Made by a program: the position numbers and the translations under genes. This document shows, in pieces, positions 1 to 64,000 of a stretch of 64,000 nucleotides of DNA. The DNA lies in the NCBI RefSeq assembly GCF_041860085.1, contig NZ_CP124747.1:5603001-5667000 (forward strand), written 5' to 3'. Position 1 is the first letter of the stretch; every line of letters begins with the position of its first letter. Source of the stretch: Schlesneria sp. DSM 10557 (lineage in GTDB: Bacteria > Planctomycetota > Planctomycetia > Planctomycetales > Planctomycetaceae). The notes beneath the pieces were generated by a model. That model was not told the DNA's origin. It was given only the letters and a program-made list of their open reading frames with translations, and did not search any database.

Positions 1-2747
1 TCTTCGCGGAAGAAGAGCGTCAACGTAACAACTTCGTCCACAGGGACAATGCGCGAATAGCACAGTGCCGCTGGGAACAGGTTGCGGAACGATTCAAATC
101 CCGCTTCAACGCGTTTTCGGGCCGTGCTGGAATCGCTAACGAGAATCGGCGTTGAGTGCTGCAGCACCCATTTGTTGTCCGTCCACTGGCTATTTGCATT
201 AACCGCGGTCACTTTACTGGCGATCAAACCCGCAGCCGCGTCTGGTTTCGTTGTCAGGACCTGAAGTTGAACGGTACCTTCCTTGCCCGTCTCGGGATGA
301 AGGATGCCTGACGTGACGAGTTCGTATCCCGCTGCAAAATCGGCTGGCAATCGAACTTCGAGGACGGAAGGGGCCTTAACGCAAAGGCTTTCCGATTCGA
401 TCTTCTGGCCATTCGGGTGAACTCCGAAGAGCGCGGGGTCGGGACCCCAGACGTCTGATTTCGTAGACGTTCCCGCAGTTTTGTTTTCTTTCAAGGCCGG
501 TAGAGGCATTCCTCCGAAGAGTGGACCATTTAGGGATCGAAGCTGACGTCGCAGTTCCTGATCCGCGGTCTTTCCATTCTCGCGAGGTTCTTCGATCAGC
601 AGTCTTTGAATTTCCTCCGACAATTTCTGTCGGGCCGCAGGATCCTTCTCGACTTGCCACTTCGCCAGCAGTGACCCCTCGGGGATGACAGGTCCCTGGG
701 ACGCACTGTTGACGGGCTCTGTATAGAAGTGCCAGATCCCTTCGTTGCCGAAACGATCGGCATGAGGGTTACCGGCATGAATATCAGGAGACACGTCGGC
801 GGAAAGGTCCCATGACCGGCCACCCCTATCCGTAGAGGTGATTGTCAGATCGATGGCGGTCAGATCGCACGAATGATTTCCGTCGCGTGGTCCAATCAGC
901 AGCGAGATGACGTCCTCGGGCTGAACTTTCAGATCGGCGATCGGATCCGCGACCACAACCTGGTCGCCATGAGAGATTCCGTTCCGCAGTCGCTGCCGCG
1001 TTGCACCGCGCCGCAATTCGAGAGTCCAGGTGACCCCGTTCCCGCACTCGGGATGAGCATGCTGGATTTTGGCTTCCACACGAACGGTCGCGGACACCGG
1101 ACTCTTCCACCCGACCACGGCCTGACGGTCCGGTGATGGGTGAACGGTGACTCCGTGGGGCTTGAGATTTCCCGGAATCCGAACGTGCTCATCCGACGAG
1201 TTGGCCACCATCAGGGGCGTTTCGTGACTTCCCCAACCTTTGGCAAAAGCGTAACCCGAGACGTTCGAGAGCTGATTTGTGAAGTAGTTTTCGATCTGAA
1301 CGTGCCCGCCCGTCCCGACCCCGACGTAGTTCAACCAGGCAGTGAGCAGTTCAGCATCGACGTTGTGACGCTTTGCAAGGTCCGCAAGTTCGACGTTACC
1401 CTGGGCGGCACCCGCTTCGGTCGCTGCAGCCAGACATCGGACTGTTGCCGCAAAGGAGCGATCACGCCGCTCGGCCAGTTCGGCAGTGACTCGGCGGACA
1501 TCCCGCAAGAGCACATCCGGCCGGCCGGGTGCGACCAGGCGAGGCTGCTGCCAGACGACGTAGTCATGTTCGTTACCATCTCCGCCGTCCATGGTCGTGA
1601 GATAGACCGAGACCTGCTCGCCGTCGCTTGACGCGGGCAGTTTCATGCGGATGTCGGTTCGGGTGGTGATGGGACTGACAGGTTCCATCCACGCCTTGGG
1701 GCCACCCACTTTGCCGATATGTCCGATGCTGGTGAATCGCCATAATGCCTGCTGCCACTGAGCGATCTCTGCAGCGATTTGCGGAGTGTCCTTGGGCGTC
1801 GCGTCACGCCACTGGCTGCGAAGTCGATCGAACAGAAACGAAGGTTCCTCGCTGGTCAGCGTACTCCAGAGCATTCGCAGATACTTAGGACTCAGGCTTC
1901 GTTCTTCCGCGACTTTCTCGATTGTCTTTCGCCCTGATTTCAGAGCGTCTCGTTCCTCCAGCGTTGCCAGCAGATACTTCTTGACGGGCAATCGGCCGCC
2001 ACCATTGGTATCGAAAACGATTCCCTGCAGGTTGACCTGCGTTCCCCCCTCAGCGTCGGTAAATTCGCCATACACTCCACGAATCTGGGCGAGCAACTCG
2101 TCCGTCCAGTCGCGCGGAGTCACCGTCGCAGAGAACCGAAAGCCGTGTGGCAAGAGGATCGCGTGATTGGCGATTTCTTTGGCGGCGTCAAAATACTTGG
2201 TGACCATCGCCGGAGACATGGCGAGCGCGTTGCCCAGGTTCGTAAACCCTTCGCCCGCTGCGCTGTCGACCGGAAATTCTCGAGCTGGCGAGAGTGTGGG
2301 GACGCCCGTCAGTTCTCGAATCGTGTTGGTATATTCAACATTATTGAGACGCCGCAGCACGACTCGTCCTGGATCACCGGCTCTCGATTTGGCTTCCAGT
2401 TTCAGGTATCCGCGCACCCATTGCTTGAGCCGGGTTCGCTCGGCGTCAGTCGGCTGGGGAGCGTCCTTGGGCGGCATCTGACCGCTCTCAAGCATCTCGT
2501 TGACCTTCTGCCAGACTTCCGGATGATTGCGCACTTCGTCCAGCGAGGGAAACGCGGTCAGATCGATGTCCGCTTCGCTGAGCTCGGGTGAGTGACAGTT
2601 GTCACAAGTGCGAGAAATTATCCGACGAACGTCGTTAGAGTAGGATCGAGAGAACTCAGAAAAGTCCGTCGGCTCAGCGGCGAGCGTGATCCCGCAGGTC
2701 ACGATGGAACCAGCGACTACCCAATTGAGAAATCTTACCATCTGCAT
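1..2747 (-). CDS. Planctomycete-type cytochrome c protein (DUF1587/DUF1592 family), C-terminus outside window
   Basis: Reading the minus strand from 2747 gives an open frame that runs off the left edge (915 codons seen, no stop). An N-terminal hydrophobic segment (about residues 5-24) looks like a signal peptide. A single haem-binding CxxCH (C48, C51, H52) follows, then the MPPKDAPQP-like stretch and the LRRLNNVEYTNTIRELTGV block at residues 131-150, which marks the DUF1587 domain of planctomycete secreted cytochromes. The DUF1592, DUF1588 and DUF1585 domains normally found nearer the C-terminus would lie mostly beyond position 1. The ATG at 2747 is preferred to the one at 2741 because a GGAG lies 8 bases upstream. 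These proteins are thought to be periplasmic and linked to polymer or carbohydrate oxidation, but their reaction is not established. Confidence 0.85.
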   Translation of the reverse strand, partial: MQMVRFLNWVVAGSIVTCGITLAAEPTDFSEFSRSYSNDVRRIISRTCDNCHSPELSEADIDLTAFPSLDEVRNHPEVWQKVNEMLESGQMPPKDAPQPTDAERTRLKQWVRGYLKLEAKSRAGDPGRVVLRRLNNVEYTNTIRELTGVPTLSPAREFPVDSAAGEGFTNLGNALAMSPAMVTKYFDAAKEIANHAILLPHGFRFSATVTPRDWTDELLAQIRGVYGEFTDAEGGTQVNLQGIVFDTNGGGRLPVKKYLLATLEERDALKSGRKTIEKVAEERSLSPKYLRMLWSTLTSEEPSFLFDRLRSQWRDATPKDTPQIAAEIAQWQQALWRFTSIGHIGKVGGPKAWMEPVSPITTRTDIRMKLPASSDGEQVSVYLTTMDGGDGNEHDYVVWQQPRLVAPGRPDVLLRDVRRVTAELAERRDRSFAATVRCLAAATEAGAAQGNVELADLAKRHNVDAELLTAWLNYVGVGTGGHVQIENYFTNQLSNVSGYAFAKGWGSHETPLMVANSSDEHVRIPGNLKPHGVTVHPSPDRQAVVGWKSPVSATVRVEAKIQHAHPECGNGVTWTLELRRGATRQRLRNGISHGDQVVVADPIADLKVQPEDVISLLIGPRDGNHSCDLTAIDLTITSTDRGGRSWDLSADVSPDIHAGNPHADRFGNEGIWHFYTEPVNSASQGPVIPEGSLLAKWQVEKDPAARQKLSEEIQRLLIEEPRENGKTADQELRRQLRSLNGPLFGGMPLPALKENKTAGTSTKSDVWGPDPALFGVHPNGQKIESESLCVKAPSVLEVRLPADFAAGYELVTSGILHPETGKEGTVQLQVLTTKPDAAAGLIASKVTAVNANSQWTDNKWVLQHSTPILVSDSSTARKRVEAGFESFRNLFPAALCYSRIVPVDEVVTLTLFFRE

Positions 2748-3024
2748 TCGTCGCGCTCCGAATGATTGAATGAACCTCAATGTCCGTGCCCCATCATCGC
2801 AGGTTTTGCGATCGTATCAAACAGACACGATGCGTTTTTACTCAGATTGAGAAGGATCTTTCCGGTCGCGAACGGTGATTGCTTGTCGATGTCTGCGGCA
2901 CTCTGATATTTTCAAACTCGGCCTGATTTCAGGTGAGCTTCGACGTTCTGGACGGAACCTCATCTCGATCAATTCTTAGAATGGACTTGTGGACACCAGA
3001 AGTGGTGCAGAAGGATATTACGAT

Positions 3025-3396
3025 ATGGCAAATCATGCGCCTCGCTTCCTGCAACTCGTTGAAGCCGTTCGGGGCAATATCCGCGAGTGTACGGTCCCGG
3101 ACGTCGAGAAGAGGATCGCGGCCAACGAACAGTTCCTGCTGTTTGATGTCCGTGAAGAGAGTGAGTTCGCGCAGGGGCATCTGCCGGGGGCGAAGTCACT
3201 CGGCAAAGGGATCATCGAACGCGATATCGAAGCTCTTGTTCCCGATTTCGATCGCGAGATGGTGCTGTACTGCGGCGGTGGATTCCGTTCGGCCCTGGCC
3301 GCCGACAATCTGCAGAAGATGGGCTATACCAACGTCATCAGTATGGATGGCGGCTTTCGGGGCTGGAAAGAAGCAAATCTCCCCATCGAAAAATGA
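3025..3396 (+). CDS. Rhodanese-like domain protein
   Basis: A 123-residue single-domain rhodanese, with no signal peptide and therefore probably cytoplasmic. The active-site loop YCGGGFRS carries the catalytic Cys83 and Arg88 in the family C-x4-R arrangement. The upstream [17 protein letters not shown] block and the downstream [14 protein letters not shown] block are the usual rhodanese signatures. It is expected to carry sulfur as a cysteine persulfide, but the donor and acceptor cannot be told from sequence. The ATG at 3025 is chosen because AGAAGGA lies 9 bases upstream; the in-frame ATG at 2989 would add 12 residues that do not resemble the family. It ends 14 bases from the end of the convergent lhgO gene. 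Confidence 0.88.
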
Positions 3397-3410
3397 TTCG
3401 GTGACTGTGG

Positions 3411-4607
3411 TCAGAACCGCGGAGCCAGTTTTTCGACTATCAGCTTTCCAATATTCAGAGAGGCGGTCGCAGCCGGGGAGGGTGCATTGCACACGTTGAC
3501 GACCAGATCGTTCTCTTGAATCAGAAAGTCATCGACCAGTCGGCCATCTCGTGTCAGTGCCTGTGCCCGGACACCTGCCGGGGCAGGGACAAGGTGCTCG
3601 CTCTGAATTTCAGGGACGAGCCGCTGCAGCGCCGCCACGAATGCGTCTTTGCTGAACGAGCGATGGAATTCGTTCCAGCCCGCGCGCCAATGCTTCCAGG
3701 CCATCCTCAGGAAGCCGGGGTACGTCAGTGATTCGAGGGTGTCGAACAGATTGAAGCTGGTCTTGTAGTAACCCTCACGCGCGAACGAGAAGACGGCGTT
3801 GGGCCCACATTCGACCCCCCCATGAATCATGCGGGTAAAGTGGACACCGAGAAACGGAAACTCGGGATCAGGTACAGGATAGATGAGGTGCTTGCACAAG
3901 TGCTGCGCTGAGGGTTTCAGCTCAAAGTATTCGCCACGGAAAGGGATGATCTGGGCATTGGGCCGAACCCCCGACAGCCAGGCAAGTCGATCGCTTTGAA
4001 GTCCGCCGCAATTCACAACCAGACGAGCTTCCAGTTCGCCCGCTTCATTCTGAACGACCATACGGTTATCGCTGCGGAACATCCCCGTCACTTTGGCGCT
4101 CATCTTGATTTGACCGCCCGCCTGTTTCACGCGTTCGGCCAGCCGTTCTGCCACTTGGCGGTAGTCGACAATTCCTGCATCGGGAACGTGAATCGCCTGG
4201 ACCCCCAGGACGTGGGGTTCAATTTCTTTCAGTCGCTCGGGCCCGATCAGCTCGCATTGAATCTGATTGGCAATTCCCCGCTCGTAAATTCGCTCGAGCT
4301 GCGGAATCTCTTTGGAATTGACGGCAACGATGACTTTACCGCAGCGTTCAAACGGAATGTTTTCCTTCAGGCAGAATTCTTCCATCGCAAGGCGGCCATC
4401 GCGGCAATTGGTGGCACGCAGCGAACCGGGTTTGTAGTAAATCCCCGAATGGAGAACTCCCGAATTGTGGCCGGTCTGATGCTGAGCGACCTCGCGCTCT
4501 TTCTCGAGGATCGTGACCTTCCGGTCGGGAAACTGTTCCAGCAGACGGTAGGCCGTAGCCAGGCCGATGATCCCTCCACCGATGATGACGACGTCTGATT
4601 GCTGCAT
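3411..4607 (-). CDS. lhgO: L-2-hydroxyglutarate oxidase
   Basis: A 398-residue FAD-dependent oxidase of the DAO family. The N-terminus has the dinucleotide-binding fold [17 protein letters not shown] (residues 6-22) followed by the LhgO/L2HGDH-typical block [20 protein letters not shown]. It oxidises L-2-hydroxyglutarate to 2-oxoglutarate; LhgO enzymes usually pass electrons to the membrane quinone pool. The length fits the family. The start at 4607 follows an AGGATGGA ribosome site; an upstream in-frame ATG at 4655 adds 16 unconserved residues. The gene converges on the rhodanese gene and is divergent from the sigma-factor gene, so it is probably transcribed alone. Family assignment is confident; substrate is inferred from family. 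Confidence 0.9.
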
Positions 4608-4947
4608 ATTCCATCCTGTATGACTGGCTGGTGACCAACGCGAACATCCCGTCACGCCAGAGCACCCGCAGCAATATAGTTAACCTGAACGCTCGAAACT
4701 AACCATCCTGCCTGTAATTCCAGTCTCGCCCGAACGGCTCGATCCAGTCGGACCACCTCAGGCATCGGCTGAGATGTCCGTCGCACAAGTATCCACTGCT
4801 GAATCAATGGGAAGGTCCCTCGCTCTACGATCGCTCCGCGGGCAGGCTGCAAATTCTTGTAAGATTTCCGTGCGGCTGTTGTGTTACTTTTGTGGGCTGC
4901 ATCGTGACACGAACCTGCACGGTTGGCCTCCTTTTCCTGAGGCATCA
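4608..4947. other. Divergent intergenic region between lhgO and the ECF sigma gene
   Basis: 340 bases that must hold the promoters of both neighbours. An open frame begins at 4774 and joins the sigma-factor frame, but the added 58 residues are Cys/Ser/Arg-rich and unlike a sigma factor, so the stretch is taken as non-coding. No convincing promoter box, riboswitch or inverted repeat was seen. Confidence 0.5.
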
Positions 4948-5553
4948 ATGGCACCTGTTCCGGATACTCGACCGAGTCTTGTTCTGCGGCTCCGCGATAC
5001 GCGGGATCAGCAGGCATGGACGACATTTCTCGAAATCTATCAGCCACTCATATATCGCCTGATTCGCACTCGACACGTGCAGGACGCGGATGCCCGTGAA
5101 ATCACACAGGAGGTGCTGCTGGCGGTTGCAGGTTCAATCGATCGTTGGGAGGTTGATCCGGGGCGGGGGACCTTTCGGGGCTGGTTGTCCACGATCACAC
5201 GCAATCTGGTTGTGAACTTCCTGATCAGGCAATCGAGACTTCCGCGAGGTCGGGGCGACACGGATTTTCAGCAGGTGATGGTTGATCTGCCGGCTCCGGA
5301 AGGGGATGAGTCGGCACTCTTCGACCTGGAACAACGCAGGCAGGTCTTTCGCTGGGCCGCCGATCGAATTCGGAATGAATTTCGAGAATCCAACTGGCTC
5401 GCCTTCTGGCGAACCGCCGTCGAGGGGCACCCGGTGGCTGACGTCGCACGTGAACTGCAAATTTCTGCAGGCCTGATTTACGTCTCACGCAATCGCGTGA
5501 TGAAACGGTTACGAGAAAAGGTGGAAGAATTTGAGAAGAAAGATGTTCGATAG
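4948..5553 (+). CDS. ECF-type RNA polymerase sigma factor
   Basis: A 201-residue sigma-70 family protein. Region 2 spans about residues 24-95 and includes QPLIYRLIRTR, the DADAREITQEVLLAV helix and the GTFRGWLSTITRNLVVNFL core-binding and -10 helices. Region 4 lies at about residues 143-195, with GHPVADVARELQISAGLIYVS as the helix-turn-helix for the -35 element. No region 3 is present, as expected for an ECF sigma. The ATG at 4948 has TGAGG 5 bases upstream. The next gene, 171 bases on, is a Ser/Thr kinase with an anti-sigma-like zinc motif, the arrangement of the planctomycete ECF groups linked to kinases. Its activity is therefore probably set by that partner; target promoters are unknown. 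Confidence 0.88.
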   Translation: MAPVPDTRPSLVLRLRDTRDQQAWTTFLEIYQPLIYRLIRTRHVQDADAREITQEVLLAVAGSIDRWEVDPGRGTFRGWLSTITRNLVVNFLIRQSRLPRGRGDTDFQQVMVDLPAPEGDESALFDLEQRRQVFRWAADRIRNEFRESNWLAFWRTAVEGHPVADVARELQISAGLIYVSRNRVMKRLREKVEEFEKKDVR

Positions 5554-5555
5554 TC

Positions 5556-5582
5556 GTTCTTTTCGCTGAGCAAGAACTTTTT
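5556..5582 (+). terminator. Weak stem-loop with T-run after the sigma-factor gene
   Basis: GTTCTT (5556-5561) pairs with AAGAAC (5572-5577) and is followed by five T residues. The 6-bp AT-rich stem is weak. It may attenuate transcription into the kinase gene rather than end it. Confidence 0.35.
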
Positions 5583-5724
5583 CGCCTCGGTTTCGGCTGG
5601 CCCTGCGCACTCGTGCTGCGTCAGGCCCGACTGACAGAATGAATTCTCGCTGAATCAGAGGGGACTCTGATTGATCGGCGGACCGTAATACGGCGTTGTC
5701 CAGGCAATCTCAAAGAGCTGAACC

Positions 5725-7149
5725 ATGTTTACTCGCATGTCCCATTATGATCGGGAACAGTTACAGCGAATGCTGAATGGTGAGTTGCCTGAGGCAACTC
5801 AAACAGCCGTCGTGCGACATCTCGAAAACTGCACCGGTTGCCAGCAGCAGATGGAATCCCTGGCGGCCACGGCACATTGGTGGGAAGAAACGCGTGATGC
5901 GTTGGCGGGGCTCCAGCCTCACACGAATTCATCCGAATTCAGTGGACTTTCGATGCATCCAGCAGAGGAGTCCATCCGCACCGTTCCGCTTGATTTCCTC
6001 GCCCCTTCTGACAATCCGGCAATGCTCGGAAGGTTGGGTGAGTTTGAGATTCTCGAGGAGATCGGCTGCGGTGGAATGGGAATTGTGCTCAAGGGCTACG
6101 ACCACGAACTGAACCGGTACGTAGCTGTGAAAGTGTTACACCCGTTCTGTGCGACGAGTGCCGCGGCACGGCGCCGGTTTGTCCGGGAAGCTCAGGCGGC
6201 GGCTGCAATCGTTCATCAGCATGTCGTTGCGATTCATGCCGTGGATGCCTCTCATCATCCGCCGTATCTCGTGATGCCGTATGTTCCCGGCGAATCGCTG
6301 CAGCAGCGATTGACCCGCGTCGGATCGCTGGATGTCGTCGATACGTTGCGGATCGGGCAGCAAGTGGCAGACGGGCTCGCCGCAGCACACGCTCAGGGAC
6401 TGGTCCATCGTGATATCAAGCCAGGCAATATTCTGCTGGAACGGAATGTCGAGCGCGTGCTGCTCACCGATTTCGGGCTGGCTCGTGCGGCGGATGATGC
6501 CAGTTTAACGCGGAGTGGAGTCATCGCCGGGACGCCTCAGTTCATGTCGCCTGAACAGGCTCGCGGCGATCAGGTCGATCACCGGACCGATCTGTTCAGC
6601 CTGGGAACGGTGCTTTATACGATGCTGGCGGGGCATTCTCCCTTCCGGTCCGAAACGGCGATGGGCGTTTTGAGGCGTGTCTGTGACGAGACACCCCGTC
6701 CGTTACGCGAGATCAATCCGGCTGTACCTGATTGGCTGGAAGCATTGATTGCCAAGCTGCAGGCCAAGCAGATCGACGACCGATTCGAGAATGCCCATCA
6801 AGTTGCGGCACTTTTGCAGAACTGTTTGGCCCACGTTCAGCAACCAACACGGGTTCCGCTGCCGGTTGAAGTCACGGACTTAGTCAGGCGGCCAGCGAAA
6901 TTAAGAGAATGGCAATCTGGCCTAGTCGCGATTCTGCTGTTCGTCGTGTGCGGGGCAATCTGGGCCTTACGTCCCCCAGCGGCTGTTCCCCTGCCGCATG
7001 CCAGTGTCAGTCCTCCCACGGAGGCTGCGGTGTTAATGCCGACTCCCGCCGATGACGGAGCCAATGATGGATGGGATGACGAGTTACAACCCGAGACCGA
7101 AGCCGTCCTGGGAAAGCTAAAGGCGTTAGAGAACGACAGTGAATTCTAA
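5725..7149 (+). CDS. Membrane Ser/Thr protein kinase with N-terminal anti-sigma-like zinc motif
   Basis: A 474-residue kinase. Residues 1-50 hold HLENCTGC (H32, C36, C39), the His-x3-Cys-x2-Cys motif of zinc-containing anti-sigma factors. The Hanks-type kinase domain covers about residues 104-375: glycine loop IGCGGMG, catalytic Lys136, HRDIKPGNILL (D230), DFG at 249-251 and GTPQFMSPEQ in the activation segment. All key catalytic residues are present. A transmembrane helix at about 399-415 is followed by a 59-residue acidic/proline-rich tail that should lie outside the cytoplasm. The ATG at 5725 has AAAGAG 8 bases upstream; ATG 5737 is an alternative. It probably senses an envelope signal and controls the adjacent ECF sigma factor by binding, phosphorylation or both; this is inference from gene order and the zinc motif. 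Confidence 0.9.
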   Translation: MFTRMSHYDREQLQRMLNGELPEATQTAVVRHLENCTGCQQQMESLAATAHWWEETRDALAGLQPHTNSSEFSGLSMHPAEESIRTVPLDFLAPSDNPAMLGRLGEFEILEEIGCGGMGIVLKGYDHELNRYVAVKVLHPFCATSAAARRRFVREAQAAAAIVHQHVVAIHAVDASHHPPYLVMPYVPGESLQQRLTRVGSLDVVDTLRIGQQVADGLAAAHAQGLVHRDIKPGNILLERNVERVLLTDFGLARAADDASLTRSGVIAGTPQFMSPEQARGDQVDHRTDLFSLGTVLYTMLAGHSPFRSETAMGVLRRVCDETPRPLREINPAVPDWLEALIAKLQAKQIDDRFENAHQVAALLQNCLAHVQQPTRVPLPVEVTDLVRRPAKLREWQSGLVAILLFVVCGAIWALRPPAAVPLPHASVSPPTEAAVLMPTPADDGANDGWDDELQPETEAVLGKLKALENDSEF

Positions 7150-7297
7150 AAGGTTGACGGTTTCGGTGGTCACCGATAGCCGCGTCGTCGTTCCGCCGAG
7201 GGATTCTGTGTCCGATGCAATATCTCAATCGGACAGTTTGCACGAATTGATGTTTACTGAAGCAACGATGTCTTCAACTGACAAAGAAAGAAATCCC

Positions 7298-10051
7298 ATG
7301 GCGAGCAGATACAAACTGGCGAGTTGGATTGTTCTGGGCATCGTCGTGCAGGTAAGCATTATCCTGGGCACGATCTACTACATGGAGTCTCGCTTCGCCC
7401 AGGCGTTCTCAAGTCGGGACGCCCGTGGTTCCTCACGCGAGACCGATGACATTCGTCTAGAGCACGAGGATGTGCCGATCCCTCATCCGGCACAGTCGGA
7501 TGACGATGACGCTGCCGTTCACGTCTCCGAAATTGCCGAGTCACCGATTCCCGCGCCGCGAGTGCGGGAGTTGATCGAAATCGAACGAGGCTCTGCTACC
7601 GAAATCGCCAGATCGATCCGTGAACTTTTCGGAGACGGGATCAAAGTTTCTGCGATCGAAAGCAGTAGTTCCGTCGTTGTGATGGCTGATCGAAACACAA
7701 TCGATGACATCGTCGCATTCGTTCATGAAGTCTCAAGGCGCAGTCACGAACTGGACGAGTCACAGTCCGAGCCCCCGGCTGGTGAGCAATTGCCTGAACC
7801 CGAGGATGAGATTCCCGATTCCAATTCGGTCGGGGTGACTGACACCGAACCGGTCGGAATTGATCCGATCGAGCCAAGTGAGGAAGGGGCCGCACCAGGG
7901 AATGTGACGACGTTCTTCCGAGTTCGAAGTGGTTCCTCCAAGAACATCGCGACGACGATCAAAGAGGTGTTCGGAGCCTCGGTCAAGGTGATCCCGGAAC
8001 TCGAGAGCCAATCCGTGATTGTCGTCGCTGACCCGGCAACACAAGAACGTGTCAGCGATTTAGTGGAGAAAATCGAACCTGAGGCCAGAGAGCAGCCGGC
8101 CGGGAACCATTCGTCCGATGAGACAGACGATCCGTCGGCGGAAGGGGAGCAGGATGAGGCGATCGTCCATGGGATTGAGCCTCATCCGGTCGCCGATGCG
8201 CTGCCCTCAAACCTCTCCGACCGAGATCGAGTTTTCGCCGCAGAGGGCCCGATTGGTCTCCGCGAACCTCTGCCGCAGGATCATTCCTTTTCCGGCCTCT
8301 TCGTTCAGGATGCAGAGGATGCATCCTATGATCGACAGGCAAAACAGCTTGCCCGGCGGATTCGTGAGGCGAGGTCAGACGAGCGCCAGCGCCTGCTGCG
8401 GGAACTGGAAACCCTTACTGTTCGGCAATTCGAACATCGTCAGCAACTACGGCACCGAGAGTTTGAGTCCATCAGTCAACGACTTGAAAGACTGATCGCC
8501 AGCCACTCGCGACGTCAGGCTCATCAGGCCGAAATCGTCGAGCGACGGATCAAGGATCTGCTTGAGCCCGACGCGGATCTGCGCTGGGAGGAACCGGGTA
8601 CACGGGCAGAGCGTCTGGCCGACGTCGCTATTTCAGGGCCTCTTGGCGAAAGCGAAGCAGCGTTGCCACGCGACCCGGACACCAGAGTGACGACGCCCAA
8701 ACGCGAACCTGAGACTAGTGACTTAAGCGAGGCCGAGCCAACTTACAATGGAATCACCTTGAGCGACTGGTTGCGCATGCTGCAGACGGAACGAAACGAG
8801 GAAAAGGTTGCTGAGGCCGTTCTTGCGATGAACGCCCTCGCAGATCGGGCAGATTCCCAAGACTTGACCAGGGCCATCTTTCAAACGATTCGCCTCCAAA
8901 ACCCTGATCTGATCATTAGCGCCATGGGGGTTCCTCGCAATGGGATACCAGTGCCCAAAGAGCCGCAGGTGATCGTTCGAGGGCTTATGTATTTACTGAC
9001 AAAGCTCCCTGCCGAAATCGTCGTCACCGAACTCTTATCGGCTTTTCAGCATTCTTCAGAAAAGGAGTCAACGCGAGAGTTTCTCGGCTGGTTTTTGTAT
9101 TCGCTTCAGCACGACACGATCTCAATCTCGAGTTCCAGGGGGCATTCTGCTTTCCCGGACTCCGTCTCGTCGGAGGAAGCAAAGCAACGTCTCAAAGCAG
9201 AAATTCGTCGCCATTCGAGGGAATTCATCAGCAGAATCGTTGCCATCGCCACCATAGATGACAGTCTGACAAACTGGTCGGTCCGGTGTGCCGAAACGAT
9301 TCTTCGGATGAGCGGAGAGTCCATTAAATCCTATCCTGAACTTGTTCCGCTTGCGGAGCGATCACTGGAACCGCTCCCGACGGAATTGGGGACGATGAAA
9401 CTGAGCTCGCCCTTCTATCAGGGACCTTTTGCCGCATTGCTGCTGGCCGAAAGCGGTTTGAAAACTTCTGAGGTTCTCGCGTATGCGGAGAAGCTGTTGG
9501 CGACCGAGTTTGAAAACGGTATCCGGTGCGTCGTCGCGATCGCTCCTCATTCATCCGGCGCAGTGGATCTACTGAATAAAATTCTGGACCGGCACTCGAA
9601 GGTGTTTGATGAGTACTACGCCGCAGTCCGGAAGGAAAACGATGTCCTCAATCCCTACAGTTCTGCTCCAGCACATATCACGGGACCCATTCATGAGGTC
9701 GCGAGGATCATGAGTGCCCTCGGCGAGATGGGGACTGCTGCCAGTCCATCGCTTCCAAGGCTAAAGCATTACGCTGAATCAGAAATGTTTCGGTACCATC
9801 GAGTGTCGCTCCGGGAGCTTTCAGCGCCGCCAGGAGGACGGGGTATCGGGAGGGGGAGGGAATTCTCACTGCAAGATCTCGCCAGGGAAACGATCGTGAA
9901 AATCGAGAAGGCAAAGGCGCAGCTGGACCGCGAAACAGTTCCAGTTGAGGACGGAAAGGCAACAGGAGACCACTCGCCCACAGACCAGGACGGACTTGAC
10001 GAGCAGCCCCGGGATGATGCGCAAATTCCGTCAAATGGACGGGTCGACTAG
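7298..10051 (+). CDS. Single-pass membrane protein with two secretin-N-like domains and a C-terminal helical-repeat region
   Basis: About 917 residues. A transmembrane helix (residues 6-26) is followed by an acidic spacer and two related modules at about residues 90-146 and 206-258. Each has the pattern hydrophobic strand, ATEIARSIRELFG-type helix, then KVSAIESSSSVVVMAD or KVIPELESQSVIVVAD strands, a second helix and a conserved VADxxT-like turn. This is the fold pattern of secretin short N-domains (NolW-like). A charged coiled coil follows (about 345-425), then from about residue 480 an alpha-helical region resembling HEAT repeats. No secretin pore domain is present. The start is uncertain: ATG 7298 puts the anchor at the N-terminus, but ATG 7268, ATG 7250 and GTG 7139 (overlapping the kinase) are in frame. 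It lies just downstream of the kinase and may belong to the same signalling unit. Confidence 0.7.
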   Translation: MASRYKLASWIVLGIVVQVSIILGTIYYMESRFAQAFSSRDARGSSRETDDIRLEHEDVPIPHPAQSDDDDAAVHVSEIAESPIPAPRVRELIEIERGSATEIARSIRELFGDGIKVSAIESSSSVVVMADRNTIDDIVAFVHEVSRRSHELDESQSEPPAGEQLPEPEDEIPDSNSVGVTDTEPVGIDPIEPSEEGAAPGNVTTFFRVRSGSSKNIATTIKEVFGASVKVIPELESQSVIVVADPATQERVSDLVEKIEPEAREQPAGNHSSDETDDPSAEGEQDEAIVHGIEPHPVADALPSNLSDRDRVFAAEGPIGLREPLPQDHSFSGLFVQDAEDASYDRQAKQLARRIREARSDERQRLLRELETLTVRQFEHRQQLRHREFESISQRLERLIASHSRRQAHQAEIVERRIKDLLEPDADLRWEEPGTRAERLADVAISGPLGESEAALPRDPDTRVTTPKREPETSDLSEAEPTYNGITLSDWLRMLQTERNEEKVAEAVLAMNALADRADSQDLTRAIFQTIRLQNPDLIISAMGVPRNGIPVPKEPQVIVRGLMYLLTKLPAEIVVTELLSAFQHSSEKESTREFLGWFLYSLQHDTISISSSRGHSAFPDSVSSEEAKQRLKAEIRRHSREFISRIVAIATIDDSLTNWSVRCAETILRMSGESIKSYPELVPLAERSLEPLPTELGTMKLSSPFYQGPFAALLLAESGLKTSEVLAYAEKLLATEFENGIRCVVAIAPHSSGAVDLLNKILDRHSKVFDEYYAAVRKENDVLNPYSSAPAHITGPIHEVARIMSALGEMGTAASPSLPRLKHYAESEMFRYHRVSLRELSAPPGGRGIGRGREFSLQDLARETIVKIEKAKAQLDRETVPVEDGKATGDHSPTDQDGLDEQPRDDAQIPSNGRVD

Positions 10052-10525
10052 GGGACCGGCGGCAATCGCGAGGGGAGTTCGCTGGAGGAATTTTTTCAGC
10101 AGCACGCATTCCGGGGAGGTGACCGCTGCGCTATGCAGGTGTGCATATTGCCTGGAAAAAATATGTTCTCCGAATTGTGCCAACGTGTGTTCTTCACGGA
10201 TGTGTTTTGGTTACTTGAGGACAATTAGCAGTCCCGTCGTCAGAACGCCCGAATCGTCCAACTTGTGGGCCTCCCATGAAAATCACCCCTCCCTGCGTCG
10301 TTGAATCAGAATTCAATTTTCTTCAGAACGATCTTCTTCAGATGGCGGGGGCTATTCACTGGGGAAGAGAGGTCGTCGGCGGCACATGAGTTGCCCGGTT
10401 TTCTGAGCGTCTGATTTTCCCGGGCGATGGTGTCCCACTGGCTGCATCTGGTCGGTTTCCGTGCAGCAGTTTGAACCGGGAGGCACCATGAACTAGGATC
10501 AGGATCGACTCAGGAGAAACCGAAA
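10052..10525. other. 474-base intergenic region
   Basis: No gene, terminator or repeat could be supported. Short open frames here are shadows or lack ribosome sites. The last 20 bases hold the strong AGGAG that serves the downstream TTG start. Confidence 0.5.
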
Positions 10526-13500
10526 TTGACTTGGCGCACCGTCCTTTCCCATGCATTCCTTACCATCATCCTCTCGGGAATGGTTGCCGTCGCGTACGCA
10601 CAGGAGAAAGCCTCGGGGGATGATCCTCTACCGGCGAAGTCCACAAATGCGGCGACAAAGAACGGGAGTGAACTGACTCTTGAAGCGATTCAGGAACGGG
10701 TCAAGACTGTTGAGGAAAACAATGAGCTTGAGGCCGGTGTCAAAGCCAGGATTCTCGACAACTATGCCAAGACGCTGGTGCAGTTGAAGCAAGCCTCTGA
10801 TGCCACTGCTCTCGGTGAGCAGTACGCTCGTCTGACCCGTGAAGCCCCCGAGACGCTGCAGCAAATCAAGCTGCAACTAGCGAAACCGGCCCCCCCGACT
10901 GCACCCGTGATCGCGCCTGACGCGACTCTAGCGCAGCTCCAGTCGATGCTGACCCAGGCGGAAAGTAATTTCACCGAGGCACAGAAGTCCCTACAGAGTC
11001 TCAAGGAGGAGCCTAAACGCCGGGCTGATCTGCGACTCGAGATTCCTAAAAATGCGGACTCGGCCAAGCAGCAACTCGCCGATATCGAGAAGCAGCTTGA
11101 GACCAAGCCCGCACCGGGTGAGTCAGCTGATTTAACAAATTCCGTGCATGCCTATCTTGAGGCACGTAAGCGAGCCATCACTGCAGAAATGGCGACGGCG
11201 CAGATCGAGTTGCAATACTTTGACTCGACGGGCGATCTCTTGTCGGCCCAGCGCGACCGCGCCGCACAGCGTGTGCTGGAAACGGAAGAACACGCCAAAG
11301 CACTTCGTGCCATCGTCAATGACCGTCGCCGGCAGGAGGCGGATCAGCAGGCGATTGAAGCGACTCGCGCATCTGTCCAGGCCCATCCCGCTGTGCGGAA
11401 AATTGCCGAGGTCAACGCTGCTCTTGCCAGCCGACGTCGGACGCTCGCCACGACCATCGAGAGGACGGCTCATGAAGTCGAACACCTGGATCAGGTCGTT
11501 CAGTTAATGGACGAGCAGTTCAACCGGATTTCCAAGCGATACGACACTGCGGGTACGACAGAAGCCATTGGACTGTTGCTGCGCAAGCAACGCGACGATC
11601 TGCCGAATCGAACCTCAAATGTGCAGGAAATCAATCGAAGGACGGCACTGATCGCAGAAGTGTGTCTGGAGTTGATCGACGACGAAGAAAAGCGAAGCGA
11701 TCTGGCGACGATCGATCGACACGTCAAAGCGATCATGACTCACCTGCAACCTCCAATTCCCGAAAACGAAAAGGAGTACCTGCAGGAGAGTATCAGGCAG
11801 GTGCTGGAAGCTCAGCGTGACCTGTATGACTCACTGATTGCGGACACGAACAGCTATCTGGACAATCTGGTCGAAGCGGATGTCCGACAGCGACAGTTAA
11901 TTTCCAAGGTCGACGAATATGCCGCGTATGCCGACGAACGAATTCTCTGGATTCGCAGTGCGAAAATCCTGGGGCTTGCAGATCTGCATCAGTTGATGCC
12001 GGCGATCAGCTGGCTGGTGAATGGAGAAAACTGGGTCACGGTCGGATACGCGATCTGGAATGACGTTTTGGACCGCCCTCTCCAGGCCTTGCTGCTCCTG
12101 GCCGCCTTCCTGATCCTCGTTTTGTTCCGGCGATTTCTTCGCACGAAGATCACGCAACTCGGGGAAATCGCCGCTCGCAGTAACAACACGGCCTTCTATC
12201 CAACGCTCTGGGTTCTCTTGATCACCGGATTGCTCGCGATCCAGTGGCCCTCGATCCTGTATTACGTCGGACACGCTTTAACGGCGACCGAACGAGGATC
12301 CGAATTCATTCATGCGGTCGGGCAGGGGCTGCGCAAAGCGGGGGTCATCTATGCAACATTCGAGATGCTGCGGCTCGTGTGTCGTCGGCACGGTCTCGGA
12401 GAAGACCATTTCGGCTGGAACAAGACGAGTACGCGGCTGCTTCGCTCCGCAATCTCGTGGTTCATGGTGTGTGGCCTTCCTCTAATCCTGATTGTGACCA
12501 TCACGGAATCTCAGTCCAACGAGTCGATCAAGAACTCGCTTGGTCGGCTGGCGTTTCTGGGGACCCTGATCGCATTGATGGCCTCGGCCCACTCTGTGAT
12601 GCAGCCGGTGGGTGGGGCCCTCGAGTTTGCATACGCGGCCGCTCCTAAAGCCTGGGCCACGCAGTTGAAGACCGTGTGGTACGTTCTGACGCTGTTGTGT
12701 CCGCTGTCTCTCGGCATTCTGTCACTGTCCGGCTATCACTACACCTCGGTTCAACTTGCCTGGCGATTGCTGGCAACGTTCTGGCTGGTGATCGGGCTGT
12801 TAATTGTCCACGCGACGCTGATTCGCTGGTCCTTGCTTTCGTACCGTGACCTGGCGATGCGGAAGGCTCGCGAGCGTCGTGCCGAAGCGGCTGCGGGGGG
12901 AACGCCTGCGGGGACACCCATCGCCGCCGCAGCCTCATTGCCGGGGAAGACGCAGGAAGAGGTTGCTCTTTCCGATATCAACAAACAGTCCCGCAAGGCT
13001 CTGCAACTGTTCATGGCGGTCGGCATGGCGATCGGGGTCTGGCTGGTGTGGGGCGATATCATGCCCGCACTCGGGGCGTTGCGGAATATCGAACTGTGGA
13101 TGGTGGAAACGGCCAGTACGGACGGATCGGCTTCGACGACTGTCCTCAAGCCAGTGACGCTGGCCGACGTGCTGCTGGCGATCGTCATCGGATCGCTGAC
13201 ATTCACGGCCAGTCGCAATCTCCCCAGCTTGCTGGAAATCGCGTTGTTGCAGCGACTGCCACTCGATGCCGGGGTGCGCTACGCGATTACGACTGTGATC
13301 CAATACGCCATCACCGCTGCGGGGCTGGTCACCGCGTTTGGCGTGATGGGGATTGGGTGGAATAAAGTGCAATGGCTCGTAGCGGCCATCGGCGTGGGAT
13401 TAGGGTTCGGGTTGCAGGAAATCTTTGCCAATTTCATTTCAGGTTTAATCCTGTTGTTCGAGCAACCCGTACGGCTGGGCGATATCGTCACCGTGGGGGA

Positions 13501-14008
13501 TGTCTCGGGGAACGTAACGCGGATTCAGATGCGCGCCACAACCATCACCGACTGGGATATGCGTGAGTTAGTGGTACCAAACAAAGAGTTCATCACCAGT
13601 CGGGTGATGAACTGGACGCTTTCGAGCAAAGTCTCACGCATGAGTATCACGGTCAACGTGACTCACGAAGCCAATCCCGATCGCGTCCGAAGTCTGCTGA
13701 TGGAGATTGCCACCCGAAATCCGCTGGTCATCAAAGAGCCGGCACCTCATGCGCTGCTGGATGACTTTGGCACGAACTCACTCACATTCATTCTGCGGGT
13801 CTACATGGCTACGCGAGGAGATTATCTCGAACTGCGTCACGGCCTGCTCACGGAAATCGCCCGTGAATTTGAACGAGAAAACATCGAGTTCGCCTTCCCT
13901 TTGCGGGAAATTCACATTCGTCCCGCAGGCTTCGACCACATGAACTCGGCTCTCAACGGCAGCCTGGCGGGTGCCTCAACACACCACCAGGACGGCAAAC
14001 CGGCTTAG
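10526..14008 (+). CDS. Giant MscS-family mechanosensitive channel (MscK/KefA-like)
   Basis: 1160 residues. A signal peptide with cleavage near AYAQ (residue 25) leads into a long coiled-coil periplasmic region (to about residue 490) rich in Glu, Gln and Arg. Several transmembrane helices follow, then the MscS core at about residues 915-1040: the pore-lining helix region GVGLGFGLQEIFANFISG, then FEQPVRLGDIVTVGDVSGNV and TTITDWDMRELVVPNKEFIT of the beta domain, and a C-terminal alpha/beta domain. Such channels release solutes on osmotic downshock. The start is TTG at 10526; it is chosen because AGGAG lies 9 bases upstream and because it gives a complete signal peptide with no ATG alternative before it. 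The size is close to MscK-type proteins. It may be co-transcribed with the following gene (110 bases away). Confidence 0.9.
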   Translation: MTWRTVLSHAFLTIILSGMVAVAYAQEKASGDDPLPAKSTNAATKNGSELTLEAIQERVKTVEENNELEAGVKARILDNYAKTLVQLKQASDATALGEQYARLTREAPETLQQIKLQLAKPAPPTAPVIAPDATLAQLQSMLTQAESNFTEAQKSLQSLKEEPKRRADLRLEIPKNADSAKQQLADIEKQLETKPAPGESADLTNSVHAYLEARKRAITAEMATAQIELQYFDSTGDLLSAQRDRAAQRVLETEEHAKALRAIVNDRRRQEADQQAIEATRASVQAHPAVRKIAEVNAALASRRRTLATTIERTAHEVEHLDQVVQLMDEQFNRISKRYDTAGTTEAIGLLLRKQRDDLPNRTSNVQEINRRTALIAEVCLELIDDEEKRSDLATIDRHVKAIMTHLQPPIPENEKEYLQESIRQVLEAQRDLYDSLIADTNSYLDNLVEADVRQRQLISKVDEYAAYADERILWIRSAKILGLADLHQLMPAISWLVNGENWVTVGYAIWNDVLDRPLQALLLLAAFLILVLFRRFLRTKITQLGEIAARSNNTAFYPTLWVLLITGLLAIQWPSILYYVGHALTATERGSEFIHAVGQGLRKAGVIYATFEMLRLVCRRHGLGEDHFGWNKTSTRLLRSAISWFMVCGLPLILIVTITESQSNESIKNSLGRLAFLGTLIALMASAHSVMQPVGGALEFAYAAAPKAWATQLKTVWYVLTLLCPLSLGILSLSGYHYTSVQLAWRLLATFWLVIGLLIVHATLIRWSLLSYRDLAMRKARERRAEAAAGGTPAGTPIAAAASLPGKTQEEVALSDINKQSRKALQLFMAVGMAIGVWLVWGDIMPALGALRNIELWMVETASTDGSASTTVLKPVTLADVLLAIVIGSLTFTASRNLPSLLEIALLQRLPLDAGVRYAITTVIQYAITAAGLVTAFGVMGIGWNKVQWLVAAIGVGLGFGLQEIFANFISGLILLFEQPVRLGDIVTVGDVSGNVTRIQMRATTITDWDMRELVVPNKEFITSRVMNWTLSSKVSRMSITVNVTHEANPDRVRSLLMEIATRNPLVIKEPAPHALLDDFGTNSLTFILRVYMATRGDYLELRHGLLTEIAREFERENIEFAFPLREIHIRPAGFDHMNSALNGSLAGASTHHQDGKPA

Positions 14009-14118
14009 CAAGTTTGATTCAGGGGCGGACTAGGTCGTGAACCGATCCCGTCTGGTTCCTGCGTTTGCGGTGCGATAGAATCGGACGGATTGAATTTGCT
14101 CAAACTGGAGATGCCGCG

Positions 14119-16218
14119 ATGTTCGTGGAGCGACTTCTGACAGATCACCGGGCACGGTCGTGCTCGATTATTCCCGCCCCACCCGCGATGCGGGAAAGCC
14201 TGTCTGTAAGACAGCCGCAGTCCCGTCATTGCTGCGTTTCAACTTTCCGCCCCGCTGGAGTCGTCTGGCTGGTGCTGGCTGTTCTGACCCTGGGGATCGG
14301 GGGAGTGTTCGCACAGTCAGAGCCGGATGAAACGGCTGCCGATCCTGATGCACCACCCAGCCTGTCGGCGACTCAGGAAGCGATCGAGATGCGGTATCGC
14401 CGCTTTGAGATCACCCTGGAACAACTGAGCGACTATCTGCGTAAGACCGATGCCACCCGGTCCGAACTGTTGTTGCGTGCGATCGGCAAAAGTAAGGAAG
14501 GTCGAATCACGGACCAGTTCAAATCACTCACCGAACTGCTGAAGAAAGACCAGTTGGGGGACGCGGTCGAACGGCAGGAAATGGTTGTGGCCGAGCTCCA
14601 ATCGCTGCTCGAACTCTTGATGAGCGAGGCTCGAAAGGACGACCTCGAGCAGGAAAAGAAACGCATTCAGGAACTGATCAAGGACGTCACCAAGCTCATC
14701 GGTAAGGAAACCGACGCGCGAGCGAATACCGAGCGGGGGGCGAACGCTGCGGAACTGCAGAACCAGCAGAAGCAGGTTTCTGATGAGACGAAAAAACTCG
14801 CTGAGAAAATCAAATCCCAGGATGCAGCCAAAAAAGGAGCTGATTCCTCGACGGAAAAAGAGGCGGGAAAGAATGCCGACAAATCGAACGGCAAATCTGG
14901 AGACGATCAATCCGAAAAGAAAGAATCCGATCCACAGGACGGAGAAGAATCGGACAACGCTGACAAGCCAGACAGTGGCGACGACTCTCAGGAGGGAAAG
15001 CAGCCCTCGCCCGACCAAAAGGGAAAGTCGAGTCAAAAGGGGCAAAAACCGAGCGGCGCCAACGGCGAACAGAAGCCAGCGGATGCCGAGAAACCCGCTG
15101 GCGATGATGATGCGAAACCCGAGGAAAGGGAAAAGGGTTCGACTGAAGACGAAGGGGCACCAAAGTCGGATGACCCTGAACAGTCCAAAGACGCTCAGGA
15201 AAAATCGCAGAACGGGAAGCAGGGGAAACCTCAGCCCGGAAAGAAACCCACTGGCAAGCCCCAGAAAGGAAAGCCCCAGCAGGGAAAGCCGCAGGAGGGT
15301 GAACCTCAGGAAGGACAGGAACAGCAGGAGCAACAAGAGGGACAAGAGCAGCAGTCCGACTCGCAAGAGCAGGAATCAAGTCCTCAAAAGCAGCCCCAGA
15401 AGACCGCGGGACGTGACGAAATTGAGCGAGCCCGACAGGAAATGGATCGTGCAATTGAAGAGCTGAAGCGGAATAACCGCAAGGGGGCTTCCGACAAGCA
15501 GGATCAGGCCATTGCCGAACTGATGAAAGCGAAAGAGAAGCTGGAAGAAATTCTCCGTCAGTTACGGGAAGAAGAACGTGAGATGGTGCTGGCGCAACTG
15601 GAAGCTCGCTTCCGCGACATGCTGCAAAAGCAGGAGGCCGTCAATAACGCGACTCTCGCGATTCACGCGGTGCCCGTCGACAATCGGACCGATCGCCATC
15701 GGAATCGATCGGTCGAGCTGGCTCGAAATGAAGAAGAGATTTCATTGCTGGCCGCGAAGGCCCTGACACTGCTCAAGGAAGAAGGTTCTTCCGTTGCCTT
15801 CCCGGAAGCGGTCGAGCAGATTCGGGACGACATGCTGACGGTCGCACGTCGACTGGAACGAGTGGACGTTGCCGAGATTACCCAGAACATCGAAGAAGAT
15901 ATCGTGGAAGGATTGCGGGAAATCATCGAAGCGCTGCAGAAGGAAATTGAGAAAGCCAAAGACAAAAAGCAGGAACAGCAACAGCAGCAACAACAACCCC
16001 AGGAACGGCAGAAGGAACTCGTCAATAAGCTGGCGGAGCTGAAGATGTTGCGTTCGCTGCAATATCGGGTGAACCGGCGGACGAAACTGCTGGGCCGAAT
16101 GGTCGATGGTGAGCAGGCGCTGGACGGGGATATTCTCAATCAATTGCGGCAATTGTCGGATCGACAGTCCAAGGTCCAACGTGCCACGTACGATCTTTCG
16201 ACCGGCAGGACGGAATAG
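14119..16218 (+). CDS. Membrane-anchored coiled-coil protein with Lys/Glu/Gln/Pro-rich centre
   Basis: 699 residues. A hydrophobic segment (about 45-65) ending in FAQ could be an anchor or a signal peptide with a long n-region. Residues 85-230 form coiled coil. Residues about 235-435 are low-complexity and hydrophilic, with many KGKPQQGKPQ-like units and runs of Gln and Glu. Residues 435-690 return to charged coiled coil containing an 8-Gln tract. No enzyme domain was recognised. The ATG at 14119 has GGAG 8 bases upstream; an in-frame upstream ATG (14065) lacks one. A strong terminator follows at 16268. Similar proteins occur near large envelope genes in planctomycetes, and a structural envelope role is possible but unproven. 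Confidence 0.75.
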   Translation: MFVERLLTDHRARSCSIIPAPPAMRESLSVRQPQSRHCCVSTFRPAGVVWLVLAVLTLGIGGVFAQSEPDETAADPDAPPSLSATQEAIEMRYRRFEITLEQLSDYLRKTDATRSELLLRAIGKSKEGRITDQFKSLTELLKKDQLGDAVERQEMVVAELQSLLELLMSEARKDDLEQEKKRIQELIKDVTKLIGKETDARANTERGANAAELQNQQKQVSDETKKLAEKIKSQDAAKKGADSSTEKEAGKNADKSNGKSGDDQSEKKESDPQDGEESDNADKPDSGDDSQEGKQPSPDQKGKSSQKGQKPSGANGEQKPADAEKPAGDDDAKPEEREKGSTEDEGAPKSDDPEQSKDAQEKSQNGKQGKPQPGKKPTGKPQKGKPQQGKPQEGEPQEGQEQQEQQEGQEQQSDSQEQESSPQKQPQKTAGRDEIERARQEMDRAIEELKRNNRKGASDKQDQAIAELMKAKEKLEEILRQLREEEREMVLAQLEARFRDMLQKQEAVNNATLAIHAVPVDNRTDRHRNRSVELARNEEEISLLAAKALTLLKEEGSSVAFPEAVEQIRDDMLTVARRLERVDVAEITQNIEEDIVEGLREIIEALQKEIEKAKDKKQEQQQQQQQPQERQKELVNKLAELKMLRSLQYRVNRRTKLLGRMVDGEQALDGDILNQLRQLSDRQSKVQRATYDLSTGRTE

Positions 16219-16267
16219 CGAGCCGTCCTCGCGCGATCACGGATCGGCGGATCTCCAATACGTTGAA

Positions 16268-16304
16268 GTCCACTGGTATGACCACGTCTCACCAGTGGAC
16301 TTTT
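16268..16304 (+). terminator. Rho-independent terminator
   Basis: A perfect 10-bp stem, GTCCACTGGT (16268-16277) with ACCAGTGGAC (16291-16300), encloses a 13-base loop and is followed by TTTT. It ends the coiled-coil gene 50 bases upstream and may also slow transcripts of the convergent epimerase gene. Confidence 0.75.
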
Positions 16305-16355
16305 CAGTTCGTTACACCTGATCCGCAGTGCGTCACCTCTGCAGAATCAGAAGCC

Positions 16356-17627
<1,272 letters not shown>

Positions 17628-18034
17628 TTCTCGCCTCACGTGAGTAGTTAGTCGGGATCGTCGTGGGAAGATATATAACCGAAGAATAGGGGCCTGTCGC
17701 GGGAGCAATGGTTTGATGAGTGGTGACCGTGAACAGTCGAGGGCATCCGAACAATCGCTGCCGCGATTTGATTTCGTGCCTGACCGTGTTCCGGGTGACA
17801 ATCGGTCCGCTTGTTAATCAGGAACGTTACGGTCAATATTCTGTCTTCCTGCCAAGTTTCGATCCGTGAACGTGCTGTCCAGCGGGGTGGGAGTGTGCCC
17901 GGTCTGCGATGGATCCCCGCCTGATGCGAATCAGAGGGATGAACCAGCAATGGACGACGCTCCGGCCCCCTTGCGAAACAGGCGCAGTCGCTGTGGAAGA
18001 GTTTTTTTCATCTGAAATATCGGAAGAATGTGTC
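17628..18034. other. Divergent intergenic region of the uronate gene pair
   Basis: 407 bases that must carry promoters for both genes. No clear operator palindrome or promoter box was found. Confidence 0.45.
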
Positions 18035-18823
18035 ATGAGTACAGGCGAGTACCTGCAAGGGATGTTCGGTCTGAATGGGCTGACGGCTGTCGTGATTGGC
18101 GGAACCGGGACGCTGGGTGGGGCCTTTTGTGATGCCCTCGCCAGCGCGGGAGCCCACGTTGTCGTTGTTGGGCGAAACGACGAACATGGCAACGAGCGGG
18201 TACGCCTGATTAAAGAACGAGGCGGCCATGCCGAGTATTTCTCTTGCGATGCCACCCGGCATGATGATCTGGATCGGCTTGTGGAGCACCTCAAGTCCAG
18301 TCACCGCGAAGTCAATGTGCTGGTGAACGGTGCTGGCGTGAACTCGCCCACCCCGTTTCTGGAAATTGGCGAAGAAGAGTGGGAGCGCATTCTGAACGTC
18401 AATCTGCGAGGCGTTCGCCTGGCCTGTCAGGTCCTCGGCAAGTATATGCTCGATCAGGGAACGAAGGGCTCGATTATCAATATCGCCTCGGTCAGCGCCG
18501 GCCCGCCGCTGTCGCGCGTGTTTACCTATTCGCTGTCGAAGGCGGCCGTGATCAGCCTGACGCAAAACCTGGCACGGGAATGGGCGACGAAGGGAATTCG
18601 CGTGAACGCTCTCTCGCCCGGTTTCTTCCCTGCAGAGCAGAACAAAAGGGTTCTGACGCCGGATCGTGTGGAAAGCGTCATGCGTCACACTCCGATGAAC
18701 CGGTTTGGTTCACCGGAAGAGCTTGCCGGCGCCATCCTGTTGCTCGCTTCGCCCAACGCCGGAAGCTTTTTGACGGGGCATAACCTGCTCGTCGACGGTG
18801 GATTCACCGCCATGACGATCTGA
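18035..18823 (+). CDS. SDR-family oxidoreductase, possibly fructuronate/mannonate reductase
   Basis: A 262-residue classical short-chain dehydrogenase. The cofactor loop is GGTGTLGG (residues 22-29), the NGAG strand is present, and the catalytic tetrad includes Tyr165 and Lys169 in YSLSK with a Ser in IASVSAGP. The C-terminal RFGSPEELAGAILLLASPNAGSFLTGHNLLVDGG is standard for the family. The ATG at 18035 has GGAAG 9 bases upstream; an upstream in-frame ATG (17909) lacks a ribosome site. Its divergent position opposite uxaE suggests it reduces D-fructuronate to D-mannonate, a role filled by SDR enzymes in some uronate clusters. That substrate is an inference from the neighbour; another sugar or polyol is possible. 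Confidence 0.83.
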   Translation: MSTGEYLQGMFGLNGLTAVVIGGTGTLGGAFCDALASAGAHVVVVGRNDEHGNERVRLIKERGGHAEYFSCDATRHDDLDRLVEHLKSSHREVNVLVNGAGVNSPTPFLEIGEEEWERILNVNLRGVRLACQVLGKYMLDQGTKGSIINIASVSAGPPLSRVFTYSLSKAAVISLTQNLAREWATKGIRVNALSPGFFPAEQNKRVLTPDRVESVMRHTPMNRFGSPEELAGAILLLASPNAGSFLTGHNLLVDGGFTAMTI

Positions 18824-19092
18824 TGGAAGTATGGTGATTCGCCGTTAGGTCGACTGACATCGGCAAAGCAGACTCAGTTCGATGTTACGGCTCTGCTCGC
18901 CGGATCGGTGGCCATCGTGAGAACGTTCGCAACAACTCAGGAAACTGCCGTGGTCAGTTCGTAGGGGGCCGGAGCCCCGCGTCACTTCACCGAGTATCGT
19001 TGAGGTGTCGCGATGAGCGCAAATTGCACATGATTTGATGGGTCACGTCGGAAACCGAAATCCTCATTCCGTTACTCCTGGAAGGACACAAC

Positions 19093-20157
19093 GTGCATAA
19101 GTCGACAATCGCAATCGGGATGTGCGGCATCAGTCCCCGCATTCGCCGCCTGGCCTGTGTCATGAGTGCCTTGCTCGCCATGTCGGTTTCCGGAACCGTA
19201 CGAGCTGACGAGTCGTGGCTGAAGTTCCCCGGTGGGGAAGGGCCTGGAAAAGGGAAGCACATTGTGCTGGTGGGGGGAGATGAAGAGTACCGTTCGGAAG
19301 AATCGCTGCCTCAACTCGCCAAGATTCTCTCCCGACATCATGGATTCGACTGCACGGTCCTGTTCGCTATCGATCCGCAGACCGGGGAAATCAATCCAGA
19401 CGTCAACAACAACATTCCCGGAACCGAGGCACTCAAGTCGGCCGACCTGATGATCATTGCGACACGATTCCGCAATCTGCCTGATGAGCAGATGCAGCAC
19501 ATCGTTGAGTATCTGGAGTCAGGGCGGCCGGTGATGGGGCTGCGGACGGCGACACATGCCTTCAACATTCCCGCCGGGACGAAGTTCTCTCAGTATTCAT
19601 GGAACTCCAGCGATAAAGCCTATGAGCAGGGGTTTGGTCGGCAGGTCTTAGGCGAAACATGGATCAGCCATCACGGAAACCACGGCTCGCAGAGCACCCG
19701 GGGAATCCTGGTGAAAGACCAGGCAATGCATCCGGTTCTGACAGGGATCAAGGACGGCGAGATCTGGGGACCGACTGACGTGTATGGTGTCCGGTTGCCG
19801 TTGCCTGGGGACAGTAAGCCACTGGTCCTGGGACAGGTCGTGCAAGGAATGAAGCCCACTGATCCCCCGGTGGAGGGTGCTCAGAACCAGCCGATGATGC
19901 CAATCGTCTGGACGAAGTCTTACACGAGTTCATCCGGAAAGACAGCGCGCGTGTTCACGACAACGATGGGATCATCGACAGACCTTGAGAACGGACCCCT
20001 TCGTCGACTGCTGGTGAATGCCGTCTATTGGAGCGTCGGGCTGGAAGACAAAATCACCGATCACCTGAAGACCGATCTGGTAGGTGACTATCAGCCATCG
20101 CCGTTCAAGTTCGGCGGGTATGTGAAGGGCCGCAAACCGGAATTCTATGGTAAGTAA
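19093..20157 (+). CDS. Secreted ThuA-like domain protein
   Basis: 354 residues with a signal peptide (hydrophobic stretch about 21-36, cleavage near VRADE). The mature part has the ThuA/class I glutamine-amidotransferase-like fold: KHIVLVGGDEEYR, LPQLAKILSRHHGFDCTVLF, SADLMIIATRFRNLP and the AGTKFSQYSWNS-like segment. ThuA-like proteins are linked to trehalose and other sugar use, and are numerous in planctomycetes; their exact reaction is usually unknown. The GTG at 19093 is chosen because GGAAGGA lies 6 bases upstream; an ATG at 19120 would keep the signal peptide but lacks a ribosome site. A strong bidirectional terminator follows. Confidence 0.82.
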   Translation: MHKSTIAIGMCGISPRIRRLACVMSALLAMSVSGTVRADESWLKFPGGEGPGKGKHIVLVGGDEEYRSEESLPQLAKILSRHHGFDCTVLFAIDPQTGEINPDVNNNIPGTEALKSADLMIIATRFRNLPDEQMQHIVEYLESGRPVMGLRTATHAFNIPAGTKFSQYSWNSSDKAYEQGFGRQVLGETWISHHGNHGSQSTRGILVKDQAMHPVLTGIKDGEIWGPTDVYGVRLPLPGDSKPLVLGQVVQGMKPTDPPVEGAQNQPMMPIVWTKSYTSSSGKTARVFTTTMGSSTDLENGPLRRLLVNAVYWSVGLEDKITDHLKTDLVGDYQPSPFKFGGYVKGRKPEFYGK

Positions 20158-20328
20158 ATCTGCCTCGGTCGCCGACGGGTGTACCGGATGGCTCACACGA
20201 AGGGCATACGCTCTGCACGCCCGCGGTGGTTTGTCGAAGATCGACCCCAAGCAACCGTCAATGTCAGGATGTCCGAAGGTCAGGGTGGGGCTGAGGCCGC
20301 CGGCCGGCTTTCAGGTTTTGGGATGAAT

Positions 20329-20367
20329 AAACCCCTGCTTCGCTGTCACCAGTGAAGCAGGGGTTTT
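20329..20367. terminator. Bidirectional rho-independent terminator
   Basis: A perfect 13-bp stem (20329-20341 with 20354-20366) encloses a 12-base loop. TTTT follows on the plus strand and TTTATT on the minus strand. It separates the convergent ThuA and hopanoid cyclase genes and can serve both. Confidence 0.85.
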
Positions 20368-20439
20368 CTGTTTGCTGCGGTGTCATCGCAGGCAGGTGTC
20401 AGTGGTACCAGTCCGCTCTGGCCACAGAGCCCGGGCGGC

Positions 20440-22554
20440 TCAGGCAATCGCCTTGCGGTAACGGGCGAGTGCCATGAGTGGGAAGTACAGCGCGTAGTAG
20501 TGGTACTTGAGGTAGAACACGCGGGGGAAACCGGTTCCGGTGAATTCGTGTTCGTACCATGTTCCGTTCGGACGCTGTGTGCTGAGCAGGTAGTCAACAC
20601 CACGCTGGGCGGCGTCAGAGTGGGCTTCACCGGCGGCAATCAGCCCCAAGAGAGCCCAGGCGGTTTGTGAGGCTGTGGGGACGCCAGTGCCGCGCAGAGT
20701 CGGATCGTCGTAGCTGTTCGCTGTTTCGCCCCATCCGCCACATTCCTGCTGATGATCCTTAAGCCATTGGACGGCTCGCTGGATCCGAGGATCGCGGGCA
20801 GGAATGCCGTGGGTCACCAGGCCGACGATCACCTGCCATGTCCCGTAGATGTAGTTGACGCCCCAGCGGCCGTACCAGCAATGATCCGGTTGCTGATCTT
20901 GCCAGATAAAGTCGAGAGCCTTCTTGTGGACTTCGCTGTCAGTGCGGATGCCGACTGCGGCGAAGCTTTCGAGGACTCGCGCGGTGATGTCGGCCGTGCT
21001 GGGGTCGATCATCGCATTATGGTCTGCAAAAGGAACCTTCGTCAGGACTTCACGTGTGTTGTTCGCGTCGAAGGCACCCCAGCCCCCGTCTCGGCTTTGC
21101 ATGGCTTTCAGCCACATCACACCGCGGCGCATTGCATTCACCATGGGTGACGCGGCTTCGAGTTCGGCGATGGCCTGTTCGGCGCTGGCGGATCGGCCGC
21201 TGAAGACAACTGGAGCATTGGGGTCTGTTGCGGCACGGTCGTCGAACAACTCCATCGTCCAGTCGGTTCCCATTCCTTCAGGAAGGCATTTCCCGAAAGC
21301 GATCAGCACCATCGAAGTGTCATCGACGTCGGGATAGAACTCATTGTTGTATTCGAAGTACCACCCCCCAGGGGCCAGCTTGGGGTTACGTAACGACCAG
21401 TCTCCCTGCTGGCGAACCTCTTTTGAAAGCAGCCACTGCAGCGATTTGCGAATGGCCGGATCGTGACGTGGAACTCCGGCATCCCGCAGGGCGATGGTCG
21501 CAATCGCAGTGTCCCAGACAGGAGAGAGGCAGGGTTGCAGCCGCAGCCGTGCGACACCCTTCGCGTTGACGTCGCGGATCATCAACTTGTCGAGCTCTTC
21601 GAACTGCGACACGATGACCGGTGAATCATCCGGGTAACCGAGGCAACGAAGCCCGATCAGAGTCCAGACGATCGGCGGGAAGATGGCGCCGAGGCCATCA
21701 CTGTCTTTCAGTCGTGCCAGAATCCATTGTTCGCAGAGTTTGATCGAATGCTTCCGCAGGGGCTTGATCCCCAGTCGTTCACCAAACTTGATGGTTTGAT
21801 CGACGCGCTGGAAAAACTTTGTCCAGTTAATCCAGCCTTGCGACGGCCCTTCATGGTTCACTCCACCGATCGTGGCGGGCAACCTCTTTTCAGGTGAGGC
21901 ATAGAGCTCGTCGATCTGATGTTCGGGTGGAAGAGTCGTCTTCGGCTGACAGGCCCACAGCAGGCTGAGGGGTACGATGATCGTGCGAGACCAGGCAGAC
22001 ATCTCATAGATGTTGAACGGTGCCCACAGGGGCAGCAGGATCATCTCAGGAGGAACCGCAGGACACAGCTCGTACGGGATCAGACCGAGCATCGCGAGAT
22101 AGTAGCGGGTGAAGCTGTTGACCTTCTCAACACCTCCCGCACGCAGGATGGCTTCCCGAGCGCGGACCATGTAGTCGGCTTTGGGGTCATGGCCAGTGAT
22201 TTTCAGTGCGAGGTAGGCCTTCGCCGAACCACTGATTTCCAGAGGACCGCCGGGGAACATGCCCCAGCCACCATGGTCGCACTGCTGATCGAGCAAGTAG
22301 GCGGCAGCTTCTTTTGCCTGTTCGGACTGGCCCTTGCCGAGGAAGGCCAGCAACAGGATGTACTCGGATTCAAGAATGGTGTCTCCTTCCAGTTCGGCAC
22401 ACCAGTGGCCGTCTGGTTGCTGGAGACTCAGCAAGTGATCGCGGGTTCGTTCGATGCCCTGTGCCAGGGAGGTGATGGAAGACGCATCACGCGCGACTGT
22501 CATCGTTGACTCGCCTGCGTGTTGCGATCCGATACCCGCTTGCTTCGAACTCAT
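20440..22554 (-). CDS. shc: Squalene-hopene cyclase
   Basis: 704 residues, the usual length for the family. The catalytic DxDD motif is present as DVDDT (first Asp at residue 409), and QW-type repeats occur throughout, for example QQPDGHWCAELEGDT, QCDHGGWGMFPGG, QSRDGGWGAFDANN, QQECGGWGETANSY and QRPNGTWYEHEFTG. The enzyme folds squalene into hopene, the first committed step of hopanoid synthesis, at the membrane surface. The ATG at 22554 has GAAAGG 7 bases upstream; ATG 22617 extends into unconserved sequence and ATG 22503 is a shorter alternative. No other hopanoid or squalene genes are in the window. A 730-base gap upstream holds several inverted repeats. Confidence 0.95.
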   Translation of the reverse strand: MSSKQAGIGSQHAGESTMTVARDASSITSLAQGIERTRDHLLSLQQPDGHWCAELEGDTILESEYILLLAFLGKGQSEQAKEAAAYLLDQQCDHGGWGMFPGGPLEISGSAKAYLALKITGHDPKADYMVRAREAILRAGGVEKVNSFTRYYLAMLGLIPYELCPAVPPEMILLPLWAPFNIYEMSAWSRTIIVPLSLLWACQPKTTLPPEHQIDELYASPEKRLPATIGGVNHEGPSQGWINWTKFFQRVDQTIKFGERLGIKPLRKHSIKLCEQWILARLKDSDGLGAIFPPIVWTLIGLRCLGYPDDSPVIVSQFEELDKLMIRDVNAKGVARLRLQPCLSPVWDTAIATIALRDAGVPRHDPAIRKSLQWLLSKEVRQQGDWSLRNPKLAPGGWYFEYNNEFYPDVDDTSMVLIAFGKCLPEGMGTDWTMELFDDRAATDPNAPVVFSGRSASAEQAIAELEAASPMVNAMRRGVMWLKAMQSRDGGWGAFDANNTREVLTKVPFADHNAMIDPSTADITARVLESFAAVGIRTDSEVHKKALDFIWQDQQPDHCWYGRWGVNYIYGTWQVIVGLVTHGIPARDPRIQRAVQWLKDHQQECGGWGETANSYDDPTLRGTGVPTASQTAWALLGLIAAGEAHSDAAQRGVDYLLSTQRPNGTWYEHEFTGTGFPRVFYLKYHYYALYFPLMALARYRKAIA

Positions 22555-22877
22555 TTCAGACCTTTCTTCCGTGTTACTGACTTCTATGTCATGAATGCGG
22601 CGGATCGTATTCGGCAACTACTGCTGATGACAACAGAGATTTTCGTCGTCGTATGTGATGAGTGAGGTCGATTGATGTGCCAATGGACTGCGATGTTCAT
22701 TCAAGACCGCAGAGCAACATGATGAGCGGCTGCGTCCAGGGATCTTTGCAGGTGGTATTTCGACTTGGGGAGCCTGGTGCTTCAATTCGCCTGGTTGCGA
22801 GAAATCACTGTTTTTTATGGGTTTTTACGGTGTTGCGTGGTTCGTGTGGATGACTCGGCCAGGGCGTGGCTGACACT

Positions 22878-22895
22878 CTATGACAGTTGTCATAG
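22878..22895. promoter_or_regulatory. Inverted repeat CTATGACA-GT-TGTCATAG, possible operator
   Basis: Two perfect 8-base arms are separated by 2 bases, a spacing typical of a dimeric regulator site. It lies 324 bases upstream of the hopanoid cyclase start and 392 bases upstream of the histone-like start. No binding protein is known from the sequence. Confidence 0.4.
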
Positions 22896-23158
22896 TAACA
22901 GAGGCGACGTGTGGTGAGGCACCAATGAAGGTCATCGTTAAGACCAGTGAGATGGGCTTGAATGAGTCTCGAAAGTTCAAAAAAACAGAGAATTTATGTG
23001 GTGTCGGGGCGAGAAATGGCTTGAACAAAAAGATGAAATTCGTAGGATGATCGCAGTTTGTTGTTGGAACTCGTAAGGATATCACTGTCAAGTCAACAAA
23101 AAGTGGTCGCTGCCGTGGCTAACTGATGTTGTGAGTGACGAATGACGAGACCAACAGG

Positions 23159-23182
23159 CGACTTGTCAAGGTTGACAAGTCG
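23159..23182. promoter_or_regulatory. Inverted repeat of two 11-base arms with 2-base centre
   Basis: CGACTTGTCAA (23159-23169) and TTGACAAGTCG (23172-23182) are exact complements around GG. As DNA it could be an operator; as RNA it would form a tight hairpin. The second arm includes TTGACA (23172-23177), a perfect -35 box, though no good -10 box lies at 17 bases. It is 104 bases upstream of the histone-like gene. Confidence 0.45.
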
Positions 23183-23286
23183 AATGGAATCGATGTGGAT
23201 GATAAGTCTTAGCCGTACTGCTTAGCCCGGTGCGCCAGCGGTCGAGACAAGTCACTCACGGGGTCTCTTGGAAAGAGGACTTGAAA

Positions 23287-23478
23287 ATGGCTAAGAAGAA
23301 GGCTGCTGCTCCAGCTACGAAAGCTGCTCCTGCTACGAAGGCTGCGCCAGCTGCGAAGGCTGCTCCTGCTACGAAGGCCGCTCCTGCGAAGAAGGCTGTT
23401 AAGAAGGCCGCTGTTAAGAAGGCTGCCGCGAAGAAGGCTGCTCCTGCCAAGAAAGCCGCCAAGAAGGCAGCGAAGTAG
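23287..23478 (+). CDS. Histone H1-like Lys/Ala-rich DNA-binding protein
   Basis: A 63-residue protein made almost entirely of Ala, Lys, Pro and Thr. The N-terminal half repeats the unit ATKAAP/AAKAAP and the C-terminal half repeats KKAA, KKAV and PAKKAAKKAA. This composition matches the unstructured basic tails of bacterial H1-like proteins and extended HU proteins, which bind and compact DNA. There is no folded domain. The DNA itself repeats a unit of about 18 bases, so copy number could vary by slippage. The ATG at 23287 follows a GAGGACTTGAAA ribosome region. A long upstream gap and a very strong terminator suggest a highly expressed single gene. DNA binding is inferred from composition. 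Confidence 0.85.
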   Translation: MAKKKAAAPATKAAPATKAAPAAKAAPATKAAPAKKAVKKAAVKKAAAKKAAPAKKAAKKAAK

Positions 23479-23781
23479 GCCCTAAAGCCACGTTTTTCGG
23501 CTTCAGTATCTCATCGATACTGAACTGCGTCGCTTGATGCGATGCGCGTACTACAACAAGCAAGAGGGGGTTGGTTTTCCAGCCCCCCCTTTTTTTTGCA
23601 TCTGCATTAAATAGCATGGCCCGCTAAGGTGGTTTCACCATTGTTGCGAGATCTGGCAGGCCAGTGTGGGGATGGGTGCCGTCACGGGTGGTTGCCCGGA
23701 TGTGAGCTGGAAAAATTGGAGTCCCGTCAGGATGATGAACGGTGATTCTGTTCTGTCAATCGTCTTTGATTCGCCGCAAGA
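23479..23781. other. 303-base region between the histone-like gene and recG
   Basis: It holds the terminator at 23566-23597 and a small AAGCC/GGCTT hairpin near 23485. Beyond that, nothing could be supported. The recG promoter is presumably here. Confidence 0.5.
23566..23597 (+). terminator. Strong rho-independent terminator
   Basis: GGGGGTTGG (23566-23574) pairs with CCAGCCCCC (23579-23587), with one G-T pair and a TTTT loop, followed by two more C and eight T. It ends the histone-like transcript. Confidence 0.9.
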
Positions 23782-25881
23782 ATGTCGCCTAACTCTTCTG
23801 ACGACCCGCTGCAAACACCTGTTCGATTTCTCCGCGGGATTGGTCCAGCGCGCTCTGATCTGATGGCGCGGCTCGGGATTGCGACGGTCACAGACCTGCT
23901 CTGGAATCTGCCTCGCGATGTTCTTGATCTGACTCACATTTCAACGGTCTTTGAGCTGAAGGAAGGGGTGTTGTCGACCGTCTTTGGTGTTGTTGTGGAT
24001 CGGGATTCCCGCCATACCTCGACGGGGAAGACGATGACGGCGATTCTGCTGCAGGCTGATGGTGGGTTCGTGCGGGGGGTTTACTTCAATCAGCCTTATA
24101 TGCTGAGAAGGTTTGAATTGGGGCAGCGAGTTCTCTTTTCGGGGAAGCCCAAATTCATTGCCCGGCGCTGGGAGTTTTCTCATCCCACTGTTCAGTGGCT
24201 GGGTGATGAGGAGATCGAAGAAGGGGGCCGGGTGCTGCCGGTTTACTCGCTCACTGAAGGTCTCTCGCAGCACGAAATGCGCAGACTGATGAAAGGGGTA
24301 GTGGAGGAGTATGCGGAGTTGGTTCCGGACCCGCTGCCCTCTGGCTTTCGATCTCGCGCCAATGTGATTGAGCTCACGTCAGCACTGCGATGCGTGCATT
24401 TGCCTGCTTCCATGGATGAGTATCGGGCCGGGATGCGTCGGATCGTGTTTGATGACCTGCTCGAGTTTCAACTGGCGCTGGCGATGCGTCGCCGATTCTG
24501 GAGGGCCGAGAATGCGGCCGTTCCTTTACAGACCTCGGCCAAAATCGATGCACGAATCAGGCGACTTTTTTCATTTCGCTTAACGCCAGGGCAGGATCGA
24601 GCGATTTCCGAGATCGTCGAAGATCTGGGGCGACCCTATGCGATGCATCGGTTGCTGCAGGCGGATGTGGGTGCCGGGAAAACCGCGATCGCGATTTATG
24701 CCATGCTGGTGGCGGTTGCGGCCGGGGTGCAGGCGGTGATTATGGCGCCGACCGAGGTTCTCGCGCAGCAGCACTGGAGCACCATTGATGCTCTGCTCGA
24801 AGGGAGTCGGGTAGAGCGTCGTTTGTTAATTGGAGGGTTAACCGCTGCTCAGCGTCGCGCGACGCTCGAGCAGATTTCCTCGGGTGAAGCGCAGCTGGTG
24901 GTGGGGACTCAGGCGGTTATTCAGGATGCCGTTGCCTTCAAGAAGCTGGGGCTAGCGGTCATTGATGAGCAACACAAGTTCGGAGTGGTCCAGCGATCTC
25001 GCTTCTCATCGGGTGAGACGGCACCTCATGTCCTGGTGATGACGGCCACACCCATACCTCGAAGCTTATGTCTCACGCAGTACGGAGATCTGGACTTAAC
25101 CGTCATCTCAGATTTACCGCCGGGGCGTCAGCGGGTGGTGACCAGTCGGGTTGTGGGAAGTGGATCAGCCCGACGGGCTTGGGACTTTATTAAGCAGAAG
25201 TTGAGGGATGGGCGTCAGGCCTACGTCGTTTGCCCTCGGATTGAAGACAATCCGACAACGGCTTCCAGTGCGGATGTTTATGGGAGTGCTGAGGCCATCT
25301 ATCGCGAACTGTCGGAGCGGGAGTTTCGGGAGTTTCGTGTGGGTCTCGTCCATGGTCAGCTTGATCGCGATGAGCGAGTCCGGACGATGGAGATGTTTCG
25401 CAATGGTGAACTCGATCTGCTTGTGGCCACAACGGTCATCGAGGTGGGGATCGACGTTCCCAATGCGACCATGATGGTGATTGAACAAGCAGAGCGGTTT
25501 GGTCTATCGCAACTTCATCAGCTTCGCGGTCGGGTGGGTCGGGGTAAGGTGCAGGGGTACTGCTTCCTGTTCTCCGATTCGGATTCGCCAGAGGCGGCCA
25601 AGCGTCTGGCGGCGATGGAGTCGACAGCCGATGGGTTTAAGATTGCGGAGGCAGATTTTGAGCTGCGCGGACCGGGTGACGTGTTGGGAACGAGACAGAG
25701 CGGGTCGCTGCCGCTGCGCGTCGCTGATCTCAATCGGGATCAGGCCCTGCTGGATGAGGCGCGCGTGGCGGCGTTCAATCTGGTTGAGTCCGAAGAGTTT
25801 GATCAATTGGACATGGCGCCGCTGAAGATTCGTGTGCTTGAGCGATTTCATCGCTCAATGGATCTCCCCCAAACGGGTTGA
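23782..25881 (+). CDS. recG: ATP-dependent DNA helicase RecG
   Basis: 699 residues, typical length. The N-terminal wedge (OB-fold) domain begins with FLRGIGPARSDLMARLGI and contains GKPKFIARRWEFSHPTVQ. Superfamily 2 helicase motifs follow: ADVGAGKTAIA (Walker A), VIDEQHKFGV (DEQH, Walker B), MTATPIPRSL (motif III), VATTVIEVGIDVPNATMM and QLRGRVGRG (motif VI). RecG remodels stalled replication forks and Holliday junctions in the cytoplasm. ATG 23782 gives a normal N-terminus, although its ribosome site is weak. No recombination genes lie next to it. Confidence 0.95.
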   Translation: MSPNSSDDPLQTPVRFLRGIGPARSDLMARLGIATVTDLLWNLPRDVLDLTHISTVFELKEGVLSTVFGVVVDRDSRHTSTGKTMTAILLQADGGFVRGVYFNQPYMLRRFELGQRVLFSGKPKFIARRWEFSHPTVQWLGDEEIEEGGRVLPVYSLTEGLSQHEMRRLMKGVVEEYAELVPDPLPSGFRSRANVIELTSALRCVHLPASMDEYRAGMRRIVFDDLLEFQLALAMRRRFWRAENAAVPLQTSAKIDARIRRLFSFRLTPGQDRAISEIVEDLGRPYAMHRLLQADVGAGKTAIAIYAMLVAVAAGVQAVIMAPTEVLAQQHWSTIDALLEGSRVERRLLIGGLTAAQRRATLEQISSGEAQLVVGTQAVIQDAVAFKKLGLAVIDEQHKFGVVQRSRFSSGETAPHVLVMTATPIPRSLCLTQYGDLDLTVISDLPPGRQRVVTSRVVGSGSARRAWDFIKQKLRDGRQAYVVCPRIEDNPTTASSADVYGSAEAIYRELSEREFREFRVGLVHGQLDRDERVRTMEMFRNGELDLLVATTVIEVGIDVPNATMMVIEQAERFGLSQLHQLRGRVGRGKVQGYCFLFSDSDSPEAAKRLAAMESTADGFKIAEADFELRGPGDVLGTRQSGSLPLRVADLNRDQALLDEARVAAFNLVESEEFDQLDMAPLKIRVLERFHRSMDLPQTG

Positions 25882-25916
25882 TGTCGATATCGCGGTTCGG
25901 CTCTTGAGTAAGAGCG

Positions 25917-25954
25917 GGTAGACGAGACGAGGACTGGCACTCATCTCGTCTACC
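25917..25954. repeat. 11-bp inverted repeat between convergent genes
   Basis: GGTAGACGAGA (25917-25927) pairs exactly with TCTCGTCTACC (25944-25954) around a 16-base loop. It sits between the ends of recG and the small Gly/Tyr protein gene. It lacks a T-run, so it may be an inefficient terminator or a transcript-end stabiliser. Confidence 0.55.
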
Positions 25955-26002
25955 AGGGTGTCAGTTCAACGGCCTGTCCGGCTCGAAAGCCGCAACGAAC
26001 CG

Positions 26003-26320
26003 TCATCGAATATAGATACCAAATCCTGGAGTGCTCAGTCCGAATCCAGAACGGCCATAACCATACCCGGGGCCATACACAGGACCGTAGGCAGGTCCAT
26101 ACGCGGGGCCGTATACGGGAGGGTATGAGTACACGGCGGGAGGGGGCACAATGACTCGAGGTGGGGCCACATATCGATACCCCCCATAGAATCCTGGGCC
26201 GTATCCGTACCCATGTCGATGGCCATGGAATCCTCGAGGCCCGTGAGCCGACGCGGTTCCCCCCGCAACGCAGATCAGACCCGCCACCGCCACCAGGGCA
26301 ACTACTGTTCGTCGCAACAT
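26003..26320 (-). CDS. Small secreted Gly/Tyr/Pro-rich protein
   Basis: 105 residues. A clear signal peptide (hydrophobic core about 5-22, cleavage near ASAHG) is followed by a His/Gly-rich stretch and then YGPA/YGPV/YGPG repeats. The mature protein is low in charge and probably disordered. Small proteins of this kind are common in planctomycete genomes, but no function is established; a wall or surface role is a guess. The ATG at 26320 has AAGAAGGAT upstream on the minus strand, which fixes the start. Confidence 0.7.
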   Translation of the reverse strand: MLRRTVVALVAVAGLICVAGGTASAHGPRGFHGHRHGYGYGPGFYGGYRYVAPPRVIVPPPAVYSYPPVYGPAYGPAYGPVYGPGYGYGRSGFGLSTPGFGIYIR

Positions 26321-26626
26321 GTTCTTATCCTTCTTTCATGAAATGAAGTTGTCTCAACCACGGAAGGATAGAAAGCAGGGTTCGTGCCAATCGGCAGAAA
26401 CTGCGGGCGGGGATCGCTTCGGGGGCTCGATTTCAGTTGAAAATCAGATTGACGCGTGTCATTTGTTTTCCTTTGATTTTGTTTAATTCATTTTGGAGTA
26501 TGATTTTGTGGGGAATGGTTGTGTGCTGATATTGATTCGGGCTCTTCACAGGAAGTGAGTCAGATTGTAGGCGTGATTCTCTTCTGTGTTGTCGAAGTGA
26601 TGTGGCGTGTTGTCGATTGTGTCGCG
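26321..26626. other. 306-base AT-rich intergenic region
   Basis: It lies upstream of the Gly/Tyr protein and downstream of the zinc-ribbon protein, both on the minus strand. The stretch at about 26450-26520 is notably T-rich for this genome and may include the promoter of the small gene. No defined element was recognised. Confidence 0.4.
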
Positions 26627-27814
26627 TTATTCGGACATGAGTTTTTCGGAAGGGGCTTTCTTCTCGTCTGAGTCGGTCGGCGGTGAGTTTTCGGTGTCCG
26701 GTTTCTGCAAGCTGGGCAGCGGACTGATCGAGCCGTCTACGTGGACCTCGATTTCCAGCGGGACAGGGGCTTGACCGTCGGCGTGAGTTTGTCCGACGAT
26801 CTTAAAATCCGTCACTCCTGGGGGAAGCAGGAAGTAGTAGCCTCCCTCTCGATCCTGGTAGACGCATCGGTACAGCGTGCGCGCGTGTTGCGCTACCAGT
26901 TCAAAGCCAAGGCCCTGGACCAGTGCGGGGATTGCCATGGAATCTCGGAAGACCGTAATGCTCTGGGCGCTGGTCTCTTTCGCGATCACCTTGCTGTATG
27001 TCTCAAGGAACGCGGTCGCAGAGGTAGTGATCTGGGAGAAACGCTTCTCTTCCAGGTTGAGAAGCTGATGAGACAGGTATTTCTTGAGTGTCGGCAGCTC
27101 GTCCAGTTCCACTCGATAGAACCGCGCCTGCTCGCCCGCATCGAGACTGACGGCGAGGCCTTCCGTCGATCCTTTCAGTCTGATTTGCATCATCTGGCTG
27201 TTGAGGGGGACGGGGTTTTGCTCCAGTTGGCTGAGGGCTTCGTCGACAAATTCCGAGGGAAGTTTGAAGTGTGATTTGCGAATCACGACCGGAGGAAGGT
27301 CCAGGCTTTCTGCCGTCTGTGCGCTGACTCGCCCTGTGATTTTGGTGCTCATCGATAGCGAAAATGCATAGATTCCGGCTGCGATGAGGGCCACTGCCAG
27401 AAGAGTGAATCCGATCCCTTTGGCCAGCGGGTTGGGTTTCTTCTTCTTTTCAGGGCGGCGAGTGATTGCTCTCGCGCGGGGCGGTGTTTCGACGGGCAGT
27501 TTTCCGAGGCGGTCGGTCACCGTTTCCGAGGGGGGCGGGAATTGCTGTTCGGAGTGGGTCAGTTCGGGCGGTGCCTCTGCAAACACGATGGGGCCATCCG
27601 TGTCGGGTTCGTCCTCTGCGGCCTGTAACGTCACAGGCTCATCTTCCTGCTTGAACAGTTCGACTTGCTGAGGGGCTTCGGTGTGAAGCGGTTGCGATTT
27701 GGATGGGACGGTGATCCGCATGGCGCATTTGGGGCATCGCCCTTTGCCCCCTTTGGCGCTGTCGGGAACACGGATGATTGCCTGGCAGTACCGGCAGGGG
27801 AACTCAATCGCCAT
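26627..27814 (-). CDS. Zinc-ribbon membrane protein of unknown function
   Basis: 395 residues. Residues 1-32 form a zinc ribbon (C7, C10, C27, C30, in CRYC and CPKC pairs), typical of many planctomycete proteins that begin with a MAIEF-like start. An acidic/Pro-rich linker follows, then a transmembrane helix at about 133-154 and a soluble domain of about 240 residues that should lie outside the cytoplasm. No enzyme motif was recognised. The start at 27814 is chosen by similarity of the N-terminus to such zinc ribbons; GTG 27850 is in frame but neither has a strong ribosome site. Confidence 0.7.
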   Translation of the reverse strand: MAIEFPCRYCQAIIRVPDSAKGGKGRCPKCAMRITVPSKSQPLHTEAPQQVELFKQEDEPVTLQAAEDEPDTDGPIVFAEAPPELTHSEQQFPPPSETVTDRLGKLPVETPPRARAITRRPEKKKKPNPLAKGIGFTLLAVALIAAGIYAFSLSMSTKITGRVSAQTAESLDLPPVVIRKSHFKLPSEFVDEALSQLEQNPVPLNSQMMQIRLKGSTEGLAVSLDAGEQARFYRVELDELPTLKKYLSHQLLNLEEKRFSQITTSATAFLETYSKVIAKETSAQSITVFRDSMAIPALVQGLGFELVAQHARTLYRCVYQDREGGYYFLLPPGVTDFKIVGQTHADGQAPVPLEIEVHVDGSISPLPSLQKPDTENSPPTDSDEKKAPSEKLMSE

Positions 27815-28114
27815 GAGGGTCGGTTTCTCACAGAGTGAGGGGAATGTCACTTTCAGTTGTCATCCCATCATGCGGGTGACAACTGAAAAAGCAATCGGCC
27901 AAGTCGATTCCGGCTGCAGCGGGTCTGATGAAGGTAAGCGGAACGCGAATTCCACTTCGTCCGCGCAGAGCTGTGTGCTGCGCCTCGGAATTTCAACAAA
28001 ATCGACGTGGCATCGCGGTTTTGTACATCAGCAGGCTTTTACCGATACCTGAATTTTGAAATACTCAAACAGACTTGAGAAAGGTACGGCTAAGACTTAC
28101 TGGAAGACCACGCG

Positions 28115-29506
28115 ATGACTGTGTCGATTGAATTCCCCAACGAAAACCGTTCAAACGTTGCTCGTAAGATTGTTGCTCAGCACGAACCCGTGGCGTTGCG
28201 GACGTTCACACCATCCCAGGCAGTCTTTGCCAAGTCGGCAGGTGTCTACCACTGGACGCCGGAAGGTCGAAAGCTGTACGACTATTCTTCCGGTGTGCTG
28301 GTTGCCAATCTGGGCCACAATCCCAAACGCTGGCTGCAGGCGCTGGGGCGGTATATGGGTTGGTCGCCCGAGTTTTTCGGTGGATCCCCCGCAGGGGCGA
28401 ACGAGTATGTCCCCGCGGTAACGCTGACGGCGTACAACGGGATTACCGAAATCGAAACACAGGCTGTCGAACGTCTGCTGGCGAACCTTCGCCGCAGCAA
28501 AGGGAGTGAACGGCTCGACACAATCGTCTGGGCCGCTTCGGGATCGGAAGCGGTTCAGAAAGCAATCTGGGCAAGTCTTTCCCGGGATCGAACCCGAGAC
28601 ATCATTCTGGCGACCCGTTACGGGTTTCACGGAAAGAAGGGGCTCGCGAATGCCGTAACCGGATCAGAAAAGGATGCCGAAAGAGATCCACGAGTCCGAT
28701 TCATCAGCTTCCCGATGGAAGAGATTATCGACGCGGGCTTTGATCCCGCCGCGATTGACCTGTCTAAATATCAGCAGGAACTCGAAGACCTGTGGCGCCA
28801 GTTCGGGCGGAAAATCTCGTGCCTGATTACCGAACCGTATCTGGGGGGGGGAGGAAGTTTCCATCCTCCTGCCGCTTATCATCAGATGCTGCAGAAGTTC
28901 TGTCGCGAGCATGACATTGTGTTGATCTTCGATGAAGTCCAGGCCAACTTTGGTCGGACCGGGGCGATGTATGCCTTCGAAGCTTATGGCATCGAACCGG
29001 ACATGGTGGTGCTTGGCAAGGGCTTGGGGAACGGTATTCCGGTCGCCGCCGTAGCGTCTCGTGGCGATGTCTTCGCCACGATGAAGTATGGTGAGGCCTC
29101 AGATACGTGGAGTGCCAATCCGCTTTCCTGTGCAGCGGTTCTGGCAACGCTTGATGAGTTTGAATCGACGGACGTGCTGAATCATGCCCGCAAGCTGACG
29201 CCCCTCTTTATCAAGGGACTGGAACGCCTGAAATCAACTGGTCTGGTGAACCACGTACGTGGGGAAGGGCTGGTATTCGGGTTTGAGTGCGCTAGTGTTG
29301 GACAACTCACTGCCGGTGAAGTTGCCGCGAAAATCGTGCAGGCGTGTTACGTCGGTAAGGACAATACCGGCATTCACCTGCTGGGGGCACTCGCTGGCAA
29401 GGTGCTGCGCGTCAGTCCACCCCTGACGATCACTGTGGAAGAAGCCAATCAGTCGCTCGATCTGTTGTATGATCTGATCGCATCACTGGCGAAAATAATT
29501 CGGTAG
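28115..29506 (+). CDS. Class III PLP-dependent aminotransferase
   Basis: 463 residues of the class III (acetylornithine/4-aminobutyrate/diamino acid) family. Landmarks are the YDYSSGVLVANLGHNPK N-terminal block, ASGSEAVQKAIWAS, the ITEPYLGGGG strand, FDEVQANFGRTG with the PLP-contacting Asp, and VLGKGLGNGIPVAAV with the Schiff-base Lys. The donor amine and keto acceptor cannot be told: neighbours on either side are unrelated. GGAAGA lies upstream of the ATG at 28115. A weak hairpin downstream (ACAGGCG/CGCCTGT near 29536-29568) may end the transcript. Confidence 0.87.
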   Translation: MTVSIEFPNENRSNVARKIVAQHEPVALRTFTPSQAVFAKSAGVYHWTPEGRKLYDYSSGVLVANLGHNPKRWLQALGRYMGWSPEFFGGSPAGANEYVPAVTLTAYNGITEIETQAVERLLANLRRSKGSERLDTIVWAASGSEAVQKAIWASLSRDRTRDIILATRYGFHGKKGLANAVTGSEKDAERDPRVRFISFPMEEIIDAGFDPAAIDLSKYQQELEDLWRQFGRKISCLITEPYLGGGGSFHPPAAYHQMLQKFCREHDIVLIFDEVQANFGRTGAMYAFEAYGIEPDMVVLGKGLGNGIPVAAVASRGDVFATMKYGEASDTWSANPLSCAAVLATLDEFESTDVLNHARKLTPLFIKGLERLKSTGLVNHVRGEGLVFGFECASVGQLTAGEVAAKIVQACYVGKDNTGIHLLGALAGKVLRVSPPLTITVEEANQSLDLLYDLIASLAKIIR

Positions 29507-29890
29507 TCAGATTCCCCGTAGGATTTTTGCTGATCACAGGCGAACCAGACGGGGGTGGTGCGCCTGTTCGTCTATGGAATTCTCGAATTTCTCGACTTTT
29601 CATCTTGCTGAAGTGAAACGGATGTTTCACGCGGTTTCCGGTGCGCGTTGTCGCCGCGGTTGTGGCTGATGTCCCATCATGTGCGGGAGAAATCGCGCGC
29701 CGCCATTCTCCCTCTGCCGATCCCCCAGCGTCTCTCCCTGAGCGGCTGGGCTGTCCACGTCTTACGCTAAGTAATTCGACTGCCTCCGATCCCGTTTCCG
29801 GTTGATGTTTGTTGCGGGGGCGATGGGCAGGTTATTTGTGTCGAGTGTGATTTCCTTCAGACTTCTCTGACGTATTGAATAGGAGTAATC
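29507..29890. other. 384-base region upstream of the oxalate decarboxylase gene
   Basis: It holds a weak hairpin after the aminotransferase gene and a compact inverted repeat at 29613-29630. The final bases carry the AGGAG ribosome site of the next gene. No other element was seen. Confidence 0.45.
29613..29630. promoter_or_regulatory. Inverted repeat GTGAAAC-GGAT-GTTTCAC, possible operator
   Basis: Two perfect 7-base arms are separated by 4 bases, 261 bases upstream of the oxalate decarboxylase start. It resembles a dimeric regulator site; the regulator is unknown. Confidence 0.4.
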
Positions 29891-31069
29891 ATGACTCAAT
29901 TCGGTCGGCGTGATTTCCTGTCGGTTGCAGCCTCAGTCGGTGCCGTTTCGACATGGGCCCTTGCACGCACCCAGGAGGCCGAAGGGGGAAACTCCACCTT
30001 CATGAATAACGTTCCCGATCCCTTGCTGGCGGACAAGGAACTGCCGACGTTCAAATTTTCACTGGATAAGTCGGTCGGCAAAGTCATCGGCGGAAGTTCG
30101 GGAAAGGAAGCGACGGTGCTGCAGCTTCCGATTTCCAAAGGGATCGCTGGCGTTTCGATGATTCTCGAACCTGGTGCGATGCGGGAACTTCACTGGCATG
30201 CTACGGCTGCGGAGTGGGCGTTTGTGCTGAGTGGTCGGGTGCGCACATCGGTGATTGATCCTCAGGGGAACGCAGAGATCAACGATTTCGGTCCCGGTGA
30301 TGTCTGGTATTTTCCACGCGGCCATGGGCACATGCTCGAGTGTCTCGGGCATGAATCGTGTCACTTCATTCTGATCTTCGATAATGGATACTTTTCCGAG
30401 TTCGGCACCTTCAGCGTATCAGACTGGATTGGTCATGTTCCTAAGTCGCTGCTCGCCAAAAATTTCGGGGTCCCTGAGTCTTCGTTCAATGACTTCCCCA
30501 AAGAAGAAGTCTACTTTGCGCGAGGTGCCGTTCCTCCGGACAATCAGCCGATTCCCCTCCAGAACAAGAAGTTGCCTGCTCAAACGCACAAGTATGAGCT
30601 GCTGTCTCAGTCACCTCATGCCACGTTCAAAGGGGGGAGGGAATGGCGAGTTGATTCCACTCGTTTTCCGATCTCGACCACCATTACTGGAGTGATCCTC
30701 GATCTCGAGCCGGGCGGTTTGCGAGAACTGCACTGGCATCCCACGGCAGACGAATGGCAGTATGTGATTGACGGCAACATCAGCGTCACAATGTTTGGCT
30801 CACACGGACGGTATCGGACTGAAGAGCTGGAGCGAGGGGACGTGGGCTATATCCCACAAGGATACGGTCACTCCATCGAGAATATCGGATTAAAACCATG
30901 TCGTGTGCTCATCGGATTCAATACAGGGGTCTATGCCGGGATCGATCTGTCGCAATGGCTCGCCGGAAACTCGCTCGATGTGCTGGCAACCAACTTCAGC
31001 AAGCCTGCCACCCTGTTTGAGAAGTTCCCTCACAAAGATGTTTTTATTGCGGATCAAGAAGGTCACTGA
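29891..31069 (+). CDS. oxdC: Bicupin oxalate decarboxylase with Tat signal
   Basis: 392 residues. The N-terminus GRRDFLSVAASVG is a twin-arginine signal (R6, R7), so the enzyme should be folded in the cytoplasm and exported. Two germin-like cupin domains follow, each with the manganese ligands: HWHATAAEW (H101, H103, E108) with a later His in RGHGHMLE, and HWHPTADEW (H281, H283, E288) with a later His in QGYGHSIE. The bicupin layout and these motifs fit OxdC, which splits oxalate to formate and CO2. An oxalate oxidase activity cannot be ruled out by sequence alone. AGGAG lies just upstream of ATG 29891. The following genes for FdhD and formate dehydrogenase support formate as product. Confidence 0.88.
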   Translation: MTQFGRRDFLSVAASVGAVSTWALARTQEAEGGNSTFMNNVPDPLLADKELPTFKFSLDKSVGKVIGGSSGKEATVLQLPISKGIAGVSMILEPGAMRELHWHATAAEWAFVLSGRVRTSVIDPQGNAEINDFGPGDVWYFPRGHGHMLECLGHESCHFILIFDNGYFSEFGTFSVSDWIGHVPKSLLAKNFGVPESSFNDFPKEEVYFARGAVPPDNQPIPLQNKKLPAQTHKYELLSQSPHATFKGGREWRVDSTRFPISTTITGVILDLEPGGLRELHWHPTADEWQYVIDGNISVTMFGSHGRYRTEELERGDVGYIPQGYGHSIENIGLKPCRVLIGFNTGVYAGIDLSQWLAGNSLDVLATNFSKPATLFEKFPHKDVFIADQEGH

Positions 31070-31293
31070 CGCTGGATCGGTCAGTTCTTCCGAACAGTTC
31101 CAGGCACTCTGTGAAGGGAAATTCGGAAAGGGATGAAGTGCCTGTGTCTGCTGAATCAGAGCGGAATGCAAGCTCAATTTACTCGACTGACTTACCAGAA
31201 GTCGAGCAGGATCCGTGCGGGCGTTCTGCCAACTGAGCATGTCTGGGGAGTTCGCACCTCCATCCGGTACGCCAAGTTATAAAGGCGATTCCA

Positions 31294-32181
31294 ATGTCTT
31301 TCTTCAATGCTGGCCTGACACGGTCCCCGATTCAATGCGTTGAGGGTGGAACTGTCTCGACGGAGATGGATGAGGTATCCATTGAAGAGCCACTGCAGAT
31401 CGAACTGACGCATGTCAGAGGTGGGAAAAAACATCGCTACTCGGTGGCGGTCATGATGCGTACTCCCGGGAATGACGCAGAACTGGCCGCAGGGTTTCTC
31501 TTCACGGAAGGGATCATCAAAAGGCACGATGATTGGAGCCGAATCGAGTACATCGACAATAACCATGTACTGGTCGAGTTCAGCCGATACGCGTATCTGG
31601 ACGTCTCCAAGCTGGAACGCCAGTCGTTCGTCTCATCGAGTTGCGGCGTCTGTGGCAAGAGATCAATCGCCGCAGTATTCTCAGAACAGCAATATCCTCT
31701 CACCCCCGGCAGCCCCCGTCTCGAGGTCGACCTGATCCATCGTTTGCCGGAGATTCAGCGAAAGGCTCAGGATAATTTCCACCGCACGGGAGGAATTCAT
31801 GCGTCGGCTCTGTTTGACGCCAACGGCAATCTGCTGTCCCTGTTTGAGGATGTTGGACGCCACAATGCGCTCGACAAATTGATCGGCAATCAAATGTTCG
31901 CCGACAAGCTGCCTCTTACGCAGCACATCCTTCTCTTGAGCGGTCGCGCGAGCTTTGAACTGATCCAGAAAGCCTGTATGGCGGGGATCCGGGTCGTGGC
32001 CGCCGTGGGGGCTCCCTCAAGTCTCGCGGTGCAACTCGCAAGAGAGACATCGATGACACTCCTGGGCTTTGTTCGTGAGAACCGTTTCAACGTATACGCC
32101 GACGCCGGTCGTCTTCAATTTCACCGTACCTCAGCGCCCGAGGTTGGTTCCCAACCGACTGAAGAGAGCAAACTTCAATGA
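31294..32181 (+). CDS. fdhD: Formate dehydrogenase accessory sulfurtransferase FdhD
   Basis: 295 residues. The conserved CGVCG motif (C117, C120) is the site at which FdhD takes sulfur from a cysteine desulfurase and passes it to the molybdenum cofactor of formate dehydrogenase. Other family blocks are EEPLQIELTH, TPGNDAELAAGFLFTEGII, RTGGIHASALFD, EDVGRHNALDKLIG and LSGRASFELIQKACMAGI. Its TGA overlaps the ATG of the formate dehydrogenase gene by 4 bases, indicating translational coupling. The gap of 224 bases to oxdC leaves open whether both share a promoter. Confidence 0.95.
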   Translation: MSFFNAGLTRSPIQCVEGGTVSTEMDEVSIEEPLQIELTHVRGGKKHRYSVAVMMRTPGNDAELAAGFLFTEGIIKRHDDWSRIEYIDNNHVLVEFSRYAYLDVSKLERQSFVSSSCGVCGKRSIAAVFSEQQYPLTPGSPRLEVDLIHRLPEIQRKAQDNFHRTGGIHASALFDANGNLLSLFEDVGRHNALDKLIGNQMFADKLPLTQHILLLSGRASFELIQKACMAGIRVVAAVGAPSSLAVQLARETSMTLLGFVRENRFNVYADAGRLQFHRTSAPEVGSQPTEESKLQ

Positions 32182-35135
32182 CCACAATGACACTCAATGG
32201 AACGGTTCACGAAGTGAACTCGGGAGAGCGATTGATCGACGTGATTCAGCGGGCGGGGGTCGAGTTACCGTCGGTCTGCTACCACTCACAGCTTGGGCCC
32301 CTTAAGACGTGCGATACCTGCATGGTCGAAGTAGATGGGCAACTTGTCAGGGCGTGCGCCCTGACGGTGGCCGATGGGATGTGTGTGGTCACGACGACGA
32401 ATGCGGCACGTTTGGCACAGAGACAAGCCTTCGACCGGATTTTGGCCAATCACATGCTTTACTGCACTGTGTGTGATAACAACAACGGCAACTGCACGAT
32501 TCACAACACGACGAAGATGTTGAAAGTCGAGCATCAGGAAATTCCGTTCGAACGGAAACCATACGAGGTCGACAATTCTAATCCCTTTTATCGGTACGAT
32601 CCTGATCAATGTTTGCTGTGCGGTCGATGCGTCGAAGCTTGTCAGAACGTGCAGGTCAACGAAACTCTGTCGATCGACTGGACGGCGGAACATCCGCGCG
32701 TGCTCTGGGACGGCGGAGCCGACATCGGCAATTCCAGTTGCGTCTCGTGTGGGCACTGTGTCACGGTTTGTCCCTGCAATGCGCTGATGGAAAAGTCCAT
32801 GATCGGCCACGCAGGGTTTCTGACAGGGATTCCCAAAAAGGCCCTGGATGGAATGATCGATATCGTGAAGGGGGTAGAGCCCGAATCAGGATACAGTGCC
32901 ATCCTGCAGGTGTCGGAAGCCGAATCGGCGATGCGAAAATCACGCGTCCGCAGGACTAAAACGGTCTGTACCTATTGCGGAGTGGGATGCAGTTTTGATG
33001 TCTGGACCAAAGACCGCCACATCCTCAAAGTGGCACCCGAAAAGGGACCTACGAATGGAATCTCGACCTGCGTCAAAGGGAAGTTTGGCTGGGATTTTGT
33101 GAACAGCGAAGATCGACTCACGTCGCCGTTGATTCGCGAGGGGGACTCGTTCCGTCAGGCAAGCTGGGACGAGGCACTCGATCTGGTCGCGCGGCGGTTT
33201 GCGGAGATCAAACACCAGAATGGTCCTGACGCGATTGCATTGATCTCTTCGTCGAAATGCACCAACGAAGAGAGTTACCTCATGCAGAAGCTCGCCCGGG
33301 CGGTCATCGGGACAAACAACATCGACAACTGCTCTCGCTACTGTCAGGCCCCCGCGACGGTGGGGCTCTTCCGGACAGTCGGGTACGGCGGAGATGCCGG
33401 TTCTATCTCTGACATCGCGCAGGCAGGGCTGGTCCTGATCGTTGGCAGTAATACCGCGGAAAGCCATCCCGTTCTCGCGACCCGGGTGAAGCGAGCTCAC
33501 AAGTTACACGGGCAGAAACTGGTCGTCGCGGATCTGCGCGAGCACGAAATGGCACGGCGTGCAGATGTGTTCTTCCAGCCTCATCCGGGCACGGACCTGG
33601 TCTGGCTATCAGCGATCAGCCGCTATCTGATTGATGAAGGTCTGATCAATCATGAATTCCTCGGTCGCTGGGTTCATGGCCTGGAGGAGTACCGACGAAG
33701 TCTGGAGATGTTCACTCTGGAGTTTGCCGAGACGACGTGCGGAGTTTCCGCTGCCACCTTAATGAAGGTGGCTCAGATGATCGCCGCGGCGGATGGGGTG
33801 TGCGTGCTGTGGGCGATGGGAGTGACTCAGCACACCATGGCCTCGGATACGTCGACTGCCATATCGAACCTGCTGCTGATCACCGGCAATTACATGCGGC
33901 CGGGGGCAGGTGCCTATCCGCTACGAGGGCACAACAACGTACAGGGGGCCAGTGATCAGGGAGCCATGCCGGCAATGCTTCCCGGTTACCAGTCGGTGAC
34001 GGATCCCGAGGTCCGAGCACGCTTTGAAAAGGCTTGGGGCGTCACCTTGCCTCGCACTACGGGCCTGGATAACCACGAAATGGTCGACGCCATTCGCGAT
34101 GGCCAGCTGAAGGCGATGTACCTGTTTGGTGAAGAAATGAGTCTTGTTGATTCCAACGCGAACTATGTCGAAGAGCAGTTCTCGAAGCTGGAGTTCTTTG
34201 TCGTTCAGGACATTTTCTTTACCCATACCTGCCAGTTTGCGGACGTGATTCTTCCCGCCGCCCCGAGTCTGGAAAAAGAGGGGACTTTCACGAGCACGGA
34301 ACGACGGATTCAGCGACTTTACGAAGTCATGGAGCCGCTACCAGGAAGTCGTCCCGACTGGCGCATCATTCAGGAATTGGCCAATCGAATGAATGCGGGA
34401 TGGAATTATCGACATCCTTCCGAAGTGATGGACGAAATGGCCTCACTCACCCCGTTATACGCGGGTGTCTCCTATGAACGGCTGGAGGGTTATCGCTCGC
34501 TTCAGTGGCCCGTCGCGGAGGACGGAACTGATCAACCGCTACTTTACACCCAGCAGTTTGCATTTCCCGACGGAATGGCGAGGCTATACCCGATCGGCTG
34601 GACAGTGCCGACAGAACAGCCGGATGCCGAGTACGACTTGCATCTGAACAACGGCAACTTGCTGGAGCATTTCCACTCGGGCAATCTGACCTACCGCGTC
34701 CCAGGGATCAAAACCAAGACGCCGGATGTTTTTGTGGAAGTCTCTCAGGAACTGGCTCGAGAGCGAGGTATTCAGAGTGGCACGATGGTGGAACTGACAT
34801 CACGTCACGGCAAGATTCAACTCCGGGCCCTTGTGACAGACCGTGTGAAAGGCCATCAGTTGTTCATGCCCATGAATTCTGCGGAGTCGGCGGTGAACCG
34901 GTTGACGGGCAGCAACACGGACGCCGTAACGCACACGCCGGCATACAAAGAAACCGCGGTTCGTATGCGCGTTGTTGCGGGTGATATTCGCAGCCCGCTG
35001 CCCCGAATCAATCATCGCTTCGGCCATCCTACGCCAAAGCCGGGTGTCGAAGTCGAACTGAAGTGGAAGCGGAAAGACTATTCCGTACCAGGAGGCGACC
35101 TGGTTCAGCTCGAACCCTATTCCCGGCCGACGTAA
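32178..35135 (+). CDS. fdhF: Formate dehydrogenase catalytic subunit, ForC-like (Cys-Gln active site)
   Basis: 985 residues. In order: a 2Fe-2S domain (C34, C45, C48, C60), a NuoG-like Cys/His cluster region (LYCTVCDNNNGNC), two 4Fe-4S motifs (CLLCGRCVEAC and CVSCGHCVTVC), the 4Fe-4S site of the molybdopterin domain (CTYCGVGC), the bis-MGD catalytic domain and a C-terminal dinucleotide-binding domain. The molybdenum ligand is Cys389 in NCSRYCQAP; the next residue is Gln, whereas most formate dehydrogenases have His. The same His-to-Gln change marks the Bacillus subtilis ForC enzymes, which pair with a DUF1641 subunit and reduce menaquinone. A DUF1641 gene follows here. There is no Tat signal, so the enzyme is cytoplasmic. 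No FdsB/FdsG-type diaphorase subunit is nearby. Confidence 0.92.
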   Translation: MTTMTLNGTVHEVNSGERLIDVIQRAGVELPSVCYHSQLGPLKTCDTCMVEVDGQLVRACALTVADGMCVVTTTNAARLAQRQAFDRILANHMLYCTVCDNNNGNCTIHNTTKMLKVEHQEIPFERKPYEVDNSNPFYRYDPDQCLLCGRCVEACQNVQVNETLSIDWTAEHPRVLWDGGADIGNSSCVSCGHCVTVCPCNALMEKSMIGHAGFLTGIPKKALDGMIDIVKGVEPESGYSAILQVSEAESAMRKSRVRRTKTVCTYCGVGCSFDVWTKDRHILKVAPEKGPTNGISTCVKGKFGWDFVNSEDRLTSPLIREGDSFRQASWDEALDLVARRFAEIKHQNGPDAIALISSSKCTNEESYLMQKLARAVIGTNNIDNCSRYCQAPATVGLFRTVGYGGDAGSISDIAQAGLVLIVGSNTAESHPVLATRVKRAHKLHGQKLVVADLREHEMARRADVFFQPHPGTDLVWLSAISRYLIDEGLINHEFLGRWVHGLEEYRRSLEMFTLEFAETTCGVSAATLMKVAQMIAAADGVCVLWAMGVTQHTMASDTSTAISNLLLITGNYMRPGAGAYPLRGHNNVQGASDQGAMPAMLPGYQSVTDPEVRARFEKAWGVTLPRTTGLDNHEMVDAIRDGQLKAMYLFGEEMSLVDSNANYVEEQFSKLEFFVVQDIFFTHTCQFADVILPAAPSLEKEGTFTSTERRIQRLYEVMEPLPGSRPDWRIIQELANRMNAGWNYRHPSEVMDEMASLTPLYAGVSYERLEGYRSLQWPVAEDGTDQPLLYTQQFAFPDGMARLYPIGWTVPTEQPDAEYDLHLNNGNLLEHFHSGNLTYRVPGIKTKTPDVFVEVSQELARERGIQSGTMVELTSRHGKIQLRALVTDRVKGHQLFMPMNSAESAVNRLTGSNTDAVTHTPAYKETAVRMRVVAGDIRSPLPRINHRFGHPTPKPGVEVELKWKRKDYSVPGGDLVQLEPYSRPT

Positions 35136-35286
35136 GCAATTGACAACTTTTATTAATACAGCAGGACCTCAGGAATTCTGTCGTCGTCTCACTGGTTCCG
35201 CGGCTCCGGATGACTTCGCGTGGATGACGCACGTCGAAATTCCAGGTGGACTTACCACTTCCAACACAAATGGGAAGAGTGACAAC

Positions 35287-35763
35287 ATGGCAAAACCGAT
35301 CCCGAAGAACATCAACCACCCTGATCCCCGGATTGAACTTCAAACGAGACTGCAGAATGCTTCTGTTGAGCATGCCGAGGCAATCCTGTCGGGGCTGGAG
35401 ACGCTGCAATGCCTGCACGAGTGCGGGGCTATGGAGTTCGTTCGCGGACTGCTGGGGTCCAGTGACGAGGTCCTTCAGATCGCTGTCGATGCCGCAAGGA
35501 CTCCGTCATCCATTCGAGGGATTCGGAACTTGATTCTGCTGATCAACATGTTCAGCGAAGTGGACCCCGAAACGCTGAAGGCGGTGACCCGTACACTGCC
35601 GCAGGCGCTCAAGTCGATGAGTGCGAGCACGGAAACTCCCTCCACATGGCGACTTTTCACAGAATTGTTACGGAATCAGGATACTCGACGAGGGCTGGGT
35701 GCAATGAATAAAGTCCTGGCCACGTTCGGACACGAACTGTCGGCCGCTCATGGGGCTCAGTGA
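35287..35763 (+). CDS. DUF1641 protein, ForE-like formate dehydrogenase partner
   Basis: 158 residues with the DUF1641 pattern: EAILSGLETLQCLHECGAMEFVRGLLG, then SIRGIRNLILLINMFSEVDPETLKAVTRTLPQA. In Bacillus subtilis the DUF1641 protein ForE binds the catalytic subunit ForC and is needed for menaquinone reduction. Its position 151 bases after the formate dehydrogenase gene supports the same role here. The ATG at 35287 has GGGAAGAG 7 bases upstream; the frame opens earlier with TTG 35140, but that extension is unlike the family. Segment 525-560 of the coding region is hydrophobic and could touch the membrane. Confidence 0.85.
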   Translation: MAKPIPKNINHPDPRIELQTRLQNASVEHAEAILSGLETLQCLHECGAMEFVRGLLGSSDEVLQIAVDAARTPSSIRGIRNLILLINMFSEVDPETLKAVTRTLPQALKSMSASTETPSTWRLFTELLRNQDTRRGLGAMNKVLATFGHELSAAHGAQ

Positions 35764-35833
35764 GCCCAAGAGACATTCAGTTCCTGCATGAGAGACGCCG
35801 GGCGTTCCGAATCCTACGACAACTCAGGTGATG

Positions 35834-36397
35834 ATGAGCGAATCGAAAATCAAACCGGCTGATACGATCACCGTCCTTGTCACGAGGAGGATCCGAGATG
35901 GCGGAGATGATGCTTTCGAAGATGCTCTGAAACAATGGATCCCGCGACTGACCCGGTTTCCGGGACATCTGGGAGTTCAGATGTTGCGTCCCTTACAGGG
36001 TGATCGGGAATACGGTGCGGTCATCACCTTCCGGTCAACGCAGGACTGGGAAGCATTTCAGCAATCTTCCGATTACCGGCAGTTTCTCGAAGAGATCAAG
36101 CCCCTCCTTGATACAAATCCTGGGTTTGTCACTGCCAACGGGTTGGAGAGCTGGTTCTTACCTCCGGAAGATCGTGGTGCATCCCTGCCACCACGCTGGA
36201 AGATGGCGATTGTGACCTGGATGGGAGTGAGCTTTACGGTCTATACCGTGACGACATTGCTGGCCCCGTATCTGAGCAATTGGCCGTGGCTGCCGAGATT
36301 TCTGTTAAGCAACGCGTGTGTCGTTAGTGTACTGACATGGTGCGTGATGCCGGCTCTTACCAGCGTCTTTCGTTCGTGGCTTTCTCCGCGAACTTGA
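35834..36397 (+). CDS. Antibiotic-biosynthesis-monooxygenase (ABM) domain protein with C-terminal membrane helices
   Basis: About 187 residues. The N-terminal half is an ABM ferredoxin-like domain: ITVLVTRRIRDGGDDAFEDALKQW, FPGHLGVQMLRP and EYGAVITFRSTQDWEAFQQSSDY. Two hydrophobic segments at about residues 122-145 and 150-172 anchor it in the membrane. The domain type is found in small oxygenases and in regulatory or stress proteins, and no catalytic residue can be assigned. It lies 70 bases after the DUF1641 gene on the same strand and could be part of the oxalate/formate cluster. ATG 35834 has AGGTG nearby; ATG 35831 and GTG 35828 are alternatives. Confidence 0.75.
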   Translation: MSESKIKPADTITVLVTRRIRDGGDDAFEDALKQWIPRLTRFPGHLGVQMLRPLQGDREYGAVITFRSTQDWEAFQQSSDYRQFLEEIKPLLDTNPGFVTANGLESWFLPPEDRGASLPPRWKMAIVTWMGVSFTVYTVTTLLAPYLSNWPWLPRFLLSNACVVSVLTWCVMPALTSVFRSWLSPRT

Positions 36398-36452
36398 GGT
36401 TTAATAGCATCGTTCCGGTCGCCGCGCGATGTTCAACGGAAGTATGTTTGCT

Positions 36453-37670
36453 ATGACTGATCAGCCATCCAACGCATCCAACGCATCCAACGAATCCTCG
36501 CCTGATCCCGCCACAATCGCCGCTCGAGCCGGGTTGGCCCCCCCGTTCACAACGCGATCGAGTTCTCCTCCAATCTATATGACCACGGCGTTCGACCTCG
36601 AGTCGCTCGAGCAGCTCGATTCCGTCGTGGGAGGGCGAGAGAAAGGGTACATCTACACCCGTGACGGCAACCCGAACCATGAAGCGTTCGCAACCGATGT
36701 GGCTCAACTGGAACATGCCGAATCGGGAGTTGTCACCGCGTCCGGTATGGGTGCTCTGACTGCGATTCTGATGGCCACCGTGAAGACGGGTGACCATGTC
36801 CTCGCGGCCCGCGTGCTGTACGGTCGCACGGGGCAGCTACTCGCTCATCTGGCAGCCTCATTCGGCATCCATGTGACTTACTTCGATGTCGAGGATGTGG
36901 ACTCACTCAAGTCACTCATCACACCTCAGACGCGGCTGTGCATTGTGGAATCGATCTCCAATCCACTGCTCGAAGTGGCCGACCTGCCGGCGATCGCAGC
37001 CATTCTGGATCAGATACCCCTGCTGGTCGACAACACGTTCGCAACGCCATGCCTGCTGCGACCGATAGATCATGGTGCGTCGCTGGTCTGGCATAGCGTC
37101 TCCAAATATCTGAACGGACACGGGGATGTCATGGCGGGTATCGTCGTCGGGCCGGAGGGTCTCATTCGCAAGATTCGAGCCATGTCCAGTCTTTACGGAG
37201 TGAACGCCAACCCATTCGAGTCATGGCTGGCCGCACGCGGACTTCGAACTTTGCCCCTGCGTATGCAGCGAGTTTCCGAGACGGCTCTCGAGGTGGCGCG
37301 GTTTCTGGAAGGTCATCCACACGTTGCGAAGGTCTACTACCCGGGGCTGAGCAGTCATCCAAACTTTGAACGTACTCAACGACTTTTGCCGCATGGACAA
37401 GGTGGGATGCTGGCTTTTGAAATCACCGGTGGTCGACCAGCGGTGGACGTGTTGTTTCGGCGGTTAGCTGAAGTAATTCCCTTCTCCCCCACGTTGGCGG
37501 ATGCACGGACAACAATGTCCTATCCGGCAGGAACTTCCCACAAATTCATGAGTTCCGCATCGCGAGCGGAATATGGAATCGGAGATGGTCTGGTTCGACT
37601 ATCGATTGGGCTCGAGGCACCTGACGATCTTAACCGGGAACTCGGTGCTGCGCTCACATCCCATGTTTGA
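36453..37670 (+). CDS. Cys/Met metabolism PLP-dependent enzyme (cystathionine gamma-synthase/lyase family)
   Basis: 405 residues. Family blocks include PPIYMTTAFDLES, YIYTRDGNPNHEAF, ASGMGALTAILMA, the VDNTFATPCLLRP strand and SVSKYLNGHGDVMAG with the PLP Lys. The C-terminal SLGYG-like region reads YPAGTSHKFMSS, followed by VRLSIGLEAPDDL. Members include cystathionine gamma-synthase, cystathionine lyase, O-acetylhomoserine sulfhydrylase and methionine gamma-lyase, which cannot be separated here. The first 20 residues contain an Asn-Ala-Ser repeat from a 9-base DNA repeat. ATG 36453 has GGAAG upstream at somewhat long spacing; ATG 36429 is an alternative. It follows the ABM gene by 55 bases. 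Confidence 0.88.
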   Translation: MTDQPSNASNASNESSPDPATIAARAGLAPPFTTRSSSPPIYMTTAFDLESLEQLDSVVGGREKGYIYTRDGNPNHEAFATDVAQLEHAESGVVTASGMGALTAILMATVKTGDHVLAARVLYGRTGQLLAHLAASFGIHVTYFDVEDVDSLKSLITPQTRLCIVESISNPLLEVADLPAIAAILDQIPLLVDNTFATPCLLRPIDHGASLVWHSVSKYLNGHGDVMAGIVVGPEGLIRKIRAMSSLYGVNANPFESWLAARGLRTLPLRMQRVSETALEVARFLEGHPHVAKVYYPGLSSHPNFERTQRLLPHGQGGMLAFEITGGRPAVDVLFRRLAEVIPFSPTLADARTTMSYPAGTSHKFMSSASRAEYGIGDGLVRLSIGLEAPDDLNRELGAALTSHV

Positions 37671-37825
37671 AGTGGGACACTAGGCGAATCCCAACGCGCT
37701 CAGATATCATTGTGCTTCGCACTCAATCCTCTAAGTCAGAATCGAGCTGGTCACCTTCTTCAGAGGTGGGAACCGGTCGGAACTGACTTTTTGCCCGTTC
37801 GAGCATAACAGGAAAGTAGTACTCA

Positions 37826-38572
37826 ATGAGATGTTTTGGATTGTTGGTCGTTTGTGCCGTCTTCTTCAGTTCCATTGAGGCAGCGGATTTCCCTCGCGAG
37901 AAATTTGACGACTCGGCATTCGAGACGATCTTTGATGGCAAGTCGCTGAAAGGCTGGCACGTCAGTACACAGACAGGGCACAGTGCGGCGAGTATGCATA
38001 CCAGCGGGGGACGCTGGAAGCTCGAAGACGGTGCCATCATCGGCAGTCAGGACATTCCCGGAAACGGGGGAATCATTCTGACAGACCGGGCGTTTGGAAA
38101 CTTCGAAGTAATCGTCGAAATGAAGAATGACTTCGGACCCGACAGTGGTCTGTTCCTGAGAAGCAACGAACGGGGGCAGGCTTACCAGTACATGATCGAC
38201 TACCACGATGGTGGAAATCTCGCCGGCATCTATGGCGAAGGCCTGTCGGGCGGTATCCACCACCGCAACTTCGATTTCCTCGACGCCGTCACCAAAATCA
38301 AAACGAAAGACTCACTCATTCCCTGCCCGGTTCAGCCGGCTGACTGGCCTCAATTCTGGAAGCACGGCGAATGGAATGAACTTCGTGCCCGGATTGAAAG
38401 CAATCCCCCGAAGATCACCACCTGGATCAATCAGGTGAAGTTCATGGAGTTCACCGATACAGAGAAGCGGCATTCGGACACGGGAAGTATTGCGCTTCAG
38501 GTCCATGGCGGCGGGGACTATACAAAACAGTATGTCCGTTACCGGAACGTCCGTGTTAAAGAGTGGAAATAG
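37826..38572 (+). CDS. Secreted DUF1080 protein (3-keto-disaccharide hydrolase-like)
   Basis: 248 residues with a signal peptide (cleavage near IEAAD). The DUF1080 domain is seen from FETIFDGKSLKGWHV, then WKLEDGAIIGSQ, GGIILTDRAFGNFEVIVEMKN, SGLFLRSNERGQAYQYMIDYH and the C-terminal GSIALQVHGGGDYTKQYVRYRNVRVKEW. The fold is a concanavalin-like beta sandwich; characterised members act on 3-keto sugars. AGGAAA lies 10 bases before ATG 37826. A second DUF1080 gene follows on the same strand, suggesting a shared polysaccharide or oligosaccharide substrate. Confidence 0.88.
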   Translation: MRCFGLLVVCAVFFSSIEAADFPREKFDDSAFETIFDGKSLKGWHVSTQTGHSAASMHTSGGRWKLEDGAIIGSQDIPGNGGIILTDRAFGNFEVIVEMKNDFGPDSGLFLRSNERGQAYQYMIDYHDGGNLAGIYGEGLSGGIHHRNFDFLDAVTKIKTKDSLIPCPVQPADWPQFWKHGEWNELRARIESNPPKITTWINQVKFMEFTDTEKRHSDTGSIALQVHGGGDYTKQYVRYRNVRVKEWK

Positions 38573-38754
38573 CTTCTGCGCTCCGGAAAAATTGACGGGA
38601 CTCACCTGCGTCAATCAGGGAGTTGTCTGTTCCCCCGCATATCTGCATGTGGGGGTGTCGATTGAAGTCCCACATTACGGTCGCACATTTCAGTTGCCGG
38701 TACCTTCAAATTTTTCTGTTATTGAATTCTGTCATTGATGAGGAGTCGCGTCTC

Positions 38755-39732
38755 ATGAGTCGTACATGGATTACCTCTGCCATCGTGTGCGGGTTGCTCG
38801 CTGGCACACCGTTGATGAGTCAGGACAAACCAAACGCCAAGCTCGCGTTCCTCGACTCAAAGTCGGCTGGTCCCGACTACCAGATTCAAGGTGAATACAT
38901 CGGCAAAGTGAACGGGAAGACGATCGGGGCGAACGTGATTGCTCGTGGAGACGGCAAGTTCCACGTTGTCGCGTTCCCGGGGGGCCTGCCGGGCGCGGGT
39001 TGGGAACCTGGTACTGCAGAAAAGATCCAGCTCGATTTCGAGACAAAAGACGGGGTTGTCAAAGCCGTTGATCAAGGCAATGAAACGACCATTTCCAATG
39101 GAATTATCTATGTGAAACATGGTGATTACAAAGGTGAACTGAAGCGACTCCATCGCGAATCGCCCACGTTGGCCAAGTCGGCACCTGAAGGGGCGATTGT
39201 CCTCTTCAACGGGACCAATACCGATCAGTGGGAACCGGGTAAGCCTGAGGACGTAGGACTGATGGGAGTGGGAACTCGCACGAAAAAGGTCTTCACCGAC
39301 TATCACCTGCATCTGGAATTTCGCACGCCGTTCATGCCAAATGCCACCGGACAGCAACGTGGTAACAGCGGGTTGTATCTGGGTGACCAGTATGAATGTC
39401 AGATTCTCGACTCGTTCGGTCTGGAAGGACTGGACAACGAGTGCGGGGGAATCTATCGCAATGCAAAGCCCAAGGTGAATATGTGCTACCCGCCACTCGC
39501 GTGGCAGACGTACGACGTGGACTTCACCTGTGCCAAATTTGATGCCGATGGAAAAGTGACCGCTCCGGCGCGAGCCACGATCCGCCACAACGGCGTCGTC
39601 ATCCATGACAACATCCCGCTTTCCCCGACCCCCGGGGGAAAGCAGTCGGACGAGAAACCCGGAGCCATTTTCCTGCAGGATCATGGTGACCCGGTTCGCT
39701 TCCGAAACATCTGGCTTGTCGAGAAGAAGTAG
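38755..39732 (+). CDS. Secreted DUF1080 protein, second copy
   Basis: 325 residues with a signal peptide. It has an extra N-terminal beta-rich region of about 130 residues (YQIQGEYIGKVNGKTIGANVIARGDG) before the DUF1080 domain (GAIVLFNGTNTDQWEPG, DYHLHLEFRTPFMPNATGQQRGNSGLYL, YECQILDSFG and GAIFLQDHGDPVRFRNIWLVEKK). It is predicted to be periplasmic and to bind or cleave modified sugars. TGAGGAG lies 10 bases before ATG 38755, which decides the start against ATG 38623. A stem-loop at 39807-39832 may end the transcript. Confidence 0.87.
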   Translation: MSRTWITSAIVCGLLAGTPLMSQDKPNAKLAFLDSKSAGPDYQIQGEYIGKVNGKTIGANVIARGDGKFHVVAFPGGLPGAGWEPGTAEKIQLDFETKDGVVKAVDQGNETTISNGIIYVKHGDYKGELKRLHRESPTLAKSAPEGAIVLFNGTNTDQWEPGKPEDVGLMGVGTRTKKVFTDYHLHLEFRTPFMPNATGQQRGNSGLYLGDQYECQILDSFGLEGLDNECGGIYRNAKPKVNMCYPPLAWQTYDVDFTCAKFDADGKVTAPARATIRHNGVVIHDNIPLSPTPGGKQSDEKPGAIFLQDHGDPVRFRNIWLVEKK

Positions 39733-39806
39733 CACCCCTCTAGCTCAGATGGTCGCTCTGGCCGTCGTTGCGGGATGCTGAGGGTAAAGGGATTGCCCAT
39801 CAGACC

Positions 39807-39832
39807 CTCCACGCCCCCTTCAGGGTGTGGAG
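39807..39832 (+). terminator. Possible terminator hairpin after the DUF1080 gene
   Basis: CTCCACGCCC (39807-39816) pairs with GGGTGTGGAG (39823-39832), with one G-T pair and a 6-base loop. Only a short T-containing tail follows, so efficiency is doubtful. Confidence 0.4.
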
Positions 39833-39971
39833 TGGTTGATGTACCGTCTCGCACTTGGCTGATCAATGACCATGGCGATGAGAGCTGTCGTTCATGTCGC
39901 TCGGGCGGGTAATGACTCGCCGGGTGATTACGACATCGCTCAGCGATTCCTCAGTGATAGATTGAGTCTCG

Positions 39972-41492
39972 ATGTCGACGACACCCCCGCCTCCGCTCCT
40001 TGATTGTCGAAAGATCGGTGTTCGCTATGGGGGCGTTGTCGCGCTCACCGATGTCGACCTGAGTCTGCAAGCAGGCGAAGTTCACGGTGTCGTTGGTTGT
40101 AACGGGGCTGGTAAAAGTACCTTGATGAAGGTTCTGGCCGGCGTGGTGCCGGACTATACAGGCGAGATTCTGCTGGACCAGAAACCCGTCCGATTAAGTT
40201 CACCGCGCGAGGCACTGTCCCATGGCATCGCCATGGTCTATCAGGAATTGTCTGGCATCGAGCAGCTTTCCGTCGCCGAAAATCTGTTTCTCGGACGGCA
40301 GCCGGTCACCGCCTGGGGGCAGGTCAACTGGCAGGCGATGAACCGCAAGGCGACAGAAGCACTCGCGCAGCTCGACATCCACATCGACGTCAGGAAGCGG
40401 CTGGGCGACTTCCCCCTGGTGATTCGCCAGATGGTAGAAATTGCCCGGGGACTCGACAGTGGTGCAAGGATCCTGATCCTGGATGAGCCGACCAGCGCGC
40501 TCAGTCTGCCCGAAGCGAAACGGCTGTTTGAGCTGATCAAACGCTTGCAGACGCGAGGAGTCTCCATTGTCTTCATCAGTCACTTTCTGGAGGACGTACT
40601 GGCGATTTGTGACCGCGTCACCATCATGAGAGACGGGCGAAAGCTGGCGACTCGCCCCGCGTCCGAGTTAAATCGGGCCACGATTCTCAGTCAGATGGTC
40701 GGTGCGGGCGAAGACGCGTCGTCAGAGGAATGCATCGAAACTATTCTGCCCGCTGCCGTATCGGGCGTTCCCCGAATCGAATTGAAGGGACTGACACGTG
40801 CAGGGCTATTTGATGAGATTCACCTGGACGTGAAGCCGGGTGAGTGTCTGGGGCTGTATGGTTTTGTCGGGGCAGGCCATCAGGAACTGACACACGCCAT
40901 TGCGGGAGCATTGCGTTTTGAACGGGGAGAGATCCTGCTGGACAGCAAATTATTCCGCACGGGAGATGTCGCCACGTCCGTGAAGGACGGAGTTGTGCTG
41001 GTGGCGGCAGATCGCGCGGCAACGCTGGCTCGTCGTGCACCGATTGCACACAACATGACGCTGGCTCACTTGCAGAAGAACCTGGGCAACTGGATCGTTC
41101 GCCATCGGGAACTGAGCGTCTGTCGTCCAATGCTGGAAATCGTCGGCTGTCGACCTCCTAACCCGACTCTCCGTGCCGGTGCATTGTCGGGCGGAAATCA
41201 GCAGAAAGTCGTCCTGGCCAAGTGGCTGTTGGGGCCGATCCGGGTACTCCTGCTGGAAGAACCCACTCGGGGGATGGACGTACACGCCAAGGCGGAAATC
41301 ATGGAACTGGTCGCGAAACAGAAACGACAGGGGGCCGCAGTGATCCTCGCGTCCACTGAGCCGGAACTGGTCCTCGCCCACGCTGACCGGATTGCGACGT
41401 TTGCGAGAGGCAAGGTGACGCATGTCTTCGGTGAAGGGCGCGTGACCAAACATGATTTGATGCGAAACGCCGAAATCGAATCTCAAAACTGA
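39972..41492 (+). CDS. Sugar-type ABC transporter ATP-binding protein (RbsA/MglA-like), two fused ATPase domains
   Basis: 506 residues. The first nucleotide-binding domain has Walker A GCNGAGKST, Walker B ILILDEPTSALS and VFISHFLEDVL with the switch His. The second has the degenerate P-loop GFVGAGHQEL usual for RbsA-type proteins, the signature LSGGNQQKVVLAKWL and Walker B VLLLEEPTRGMDV. The family powers uptake of ribose, xylose, galactose and related solutes with separate permease and binding proteins. None of these partners lies in the window: the next gene is on the other strand and the previous ones encode DUF1080 proteins. It may use a permease elsewhere. ATG 39972 gives the standard N-terminus. 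Confidence 0.9.
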   Translation: MSTTPPPPLLDCRKIGVRYGGVVALTDVDLSLQAGEVHGVVGCNGAGKSTLMKVLAGVVPDYTGEILLDQKPVRLSSPREALSHGIAMVYQELSGIEQLSVAENLFLGRQPVTAWGQVNWQAMNRKATEALAQLDIHIDVRKRLGDFPLVIRQMVEIARGLDSGARILILDEPTSALSLPEAKRLFELIKRLQTRGVSIVFISHFLEDVLAICDRVTIMRDGRKLATRPASELNRATILSQMVGAGEDASSEECIETILPAAVSGVPRIELKGLTRAGLFDEIHLDVKPGECLGLYGFVGAGHQELTHAIAGALRFERGEILLDSKLFRTGDVATSVKDGVVLVAADRAATLARRAPIAHNMTLAHLQKNLGNWIVRHRELSVCRPMLEIVGCRPPNPTLRAGALSGGNQQKVVLAKWLLGPIRVLLLEEPTRGMDVHAKAEIMELVAKQKRQGAAVILASTEPELVLAHADRIATFARGKVTHVFGEGRVTKHDLMRNAEIESQN

Positions 41493-41588
41493 CTCGCTGT
41501 CGCCGTCATGTCCACCCTCACCAGTGAGTCAGGTCAGTGGGCGACTTCGCCGGGCGTTTGCGGAATCGAATGAAAAACGCTGTGGGAC

Positions 41589-44204
41589 TCATTTTCCTTT
41601 CGAGAGACTCTTTTCGAGCGCATCAAACTGAGGCTTAAAATCCTTGCCCCCCAGTTCCGGGTACAGGACTTTGGTAATTTCCAGCAGTTTCCGTCCTTCA
41701 TCAAGTTGATTCAGACGCACGTAACACTGAAGGACTTCGGACCGAGCTGTCATCCATTCGGTTGTCCCCGGCTTGGTGAGTGTTTCAACCCGCCGCCAGA
41801 GTTGCTGAGCCACCTTCTGTGCCTCAGTCGCTGGCGATTCACTGAGGAGTGCTGCCAATTGCCGTTGCTTTTCAGGGTGTCTGGAGGTGGCCTCCGACAG
41901 GGACCGAGCGAACTCGAGAGCTTCTGAAACCTGGCCTGTGATCAGGTAGGCGTTCACGAGATTCTGCTGAAGTTGTTCCTTCTGGGCCTCTGAGAACTTG
42001 TCCGGCTGGGTCAATAATTTCTGACCAGCCCTGATCACAAGACGTGCGAGCGGAGGACGTTCATCGACAGGAGCCGCGACCGTAACACTGGAAAGCTGAG
42101 CGACAATCTCCAACTGTTCGGCAGGTGAAAGCGAAGAACTCTCAAGAATTTTTCCGGCCTCGACAAAGTTTCCGTCCCGCGCGAGCAGCAGGATTTCAAA
42201 TGGAACGGTCCGTGACTTGAGAGTCGCAATCGCTTCGTGACCGTCCGTACGGGAGGCATTGCGAGCTGTAAATTGTTCGACGCGATTTAACCATGCGCGG
42301 GCCTGCTCGTATCGAGATGCCTTCGCCGAAGTGCGAGCTGCATCCTTTGAGGGCGAAGATCCTGACGTCGAATTTTCCGTTTGTGAAGCGTCTGCCTCCA
42401 TCAGCAGAATCGAGACGAACCTGAGCGCAATATCGGCGTGGGTTGTCGACCATACTTCTGCCGGTGGTGCGCCAGCTTCCAAGTATTTTGAAAGTGTCTC
42501 GATCGCGGCTTGCGTGATCTCGGTGGAAGGAACCTGCCGCTCGCGCATGCGGCGCAGAATCGCCTCATATGATCTCGCAACCCCCGCCATGGCTTCGAGT
42601 GCCCGGGGGTGGTCTGCTGCGACTTGGAGGTACAGCGGAAGTGCTGCTGTCGACTGAAGTCGCTGTTCCTCTAACTGTCCTTTGAGGAAACGGACTTCAT
42701 TCGCGGTTTCATCCAGAGGGTAATCGGTCAGGTGTCGATCCAGAGCCTCGGTGTAGGAACTGCGTCGCGCCAGTGTTCGGTTGGCGTCATAGGCTCGTCC
42801 GAGGGAGTATGTCCCTAAGAGATGAAAGTTTGCCGATCGGGGCGACGCGGGGTAATCCTGGACCAAACGAAAATACTCTGTTGCGGCAGCGTCAAACTTC
42901 TTGCCGTTCAACAGGATGGATGCTCCCGTGGAACCCAGTTCCATCGCCAGATCGGTTTGACCATGGCTCTGAGCGACCTTTTCCGCTGCGGAGTATTTAC
43001 TGACCGCTTCTTCAAATCGGCCGGATGTGAAGTCGGTTCGAGCCTGTTGCATCAGGGTGTCGAGTTCCGGCCCGTACTGATGCGCTGATTTGGAGTCGGC
43101 CCAGAGGACGTGGCAACGTCGAGCCCAGTAGCCGCCGACTTGCTGCTCACACCGTTCGATCGCCGCCGCAATCTGTTCCGCCAGCTCATCGGAAAGAGCT
43201 TCCTGTTTCTTTTCGATCGTCACATCGCGCAAGGCAATCAGCGAACGGGTTCGCAGAAACCAGAGCTCTCCGGTCAGTCGACGTCGCTGGCTTCGGACCT
43301 TCACGAGGAGATCAGCCGCGTCGATGGGACGCTGCTGGTCGAGCAGAATACGGGTCTGTTCTGCCAGCATTTCATCCGATGGCCCGGCTTCAGTCTTCTC
43401 TGCAGTTCCGATGACAAGGCCGATCAGTTCGGTCGCCCGGTCGAGCCTGCCTGCCAGTCTGGCACAGGTGGCCAGCAGGATCCGAGCGCGTGTCTGAAGA
43501 GGTTCGTCGGCAACTCCGACCAGTTGTTTCATGTACTGCTCGGCGCTGGCAACATGGGCCGCTCGGTCGGCGGAGTCAGGGGATGCCAGTTCAGCCAGAT
43601 TTCGATAGCTCACGCCCAGTTCCCAACGGACCTGGTGCAGGAGCAGTCGCATCTGGTGATTTGTCGGTCCACTGGTATCCGCTTTTTTTCCGGTCATATC
43701 CGCCGGGGGATCTGCGAGCGTCTGCTCGATCGGACGCAGAATTTCGATCCCTGTGATGGCAGTGGAATGAGCCCGTTCCAGCAGTACTTCGTCGTAAGGA
43801 TGAAACTCCCGTTCGGCCCGCATCCAGGTGCTCTCTGCGATCCAGACGGATGCGAGTTGAGTTCGCAGAAGCAGCATCACGCGCGGGTTCAGGGAGGCCT
43901 GATCCAGACGTTCTTCAATCAGTGTTCGCGCTTGGATCCATGAGGCGTCTCGCTGGTCATTGGGCAAATTTCCGGCCTGTTCAGCCAGCGTGCGGGAAAG
44001 CTGAATCGTGAGTTCATTCTGTTCAGTCGGGAGGATCGACGGATCGGACAATCTCGACATGGCGTCGGCGATCGCGATGGCATGGAGGCTGCGCTGGCGA
44101 AGCTGTTCGAAATATCGGACGAGATTCTCATCTGCCTGGCCGAGGGACGTATGCAGCACAAGGAAGAAAAAGAGTGCAATCAGTCGAAGACGGCCGTATC
44201 GCAT
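41589..44204 (-). CDS. Large secreted TPR-like repeat protein
   Basis: 871 residues. A signal peptide (FFFLVLHTSLGQAD) precedes an almost fully helical protein. Tetratricopeptide-like units are clearest in the middle, such as FTSGRFEEAVSKYSAAEKVAQSHG and LNGKKFDAAATEYFRLVQDYP, and near the end (LITGQVSEALEFARSLSEA and LRLNQLDEGRKLLEITK-like). TPR arrays hold protein complexes together; no catalytic domain was seen. It starts 126 bases downstream of the DUF11-like gene, with a terminator between them, so the two are probably separate transcripts that may act in the same envelope structure. The ATG at 44204 starts the signal peptide directly. Confidence 0.8.
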   Translation of the reverse strand: MRYGRLRLIALFFFLVLHTSLGQADENLVRYFEQLRQRSLHAIAIADAMSRLSDPSILPTEQNELTIQLSRTLAEQAGNLPNDQRDASWIQARTLIEERLDQASLNPRVMLLLRTQLASVWIAESTWMRAEREFHPYDEVLLERAHSTAITGIEILRPIEQTLADPPADMTGKKADTSGPTNHQMRLLLHQVRWELGVSYRNLAELASPDSADRAAHVASAEQYMKQLVGVADEPLQTRARILLATCARLAGRLDRATELIGLVIGTAEKTEAGPSDEMLAEQTRILLDQQRPIDAADLLVKVRSQRRRLTGELWFLRTRSLIALRDVTIEKKQEALSDELAEQIAAAIERCEQQVGGYWARRCHVLWADSKSAHQYGPELDTLMQQARTDFTSGRFEEAVSKYSAAEKVAQSHGQTDLAMELGSTGASILLNGKKFDAAATEYFRLVQDYPASPRSANFHLLGTYSLGRAYDANRTLARRSSYTEALDRHLTDYPLDETANEVRFLKGQLEEQRLQSTAALPLYLQVAADHPRALEAMAGVARSYEAILRRMRERQVPSTEITQAAIETLSKYLEAGAPPAEVWSTTHADIALRFVSILLMEADASQTENSTSGSSPSKDAARTSAKASRYEQARAWLNRVEQFTARNASRTDGHEAIATLKSRTVPFEILLLARDGNFVEAGKILESSSLSPAEQLEIVAQLSSVTVAAPVDERPPLARLVIRAGQKLLTQPDKFSEAQKEQLQQNLVNAYLITGQVSEALEFARSLSEATSRHPEKQRQLAALLSESPATEAQKVAQQLWRRVETLTKPGTTEWMTARSEVLQCYVRLNQLDEGRKLLEITKVLYPELGGKDFKPQFDALEKSLSKGK

Positions 44205-44253
44205 TTCGTTTCGAATCCTCGCACATCGCCGGCCAACAGGAAATTGTCCTCAT

Positions 44254-44292
44254 GACAAGAAAGATGCCCCGGAAGCGGTTGCTCCGGGGCAT
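44254..44292 (-). terminator. Rho-independent terminator after the DUF11-like gene
   Basis: On the minus strand ATGCCCCGGA (44292-44283) pairs with TCCGGGGCAT (44273-44264) around a 9-base loop, followed by CTTTCTTGTC. It lies 38 bases past the stop of the 44330-47203 gene. Confidence 0.75.
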
Positions 44293-44329
44293 TATACGTC
44301 TGAAAACTCAGGATTTCTCAACAGCCTGA

Positions 44330-47203
44330 TTACTTGAGGATGTCATGGACGATCTGAATCGTCTCATCGCGTCGATGGGGCTTGCTGAGATGCTCGGCCG
44401 AGATTTCCAACTGAATTTTGGCATCGGCTTCCTCGATCGGTTCCAGAGTCAATTCGAAGCCAGCGTTTCCTTGAGGATTCAGTTCATCGATCGATTCAAA
44501 GAGGATCTGATCGCCTTGCTGCTGGTATCTGCGACCGCGGACTTCGACCAGCCGCAGTTCAGGCGGAATTCGCAGGCTCAGTCGAACATTGCGGGCCGGA
44601 GCGGTGCCTGAATTTTTCAGCTGCATCTTTGAGGTGATCCGGTCACCCACAGAGACGACCCCCGTGGCACTCAAGGTTTCCATCTGAAGCTCAGGACGTC
44701 CGACGACCTCGACAGTTGAATTGACCGACGCCGTACTGCCGGAAGCCCCCGTCGCGGTGACCTTACCTACGTGTGTTCCTGTTTCTTTCGGTACGTATTT
44801 GACGCTGACGGCAAGGTCGTCTCCGGGGCCCAACGGGCCAAGTGTCCAATGGACGGCCCGTTGTTTGGGATCGTATCGGCCCCCTCCTGAGGCCGCTTCA
44901 AATTCCATCCCTGCCGGAACCACTTCCGAGATTCGCACATTCGCTACGCGCTGATTTCCTTCATTGCGGATATTGCTGGTAAAGGTAGCGGGCCGGGATA
45001 CGTACACCCGGTTGTGTCCGGATCGCGTCAGGACCAGAACTTCACCAACCACATTGATGGTGTGGTCGAGTTCCTTCTTAATTCCGCTGTCCGCAGTCAG
45101 GATGGCACGGTTCGTTCCTGCCCCAGTCGACATCGCGGTGACGGGGAGCACGATCTCACGGACTTCGTTCGGTGCCAGCTTACCGATGGCACATTCGATG
45201 TCGGTCCCTTCATCGTGTTTGAAGTTCTCGGGGATGATATCACGGACCAGAATGTTACTGGCGTCGACCGTCCCGATATTCTTGAGATAGAAGATCATAT
45301 CGACCGTCTGTCCCGGACGGACTTCGTGCGGCGCTTTGACGGTGAAGTCCAGTTGAGGAGTTGCGACCTGGATCTCTGCAGAAACTTCTGTGGCAAAGTA
45401 GAGTCGTGCCACGCTGCCGATCGGCCCTTCCTGTTTGGGAATCACCTTGATCGAGATCTTTTTCTCTTCGTTCGGCTTCAAGACAAGTTCGTTCCAGATC
45501 AGTCGCTTCCCGACCAGTTCTGCACGGGGCGATGTCCCCATCAGTTCGGTCCCTTTGGGGATGCGATCTTCGACGACCACATTGTGAGCGACAACGCTGC
45601 CCGTGTTTCGCACGATGATCGTGTAGATCAGGGGTTGATCGACCACTGCTTGATGCTGTGCGACTTTCTCGATCGTCAGTCGTGGTTGCTGCACGCCCTG
45701 TTGCGAGGGGTCACCTGCCACGCCATCTCCAACCAGATCACTTGGAGCGATGCTATCGGGATCGGGACGACGCTTGGCTGGCTCCCGTGGCGAAAACGGT
45801 TCGCGGTCTGAATCTTCTTCTTCACGCGTGTCTCGCTCGAACATCTCGGGTTCGGGCAGACGGCGGTTGGGTGTGGTCTGTGGCTCCAGAGGTAGTCCGG
45901 GGAGCGAAAGCCGCTTTCTGTCAGAAGCAGGCGACTTCGGTGCTGGCTCATCATCAACAGGAAAGAGTCCAGGCGGGGTACTCAGTGTGTCCGTGGAGGG
46001 ATTTCCGAGTGCTGGAACGGGCTCTCGCTTCGGTTCCGGAAGTGACTGGATCTGCGATTTGGCAGGGGGAGTCACTTTGGATTTTGATTTGGGGGCAGGC
46101 TCTTCTTCCGCGTCGAATTCTTCGAATGCAGGAGGGGCCTCCACAGCGGAGGGGGTCTCATCCTCTTGCTTTTCTTCTTCCACCATTCCGTCGCCTGGCA
46201 GGAGAGGATCAGACTTGGGTTCTTCCTCGATCGATTCGGGCTCGTCCTGAGGAGGGGCGTCCTTGTCCGTTGCGGCCTCTTCGGGGGTTTCCTGGAACGA
46301 AGGTGCTTCGGTGGCGGCAGGCTCGGCCTTCTTTTCCTGACCCTCGGTTTTCTTTTCTTTACCCAGAGTCGCGCGGCGTGAGCGTGGGATGACGGCCTCA
46401 TCTCCAAAGTCGATGACGGACTTTGAGGGGGCCGGTTCGGCGACTTCTTTCGTTTCCGCCTTCGTCGCTGATTTTTCTGACGGGCTGTTTTCTTCTGTTA
46501 CTTCTTCGAGTTCGTCAAAAGCGGGGGGAGCTTCGTTGACGGCTTCGGTCTCAACGTCTTCTTTTGCTGCCGGTGAGTCGCTGTCGAAGGGATCAAATGA
46601 TGCTTCAGGAGCCGCGCTGGGGGCCTCTTCTTCTGCTTGCTCCTCTTCTGCAGAGGCTTCGGCAGATTGTTTCATCGACGGTTCATCGGAATCAGAGAAG
46701 AGGGATTCTTCTTCTTCGTCAGGAAGGCTTTGCGGTGCTTCTGTCGCTTCTTCCGGCACTTCGAGTTCGACGAGTTCGACATCATCCCGAAAGCTCAGCC
46801 CTCGGGCGGGTGGCTGCAGATCAATGGCAGCAACTTGTCGCTCCGACGAGGACCGGGCTTTCGTCGCTCCGCCCATTGCGGTTTTGACGGTGGCTTTCTC
46901 GGAATTGAATCGTCCGACCAGATCGATTCGCCCTTCCTCATAAGTATCGGTGGGGCGCTTGCGCGGAACGGGCGAGCGTTGCTCATCCAGGCGCGAGACG
47001 GAGACTGACGAAGCCGCTCCGGCGTCTGGTGCTTCGCTGTCGGTCTCTTCGGCGGAGTCTTCAGGAGTATCGACATCACCCAAGGCAACCGATGGCTGCA
47101 TCGTCGCAGCGCGGTTCATCCCCTGTTGTGCCTGAAAAACGGCGAATAATCCAACGCCGATCACTCCCACCATGACGGTGAGCTTCCAAAATCCGTTCCA
47201 CAT
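44330..47203 (-). CDS. Membrane-anchored protein with four DUF11-like repeats and long acidic linker
   Basis: 957 residues. An N-terminal helix (about 4-26) anchors it. Residues about 35-495 are low-complexity, rich in Glu, Pro, Ala and Ser, and probably disordered. The C-terminal half carries four beta-sandwich repeats of about 115 residues that share blocks such as PLIYTIIVRNTGSVVAHNVVVEDRIP, TVDMIFYLKNIGTVDASNILVRDIIP, PATFTSNIRNEGNQRVANVRISEVVP and RITSKMQLKNSGTAPARNVRLSLRIP. This is the DUF11/CARDB-like pattern of surface proteins. It is likely displayed outside the cytoplasmic membrane on the long linker. ATG 47203 has AAGGGA 5 bases upstream; the in-frame TTG at 47221 overlaps that site and is rejected. 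Confidence 0.82.
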   Translation of the reverse strand: MWNGFWKLTVMVGVIGVGLFAVFQAQQGMNRAATMQPSVALGDVDTPEDSAEETDSEAPDAGAASSVSVSRLDEQRSPVPRKRPTDTYEEGRIDLVGRFNSEKATVKTAMGGATKARSSSERQVAAIDLQPPARGLSFRDDVELVELEVPEEATEAPQSLPDEEEESLFSDSDEPSMKQSAEASAEEEQAEEEAPSAAPEASFDPFDSDSPAAKEDVETEAVNEAPPAFDELEEVTEENSPSEKSATKAETKEVAEPAPSKSVIDFGDEAVIPRSRRATLGKEKKTEGQEKKAEPAATEAPSFQETPEEAATDKDAPPQDEPESIEEEPKSDPLLPGDGMVEEEKQEDETPSAVEAPPAFEEFDAEEEPAPKSKSKVTPPAKSQIQSLPEPKREPVPALGNPSTDTLSTPPGLFPVDDEPAPKSPASDRKRLSLPGLPLEPQTTPNRRLPEPEMFERDTREEEDSDREPFSPREPAKRRPDPDSIAPSDLVGDGVAGDPSQQGVQQPRLTIEKVAQHQAVVDQPLIYTIIVRNTGSVVAHNVVVEDRIPKGTELMGTSPRAELVGKRLIWNELVLKPNEEKKISIKVIPKQEGPIGSVARLYFATEVSAEIQVATPQLDFTVKAPHEVRPGQTVDMIFYLKNIGTVDASNILVRDIIPENFKHDEGTDIECAIGKLAPNEVREIVLPVTAMSTGAGTNRAILTADSGIKKELDHTINVVGEVLVLTRSGHNRVYVSRPATFTSNIRNEGNQRVANVRISEVVPAGMEFEAASGGGRYDPKQRAVHWTLGPLGPGDDLAVSVKYVPKETGTHVGKVTATGASGSTASVNSTVEVVGRPELQMETLSATGVVSVGDRITSKMQLKNSGTAPARNVRLSLRIPPELRLVEVRGRRYQQQGDQILFESIDELNPQGNAGFELTLEPIEEADAKIQLEISAEHLSKPHRRDETIQIVHDILK

Positions 47204-47587
47204 GGGAATCCCTTCCCCCAAATGCCCCCCGATAATCGCGAAACCACTGCATTGTGGTCATTGCGCCGGTCAGAGCATGAGGTGGTGCCACTCAATGAAC
47301 ATCACAATTCAAGCATCCCTGCCGGAGTTGAATCGAGTGTCTCTAACAGATTTACAATCATCTGGAAAGAGGAGTCTCCTTAAAGATTGCCTCAAGATCA
47401 AGGTGGAACAATGCCCAAAATCAGAATCTTCCTCACGATCTGACTTAACGGAAAAGTTTTTCCAGAAGTTTCACGATCGTCAGAACCGATACTTCAGGCA
47501 TAGGCGTTAGTGTCGGTGCGTCAATGGCAATACGTAATGTTGACGACACTGAAAGACCCGTCGGGATGCACTTGTCAGGGAAACATC
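47204..47587. other. 384-base divergent region upstream of the BBP7-like gene
   Basis: It should hold promoters for the DUF11-like gene (minus) and the outer-membrane protein gene (plus). An in-frame extension of the latter to 47510 exists but lacks a ribosome site. No defined box or repeat was recognised. Confidence 0.4.
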
Positions 47588-49063
47588 ATGACCGGACGGA
47601 TTCCATTCGGTTTGCTCACAGTACTGGCTGCATTGGTATCAGTGCCAATACAGGCTCAGGGCCAAATGGGACCGCCTACTGGAAACGGAGTGCAGCCTGC
47701 TGGGTTTCACACCTTTCACGAGGCGGCCATACCAGGCCAGTACCACGGGAGACCTCAGAGCTACCAGCGTAGCGGCGTGGAGCGATATCCCGGTCCGCCA
47801 GCACCCACGATCTACGAGGAGCTGCCTGACGATCTGGGATTTCTTTACGACGAAAGTCCGCTGGGGAACTTTCTCACGGACACGTTCCGGCATGCCTGGT
47901 TCCGCGGCGAGTATCTGCTGTGGAACATTTCGGCTCCAGGCGACGTGTTGCTGGGGGCTCAACCTTCCAGTGGCGTCGTCGCTGTGAATAACAGCAACCC
48001 ATTATCGAATTATGGGTTTCCTGGCCGACAGCAGCTTGCCGAAAATGTGCAGTTTGCCCGAACGGTCAATGGCGTCAGCGGGGCTGCCATCGCCCCTGGT
48101 CTTGACTCGTTCTCCAATAACAACCTGAATGGATTCCGCGGTACGTTCGGACTGCCGGTTTCGACAGGGACAGTGGAATTGGGTGGTTTTGTCCTGCAGG
48201 ACAGCGGCAATACCTACAACGGTGGCAATACGCTTGCCAGCGTGTACGAGTCCGGGGTCAATCGGGGAATCGGAACGGGCTATATCCAGGAGCAGATCGA
48301 CGCGAATCCAGCCGTCGTCATCGGCGGGAATGTCGGAGCCGACGGAAATCCCGCGACGAACGGGCAACAAGCTCAGTTCATCTCGCAGCCTGTGCTCGTC
48401 AACGGCGTTCCTCAGAACATGACGGCCACATCCTCGGCCATCGACTACGACGTCAGCTATCAGGCCAAGCTGCTGACATCGGCCTGGGGTGCAGAAGGTA
48501 ACTATGTTCTGGACAGCCCGGACCCCAACGCCATCATCCAGCTTCGACCGATGATCGGTGGTCGTTACTTCAACATCCGTGACCGCTTGAACCAGTTCGG
48601 CCAGTACAACGAGCAAGACGCGATCGATCCCACGATCAATAACGTGATCTCTCGAACGATTGACTCAGCCGGTAACAACAACATCTTTGGTCCTCAGCTC
48701 GGTTTGCGAGCCGAAGCGATGCACTCCCGATTCCTGATCGGTGTCGAACCCAAGTTCACCTTCGGTATGAACACCTGGAAGACGAATCTGGATACGACCA
48801 ACGTGTTCGGTTCCGACGATCCGGCCCAGAGCCTGACGATGAAGGGAACGACCTTCAGTCCCTTGTTCGACGTGAAGTTCTACTCAAACGTGGCGTTGTC
48901 CAAGAATCTGTCGGCTTTCGTTGCCTACAACTACATCTGGGTGGGTCAGGTCAACAAGAGCTACAACGACGTCGTCTACAACCAGCCTGACTTCCGTCTG
49001 ACTCGAAACTACTCGGGGACGACTCTCCAAGGACTTTCGTTCGGACTTGAGCTTCGCTACTAA
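47588..49063 (+). CDS. BBP7-like outer-membrane beta-barrel protein
   Basis: 491 residues. A signal peptide (cleavage near IQAQG) is followed by a Pro/Gly-rich spacer and the WFRGEYLLWNI motif that opens the planctomycete BBP7 family. Amphipathic strands continue to the end, which reads GLSFGLELRY with a terminal aromatic residue as expected for outer-membrane barrel insertion. Large Asn/Gly-rich loops are present. The protein probably forms a barrel in the outer membrane; its cargo is unknown. ATG 47588 has AGGGA 7 bases upstream. An imperfect hairpin follows at 49075. Confidence 0.8.
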   Translation: MTGRIPFGLLTVLAALVSVPIQAQGQMGPPTGNGVQPAGFHTFHEAAIPGQYHGRPQSYQRSGVERYPGPPAPTIYEELPDDLGFLYDESPLGNFLTDTFRHAWFRGEYLLWNISAPGDVLLGAQPSSGVVAVNNSNPLSNYGFPGRQQLAENVQFARTVNGVSGAAIAPGLDSFSNNNLNGFRGTFGLPVSTGTVELGGFVLQDSGNTYNGGNTLASVYESGVNRGIGTGYIQEQIDANPAVVIGGNVGADGNPATNGQQAQFISQPVLVNGVPQNMTATSSAIDYDVSYQAKLLTSAWGAEGNYVLDSPDPNAIIQLRPMIGGRYFNIRDRLNQFGQYNEQDAIDPTINNVISRTIDSAGNNNIFGPQLGLRAEAMHSRFLIGVEPKFTFGMNTWKTNLDTTNVFGSDDPAQSLTMKGTTFSPLFDVKFYSNVALSKNLSAFVAYNYIWVGQVNKSYNDVVYNQPDFRLTRNYSGTTLQGLSFGLELRY

Positions 49064-49074
49064 CGTGAAGTTTA

Positions 49075-49122
49075 GGGGTCAGAATGAAAACAGCGATCAA
49101 CGTCGCGCTTCATCTTGACCCC
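49075..49122. repeat. Long imperfect inverted repeat after the BBP7-like gene
   Basis: GGGGTCAGAATGAA (49075-49088) pairs with TTCATCTTGACCCC (49109-49122), with one G-T pair and one mismatch, around a 20-base loop. No T-run follows. It may stabilise the 3' end of the upstream mRNA or act as a weak terminator. Confidence 0.45.
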
Positions 49123-49196
49123 AATCACCTTCCCACCTAGATTCCGCGACCTGAATCACTTCATCGATGTCAACGGATGCGAAAGGAATCGCAGAG

Positions 49197-50381
49197 ATGA
49201 CCTACACCTTGGGTATGACTGACGAAAGACCGATTCCGTTTATCGATCTGGTACCCCAGTTCAACGCCATGTCTGAAGAAATCATGGCGACCGTGGAGCG
49301 GGTTTTTAAGGAACAGAAATTCATTCTGGGCGAAGAAGTCTCGGAACTCGAACGAGAAATCGCCGAGTATTGCGATGCTCGCCACGCGATTGGGTGTAAC
49401 TCGGGAACAGATGCTCTGATCATTGCTCTTCAGGCGATGGGAATCGGAGAAGGCGACGAAGTGATTACGACGCCGTTCTCATTCTTCGCGACGGCAAGTT
49501 CCATCTGCCGCGTGGGAGCCACCCCCGTCTTCGTCGATATCGATCCTGATACCTACAACCTTGATCCGCGTGCCGTGGAAGAAGCTGTCACGCCACGTAC
49601 CAAAGCGATCATGCCGGTTCATCTGTTCGGCCAGTGCTGCGAGATGGATGCTCTGTGGCGAGTCGCTCAAAAACATGATCTGCAGATCGTCGAAGACGCT
49701 TGCCAGGCGATTGGGGCAGAGTACCAGGGCCGAAAGACGGGCGTCCTTGGATCTGTCGGCTGCTTCAGCTTTTTCCCGACCAAGAATCTGGGTGGGGCGG
49801 GCGATGGCGGGATGATGACCACGGACGATCCCGAACTGGCTCAGCGACTGAAACGACTCCGAGTCCACGGGGATGTCGGACAATACGAACATATTGAAGT
49901 CGGCATGAACAGCCGGCTGGATGCCCTGCAGGCAGCCGTCCTGCGAGTCAAGCTGCGACAGCTTGATCATTGGACCGAAGCCCGGCAGCGGAACGCTGAT
50001 CGCTATGGCGACATGTTCCGCCAGGAAGGGGTCCTTGATTCGATCGCTCTACCCAAGGTCGGTGCAAATCGCCGCCACGTTTTCAATCAATATTGTATTC
50101 GGGTGCGACACGGAAACCGCGACGCCCTGATGCAGGAACTGAAATCGCGCAAGGTCGGTTGTGCCGTCTATTATCCCAAGCCGCTGCACCTGCAAAAGTG
50201 CTTCAAGCATCTGGGATATCGTCCCGGCCAGTTCCCCGAGGCGGAAGCCGCATCACGAGATATCCTCGCGCTGCCCAGCTATCCGGAACTTCCCGCCAGC
50301 GATCAGGCTCGGGTCGTCACGGCCGTGACCGAAATCTGTCATGAGTTTCGTGCGGCCCGCAGTCAGAAGCGTGCGGCCTGA
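49197..50381 (+). CDS. DegT/DnrJ/EryC1/StrS-family sugar aminotransferase
   Basis: 394 residues. Typical blocks are IPFIDLVPQF, NSGTDALIIALQAMGIGEGDEVITTPFSFFATA, ATPVFVDIDPDTYNLDP, VHLFGQCCEMD, VEDACQAIGAEY and SFFPTKNLGGAGDGGMM with the PLP Lys. The C-terminal CAVYYPKPLHLQKCF is also standard. The family transfers an amino group to UDP- or dTDP-linked keto sugars for glycans or surface polysaccharides. No glycosyltransferase or sugar-nucleotide gene lies nearby. The ATG at 49197 has AGGA 9 bases upstream; ATG 49167 and ATG 49215 are alternatives. A perfect terminator follows. Confidence 0.9.
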   Translation: MTYTLGMTDERPIPFIDLVPQFNAMSEEIMATVERVFKEQKFILGEEVSELEREIAEYCDARHAIGCNSGTDALIIALQAMGIGEGDEVITTPFSFFATASSICRVGATPVFVDIDPDTYNLDPRAVEEAVTPRTKAIMPVHLFGQCCEMDALWRVAQKHDLQIVEDACQAIGAEYQGRKTGVLGSVGCFSFFPTKNLGGAGDGGMMTTDDPELAQRLKRLRVHGDVGQYEHIEVGMNSRLDALQAAVLRVKLRQLDHWTEARQRNADRYGDMFRQEGVLDSIALPKVGANRRHVFNQYCIRVRHGNRDALMQELKSRKVGCAVYYPKPLHLQKCFKHLGYRPGQFPEAEAASRDILALPSYPELPASDQARVVTAVTEICHEFRAARSQKRAA

Positions 50382-50481
50382 CGCCCGTCTTCCTACTGTG
50401 TTACGGCGGTTCGGTCGACGTTCAACGATCACCGAATCGCAACACAGGTGGGCGTGACAACATCGACGAATTTGAGACTCG

Positions 50482-50517
50482 AACAGCTTAATCCGCGTGA
50501 TTAAGCTGTTTTTGTTT
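50482..50517 (+). terminator. Strong rho-independent terminator
   Basis: A perfect 12-bp stem (50482-50493 with 50499-50510) encloses a 5-base loop and runs into TTTTTGTTT. It ends the aminotransferase transcript 100 bases after its stop. Confidence 0.9.
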
Positions 50518-50556
50518 ACGGTTCCTGTGTGACGATGCGGCTTGCCAGATGTCGCC

Positions 50557-51681
50557 TCACAGAAATTCCATGGCGACACGATCCGCAACGAATCGACCGG
50601 CGAGCGTCAGTTTCACGGTTTCACCATCATCTGTGACCAGTCCCAACTGAATCTGCTCTTTGAGGGTGTCTCTGTAAAGTTCATCGAACTTGATTCCTGT
50701 GCGAGCAAAAAACTCTGTTCGCTGAAGTCCGGCGCTGCGACGAAGTCCGAGATAGACGAGTTCTCTGGCACGATGATCGGGGGCCAGTTCTTCCGCATCG
50801 GCTACAGGGGATTCTCCCCGTTCGATCCGTGACAGCCAGCCGAGGACGCTCCGGATGTTCGTTTCACGCCGGCCTCCAACGTAACGGGCGGCACCCGGCC
50901 CGAAGGCCCAGTATTCGTCGCCGCTCCAGTAGACCTGATTGTGCCGACATTCAAATCCGGGACGGGCGTAGTTCGAGATTTCGTACTGATGAAATTGCGC
51001 CTGGGGCAGGATCTCCATCGCGAGGGCGTACTGGTCCCTTTCGAGTTCCTCATCGGCTGCCTGTAACTGACCTCGCTCACGGCGAGTCCAGAACTCGGTC
51101 CCTTTTTCAAAGGTGAGACCGTAGGCGGAGATGTGAGCCGGTTCCAGATCGATTGCCTGGCGCAGCGTGCAGCGCCAATCCTCCAGTGTCTGGCCCGGTA
51201 CTCCAAAAATGAGGTCGAGTGAAATGTTTTCGAATCGCGGCTTGAGGCGTCGCATCACGTCGACGATTTGAACGGGATCGTGATCTCTCTCCAGCAGTTT
51301 CAGCGAATGCGGTGAGAATGATTGCACTCCCAGGCTGATTCGGTTGACGCCCGCTTCCTGCAGGAGTTGCAGCTTCTCTTCGGTCAGATCGAGCGGGTTC
51401 GCTTCGACACTGAATTCCGTTTCCGGTGTGTGTGGGAACGTTCGTCGAACGAGTTCAAACAGGCGTCGCAGTTCGTCAGGTTGAGGATGAGTGGGTGTCC
51501 CGCCCCCGAAAAAAATTGTCTTTACGGGGACCGCTGGGGGAACGAGTGCCGTTTTAATCTCAAGTTCCAGTGCACGCAAATAGTCTTGCACCAGATCATC
51601 ACGCCCCGCGACCAGCGTGAAATCGCAGTATCCGCATCGATGTGCGCAGAACGGAACGTGGATGTAAACGGAGTGTGGAAT
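50557..51681 (-). CDS. hemW: HemW-like radical SAM protein with no canonical start codon
   Basis: The frame encodes about 374 residues of the HemW/oxygen-independent coproporphyrinogen oxidase-like family. The radical SAM cluster site CAHRCGYC gives C12, C16 and C19 if numbered from 51681. FFGGGTPT, VEANPLDL, NRISLGVQSF, DLIFGVPGQT, ISAYGLTFEKGT, EISNYARPGFECRHNQ and YWAFGPGAARY follow. HemW proteins are haem chaperones rather than true HemN oxidases. The frame is closed by TAA at 51693-51691, and no ATG, GTG or TTG lies between it and the cluster; GTG 51591 would remove the cysteines. ATT at 51681 has AAGAG close upstream and is used here as a provisional start. A frameshift or error near the 5' end is the alternative. 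It follows the PfkB gene by 128 bases. Confidence 0.8.
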   Translation of the reverse strand: MPHSVYIHVPFCAHRCGYCDFTLVAGRDDLVQDYLRALELEIKTALVPPAVPVKTIFFGGGTPTHPQPDELRRLFELVRRTFPHTPETEFSVEANPLDLTEEKLQLLQEAGVNRISLGVQSFSPHSLKLLERDHDPVQIVDVMRRLKPRFENISLDLIFGVPGQTLEDWRCTLRQAIDLEPAHISAYGLTFEKGTEFWTRRERGQLQAADEELERDQYALAMEILPQAQFHQYEISNYARPGFECRHNQVYWSGDEYWAFGPGAARYVGGRRETNIRSVLGWLSRIERGESPVADAEELAPDHRARELVYLGLRRSAGLQRTEFFARTGIKFDELYRDTLKEQIQLGLVTDDGETVKLTLAGRFVADRVAMEFL

Positions 51682-51809
51682 TTGTCGCTCTTACAGTCTG
51701 ATCAATGAGAAAAACGCTGATTTCGTACCGGTCAGTGGGGCGGTCGCATGTGACGGCACGTCAGTAATCGCAGGCCGTCGCTCCGACTCCCAAGGTCATG
51801 CGTGCGTCA

Positions 51810-52700
51810 TCAATCCTCGATGAGTTTTGTCAGGTTCCTCGCTGGAAGCAACTCTTGGGCATTCATCACGGCAGCACGAATGCCGATCTCCAGACACTGC
51901 CGCATCGGATACTGTTGATCGATTCCCGCGGCGATACCGGCGGCCAGGCAGTCTCCGCAGCCAATGGGATTGATCACATTGACCTGGGGGATTGGAAGCG
52001 TCAGCAGCCCATCCGGTCCGAGAGCCAGTAACGGCGCTTCGCCCTGACTGACAACAACCCAGGCAGCACCGCGATCTCGAATCTCTGACATGGCCGACAC
52101 CAGAGCATCTTCGGTCGTCATTTCCCTCCCGACGGTCCGCGAGAGTTCCTCACGATTGGGCTTCACGACGAATGGTCGAAGCGGAAGGGCTGCCTCGAGT
52201 TCTGCTCCTCGGATATCCAGCACGGCTTTGGCCGTCGTTTGTTCGAGAAGTTGCCGGTAGAAATCAGCAGGAGTCGACTCGGGCAGCGATCCACTCAACA
52301 CGACGACATTGGCAGTCCGGGATTCCTCAGCGAAGGCCGAAAGGAAAGCGGCCCGATCTTCCTCCGGGATAGGGTGCGAGTTCTCGACCAGTTCCGTCGT
52401 TGTTCGCGTGGTTTCGTCCAGGATGGTGGTACAGGTCCGGGTGGGGACCTGCGACCGAATCCACCGGACTGAAGCTCCCAGACGGGCAAAATCGGCCGCG
52501 ATCAGCTCGCCCGAGGGGCCCCCCACCAGGCACAGCGTTCTGGCAGAGGCACCCAACTGGTGCAGTGCCGCTCCGACGTTCAGAACTTTGCCAGATCCGC
52601 ACCAGGCCGAGCGGTGGGCTCGGTTGACTTCACCGGGCACAAATTGGCTGAACGACAGTACCTGCTGCCAGGCGGGGGTTAATCCGGCGGCGAGAATCAC
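51810..52700 (-). CDS. PfkB-family carbohydrate kinase (1-phosphofructokinase/tagatose-6-phosphate kinase type)
   Basis: About 296 residues. The N-terminus VILAAGLTPAWQQVLSF and GSGKVLNVGAALHQLGA resemble 1-phosphofructokinase-type kinases. The ATP/anion-hole signature is NPIGCGDCLAAGIA, with Cys in place of the usual Ala of GAGD and the catalytic Asp kept. The substrate is likely a phosphorylated sugar or a nucleoside, but it cannot be set. GTG 52700 is chosen because AAGGA lies 9 bases upstream and because the family starts there; TTG 52796 would add 32 unconserved residues. The HemW gene lies downstream on the same strand. Confidence 0.83.
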   Translation of the reverse strand: MILAAGLTPAWQQVLSFSQFVPGEVNRAHRSAWCGSGKVLNVGAALHQLGASARTLCLVGGPSGELIAADFARLGASVRWIRSQVPTRTCTTILDETTRTTTELVENSHPIPEEDRAAFLSAFAEESRTANVVVLSGSLPESTPADFYRQLLEQTTAKAVLDIRGAELEAALPLRPFVVKPNREELSRTVGREMTTEDALVSAMSEIRDRGAAWVVVSQGEAPLLALGPDGLLTLPIPQVNVINPIGCGDCLAAGIAAGIDQQYPMRQCLEIGIRAAVMNAQELLPARNLTKLIED

Positions 52701-53264
52701 GAATGTCGATCCTTTTCCCCAGGGCGGGATAGAAGTAGGTGGAAGGTATGGGGAAAGTTGATCCAGAAATTCCGACCGTCGTGGCTGTGCAATCAATACT
52801 GCGGCGAGGGGGGAAATCCCGATCTTGCCAGAGGGAGAATTCGGGATTTTCTTGACTGACCCGACGTCAGGCTGTTAGGGTAGTCCAAGTGGTGCAACGA
52901 CTCCAGCCCCATGCATTTCCGTATCCACACATCGTGGAAATTCTGCCTCTCTCCAGTTCCTCATAATGTAATTTGGTTTCCGGCTCGGTTCTGAATTTCC
53001 TGTTGAGGATGCTCTGGTTCCCGGCGATGATTGAACGATTGAATGACAATTCGCTTTTGCGCTGCGGACAACCAGGCACGCAACGAACTCGCCCACAAAT
53101 GTTAAAGCCGCGAAAACGGGTACTGCGATCGGGTGGCAAAACAGCGCCGATGTGGTTAATTTGTCGTGACTAACAAAACCGGGCTTGGTGCTGAGACCCT
53201 CATGTCCATGAACCGACTTCGTCAATATTCGAACCCACACCATTCTGATGTGAAGGATGGGTCC
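52701..53264. other. 564-base intergenic region
   Basis: It separates the divergent PfkB and HEAT-like genes. It contains the inverted repeat at 52814-52849 and, just after it, TTGACT (52852) with TAGGGT 18 bases on, a weak promoter candidate for the plus strand. Otherwise nothing was recognised. Confidence 0.4.
52814..52849. repeat. 9-bp inverted repeat
   Basis: AAATCCCGA (52814-52822) and TCGGGATTT (52841-52849) are exact complements around an 18-base loop. It lies just before a possible -35 box, so it could be an operator. Confidence 0.45.
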
Positions 53265-54815
53265 ATGCACGACCTTCATCGGGCCGAATCCTCATCCTCG
53301 TCGCAGTGGGTGGGAACCGTCTCCCTTTGGAATCTGCTCACGCGGGCTCGGTCGCTCCGGCTCACTTTGGCCGTCGGGATGGCGATCAGCTTTTCTGACT
53401 CAACGTCGTTCGCACAACCCGGGCTGAACCGGCCTGCGGCACCCAAGAAAAAGGCCGACTCAAAGCAGACCAAGAAAAGCACCCCCGAGAAATCCACGTT
53501 TGAGCAACCCGATCCTGATTGGCTTCCTCCCTCATTTCAGCCGTTGCCTGAACCACCGGCGATTATGGAACTGGAACAGCCGATTGCGACGGCTGATGAG
53601 GTCGCAAAACTCAAGAAAGACTTCAGTGGCAAGTTTGCCAAGGTTTTGCGTGACTGCGATCTGAGCACGAACGGAAAACAGGTGATTGCCGGGGGACTTC
53701 GTTTTAAACTGGCGGAAATGACCCAGGGCGAAAAGCGGAAACTGCTGCCTGATCTGCACAAAACCCTGATGCGAGAAATTACAACCGGCATCGGTAGTCC
53801 TGGAAGCAAGCCCGCAGACGTTGCCAGCACAACGCAATTCGTCAATCAGGAGCTTCTCCGGCAGATTCCTGAGCTTCTGGTCAATAATTTCTATGTCCGG
53901 TTGCATGCCGTTCTGATTCTCAGCGAGCTGGATTACGCACCCGCACATACGCTTCTGGTTCAGATGATCTCGGCGAAAAATATCGAAGAAGATCCTGTAA
54001 ACGGGCAGCCTCAGGCAGTCAAGATTGCAGCAATGCAGGGACTGATCCGTATCCTGAAGTTCGCTCAGCCACAGGCCACTGTGAAGGAACGCGGAACGAT
54101 CGCGGTTGCGATTGTGGCCGAGCTGGCGAAGCCAGAAAATCACTGGTGGTATCAGCTTCGATTGATTGAGGGGCTTCGGAACATGACCGTTGCCCTGGAC
54201 ACCGCGAACAACACCCCGTTTGTGATTCAGTCACTGCTGTCCGTTGTGAAGGACCCGAATCGCGTCTGGACGGTACGAGCCAAAGCCTGTTACGCCTTGG
54301 GACGAGTTCCTGTTCCCCCCGTGGTCAAAGTCGATGATCTCGTGACGGCGATCTCTGAGTGTGCCCTGCAGATGGCTAATGACGCCCAGGCGAAGCCTAA
54401 CAATCCGATCTGGAAGGGCTGCTTCTGGGATCTCTATCTCGCCTTTAAGCCAGACGGTTCAAAGGACAAAGATGGCAAAGACAAAGATCTCGACGCTGAG
54501 GGTAAAGCCCTTGGCGGCCTATTGGCACGTTTCCGGCCAGTTGCTCAACCTGCCTACGATGTGATCGTTCCGATCTGTTCCGGAGTGATTCAGGGTAAGG
54601 CTCCCGATCCGGGTGACGTCCAGAAACTCGGCGGATTCGTCCGAGCTCGACTGGCCATGCACGGCGGTGCCCGTGATGTCATTCCTGTGAACAATCAGGT
54701 TCCCGAAAAGCCCGCCGAGCTTCCTGATTCAGACCGGCCGACGAACAACAACGCCGGCGTCGTCCCCGCGGTACTTCCTAACAACAACAGTGTGCCCGCC
54801 GGGGTCAAGCCCTGA
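53265..54815 (+). CDS. Secreted helical-repeat (HEAT-like) protein
   Basis: 516 residues. A long n-region precedes a hydrophobic stretch ending in TSFAQP, consistent with a signal peptide. A basic Pro/Lys linker follows, then a helical domain of about 350 residues with HEAT-like units, for example NFYVRLHAVLILSELDYAPAH, AAMQGLIRILKFAQ, RLIEGLRNMTVAL and RAKACYALGRVPVP. The C-terminal tail is Asn/Pro-rich. It is probably a periplasmic scaffold, and no enzyme motif was recognised. ATG 53265 has GAAGGA 7 bases upstream; ATG 53202, ATG 53208 and GTG 53166 are in frame but lack one. Confidence 0.75.
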   Translation: MHDLHRAESSSSSQWVGTVSLWNLLTRARSLRLTLAVGMAISFSDSTSFAQPGLNRPAAPKKKADSKQTKKSTPEKSTFEQPDPDWLPPSFQPLPEPPAIMELEQPIATADEVAKLKKDFSGKFAKVLRDCDLSTNGKQVIAGGLRFKLAEMTQGEKRKLLPDLHKTLMREITTGIGSPGSKPADVASTTQFVNQELLRQIPELLVNNFYVRLHAVLILSELDYAPAHTLLVQMISAKNIEEDPVNGQPQAVKIAAMQGLIRILKFAQPQATVKERGTIAVAIVAELAKPENHWWYQLRLIEGLRNMTVALDTANNTPFVIQSLLSVVKDPNRVWTVRAKACYALGRVPVPPVVKVDDLVTAISECALQMANDAQAKPNNPIWKGCFWDLYLAFKPDGSKDKDGKDKDLDAEGKALGGLLARFRPVAQPAYDVIVPICSGVIQGKAPDPGDVQKLGGFVRARLAMHGGARDVIPVNNQVPEKPAELPDSDRPTNNNAGVVPAVLPNNNSVPAGVKP

Positions 54816-55267
54816 TTCAACGCTGACGGCGTGAGTTGCACGTCACTTGGCATCTCAGGTCAGGTTGTGAAGTCCCGGTGTCGTCGTTGGAATGTGTCTC
54901 ACATTCATTTGTTTCGTCCTGGAGATTCCTCTTCCAGCCGATCCAAATGAGTCCCGCGTCGGCTTCACGCTTTGATCCGGTCTCATCGTTCCGCTTGGGT
55001 GAATCGAGCCTTTGATGTTTCGCCGATCCGTGGCCTGCTCTCATGGGGGCTGTTCTCGCCTTGTCTGGTCGAACTGTGAGCAGGCAACGTTTTCTGTTCA
55101 AACTGTTTCGCCTCGACTGGAAGTCCCACTACGAAATCCCACGACGGAATCACGCAGTCCGTCAATTGATCTGATCGTTCTCTGGCACCTCCCAGGAAAT
55201 GCGAAGAACCCGGCTTTGCCTTTCGGACAAAACCGGGTTCTCAAGATTCGTTCGACGACTGCGTCGA
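54816..55267. other. 452-base region between convergent genes
   Basis: The only element seen is the hairpin at 55205-55241. Open frames across it are not protein-like. It ends where the coiled-coil gene ends on the minus strand. Confidence 0.45.
55205..55241 (-). terminator. Probable terminator hairpin of the coiled-coil gene
   Basis: A perfect 9-bp stem, AGAACCCGG (55205-55213) with CCGGGTTCT (55233-55241), encloses a 19-base loop. On the minus strand it lies 27 bases past the stop and is followed by a moderately T-rich tail. Confidence 0.6.
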
Positions 55268-56827
55268 CTATTCTTCGATTGGCAGCGGGACTTCTGCGAA
55301 CTCCGATGGCGACTCATTTACGATGACGTCATCGATGGCCGATGCTGGACCTTCGACGTCGAGAGCAGCCGTCCGGTTCTCAATCACTTCCTGAGCCAGC
55401 CGTTGTGCTTCATCGCTGATTCGTGGGGTAGAGACTTCGACCAGAGGACGAGAAGCACGGGTGACCTTGGAAAGTTGTTCTTCGATCTGGCCCAGTTCAG
55501 CGAGTTCCTTCTGAATGCTAACCAGAGACTGAATGTGGGCATTCAAGGTTTCGCGGAAACCACGCAGAGTTTCGATCGTTTGAATCGCTTCTGCAACAGA
55601 GCCCGTCTGATCAGCCAGAGTCGACTCAAGCTTCAGCAGGTTCGCCAAGTTCTGCTCCGAGGTGGCGATCATCGCTTGTTCGCCCGCAAGCTTTTCGTTG
55701 ATGCTCAGCAGATTCGCCAGGTTCTGTTCAGAGACGGCTGCGGTTGATGGATCGGATGCCAGCTTCCCCTGGATGTTGAGCAGGCTGACCAGATTCTGTT
55801 CCGAAGCGGCCACGTTCAGTTCGTCGCTCTTCAGTTTGTTCTGAATGTTCAGCATCCGGTCCAGGTTTTCTGACGAGGCAGCCACGTTCAGTCCGCCTGC
55901 AATCAGCTTGGAGTTAATCGCAATCAGTTTTTCAGCTCGTTCAGCAGCGATTTCTGCCTGCTGTTCTCCTACAGCCAGGCGACCCTGAAGGCTGACGACT
56001 TTGTCTGCAACACTTTGAGCTGCTTCCAGGTTTTCTGCGGCGGCGTAGAGTTCGGCCTTGAGCGAAGCGAGTCCGGTCAGGCTAGTGCGGGCGAGTTCCA
56101 TCTTATCGGACTGACGCTGCAGGTCGTCACTCAATCCCACCAACTGAGCCAGAGAAGCCTGAGCCTGATTGATGTCTTTCCCCTGTGCTGAAGCGGTCTC
56201 TTTGAGCGAGATCAACTGCTCAAGTGATGCAGTGGCGCTCTCGTGAGATTCGCGCTGGTCGATGATGTTGTTCTGAAGCGACGCCATCAGGTCGAAAATC
56301 TGAACGGCACCGATCGTCTTCGAGTGCTGGTCAATGATGCGATCCTGCAAGATGTCCATTCCAGCGATTGCTGAGCTGACGACATCGTTCTTGGCAGCAA
56401 CTTCAACCAGTTCGCTCCGCAGATCGTGAATCGCACGAAGAGCACGCTGTGCGTCGAGCGTTTCGGCCTGCTGGATCCGCAGGTTGGTGAGCAGGCTGTT
56501 GGTGTCGCCGACATAGTCGCCGACGGCCGTCAGCTCTTGCACCCGCTGTTCCATGACATGAAGGGTCGATTTCACCTGGGCCAGTTCACGAGCGGTTGGC
56601 TGGGTCACGAAGAAATGCAGACCGGCAAAGCCGAGTGCGGCTCCCGTCAGCATCTTCAACCAGGACTGTTTAGACTGTTCGGCAAGTTGATTTTCAATCA
56701 CACTCGATATTGATTGTTCGTTCGTAAGCATTGGCTGCTCCTCATCCCGTCGAAACGGAAGAACATTAAAAGGGGCAGGCCATCCGGGGCCGGAATTCTC
56801 ATCCTGAAGTCGCGGATTATCCACCAT
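55268..56827 (-). CDS. Membrane-anchored coiled-coil protein with tandem 24-residue repeats
   Basis: 519 residues. One hydrophobic helix (LKMLTGAALGFAGLHFFV, about residues 57-74) is followed by about 380 residues of coiled coil rich in Leu, Ala, Gln and Glu. Near the C-terminus, five consecutive units of exactly 24 residues share the core AASEQNLxxLLNIQxKL. The last 70 residues are acidic. No enzyme domain was seen; a long rod projecting from the membrane is likely. The ATG at 56827 has AGGAGGAG upstream, but ATG 56731 also has a good site (TGAGGAG, 6 bases), so the mature start could be 32 residues shorter. ATG 57013 is rejected because the added sequence is unlike the rest. Confidence 0.78.
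   Translation of the reverse strand: MVDNPRLQDENSGPGWPAPFNVLPFRRDEEQPMLTNEQSISSVIENQLAEQSKQSWLKMLTGAALGFAGLHFFVTQPTARELAQVKSTLHVMEQRVQELTAVGDYVGDTNSLLTNLRIQQAETLDAQRALRAIHDLRSELVEVAAKNDVVSSAIAGMDILQDRIIDQHSKTIGAVQIFDLMASLQNNIIDQRESHESATASLEQLISLKETASAQGKDINQAQASLAQLVGLSDDLQRQSDKMELARTSLTGLASLKAELYAAAENLEAAQSVADKVVSLQGRLAVGEQQAEIAAERAEKLIAINSKLIAGGLNVAASSENLDRMLNIQNKLKSDELNVAASEQNLVSLLNIQGKLASDPSTAAVSEQNLANLLSINEKLAGEQAMIATSEQNLANLLKLESTLADQTGSVAEAIQTIETLRGFRETLNAHIQSLVSIQKELAELGQIEEQLSKVTRASRPLVEVSTPRISDEAQRLAQEVIENRTAALDVEGPASAIDDVIVNESPSEFAEVPLPIEE
55616..55975 (-). repeat. Five tandem 72-base coding repeats
   Basis: Five in-frame units of 72 bases (24 residues) end in AINSKL, NIQNKL, NIQGKL, SINEKL and KLESTL. 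Units 2-4 are most alike; the first is diverged. They point to growth by duplication within the coiled-coil gene. Confidence 0.75.
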
Positions 56828-57011
56828 GGAAAATCCGCTCCTCCTAGAATATCGCCTTGACTGTTCGGCAAACTTTGCCGTTTGACGAAGACTTGTCGAC
56901 GCGATTCGAATCATCAGAGAAGCTGGATCGATTGTGTGGGTTGGGATTGCTATCCCGCAGGTGAGAGACGACGTTAAATCATGCAAGATTTCAGAAAGAG
57001 TGAGGGCCTGC

Positions 57012-57248
57012 ATGCGATATCGGGAAGAGGAGAGTGATGAATATGAAGTCGAAGATGACCAGGAGGATGACGGTTATGTTCCCTGCCCTCATTGCGGCGA
57101 ATTGATGCTGGAAGCAGCGGACTATTGCCCGTCTTGCGATCGGTGGATTTCTTCCGAAGATGCAGCGAAAAAACCGCGACCCTGGTGGATGGTCGTTATC
57201 TTGATCATCCTGCTGGCGACCTTCCTCCTGACTGTCTTGCCATTCTGA
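57012..57248 (+). CDS. Small acidic zinc-ribbon membrane protein
   Basis: 78 residues. An acidic N-terminus (EEESDEYEVEDDQEDD) leads to a zinc ribbon with CPHCGELM and CPSCDRWI, and then a C-terminal transmembrane helix (WWMVVILIILLATFLLTVL). The layout predicts a tail-anchored protein with the zinc ribbon in the cytoplasm. The function is unknown; similar short proteins occur in planctomycetes. ATG 57012 has GAGGG 6 bases upstream. It lies 81 bases before the OleD-like gene on the same strand and may share its transcript. Confidence 0.78.
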   Translation: MRYREEESDEYEVEDDQEDDGYVPCPHCGELMLEAADYCPSCDRWISSEDAAKKPRPWWMVVILIILLATFLLTVLPF

Positions 57249-57329
57249 CCATGTCGGCCTGGTGTGAGGGCTCAAGAAGACGGGTTGCAGCATGCCGAGC
57301 TCACGTTTTTTCCTTGAAAGTGCAACTGA

Positions 57330-58355
57330 ATGCGAGTTTTGGTTACCGGTGGAAATGGGTTCCTCGGGAAGGCAATCGTTGAACGACTGGTCGACCGGGG
57401 CGAACAAGTCTGCTCACTCCAGCGCAGCGACACGCCCGAGCTTAAGGCTAGGGGAGTCGAGTGCTTTCGCGGCAACCTTGGTGATGCGGCGGCCGTGGAT
57501 CAGGCCGTCACTGGTTGCGAGCTTGTCTTCCATGTCGCTGCCAAAGCGGGGGTCTGGGGTCGTTACGAGGATTACCATCGCATCAATGTCGTCGGCACAG
57601 AAAACGTGATCAATGCCTGCCGGCGACACGGGGTTTCGAGGCTGGTTTACACCAGTTCGCCCAGCGTGGTGTTCAACGGGAAGGACGAGACTGGCATTGA
57701 TGAATCCGCTCCGTACCCCGACCACTATTTGACGCATTATCCCCAGACGAAGGCGTTAGCAGAGCAACGGGTGATTGCCGCGAATGGAGCCGATCTGGCA
57801 ACGGTAGCTCTTCGGCCACACCTCATCTGGGGGCCCGGTGATAACCACCTGATTCCGCGATTGATTCAACGAGGGCGAGCGGGCGAACTGCGCCGTGTCG
57901 GTGACGGCCGAAATCTGGTTGATGCCACCTACATCGACAATGCGGCTGATGCCCACTTGCTTGCTGCCGATCACCTGACGCAAGGTTCTGGGTGTGCCGG
58001 TAAAGTCTATTTCATCTCCAACGGAGAACCTTTGCCGTTGTGGGATCTGATCAACCGGATCCTGGGATGCGCGAACGTCGCACCGGTGACTCGAAGTGTT
58101 TCAGCGAATGTCGCTTACGCTGCGGGGGCGGCCATGGAACTGGTCTACAAGCTGACAGGACGAGAGGATGAACCACGGATGACGCGGTTTGTCGCCCGCC
58201 AGCTTTCAACCAGTCATTGGTTTCGGCTCGATGCGGCGCGCAGGGATCTGAACTACGTTCCTCAAGTCACCGTCGATGAGGGGCTTAGACGCCTGGCGCG
58301 GCACCTGTCTGATGTTGGCCTGGATCGGGTGGAAGTGGGAAACAAGCATGCCTGA
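57330..58355 (+). CDS. NAD(P)-dependent 3-beta-HSD/epimerase-family reductase, OleD-like
   Basis: 341 residues of the extended SDR family. The cofactor motif is VTGGNGFLG (GxxGxxG) at the N-terminus, and the catalytic Tyr and Lys lie in HYPQTKALAEQ. The blocks FHVAAKAGVWG, TVALRPHLIWGPGDNHLIPRL, VDATYIDNAADAHLLAAD and KVYFISNGEPLPLWDLINRIL match OleD, which reduces 2-alkyl-3-ketoalkanoates in long-chain olefin synthesis. OleA, OleB and OleC are not in the window, so another 3-hydroxy/3-keto substrate, such as a sterol, hopanoid or nucleotide sugar, remains possible. The gene ends 10 bases before a bidirectional terminator. Confidence 0.83.
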   Translation: MRVLVTGGNGFLGKAIVERLVDRGEQVCSLQRSDTPELKARGVECFRGNLGDAAAVDQAVTGCELVFHVAAKAGVWGRYEDYHRINVVGTENVINACRRHGVSRLVYTSSPSVVFNGKDETGIDESAPYPDHYLTHYPQTKALAEQRVIAANGADLATVALRPHLIWGPGDNHLIPRLIQRGRAGELRRVGDGRNLVDATYIDNAADAHLLAADHLTQGSGCAGKVYFISNGEPLPLWDLINRILGCANVAPVTRSVSANVAYAAGAAMELVYKLTGREDEPRMTRFVARQLSTSHWFRLDAARRDLNYVPQVTVDEGLRRLARHLSDVGLDRVEVGNKHA

Positions 58356-58364
58356 AAACGCCAG

Positions 58365-58399
58365 CAGGCAGGTCCGATTTGACGATCGGGACCTGCCTG
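58365..58399. terminator. Bidirectional terminator hairpin
   Basis: CAGGCAGGTCCGAT (58365-58378) pairs with ATCGGGACCTGCCTG (58385-58399) with one bulged G and a 6-base loop. It lies between two convergent genes. T-runs are short on both sides. Confidence 0.6.
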
Positions 58400-58461
58400 A
58401 TGTTTCAATCAATCAAGATTCTTCAGTGTGGGCTGTTCTGCGGAGAGCATCCTCGCCGAGA

Positions 58462-59295
58462 TCAGCGCGTAACGGTGTTTCGCGTCTGCCATACCGAAGC
58501 AGCCGAGGGAACGCCATTGAACATGGACGTCTTGCGAACCGGGGCCGACGCTTCCTCTTTGGGAACAGGGACGCTGCGTGCGGGAACGGTTTCATAGTCA
58601 CTGGAAGAAGATGAATGAGCTGGGTCGGAAACTGCGGGAGTCGGATAAAGGGCCGCAGGGTTGTATGCCGTCTGGGGCAGAGGAGCCACGACCACCGGAA
58701 CTGTTGAAATTGTCGCCGTGGTGTACGGAGCGACCATGGTGGTGGTGTAAGGAACCGTCGGGTAGACCGGCGGCAGGTAGCTCATCTGTGGTGTCATTCG
58801 AGCCGGCCCGAAGGCACGGCGGGTGTTGCATGTATTGCAGCCCGGAGCGGCAACGGCCATCGTCTGGACCGGAACTTCTTCGGTGACAAGCTGCACAGAC
58901 TGGACCGGGACCATTTGTGTGGTCATCGTCGGAACTCGTCTCGTGACCTGTACCGGCACCGACACGGTCTTAACCTGTCGCTGAATGGTCGTTTCTGCAA
59001 CCTGCTTGGTGACCGGTTTCGGAACCCAGACCATCTGGTATCCCCCTTCATCCACCGTGACGTTCCGCGTCGTTGTGATCGGGACGTTCTCGACGACTTG
59101 CTGCTGCTGCACCTGAGTCTCTGTCACATCGCAGAACGTCGTGACGGCCTGTGGGCGCAACTGCGTCGTGACAACCGGACGGGTTTGAGAGATGGTGCAG
59201 TTGAATGGAGTTCCTGCAATTTGAGCAGAGGCACCTGAGGGAATCAGGCCACCTAAACCCGCGATAGCGAAGCAATGCAAAAGTGTGCGGTTCAT
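58462..59295 (-). CDS. Secreted Val/Thr/Gln-rich repetitive protein
   Basis: 277 residues. A signal peptide (cleavage near ASAQI) is followed by strand-like Val/Thr/Gln repeats, for example VTETQVQQQQVVENVPITTTRNVTV and KPVTKQVAETTIQRQVKTVSVPVQVTRRVP. A Pro/Tyr/Thr-rich half follows, then a Ser-rich tail. The style resembles planctomycete surface proteins with YTV-like repeats, though the exact YTV motif was not seen. It may be part of the cell wall or surface layer; this is inference. ATG 59295 has AGGAG 10 bases upstream. ATG 59373 is in frame but lacks one. Confidence 0.72.
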   Translation of the reverse strand: MNRTLLHCFAIAGLGGLIPSGASAQIAGTPFNCTISQTRPVVTTQLRPQAVTTFCDVTETQVQQQQVVENVPITTTRNVTVDEGGYQMVWVPKPVTKQVAETTIQRQVKTVSVPVQVTRRVPTMTTQMVPVQSVQLVTEEVPVQTMAVAAPGCNTCNTRRAFGPARMTPQMSYLPPVYPTVPYTTTMVAPYTTATISTVPVVVAPLPQTAYNPAALYPTPAVSDPAHSSSSSDYETVPARSVPVPKEEASAPVRKTSMFNGVPSAASVWQTRNTVTR

Positions 59296-59472
59296 GGATC
59301 CGGCTCCTCTGGTTCTCAATTGCTTGATGGCTGGCGACCAAGCTCGGTTGATATGACGGTGCCGACTCGGCACAAGACCCGCTCTTCGTCACATCGACAA
59401 CGCGACCTCGCAGACTGAAGTGAAAATCGGCAAAATCAAAAAAATCTGCCTGATCGCTACTTTCCGGTCGTG

Positions 59473-61104
59473 TTACGGCGCTGATTGCCGCTGCACGTAG
59501 CCTCTATCGGCAGGAACTGCCGCTTGTGATTGCTCAAATCGGCGAAAGACCCGCACAAATTCCGGCTCACATTGACGGAGAAGCAGGCTGGGTAAAACCG
59601 CCACGAGGAGTGCAAGTACGTAACTCAGCACGGTCGTCCGAGGAAGTGCTTTGAAGAGCAATGCTCGGAAGGTCCCCTGTTGTTCTGCCGAGAATCGATC
59701 GTTCAGCATGTGAATGGCTTTAAACACGATCAAAGTGACCGCCGCTGCCATGATTGTGACCAGTAACAAACTCTCGCGAAACAGTTCTGAAATGATGAGC
59801 GATCCACTCGAAAAGAAATACAAAACGGGCAGGCCGGTCAGCAGTAGCAGTGTGCGAGTAGGGAATCGAGGTTCGGGAGGAAGAGCTGCCCCGCTGGACC
59901 CTGCGTTCCCGACGGTTAACAGGGCTGCACACATCAACACATTGAGCTGTTGCTGCATCAGCCACGTCCCACAGAGCCCGATCCACGAGAATGTGTAACT
60001 TCCCATCAGTGACATCCCCGAGAGGCTGAGGAAAGCATATGCGATCAGATTTCGCTGATCAGCCGTATCGAACACTTTCAGTGCCCCCCAGATTGCGCCA
60101 CCGACAGAGGCGATCACCACCCATTCGTCAAATGAAGCCAGCAGGTCAGGAGAGAGCGGCATCACGAACCGGAACCAGCCGATGCGGTTTGCGGAGAGAC
60201 CGCCGACGACATACAGCAAAGCCAGTTCAGCGGGAACGTTCCTGATGATATTGATCTGGGAAACATGAAAGGGGAACAGACCGGAGACGATCGCGAAACC
60301 GATGGAGATGACGAGCAGCATCCACGGGAAAATCTCGCTTTGATAATGAAACGCCAGTTCGTTTCGCGTCGTCCAGCGCTGGATGTCCTGAACGATACTG
60401 GAGACGCTTGTTGAGAGTGCGGGCGTTCCGATGGAATCCTGCAGTTTCATCCAGGGGATCGACACGACCAGCAGGGAGAAGCCTATCAGAATCAGTGAAC
60501 CACCCCAACATTGTTCCCACAGATACCTTTCGGTGATCGCGCGTCGTTCGGTCGGTCCATAGATTCCAATCAAAAAGCTGAAGCTGGCGACGCTGAGTCC
60601 CGACAGCAGCAGGAAGACGATGACGTCATTCGCGAGCAGAGTTCCCAGGGCCGCGGACTGAAAGAAAAGTATGAGGGGAACTGAAAAATTCCTGTCACTC
60701 TGCGAAGGCTTGAACCGGCAGACGATCAGCGCGGTCACGACCGACAACAGGAGTGCCGGAAAAATGTTGACTCCGTCAGCGACGAATCGATGATTCTGGA
60801 TTCGTTCGCTTCTCATACGGTCCAACTTGCGCCGGACCTGTTCGGGAGGGGCGATCTCGCTGTTTTCTGCGGATTGAGCCTGCTCGGCAAATCGAATAAT
60901 CGCAGCATGGTTGACCAGGTCAGACTCATACTGCCACTCGATCCCGACGAGGATGAGCAGCGTGCAAACGCAGTTCGAAATGGCAAAGTATCGCGTCAGA
61001 TCCGGAGCCCTGAACGCGGCGACTGAGGCAGAAGCAACTCCCATCAACGGCGACAGCACGAGCAGCAGCGGAAACTGATCTCTGAGTGTTGTCAGCCAGG
61101 CCAT
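59473..61104 (-). CDS. NuoM/NuoL-like proton-translocating membrane protein, diverged
   Basis: 543 residues with about 13 predicted transmembrane helices. The antiporter-like core is seen at LFPFHVSQINIIRNVPAEL, NRIGWFRFVMPLS and DQRNLIAYAFLSLSGMSLMG, which align with the HxWLPDAH and SSISHMG regions of complex I NuoM-type subunits. The usual WLPDAH part is replaced by VSQINII, so proton-path residues may be lost. An unusual soluble stretch of about 40 residues (EQAQSAENSEIAPPEQVRRKLD) follows the second helix. No other complex I or Mrp genes are adjacent. It may be a subunit of an unlinked membrane complex. ATG 61104 lies 5 bases after GGA. Confidence 0.68.
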   Translation of the reverse strand: MAWLTTLRDQFPLLLVLSPLMGVASASVAAFRAPDLTRYFAISNCVCTLLILVGIEWQYESDLVNHAAIIRFAEQAQSAENSEIAPPEQVRRKLDRMRSERIQNHRFVADGVNIFPALLLSVVTALIVCRFKPSQSDRNFSVPLILFFQSAALGTLLANDVIVFLLLSGLSVASFSFLIGIYGPTERRAITERYLWEQCWGGSLILIGFSLLVVSIPWMKLQDSIGTPALSTSVSSIVQDIQRWTTRNELAFHYQSEIFPWMLLVISIGFAIVSGLFPFHVSQINIIRNVPAELALLYVVGGLSANRIGWFRFVMPLSPDLLASFDEWVVIASVGGAIWGALKVFDTADQRNLIAYAFLSLSGMSLMGSYTFSWIGLCGTWLMQQQLNVLMCAALLTVGNAGSSGAALPPEPRFPTRTLLLLTGLPVLYFFSSGSLIISELFRESLLLVTIMAAAVTLIVFKAIHMLNDRFSAEQQGTFRALLFKALPRTTVLSYVLALLVAVLPSLLLRQCEPEFVRVFRRFEQSQAAVPADRGYVQRQSAP

Positions 61105-61377
61105 GGAGTTCCAATCCTTTTGGCACAAATGCTAAGCGAAGCCAGGCAGAATCGGTAGGCATCGACCTTCCTGTAAAGCTCGTGTCGCCTTCATCTGGCA
61201 TGAGTCGCTAGCCAGTACCTCCGAATGGCACGACCAGCTTGGCCAGGTTCCTCTCGCACCAATTCAGAGAAAACTGTAGCGTTTCAACCAGCTCCTAAAC
61301 GTCACTGCGATGGAAAGATCTTTGCAGAGACGTTCGCCGGCGGTTGGACGCAATTTCTCTTGAAGTGAGGGACGCCG

Positions 61378-62295
61378 ATGATCGTCACATGTCTGCTTTG
61401 TAAGATTGTCGCTGCCTCCATCATTGGGATCGGCCTGATGGCTCGGGATTATCCCGCACAGCCGGATCAAGGTTTCCGGGCAGGCCAATCGTTGATGGAT
61501 ACGCGCACCCCGGACGTGTCGCAAGACGTCCAAATGCTGATCGCCGCAGACCCTAAAGAATTCGCCTCACTCGACGTGAGTGAACTTCTAACACGGTGGC
61601 AGGTAGCGACGTCGCGCATTGAGCGGATGGACTGCACTTTCAAACTAAGCCAAATCGACCACGTTTTTGAGGTTGAATCGGTCTCGACTGGCAGGTGTGC
61701 ATTCCACTCAGCAGACAGTGGCGTCGTCTGGACTGAGCCGAGTCGTCATCGAAGAAACCAAGTAAGCGTGAGGCGGGGCAAGGCTTATTCGCTCCAACCC
61801 GGACAGGCATTGAAGTCACTCTTTGAAGATGACTTGATCACTCTGATCGATCTCGAAAGAGACGAGGCTGTCACTTCAACGCTCCCTGTGGAAAATCAAC
61901 TCCCGGGAAGTTGGGTGGATGGGCTTCTGATTTTTAACGAGCTTCTCTTTGGAATGAAGGTGGAAGAGGCGACGCGCCGGTTCGACTGGTCAGCGACGCA
62001 GCGGGATGGTGCTGTCATACTAAAAGGCGTCCCCCGCAACGGTCGGTGGCGGTCAGAACTGGCGTCTGACGACGAGGCCATCGATGACAATCGGACCCGG
62101 GTAAATTGGATCTGGCCGGGCTTTACGTGGCTACCACCTGGTGAGTTCCCATCAGAAACCTTCTGCCGTGATGTCGCAGTCTGCCTGAATCAAGAGACGT
62201 TCTTACCAACCCATATTCGTGTACGGTATTTCAGGGATCAGGAAGCAATTTGGACGATTAATTCGCTGAATGCCCAAAATCGAGCCCCGAAGTAG
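61378..62295 (+). CDS. Hypothetical secreted protein, LolA/TIGR03009-like pattern
   Basis: 305 residues. A short N-terminal hydrophobic stretch (about 5-20) could be a signal. The region LLTRWQVATSRIERMDCTFKLSQID followed by FEVESVSTGRCAFHSADSGVVW resembles the opening strands and helix of LolA-like folds and of a planctomycete-specific family in which a protein covers a hydrophobic cargo. Similarity is by pattern only. GAGG lies 7 bases before ATG 61378. It is divergent from the NuoM-like gene across a 273-base gap. Function unknown. Confidence 0.6.
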   Translation: MIVTCLLCKIVAASIIGIGLMARDYPAQPDQGFRAGQSLMDTRTPDVSQDVQMLIAADPKEFASLDVSELLTRWQVATSRIERMDCTFKLSQIDHVFEVESVSTGRCAFHSADSGVVWTEPSRHRRNQVSVRRGKAYSLQPGQALKSLFEDDLITLIDLERDEAVTSTLPVENQLPGSWVDGLLIFNELLFGMKVEEATRRFDWSATQRDGAVILKGVPRNGRWRSELASDDEAIDDNRTRVNWIWPGFTWLPPGEFPSETFCRDVAVCLNQETFLPTHIRVRYFRDQEAIWTINSLNAQNRAPK

Positions 62296-62563
62296 GTTGT
62301 GAGTGATCCAGAGTGACTGATGTGTTGGAGGATGTGCGGGTCAGTTTTCAGGAATTGTGAAAAAACAGTCTGATTCGTCGGCAATCAACCATACCGTCGC
62401 CTCTGGCTTGGACGACACAGTAGCGTGTTAAAAGGCCGAGCGATACGATTTCGCCTTCCCCATGGACGGGTGACGTTCACTCGGCGAATTTGAACTCGCC
62501 CTTGTCCGAGACGGTCCACGTCTTTGGACGAATTTTGATTCTGTTACTCCTTGGGAAGTTGAA

Positions 62564-63358
62564 ATGTCGCATTCCGGTTCTGCGGAAGTTGTGCGTGAAG
62601 AAACCGAAGCCTCGTTGATCGCTCGTGCGCAAGTTGCCGTCAGCCGCTGTAACTGGGAAGTCGGTGAATGTGCCGCACTGTGGACGAAGCGATTTGCGCG
62701 AGGACGAACCGACGCAGACTTCGCCGCGCTGGTCTCTCTGAGCGCTGATCAGGTTTACCAGCGACGACGTGTCTGGGAAACCTTCGGAGACGTCAGTAGT
62801 AATTACTCGACGCTCAAGTGGTCTCACTTTTACGCGGCGATTAACTGGGACGATGCTGCGGAATGCCTGCAGTGGGCCGATGATGTCCAGGCTGGTGTTG
62901 CCGAAATGAAGGCCTGGCGCCGTGCACAGCGTGGTGAGGACCTGAGCACCCCAGCCGTCGATGAAGCCCTGGACGGCTTGCCGACGGAACCCGCACTGGC
63001 CCGTGAAGCCGCTCCCTTTGATCATCAGTCCACGTTTTCGGTTTCGGCCAATCAGGCAGATGAAGACGAAGAAGCGTCCGCAGCAGTCCCACCGTTCGGG
63101 AACCGGTTGCCAGAGGGAACCAGTGAGTACGCTCCTTTCAATCCCGATGCGACGACCGTCCCGCCACGCGAAGCGGGGGAACGTCCCAATCTCAGCACCG
63201 AGCAGATCGCCAAGCGGTTTACGACCACGATCGAACGGTGCCAGAATCTGCTGACCCCGCAGTTCTGCGAGGAATTCGCTGAGCTTCCCGAAAAGGTCCG
63301 CAAACGCCTGCTGAAGGCGGTCGAGATGCTCGCGGAAAAAGTCAGTGAGATTGGCTAG
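62564..63358 (+). CDS. Conserved-looking protein of unknown function with LKWSH motif
   Basis: 264 residues. There is no signal or membrane helix, so it is cytoplasmic. Residues 15-125 are helical: [43 protein letters not shown], then [23 protein letters not shown] and [13 protein letters not shown]. The motif and spacing resemble the N-terminal helical domains of DUF3102-like and phage/plasmid-associated proteins, in which a WSH motif follows a helix-turn-helix. A disordered acidic/Pro-rich linker and a short C-terminal helical pair complete it. DNA binding is a possibility only. GGGAAG lies upstream of ATG 62564, and a long terminator follows the stop. Confidence 0.65.
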
Positions 63359-63720
63359 TCGGAGTGAAGTTCTCCATCGATGGTCACCGCGGTGTCATCG
63401 AAATGACAAAAGTCTCTCGCCCTGGATCGGGAACGAACGAAATTCGTGTTCCGATCCAGGGCGTTGTGTTTTTGGTAACCGCAAACTTCGCGATCGAATG
63501 TCTGCGTGCCGCAGGAAGACGGTTCCGACATTTTTCCAGGCCACATCCGCGCTCGATCCACTTGCTCACTTCATCGCGCAGGTGCGTCCCTTCGCAACTC
63601 GGCACCAGTTGCGGATCGAGTTCCGAATATGCTCAAATACCGATTCGTCAATCTCTTTCCCGATCGGCGGGTCGATATCCCCGGCAAAACACATTCACGA
63701 TGAATCAACAGGAGATGCTC
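63359..63720. other. 362-base region with one large terminator
   Basis: It contains the hairpin at 63418-63473 and the start region of the last gene. Open frames across it are not protein-like. Confidence 0.5.
63418..63473 (+). terminator. Very long rho-independent terminator
   Basis: A perfect 13-bp outer stem (63418-63430 with 63451-63463) continues into an inner stem, GAAC/GTTC and ACGAA/TTCGT, with small asymmetries, and is followed by TTGTGTTTTT. It ends the 62564-63358 gene. Confidence 0.85.
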
Positions 63721-64000
63721 ATGCGCATTCGGATGGGATGGATACTGTGTTCGATGGTCATGACCGCTCTGGTAATGTCCTCTACGGTACGTGCAGAGGA
63801 TGGCTGGGTTTCCATCTTCGACGGCAAGACGCTGGAAAAATGGGACGGCGATCCCGAACTGTGGAGCGTTGAAGACGGGGCGATTACGGGCAAGACCACC
63901 GAAGACAAACCGATCAAGGCGAACACCTTCCTCATCTGGCGTGGTGGAGAGACTGCTGATTTTGAGCTGAAGCTGGAATACAAGATCATCAACGGTAACT
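63721..64000 (+). CDS. Secreted DUF1080 protein, N-terminal part only
   Basis: 93 codons seen before the right edge. A signal peptide (cleavage near VRAED) leads to [39 protein letters not shown] and [19 protein letters not shown], which is the start of a DUF1080 domain. It is the third such protein in the window, and closest in opening style to periplasmic 3-keto-disaccharide hydrolases. ATG 63721 has AGGAG 6 bases upstream, which decides against the in-frame ATGs at 63700 and 63715. Confidence 0.88.

Follow-up and report, generated by a model that had tools for sequence, protein, structure and literature searches.

An oxalate decarboxylase gene beside a ForCE-type formate dehydrogenase in Schlesneria: a predicted oxalate-to-quinone module

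Genes of the block and their products

The window analysed here is a stretch of 64,000 nucleotides from Schlesneria sp. DSM 10557 (contig NZ_CP124747.1). Five open reading frames were found in the block (Table 1), all on the plus strand and at the coordinates given by the original prediction. The start of forC overlaps the stop codon of fdhD by 4 nt (ATGA, 32178-32181), and oxdC is set apart from fdhD by an intergenic gap. A promoter and terminator scan of the region returned site numbers not above those of shuffled sequence.

Table 1. Features of the gene block, in window coordinates
Feature	Position	Strand	Description
oxdC	29891..31069	+	bicupin Mn oxalate decarboxylase, MncA-like; N-terminal twin-arginine (Tat) signal GRRDFL
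oxdC-fdhD gap	31070..31293	+	224 nt; no promoter- or terminator-like site listed
fdhD	31294..32181	+	sulfurtransferase maturing formate dehydrogenase; PF02634, TIGR00129
forC	32178..35135	+	Mo-bisPGD formate dehydrogenase with NuoG-like N-terminal Fe-S domain; TIGR01591, YjgC/ForC1
forE	35287..35763	+	predicted menaquinone-coupling partner subunit; phmmer to ForE1
ABM-domain protein	35828..36397	+	PF03992; hydrophobic C-terminal half

Family profiles and locus layout agree with a ForCE-type enzyme that has its own FdhD and adjoins an oxalate decarboxylase, as had been proposed. FdhD scored 217 bits with PF02634 and 166 bits with TIGR00129 (cut-off 141), and its gene is a single match in the genome of the window. 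ForC, which is full-length, scored 842 bits with TIGR01591 (cut-off 666), and its best solved relative is YjgC/ForC1 (8rqz) with 1494 bits over residues 3-973. The CQ (C389-Q390) and RGH (R583-G584-H585) motifs were identical in all 86 aligned relatives. Matches above cut-off to Fer2_4, NADH-G_4Fe-4S_3 and Fer4 cover the N-terminal extension, and the cysteines of Fe-S cluster type are kept in every row covering them (83 or 86 rows). No export signal was seen in ForC by eye.

The assignment of the following gene as a DUF1641 protein was borne out by its likeness to ForE1 (phmmer, 8rqz_A, E 5.9e-10), but not by Pfam, where no match was obtained even at E 10. A profile made from the family alignment matched ForE1 at E 1.4e-45. 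The identity of ForE is thus based on the phmmer match, the position behind forC and the family alignment. The longest frame opens at TTG 35140; the aligned relatives begin at the place of ATG 35287.

The ForCE of B. subtilis is described as cytosolic, binding MK-7 and reducing menadione (PMC8808070). The window proteins resemble ForCE1 and ForCE2 (YjgCD, YrhED) in the NuoG-like N-terminus of ForC, the CQ/RGH site and a forE directly downstream. They differ in that fdhD lies directly upstream here and is distant in B. subtilis (PMC8808070), in the adjacent oxdC, and in a ForE that the Pfam model misses. Motifs, Fe-S cysteines and partner subunit all agree with the type, so that a formate:menaquinone oxidoreductase is predicted. 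The FdsA-type NAD formate dehydrogenases share the domain layout of the catalytic subunit, but carry CH where the window ForC and all 86 relatives carry CQ; moreover, no diaphorase gene (FdsB) was present among the eight proteins of block and flanks that were scanned.

The last gene had been called an ABM-domain membrane protein. Its domain was recovered (PF03992, 46.6 bits), the membrane nature being judged by eye rather than computed. This gene was rejected as a part of the system: neither the 80 ForC loci nor 13 additional planctomycete genome stretches gave a match at E 1e-3, and its product probably lies outside the system.

Residues and predicted location of the oxalate decarboxylase

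The bicupin oxalate decarboxylase was recognised by NCBIfam TIGR03404 with 344 bits (cut-off 254). Its best solved relative is Sll1358/MncA of Synechocystis (2vqa, E 9e-96); OxdC of B. subtilis matches at E 9e-81. In the alignment the window OxdC retains the metal ligands and the lid glutamate. The first Mn site (His3-Glu) and lid Glu162 are kept in 43 of 44 rows, the remaining row (L016) not covering them, and the second Mn site (His3-Glu) is kept in all 44. These rows represent 40 distinct genes, four rows coming from a second stretch of a gene already counted, and for planctomycetes the rows are confined to the best matches among 64 genomes. The tryptophans W96, W132 and W274 are invariant wherever the rows cover them. 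The second OxdC of the window was read for residues only.

The lid does not have the SENST form of B. subtilis OxdC: it reads SEFGT in the window protein, as it does in 37 of 38 planctomycete rows, the exception being L165 with SEGDT. Where the lid could be read in linked acidobacterial proteins (four cases), it is SEDNT, SEDGT or DEDNT. The lid does not define the OxdC/MncA family, since MncA itself has SEGAT.

MncA is reported as a Tat substrate and a Mn oxalate decarboxylase (PMC11742986). The window protein is like it in bicupin sequence, metal ligands and twin-arginine signal, GRRDFL being followed by a hydrophobic stretch (found by pattern and by eye), and unlike it in the lid and in the linkage of its gene to a formate dehydrogenase. 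Because of this signal, the cleavage of oxalate probably takes place outside the cytoplasm.

Co-occurrence and proximity of oxdC and forC

Cut-offs for the class sample were set by hand at E 1e-30 for OxdC and E 1e-190 for ForC. Among 397 class genomes OxdC was found in 64, ForC in 9 and both in 8 (Fisher p 2.4e-6, kinship not corrected for); at the cut used, 56 of the 64 OxdC genomes were without ForC. The one genome with ForC and no OxdC match is 74% complete (G424). In the genus of the window, 4 of 14 sampled genomes had oxdC, fdhD and forC and 10 had none of them (p 1e-3). A sample of 294 genomes from the whole phylum was also searched, with OxdC counted at E up to 1e-30. There, only the genome of the window had OxdC, and only its ForC match spanned the full length; 70 genomes had a ForC match at 1e-150, all but that of the window beginning near residue 250 or later. 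Class membership is not fully listed for these 294 genomes, and the counts were therefore taken from the class sample.

Four of the nine planctomycete ForC genomes, the window included, have oxdC less than 5 kb from forC, where 0.02 were expected. Three arrangements occur among these four: 1.1 kb and the same direction in the window, 3.1 kb (G632) and 3.8 kb (G325) with both convergent, and 1.3 kb with oxdC divergent from fdhD (G310). As for the other genomes with both genes, in three the two lie 1 Mb apart or on different contigs, and in a fourth they are separated by 23 kb. A conserved gene order was not found: among the nine planctomycetes, the genome of the window alone has oxdC-fdhD-forC-forE running in one direction. 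Gene transfer, rather than repeated origin, may account for part of the linkage seen in planctomycetes.

Beyond the class, 49 of 80 ForC loci (48 genomes) were tested, leaving out 29 from Bacillota and two planctomycete loci already in the class sample (L007, which is G480, and L044, which is G325). These 49 loci are from Acidobacteriota, Verrucomicrobiota and Phycisphaerales, and oxdC lay within 10 kb of forC in 6 of them, with 0.17 expected. Since just 41 of the 80 loci extend the full 10 kb in both directions, some linked cases may have escaped detection. In the stretch examined, none of the 29 Bacillota loci had oxdC near ForC. One locus (L013) was rejected as linked, the matches being short pieces at 27-32% identity. 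In the ForC tree the linked cases are spread over four separate branches, and OxdC proteins from beyond the class share about 34-45% identity with that of the window. In Planctomycetota, Acidobacteriota and a single Verrucomicrobiota genome, oxdC and forC co-occur and lie close together more often than expected by chance.

The place of the block was compared in 11 genus relatives, with G433 (no match) and G599 (contig too short) left out. The block is absent from this place in all 11, including three that carry it elsewhere. To the right of the block, from 36429 on, synteny extends across two to four genes in 4 of the 11; on the left flank it is found in none, so no clean insertion boundary can be drawn.

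Predicted route and alternative readings

On the basis of the enzyme families, active-site residues, twin-arginine motif, linkage and co-occurrence, all read from sequence, we lean towards reading the block as an oxalate-to-quinone module, in which an exported OxdC feeds formate to a cytoplasmic ForCE that reduces menaquinone. OxdC would fold and take up Mn in the cytoplasm before Tat export, and would convert oxalate to formate and CO2 outside the cytoplasmic membrane, with O2 present and on the acid side. Formate would then enter the cytoplasm, in an acid habitat as formic acid, and be the physiological substrate of ForCE. ForC, activated by the FdhD encoded directly upstream, would oxidise it to CO2, the electrons passing along its Fe-S chain to menaquinone where ForC and ForE meet and from there, we infer, to an oxidase.

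With a Tat-like signal on OxdC and none seen by eye on ForC, formate must cross the membrane. The genome of the window yielded no FNT formate channel and nothing close to the monocarboxylate carrier that is linked to ForCE elsewhere; the best protein was 26% identical to the query, an MFS carrier that is itself not OxlT. For these reasons the "complete route" from oxalate to CO2 and reduced quinone in the original prediction is too strong. A lactate/monocarboxylate-type MFS gene lies near ForC in 26 of 87 sources, none of which has oxdC there. The three of these carriers that were scanned fell below the antiporter cut-offs, and a role as oxalate/formate antiporter was rejected for them. Against the lactate carrier family (cut-off 320) two scored 444 and 467 bits and that of L075 scored 311; formate transport by the ForC-linked carrier is possible.

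The block could instead be an acid-stress island for defence against acid or oxalate, degrading oxalate through formate to CO2 with electrons reaching menaquinone as a by-product. This is compatible with respiration, but as the main role we regard it as unlikely. It would fit the reported induction of B. subtilis fdhD, yjgCD and yrhEFG by acid and by benzoate and of oxdC by external acid (PMC2788229), record titles of some relatives with isolate names such as bog and palsa, and the genes for dps and a di-haem peroxidase near oxdC in two loci, with a catalase-family gene in a third. Yet no acid-stress gene was recognised among the neighbour families (named by eye) in at least four loci, and cydA-cydB directly upstream of fdhD-forC-forE in two of the nine planctomycete ForC genomes points to respiration. 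Over all 87 sources, only two have cydAB near ForC; cydA was not found in the genome of the window, which is weak evidence, coming from one query with no positive control in the search. The same peroxide-defence genes, and a planctomycete lid differing from SENST, would also suit a cupin that is mainly an oxalate oxidase, making CO2 and H2O2 and supplying little formate. We consider this very improbable, as the lid glutamate, both metal sites and the three tryptophans are kept in all covering rows, and the acidobacterial partners with other lids show the same linkage.

Proximity without a pathway is a rather improbable explanation, less so than an oxidase. ForCE would then serve formate from another source, OxdC would act in Mn-dependent detoxification or as a Mn store, and both would come from a shared gene pool. 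The MFS carrier near ForC where oxdC is missing, the many OxdC genomes without ForC and the absence of the block from its place in the 11 genus relatives compared are in its favour. Against it are the several branches, the distant OxdC proteins, the excess of observed over expected linkage outside the class and the all-or-none pattern, including fdhD, across the 14 genomes of one genus. The pairing, which recurs in some other bacteria, suggests a simple candidate route of oxalate respiration.

The wider form of the module reading we hold only tentatively, with doubt slightly prevailing: ForCE of some Planctomycetota, Acidobacteriota and Verrucomicrobiota would have as its natural function, and thus its physiological role, the respiration of formate from an exported Mn oxalate decarboxylase that acts on environmental oxalate, giving a CoA-free, antiporter-free and menaquinone-linked use of oxalate that is gained and lost as a unit. 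Both ForCE operons were seemingly not expressed under the usual formate-dehydrogenase conditions (PMC8808070), and the recurring oxdC link gives ForCE a testable formate source. The word "oxalate" is absent from the main text of that paper, which describes ForCE, and was not found in the accessible text of a 2026 review covering it (PMC13397495). The original prediction knew of no description of this gene combination in planctomycetes; ForC in Planctomycetes is already in print (PMC8808070) and the enzymes are known, the predicted coupling of oxdC to ForCE being what is new. If it is true, oxalate, an abundant fungal and plant acid, would join the respiratory substrates of poorly cultured phyla, and its use could be overlooked where sought solely through CoA-dependent genes.

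Oxalotrophy of the Oxalobacter type also proceeds from oxalate through formate to CO2 (PMC12927642), but is CoA-dependent and antiporter-coupled; frc, oxc and OxlT were not among the eight scanned proteins of block and flanks. White-rot fungi likewise combine OxdC with a formate dehydrogenase, so that oxalate is converted through formate to CO2 and the electrons are kept (PMC11045627). Their formate dehydrogenase is NAD-dependent, whereas a menaquinone-linked Mo enzyme is predicted here from sequence.

The gene block and its enzymes

The genome (G000) is a single contig of 7.07 Mb, in which the window lies at G000:C1:5603001-5667000. The original prediction had described the oxdC, fdhD, formate dehydrogenase, forE and ABM-domain genes as running in one direction, and rightly so, as all five are open reading frames on the + strand. 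An ATGA overlap joins fdhD and forC, and the gap from oxdC to fdhD is 224 nt. The C-terminal half of the ABM-domain protein, encoded immediately 3' of forE, is hydrophobic; no counterpart of its gene was found beside ForC in the loci examined.

Gene block and flanking genes in the window
Feature	Positions	Strand	Remark
class III aminotransferase	28115-29506		flank before oxdC
oxdC	29891-31069	+	ORF
fdhD	31294-32181	+	ORF
forC	32178-35135	+	ORF
forE	35287-35763	+	ORF
ABM-domain protein	35828-36397	+	ORF
Cys/Met PLP enzyme	36429-37670		flank after ABM gene

The bicupin exceeds the TIGR03404 cut-off (344 bits against 254), and its nearest solved relative is Sll1358/MncA. Residues were compared, in B. 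subtilis OxdC numbering, over 44 rows representing 40 distinct genes, the planctomycete rows being best matches and not all 64 genomes with OxdC. Every row covering them retains the lid glutamate, the arginines, W96, W132 and W274 as well as both His3-Glu metal sites. The lid glutamate has a catalytic role. The lid, the three tryptophans, H95, H97 and E101 are named for the B. subtilis enzyme in the available text of PMC8254039. The lid reads SENST in B. subtilis and SEFGT in the window protein (residues 169-173); SEFGT occurs in 37 of 38 planctomycete rows and in the verrucomicrobial locus L032, whereas the acidobacterial lids differ from it. A second OxdC of the window genome (G000:C1:1157781-1158950; L088, L167) is 69% identical and also has the SEFGT lid.

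The N-terminus of the window OxdC carries a twin-arginine motif followed by a hydrophobic stretch. A scripted twin-arginine pattern matched 43 of the 44 rows, of which four matches (L020, L140, L142, L144) were implausibly placed and discounted. For L119, L136 and L159 the scripted match fell earlier, the motif itself being located by eye; L016, missed by the script, has the motif in its open frame. According to the available text of PMC11742986, MncA is both a Tat substrate and an oxalate decarboxylase, and OxdC of B. subtilis resides in the cytosol. Because of the signal and the MncA precedent, oxalate is probably decarboxylated outside the cytoplasm and formate oxidised by ForC inside.

The formate dehydrogenase scores 842 bits with TIGR01591 (cut-off 666), with YjgC/ForC1 as best solved relative (1494 bits, residues 3-973). 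The available text of PMC8808070 defines the ForC subfamily by its CQ and RGH residues; the window protein has both, as do all 86 relatives, and the cysteines of cluster type are conserved in every row covering them. ForC has further matches in the window genome: a NuoG-like frame of 560 residues, matched as three pieces, and two molybdopterin enzymes that lack the N-terminal domain. A single copy of fdhD was found. In another locus, L043:10001-12941, the forC match is split in two with about 4 nt between the pieces, possibly by a frameshift or assembly error.

The forE product had zero Pfam matches, even at E 10. It matches ForE1 by phmmer (E 5.9e-10), and a profile built from ten ForE-like proteins, one from Bacillota, matches ForE1 at 1.4e-45. 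Weak matches of the same profile (alignment A1) to the NDH-2 membrane coupling protein and to YjlC (E 0.014 and 0.016) hint at a common quinone- or membrane-coupling domain.

Co-occurrence and proximity of oxdC and forC

The class sample comprised 397 genomes, searched with cuts of E up to 1e-30 for OxdC and up to 1e-190 for ForC. OxdC was present in 64, ForC in 9 and both in 8, against 1.5 expected (Fisher p 2.4e-6, kinship ignored); the ninth ForC genome, G424, had no OxdC match. Presence is all or none in the window's genus: of its 14 sampled genomes, four have OxdC, ForC and FdhD and ten none of these. Among the 56 genomes with OxdC and no ForC, FdhD was found in 9 of 11 tested (G320, G420, G408, G336, G481, G436, G315, G529, G335), a hint that OxdC is paired with a different formate dehydrogenase in these genomes.

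Four of the nine ForC genomes have oxdC less than 5 kb from forC, where 0.02 would be expected by chance: the window (same direction), G632 and G325 (both convergent), and G310 (oxdC divergent from fdhD). The distance is 23 kb in G445, and the genes are unlinked in G304, G480 and G476. fdhD is directly 5' of forC in six of the nine, with a small DUF2721 gene intervening in G445, and lies elsewhere in G304, G476 and G424. forE is 3' of forC in eight; the G424 contig terminates within forC.

Among the best 80 of 593 ForC loci, oxdC lies less than 10 kb from ForC in seven: five from Acidobacteriota (L012, L016, L017, L020, L023), one from Verrucomicrobiota (L032, oxdC in the same direction and 3' of forE) and L044, which is the class member G325. 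The three OxdC proteins scanned (L012, L016, L032) all exceed the TIGR03404 cut-off. Random placement was evaluated on the 49 non-Bacillota loci outside the class sample (48 genomes, 40 OxdC matches in 22 of them), giving six linked cases against 0.17 expected (p 3e-8, or 3e-5 with the pairs L012/L017 and L016/L023 counted once each). None of the 29 Bacillota loci had oxdC near ForC. In a ForC tree made by a quick method, the linked loci are spread over four branches, namely Planctomycetota, Bryobacterales, the L016/L020/L023 branch and L032. The acidobacterial OxdC proteins share only about 34-42% identity with that of the window and have different lids, so the pairing probably arose more than once. 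The functional link between oxalate decarboxylase and formate dehydrogenase that was originally proposed gains backing from co-occurrence and proximity, not from conserved order.

Formate supply and the proposed coupling

A lactate/monocarboxylate-type MFS carrier, which could be a formate importer for ForCE, is encoded near ForC in 26 of 87 sources (14 Acidobacteriota, 11 Bacillota, 1 Phycisphaerales). Its gene is 3' of ForC and in the same direction in 23 of the 26 (e.g. L033:13665-14927), and none of the 26 has oxdC near ForC in the stretches compared. ForCE may therefore serve different formate sources by lineage, and our confidence in a coupling of OxdC to ForCE is slightly lowered by this split. 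In the window genome the closest relative of the carrier is only 26% identical, and no FNT channel was found, with positive controls. Diffusion of formic acid into cells is plausible in acid habitats.

The enzymes of the block are known ones; their coupling, with an exported OxdC feeding ForCE, is predicted from sequence to be a new variant of oxalate use, a reading we favour by a small measure. That respiring OxdC-derived formate is the natural role of ForCE in some Planctomycetota, Acidobacteriota and Verrucomicrobiota is proposed more tentatively. No description of the pairing was found among the papers listed, or in the available text of some of them, on oxalate decarboxylase with formate dehydrogenase, ForCE, DUF1641, or Schlesneria with oxalate; searches for the two enzymes in planctomycetes and for an oxalate formate antiporter in Acidobacteria gave no match. 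ForC sequences in Planctomycetes and their synteny with DUF1641 genes were already known (PMC8808070), oxalate uptake systems have been inferred for freshwater Planctomycetacia (PMC6461901), and an older proposal has white-rot fungi gaining energy from oxalate via formate dehydrogenase (PMC11045627), each according to the available text.

cydA-cydB lies directly 5' of fdhD-forC-forE in 2 of the 87 sources, G325 and G445, which belong to different families (L157:4026-6405, L158:10030-12531). This fits electrons leaving via menaquinol to a bd oxidase; one query found no cydA in the window genome. Genes for dps, oxdC and a di-haem cytochrome c peroxidase occur together beside the ForCE genes at L155:2012-4969 and L157:11030-16002, and a catalase-family gene is 3' of oxdC in L156 (11822-12991). 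Two planctomycetes have a pair of HlyD-type and efflux-MFS-type genes, the latter named by eye, near the module (L156:13570-16748, L158:1681-4934).
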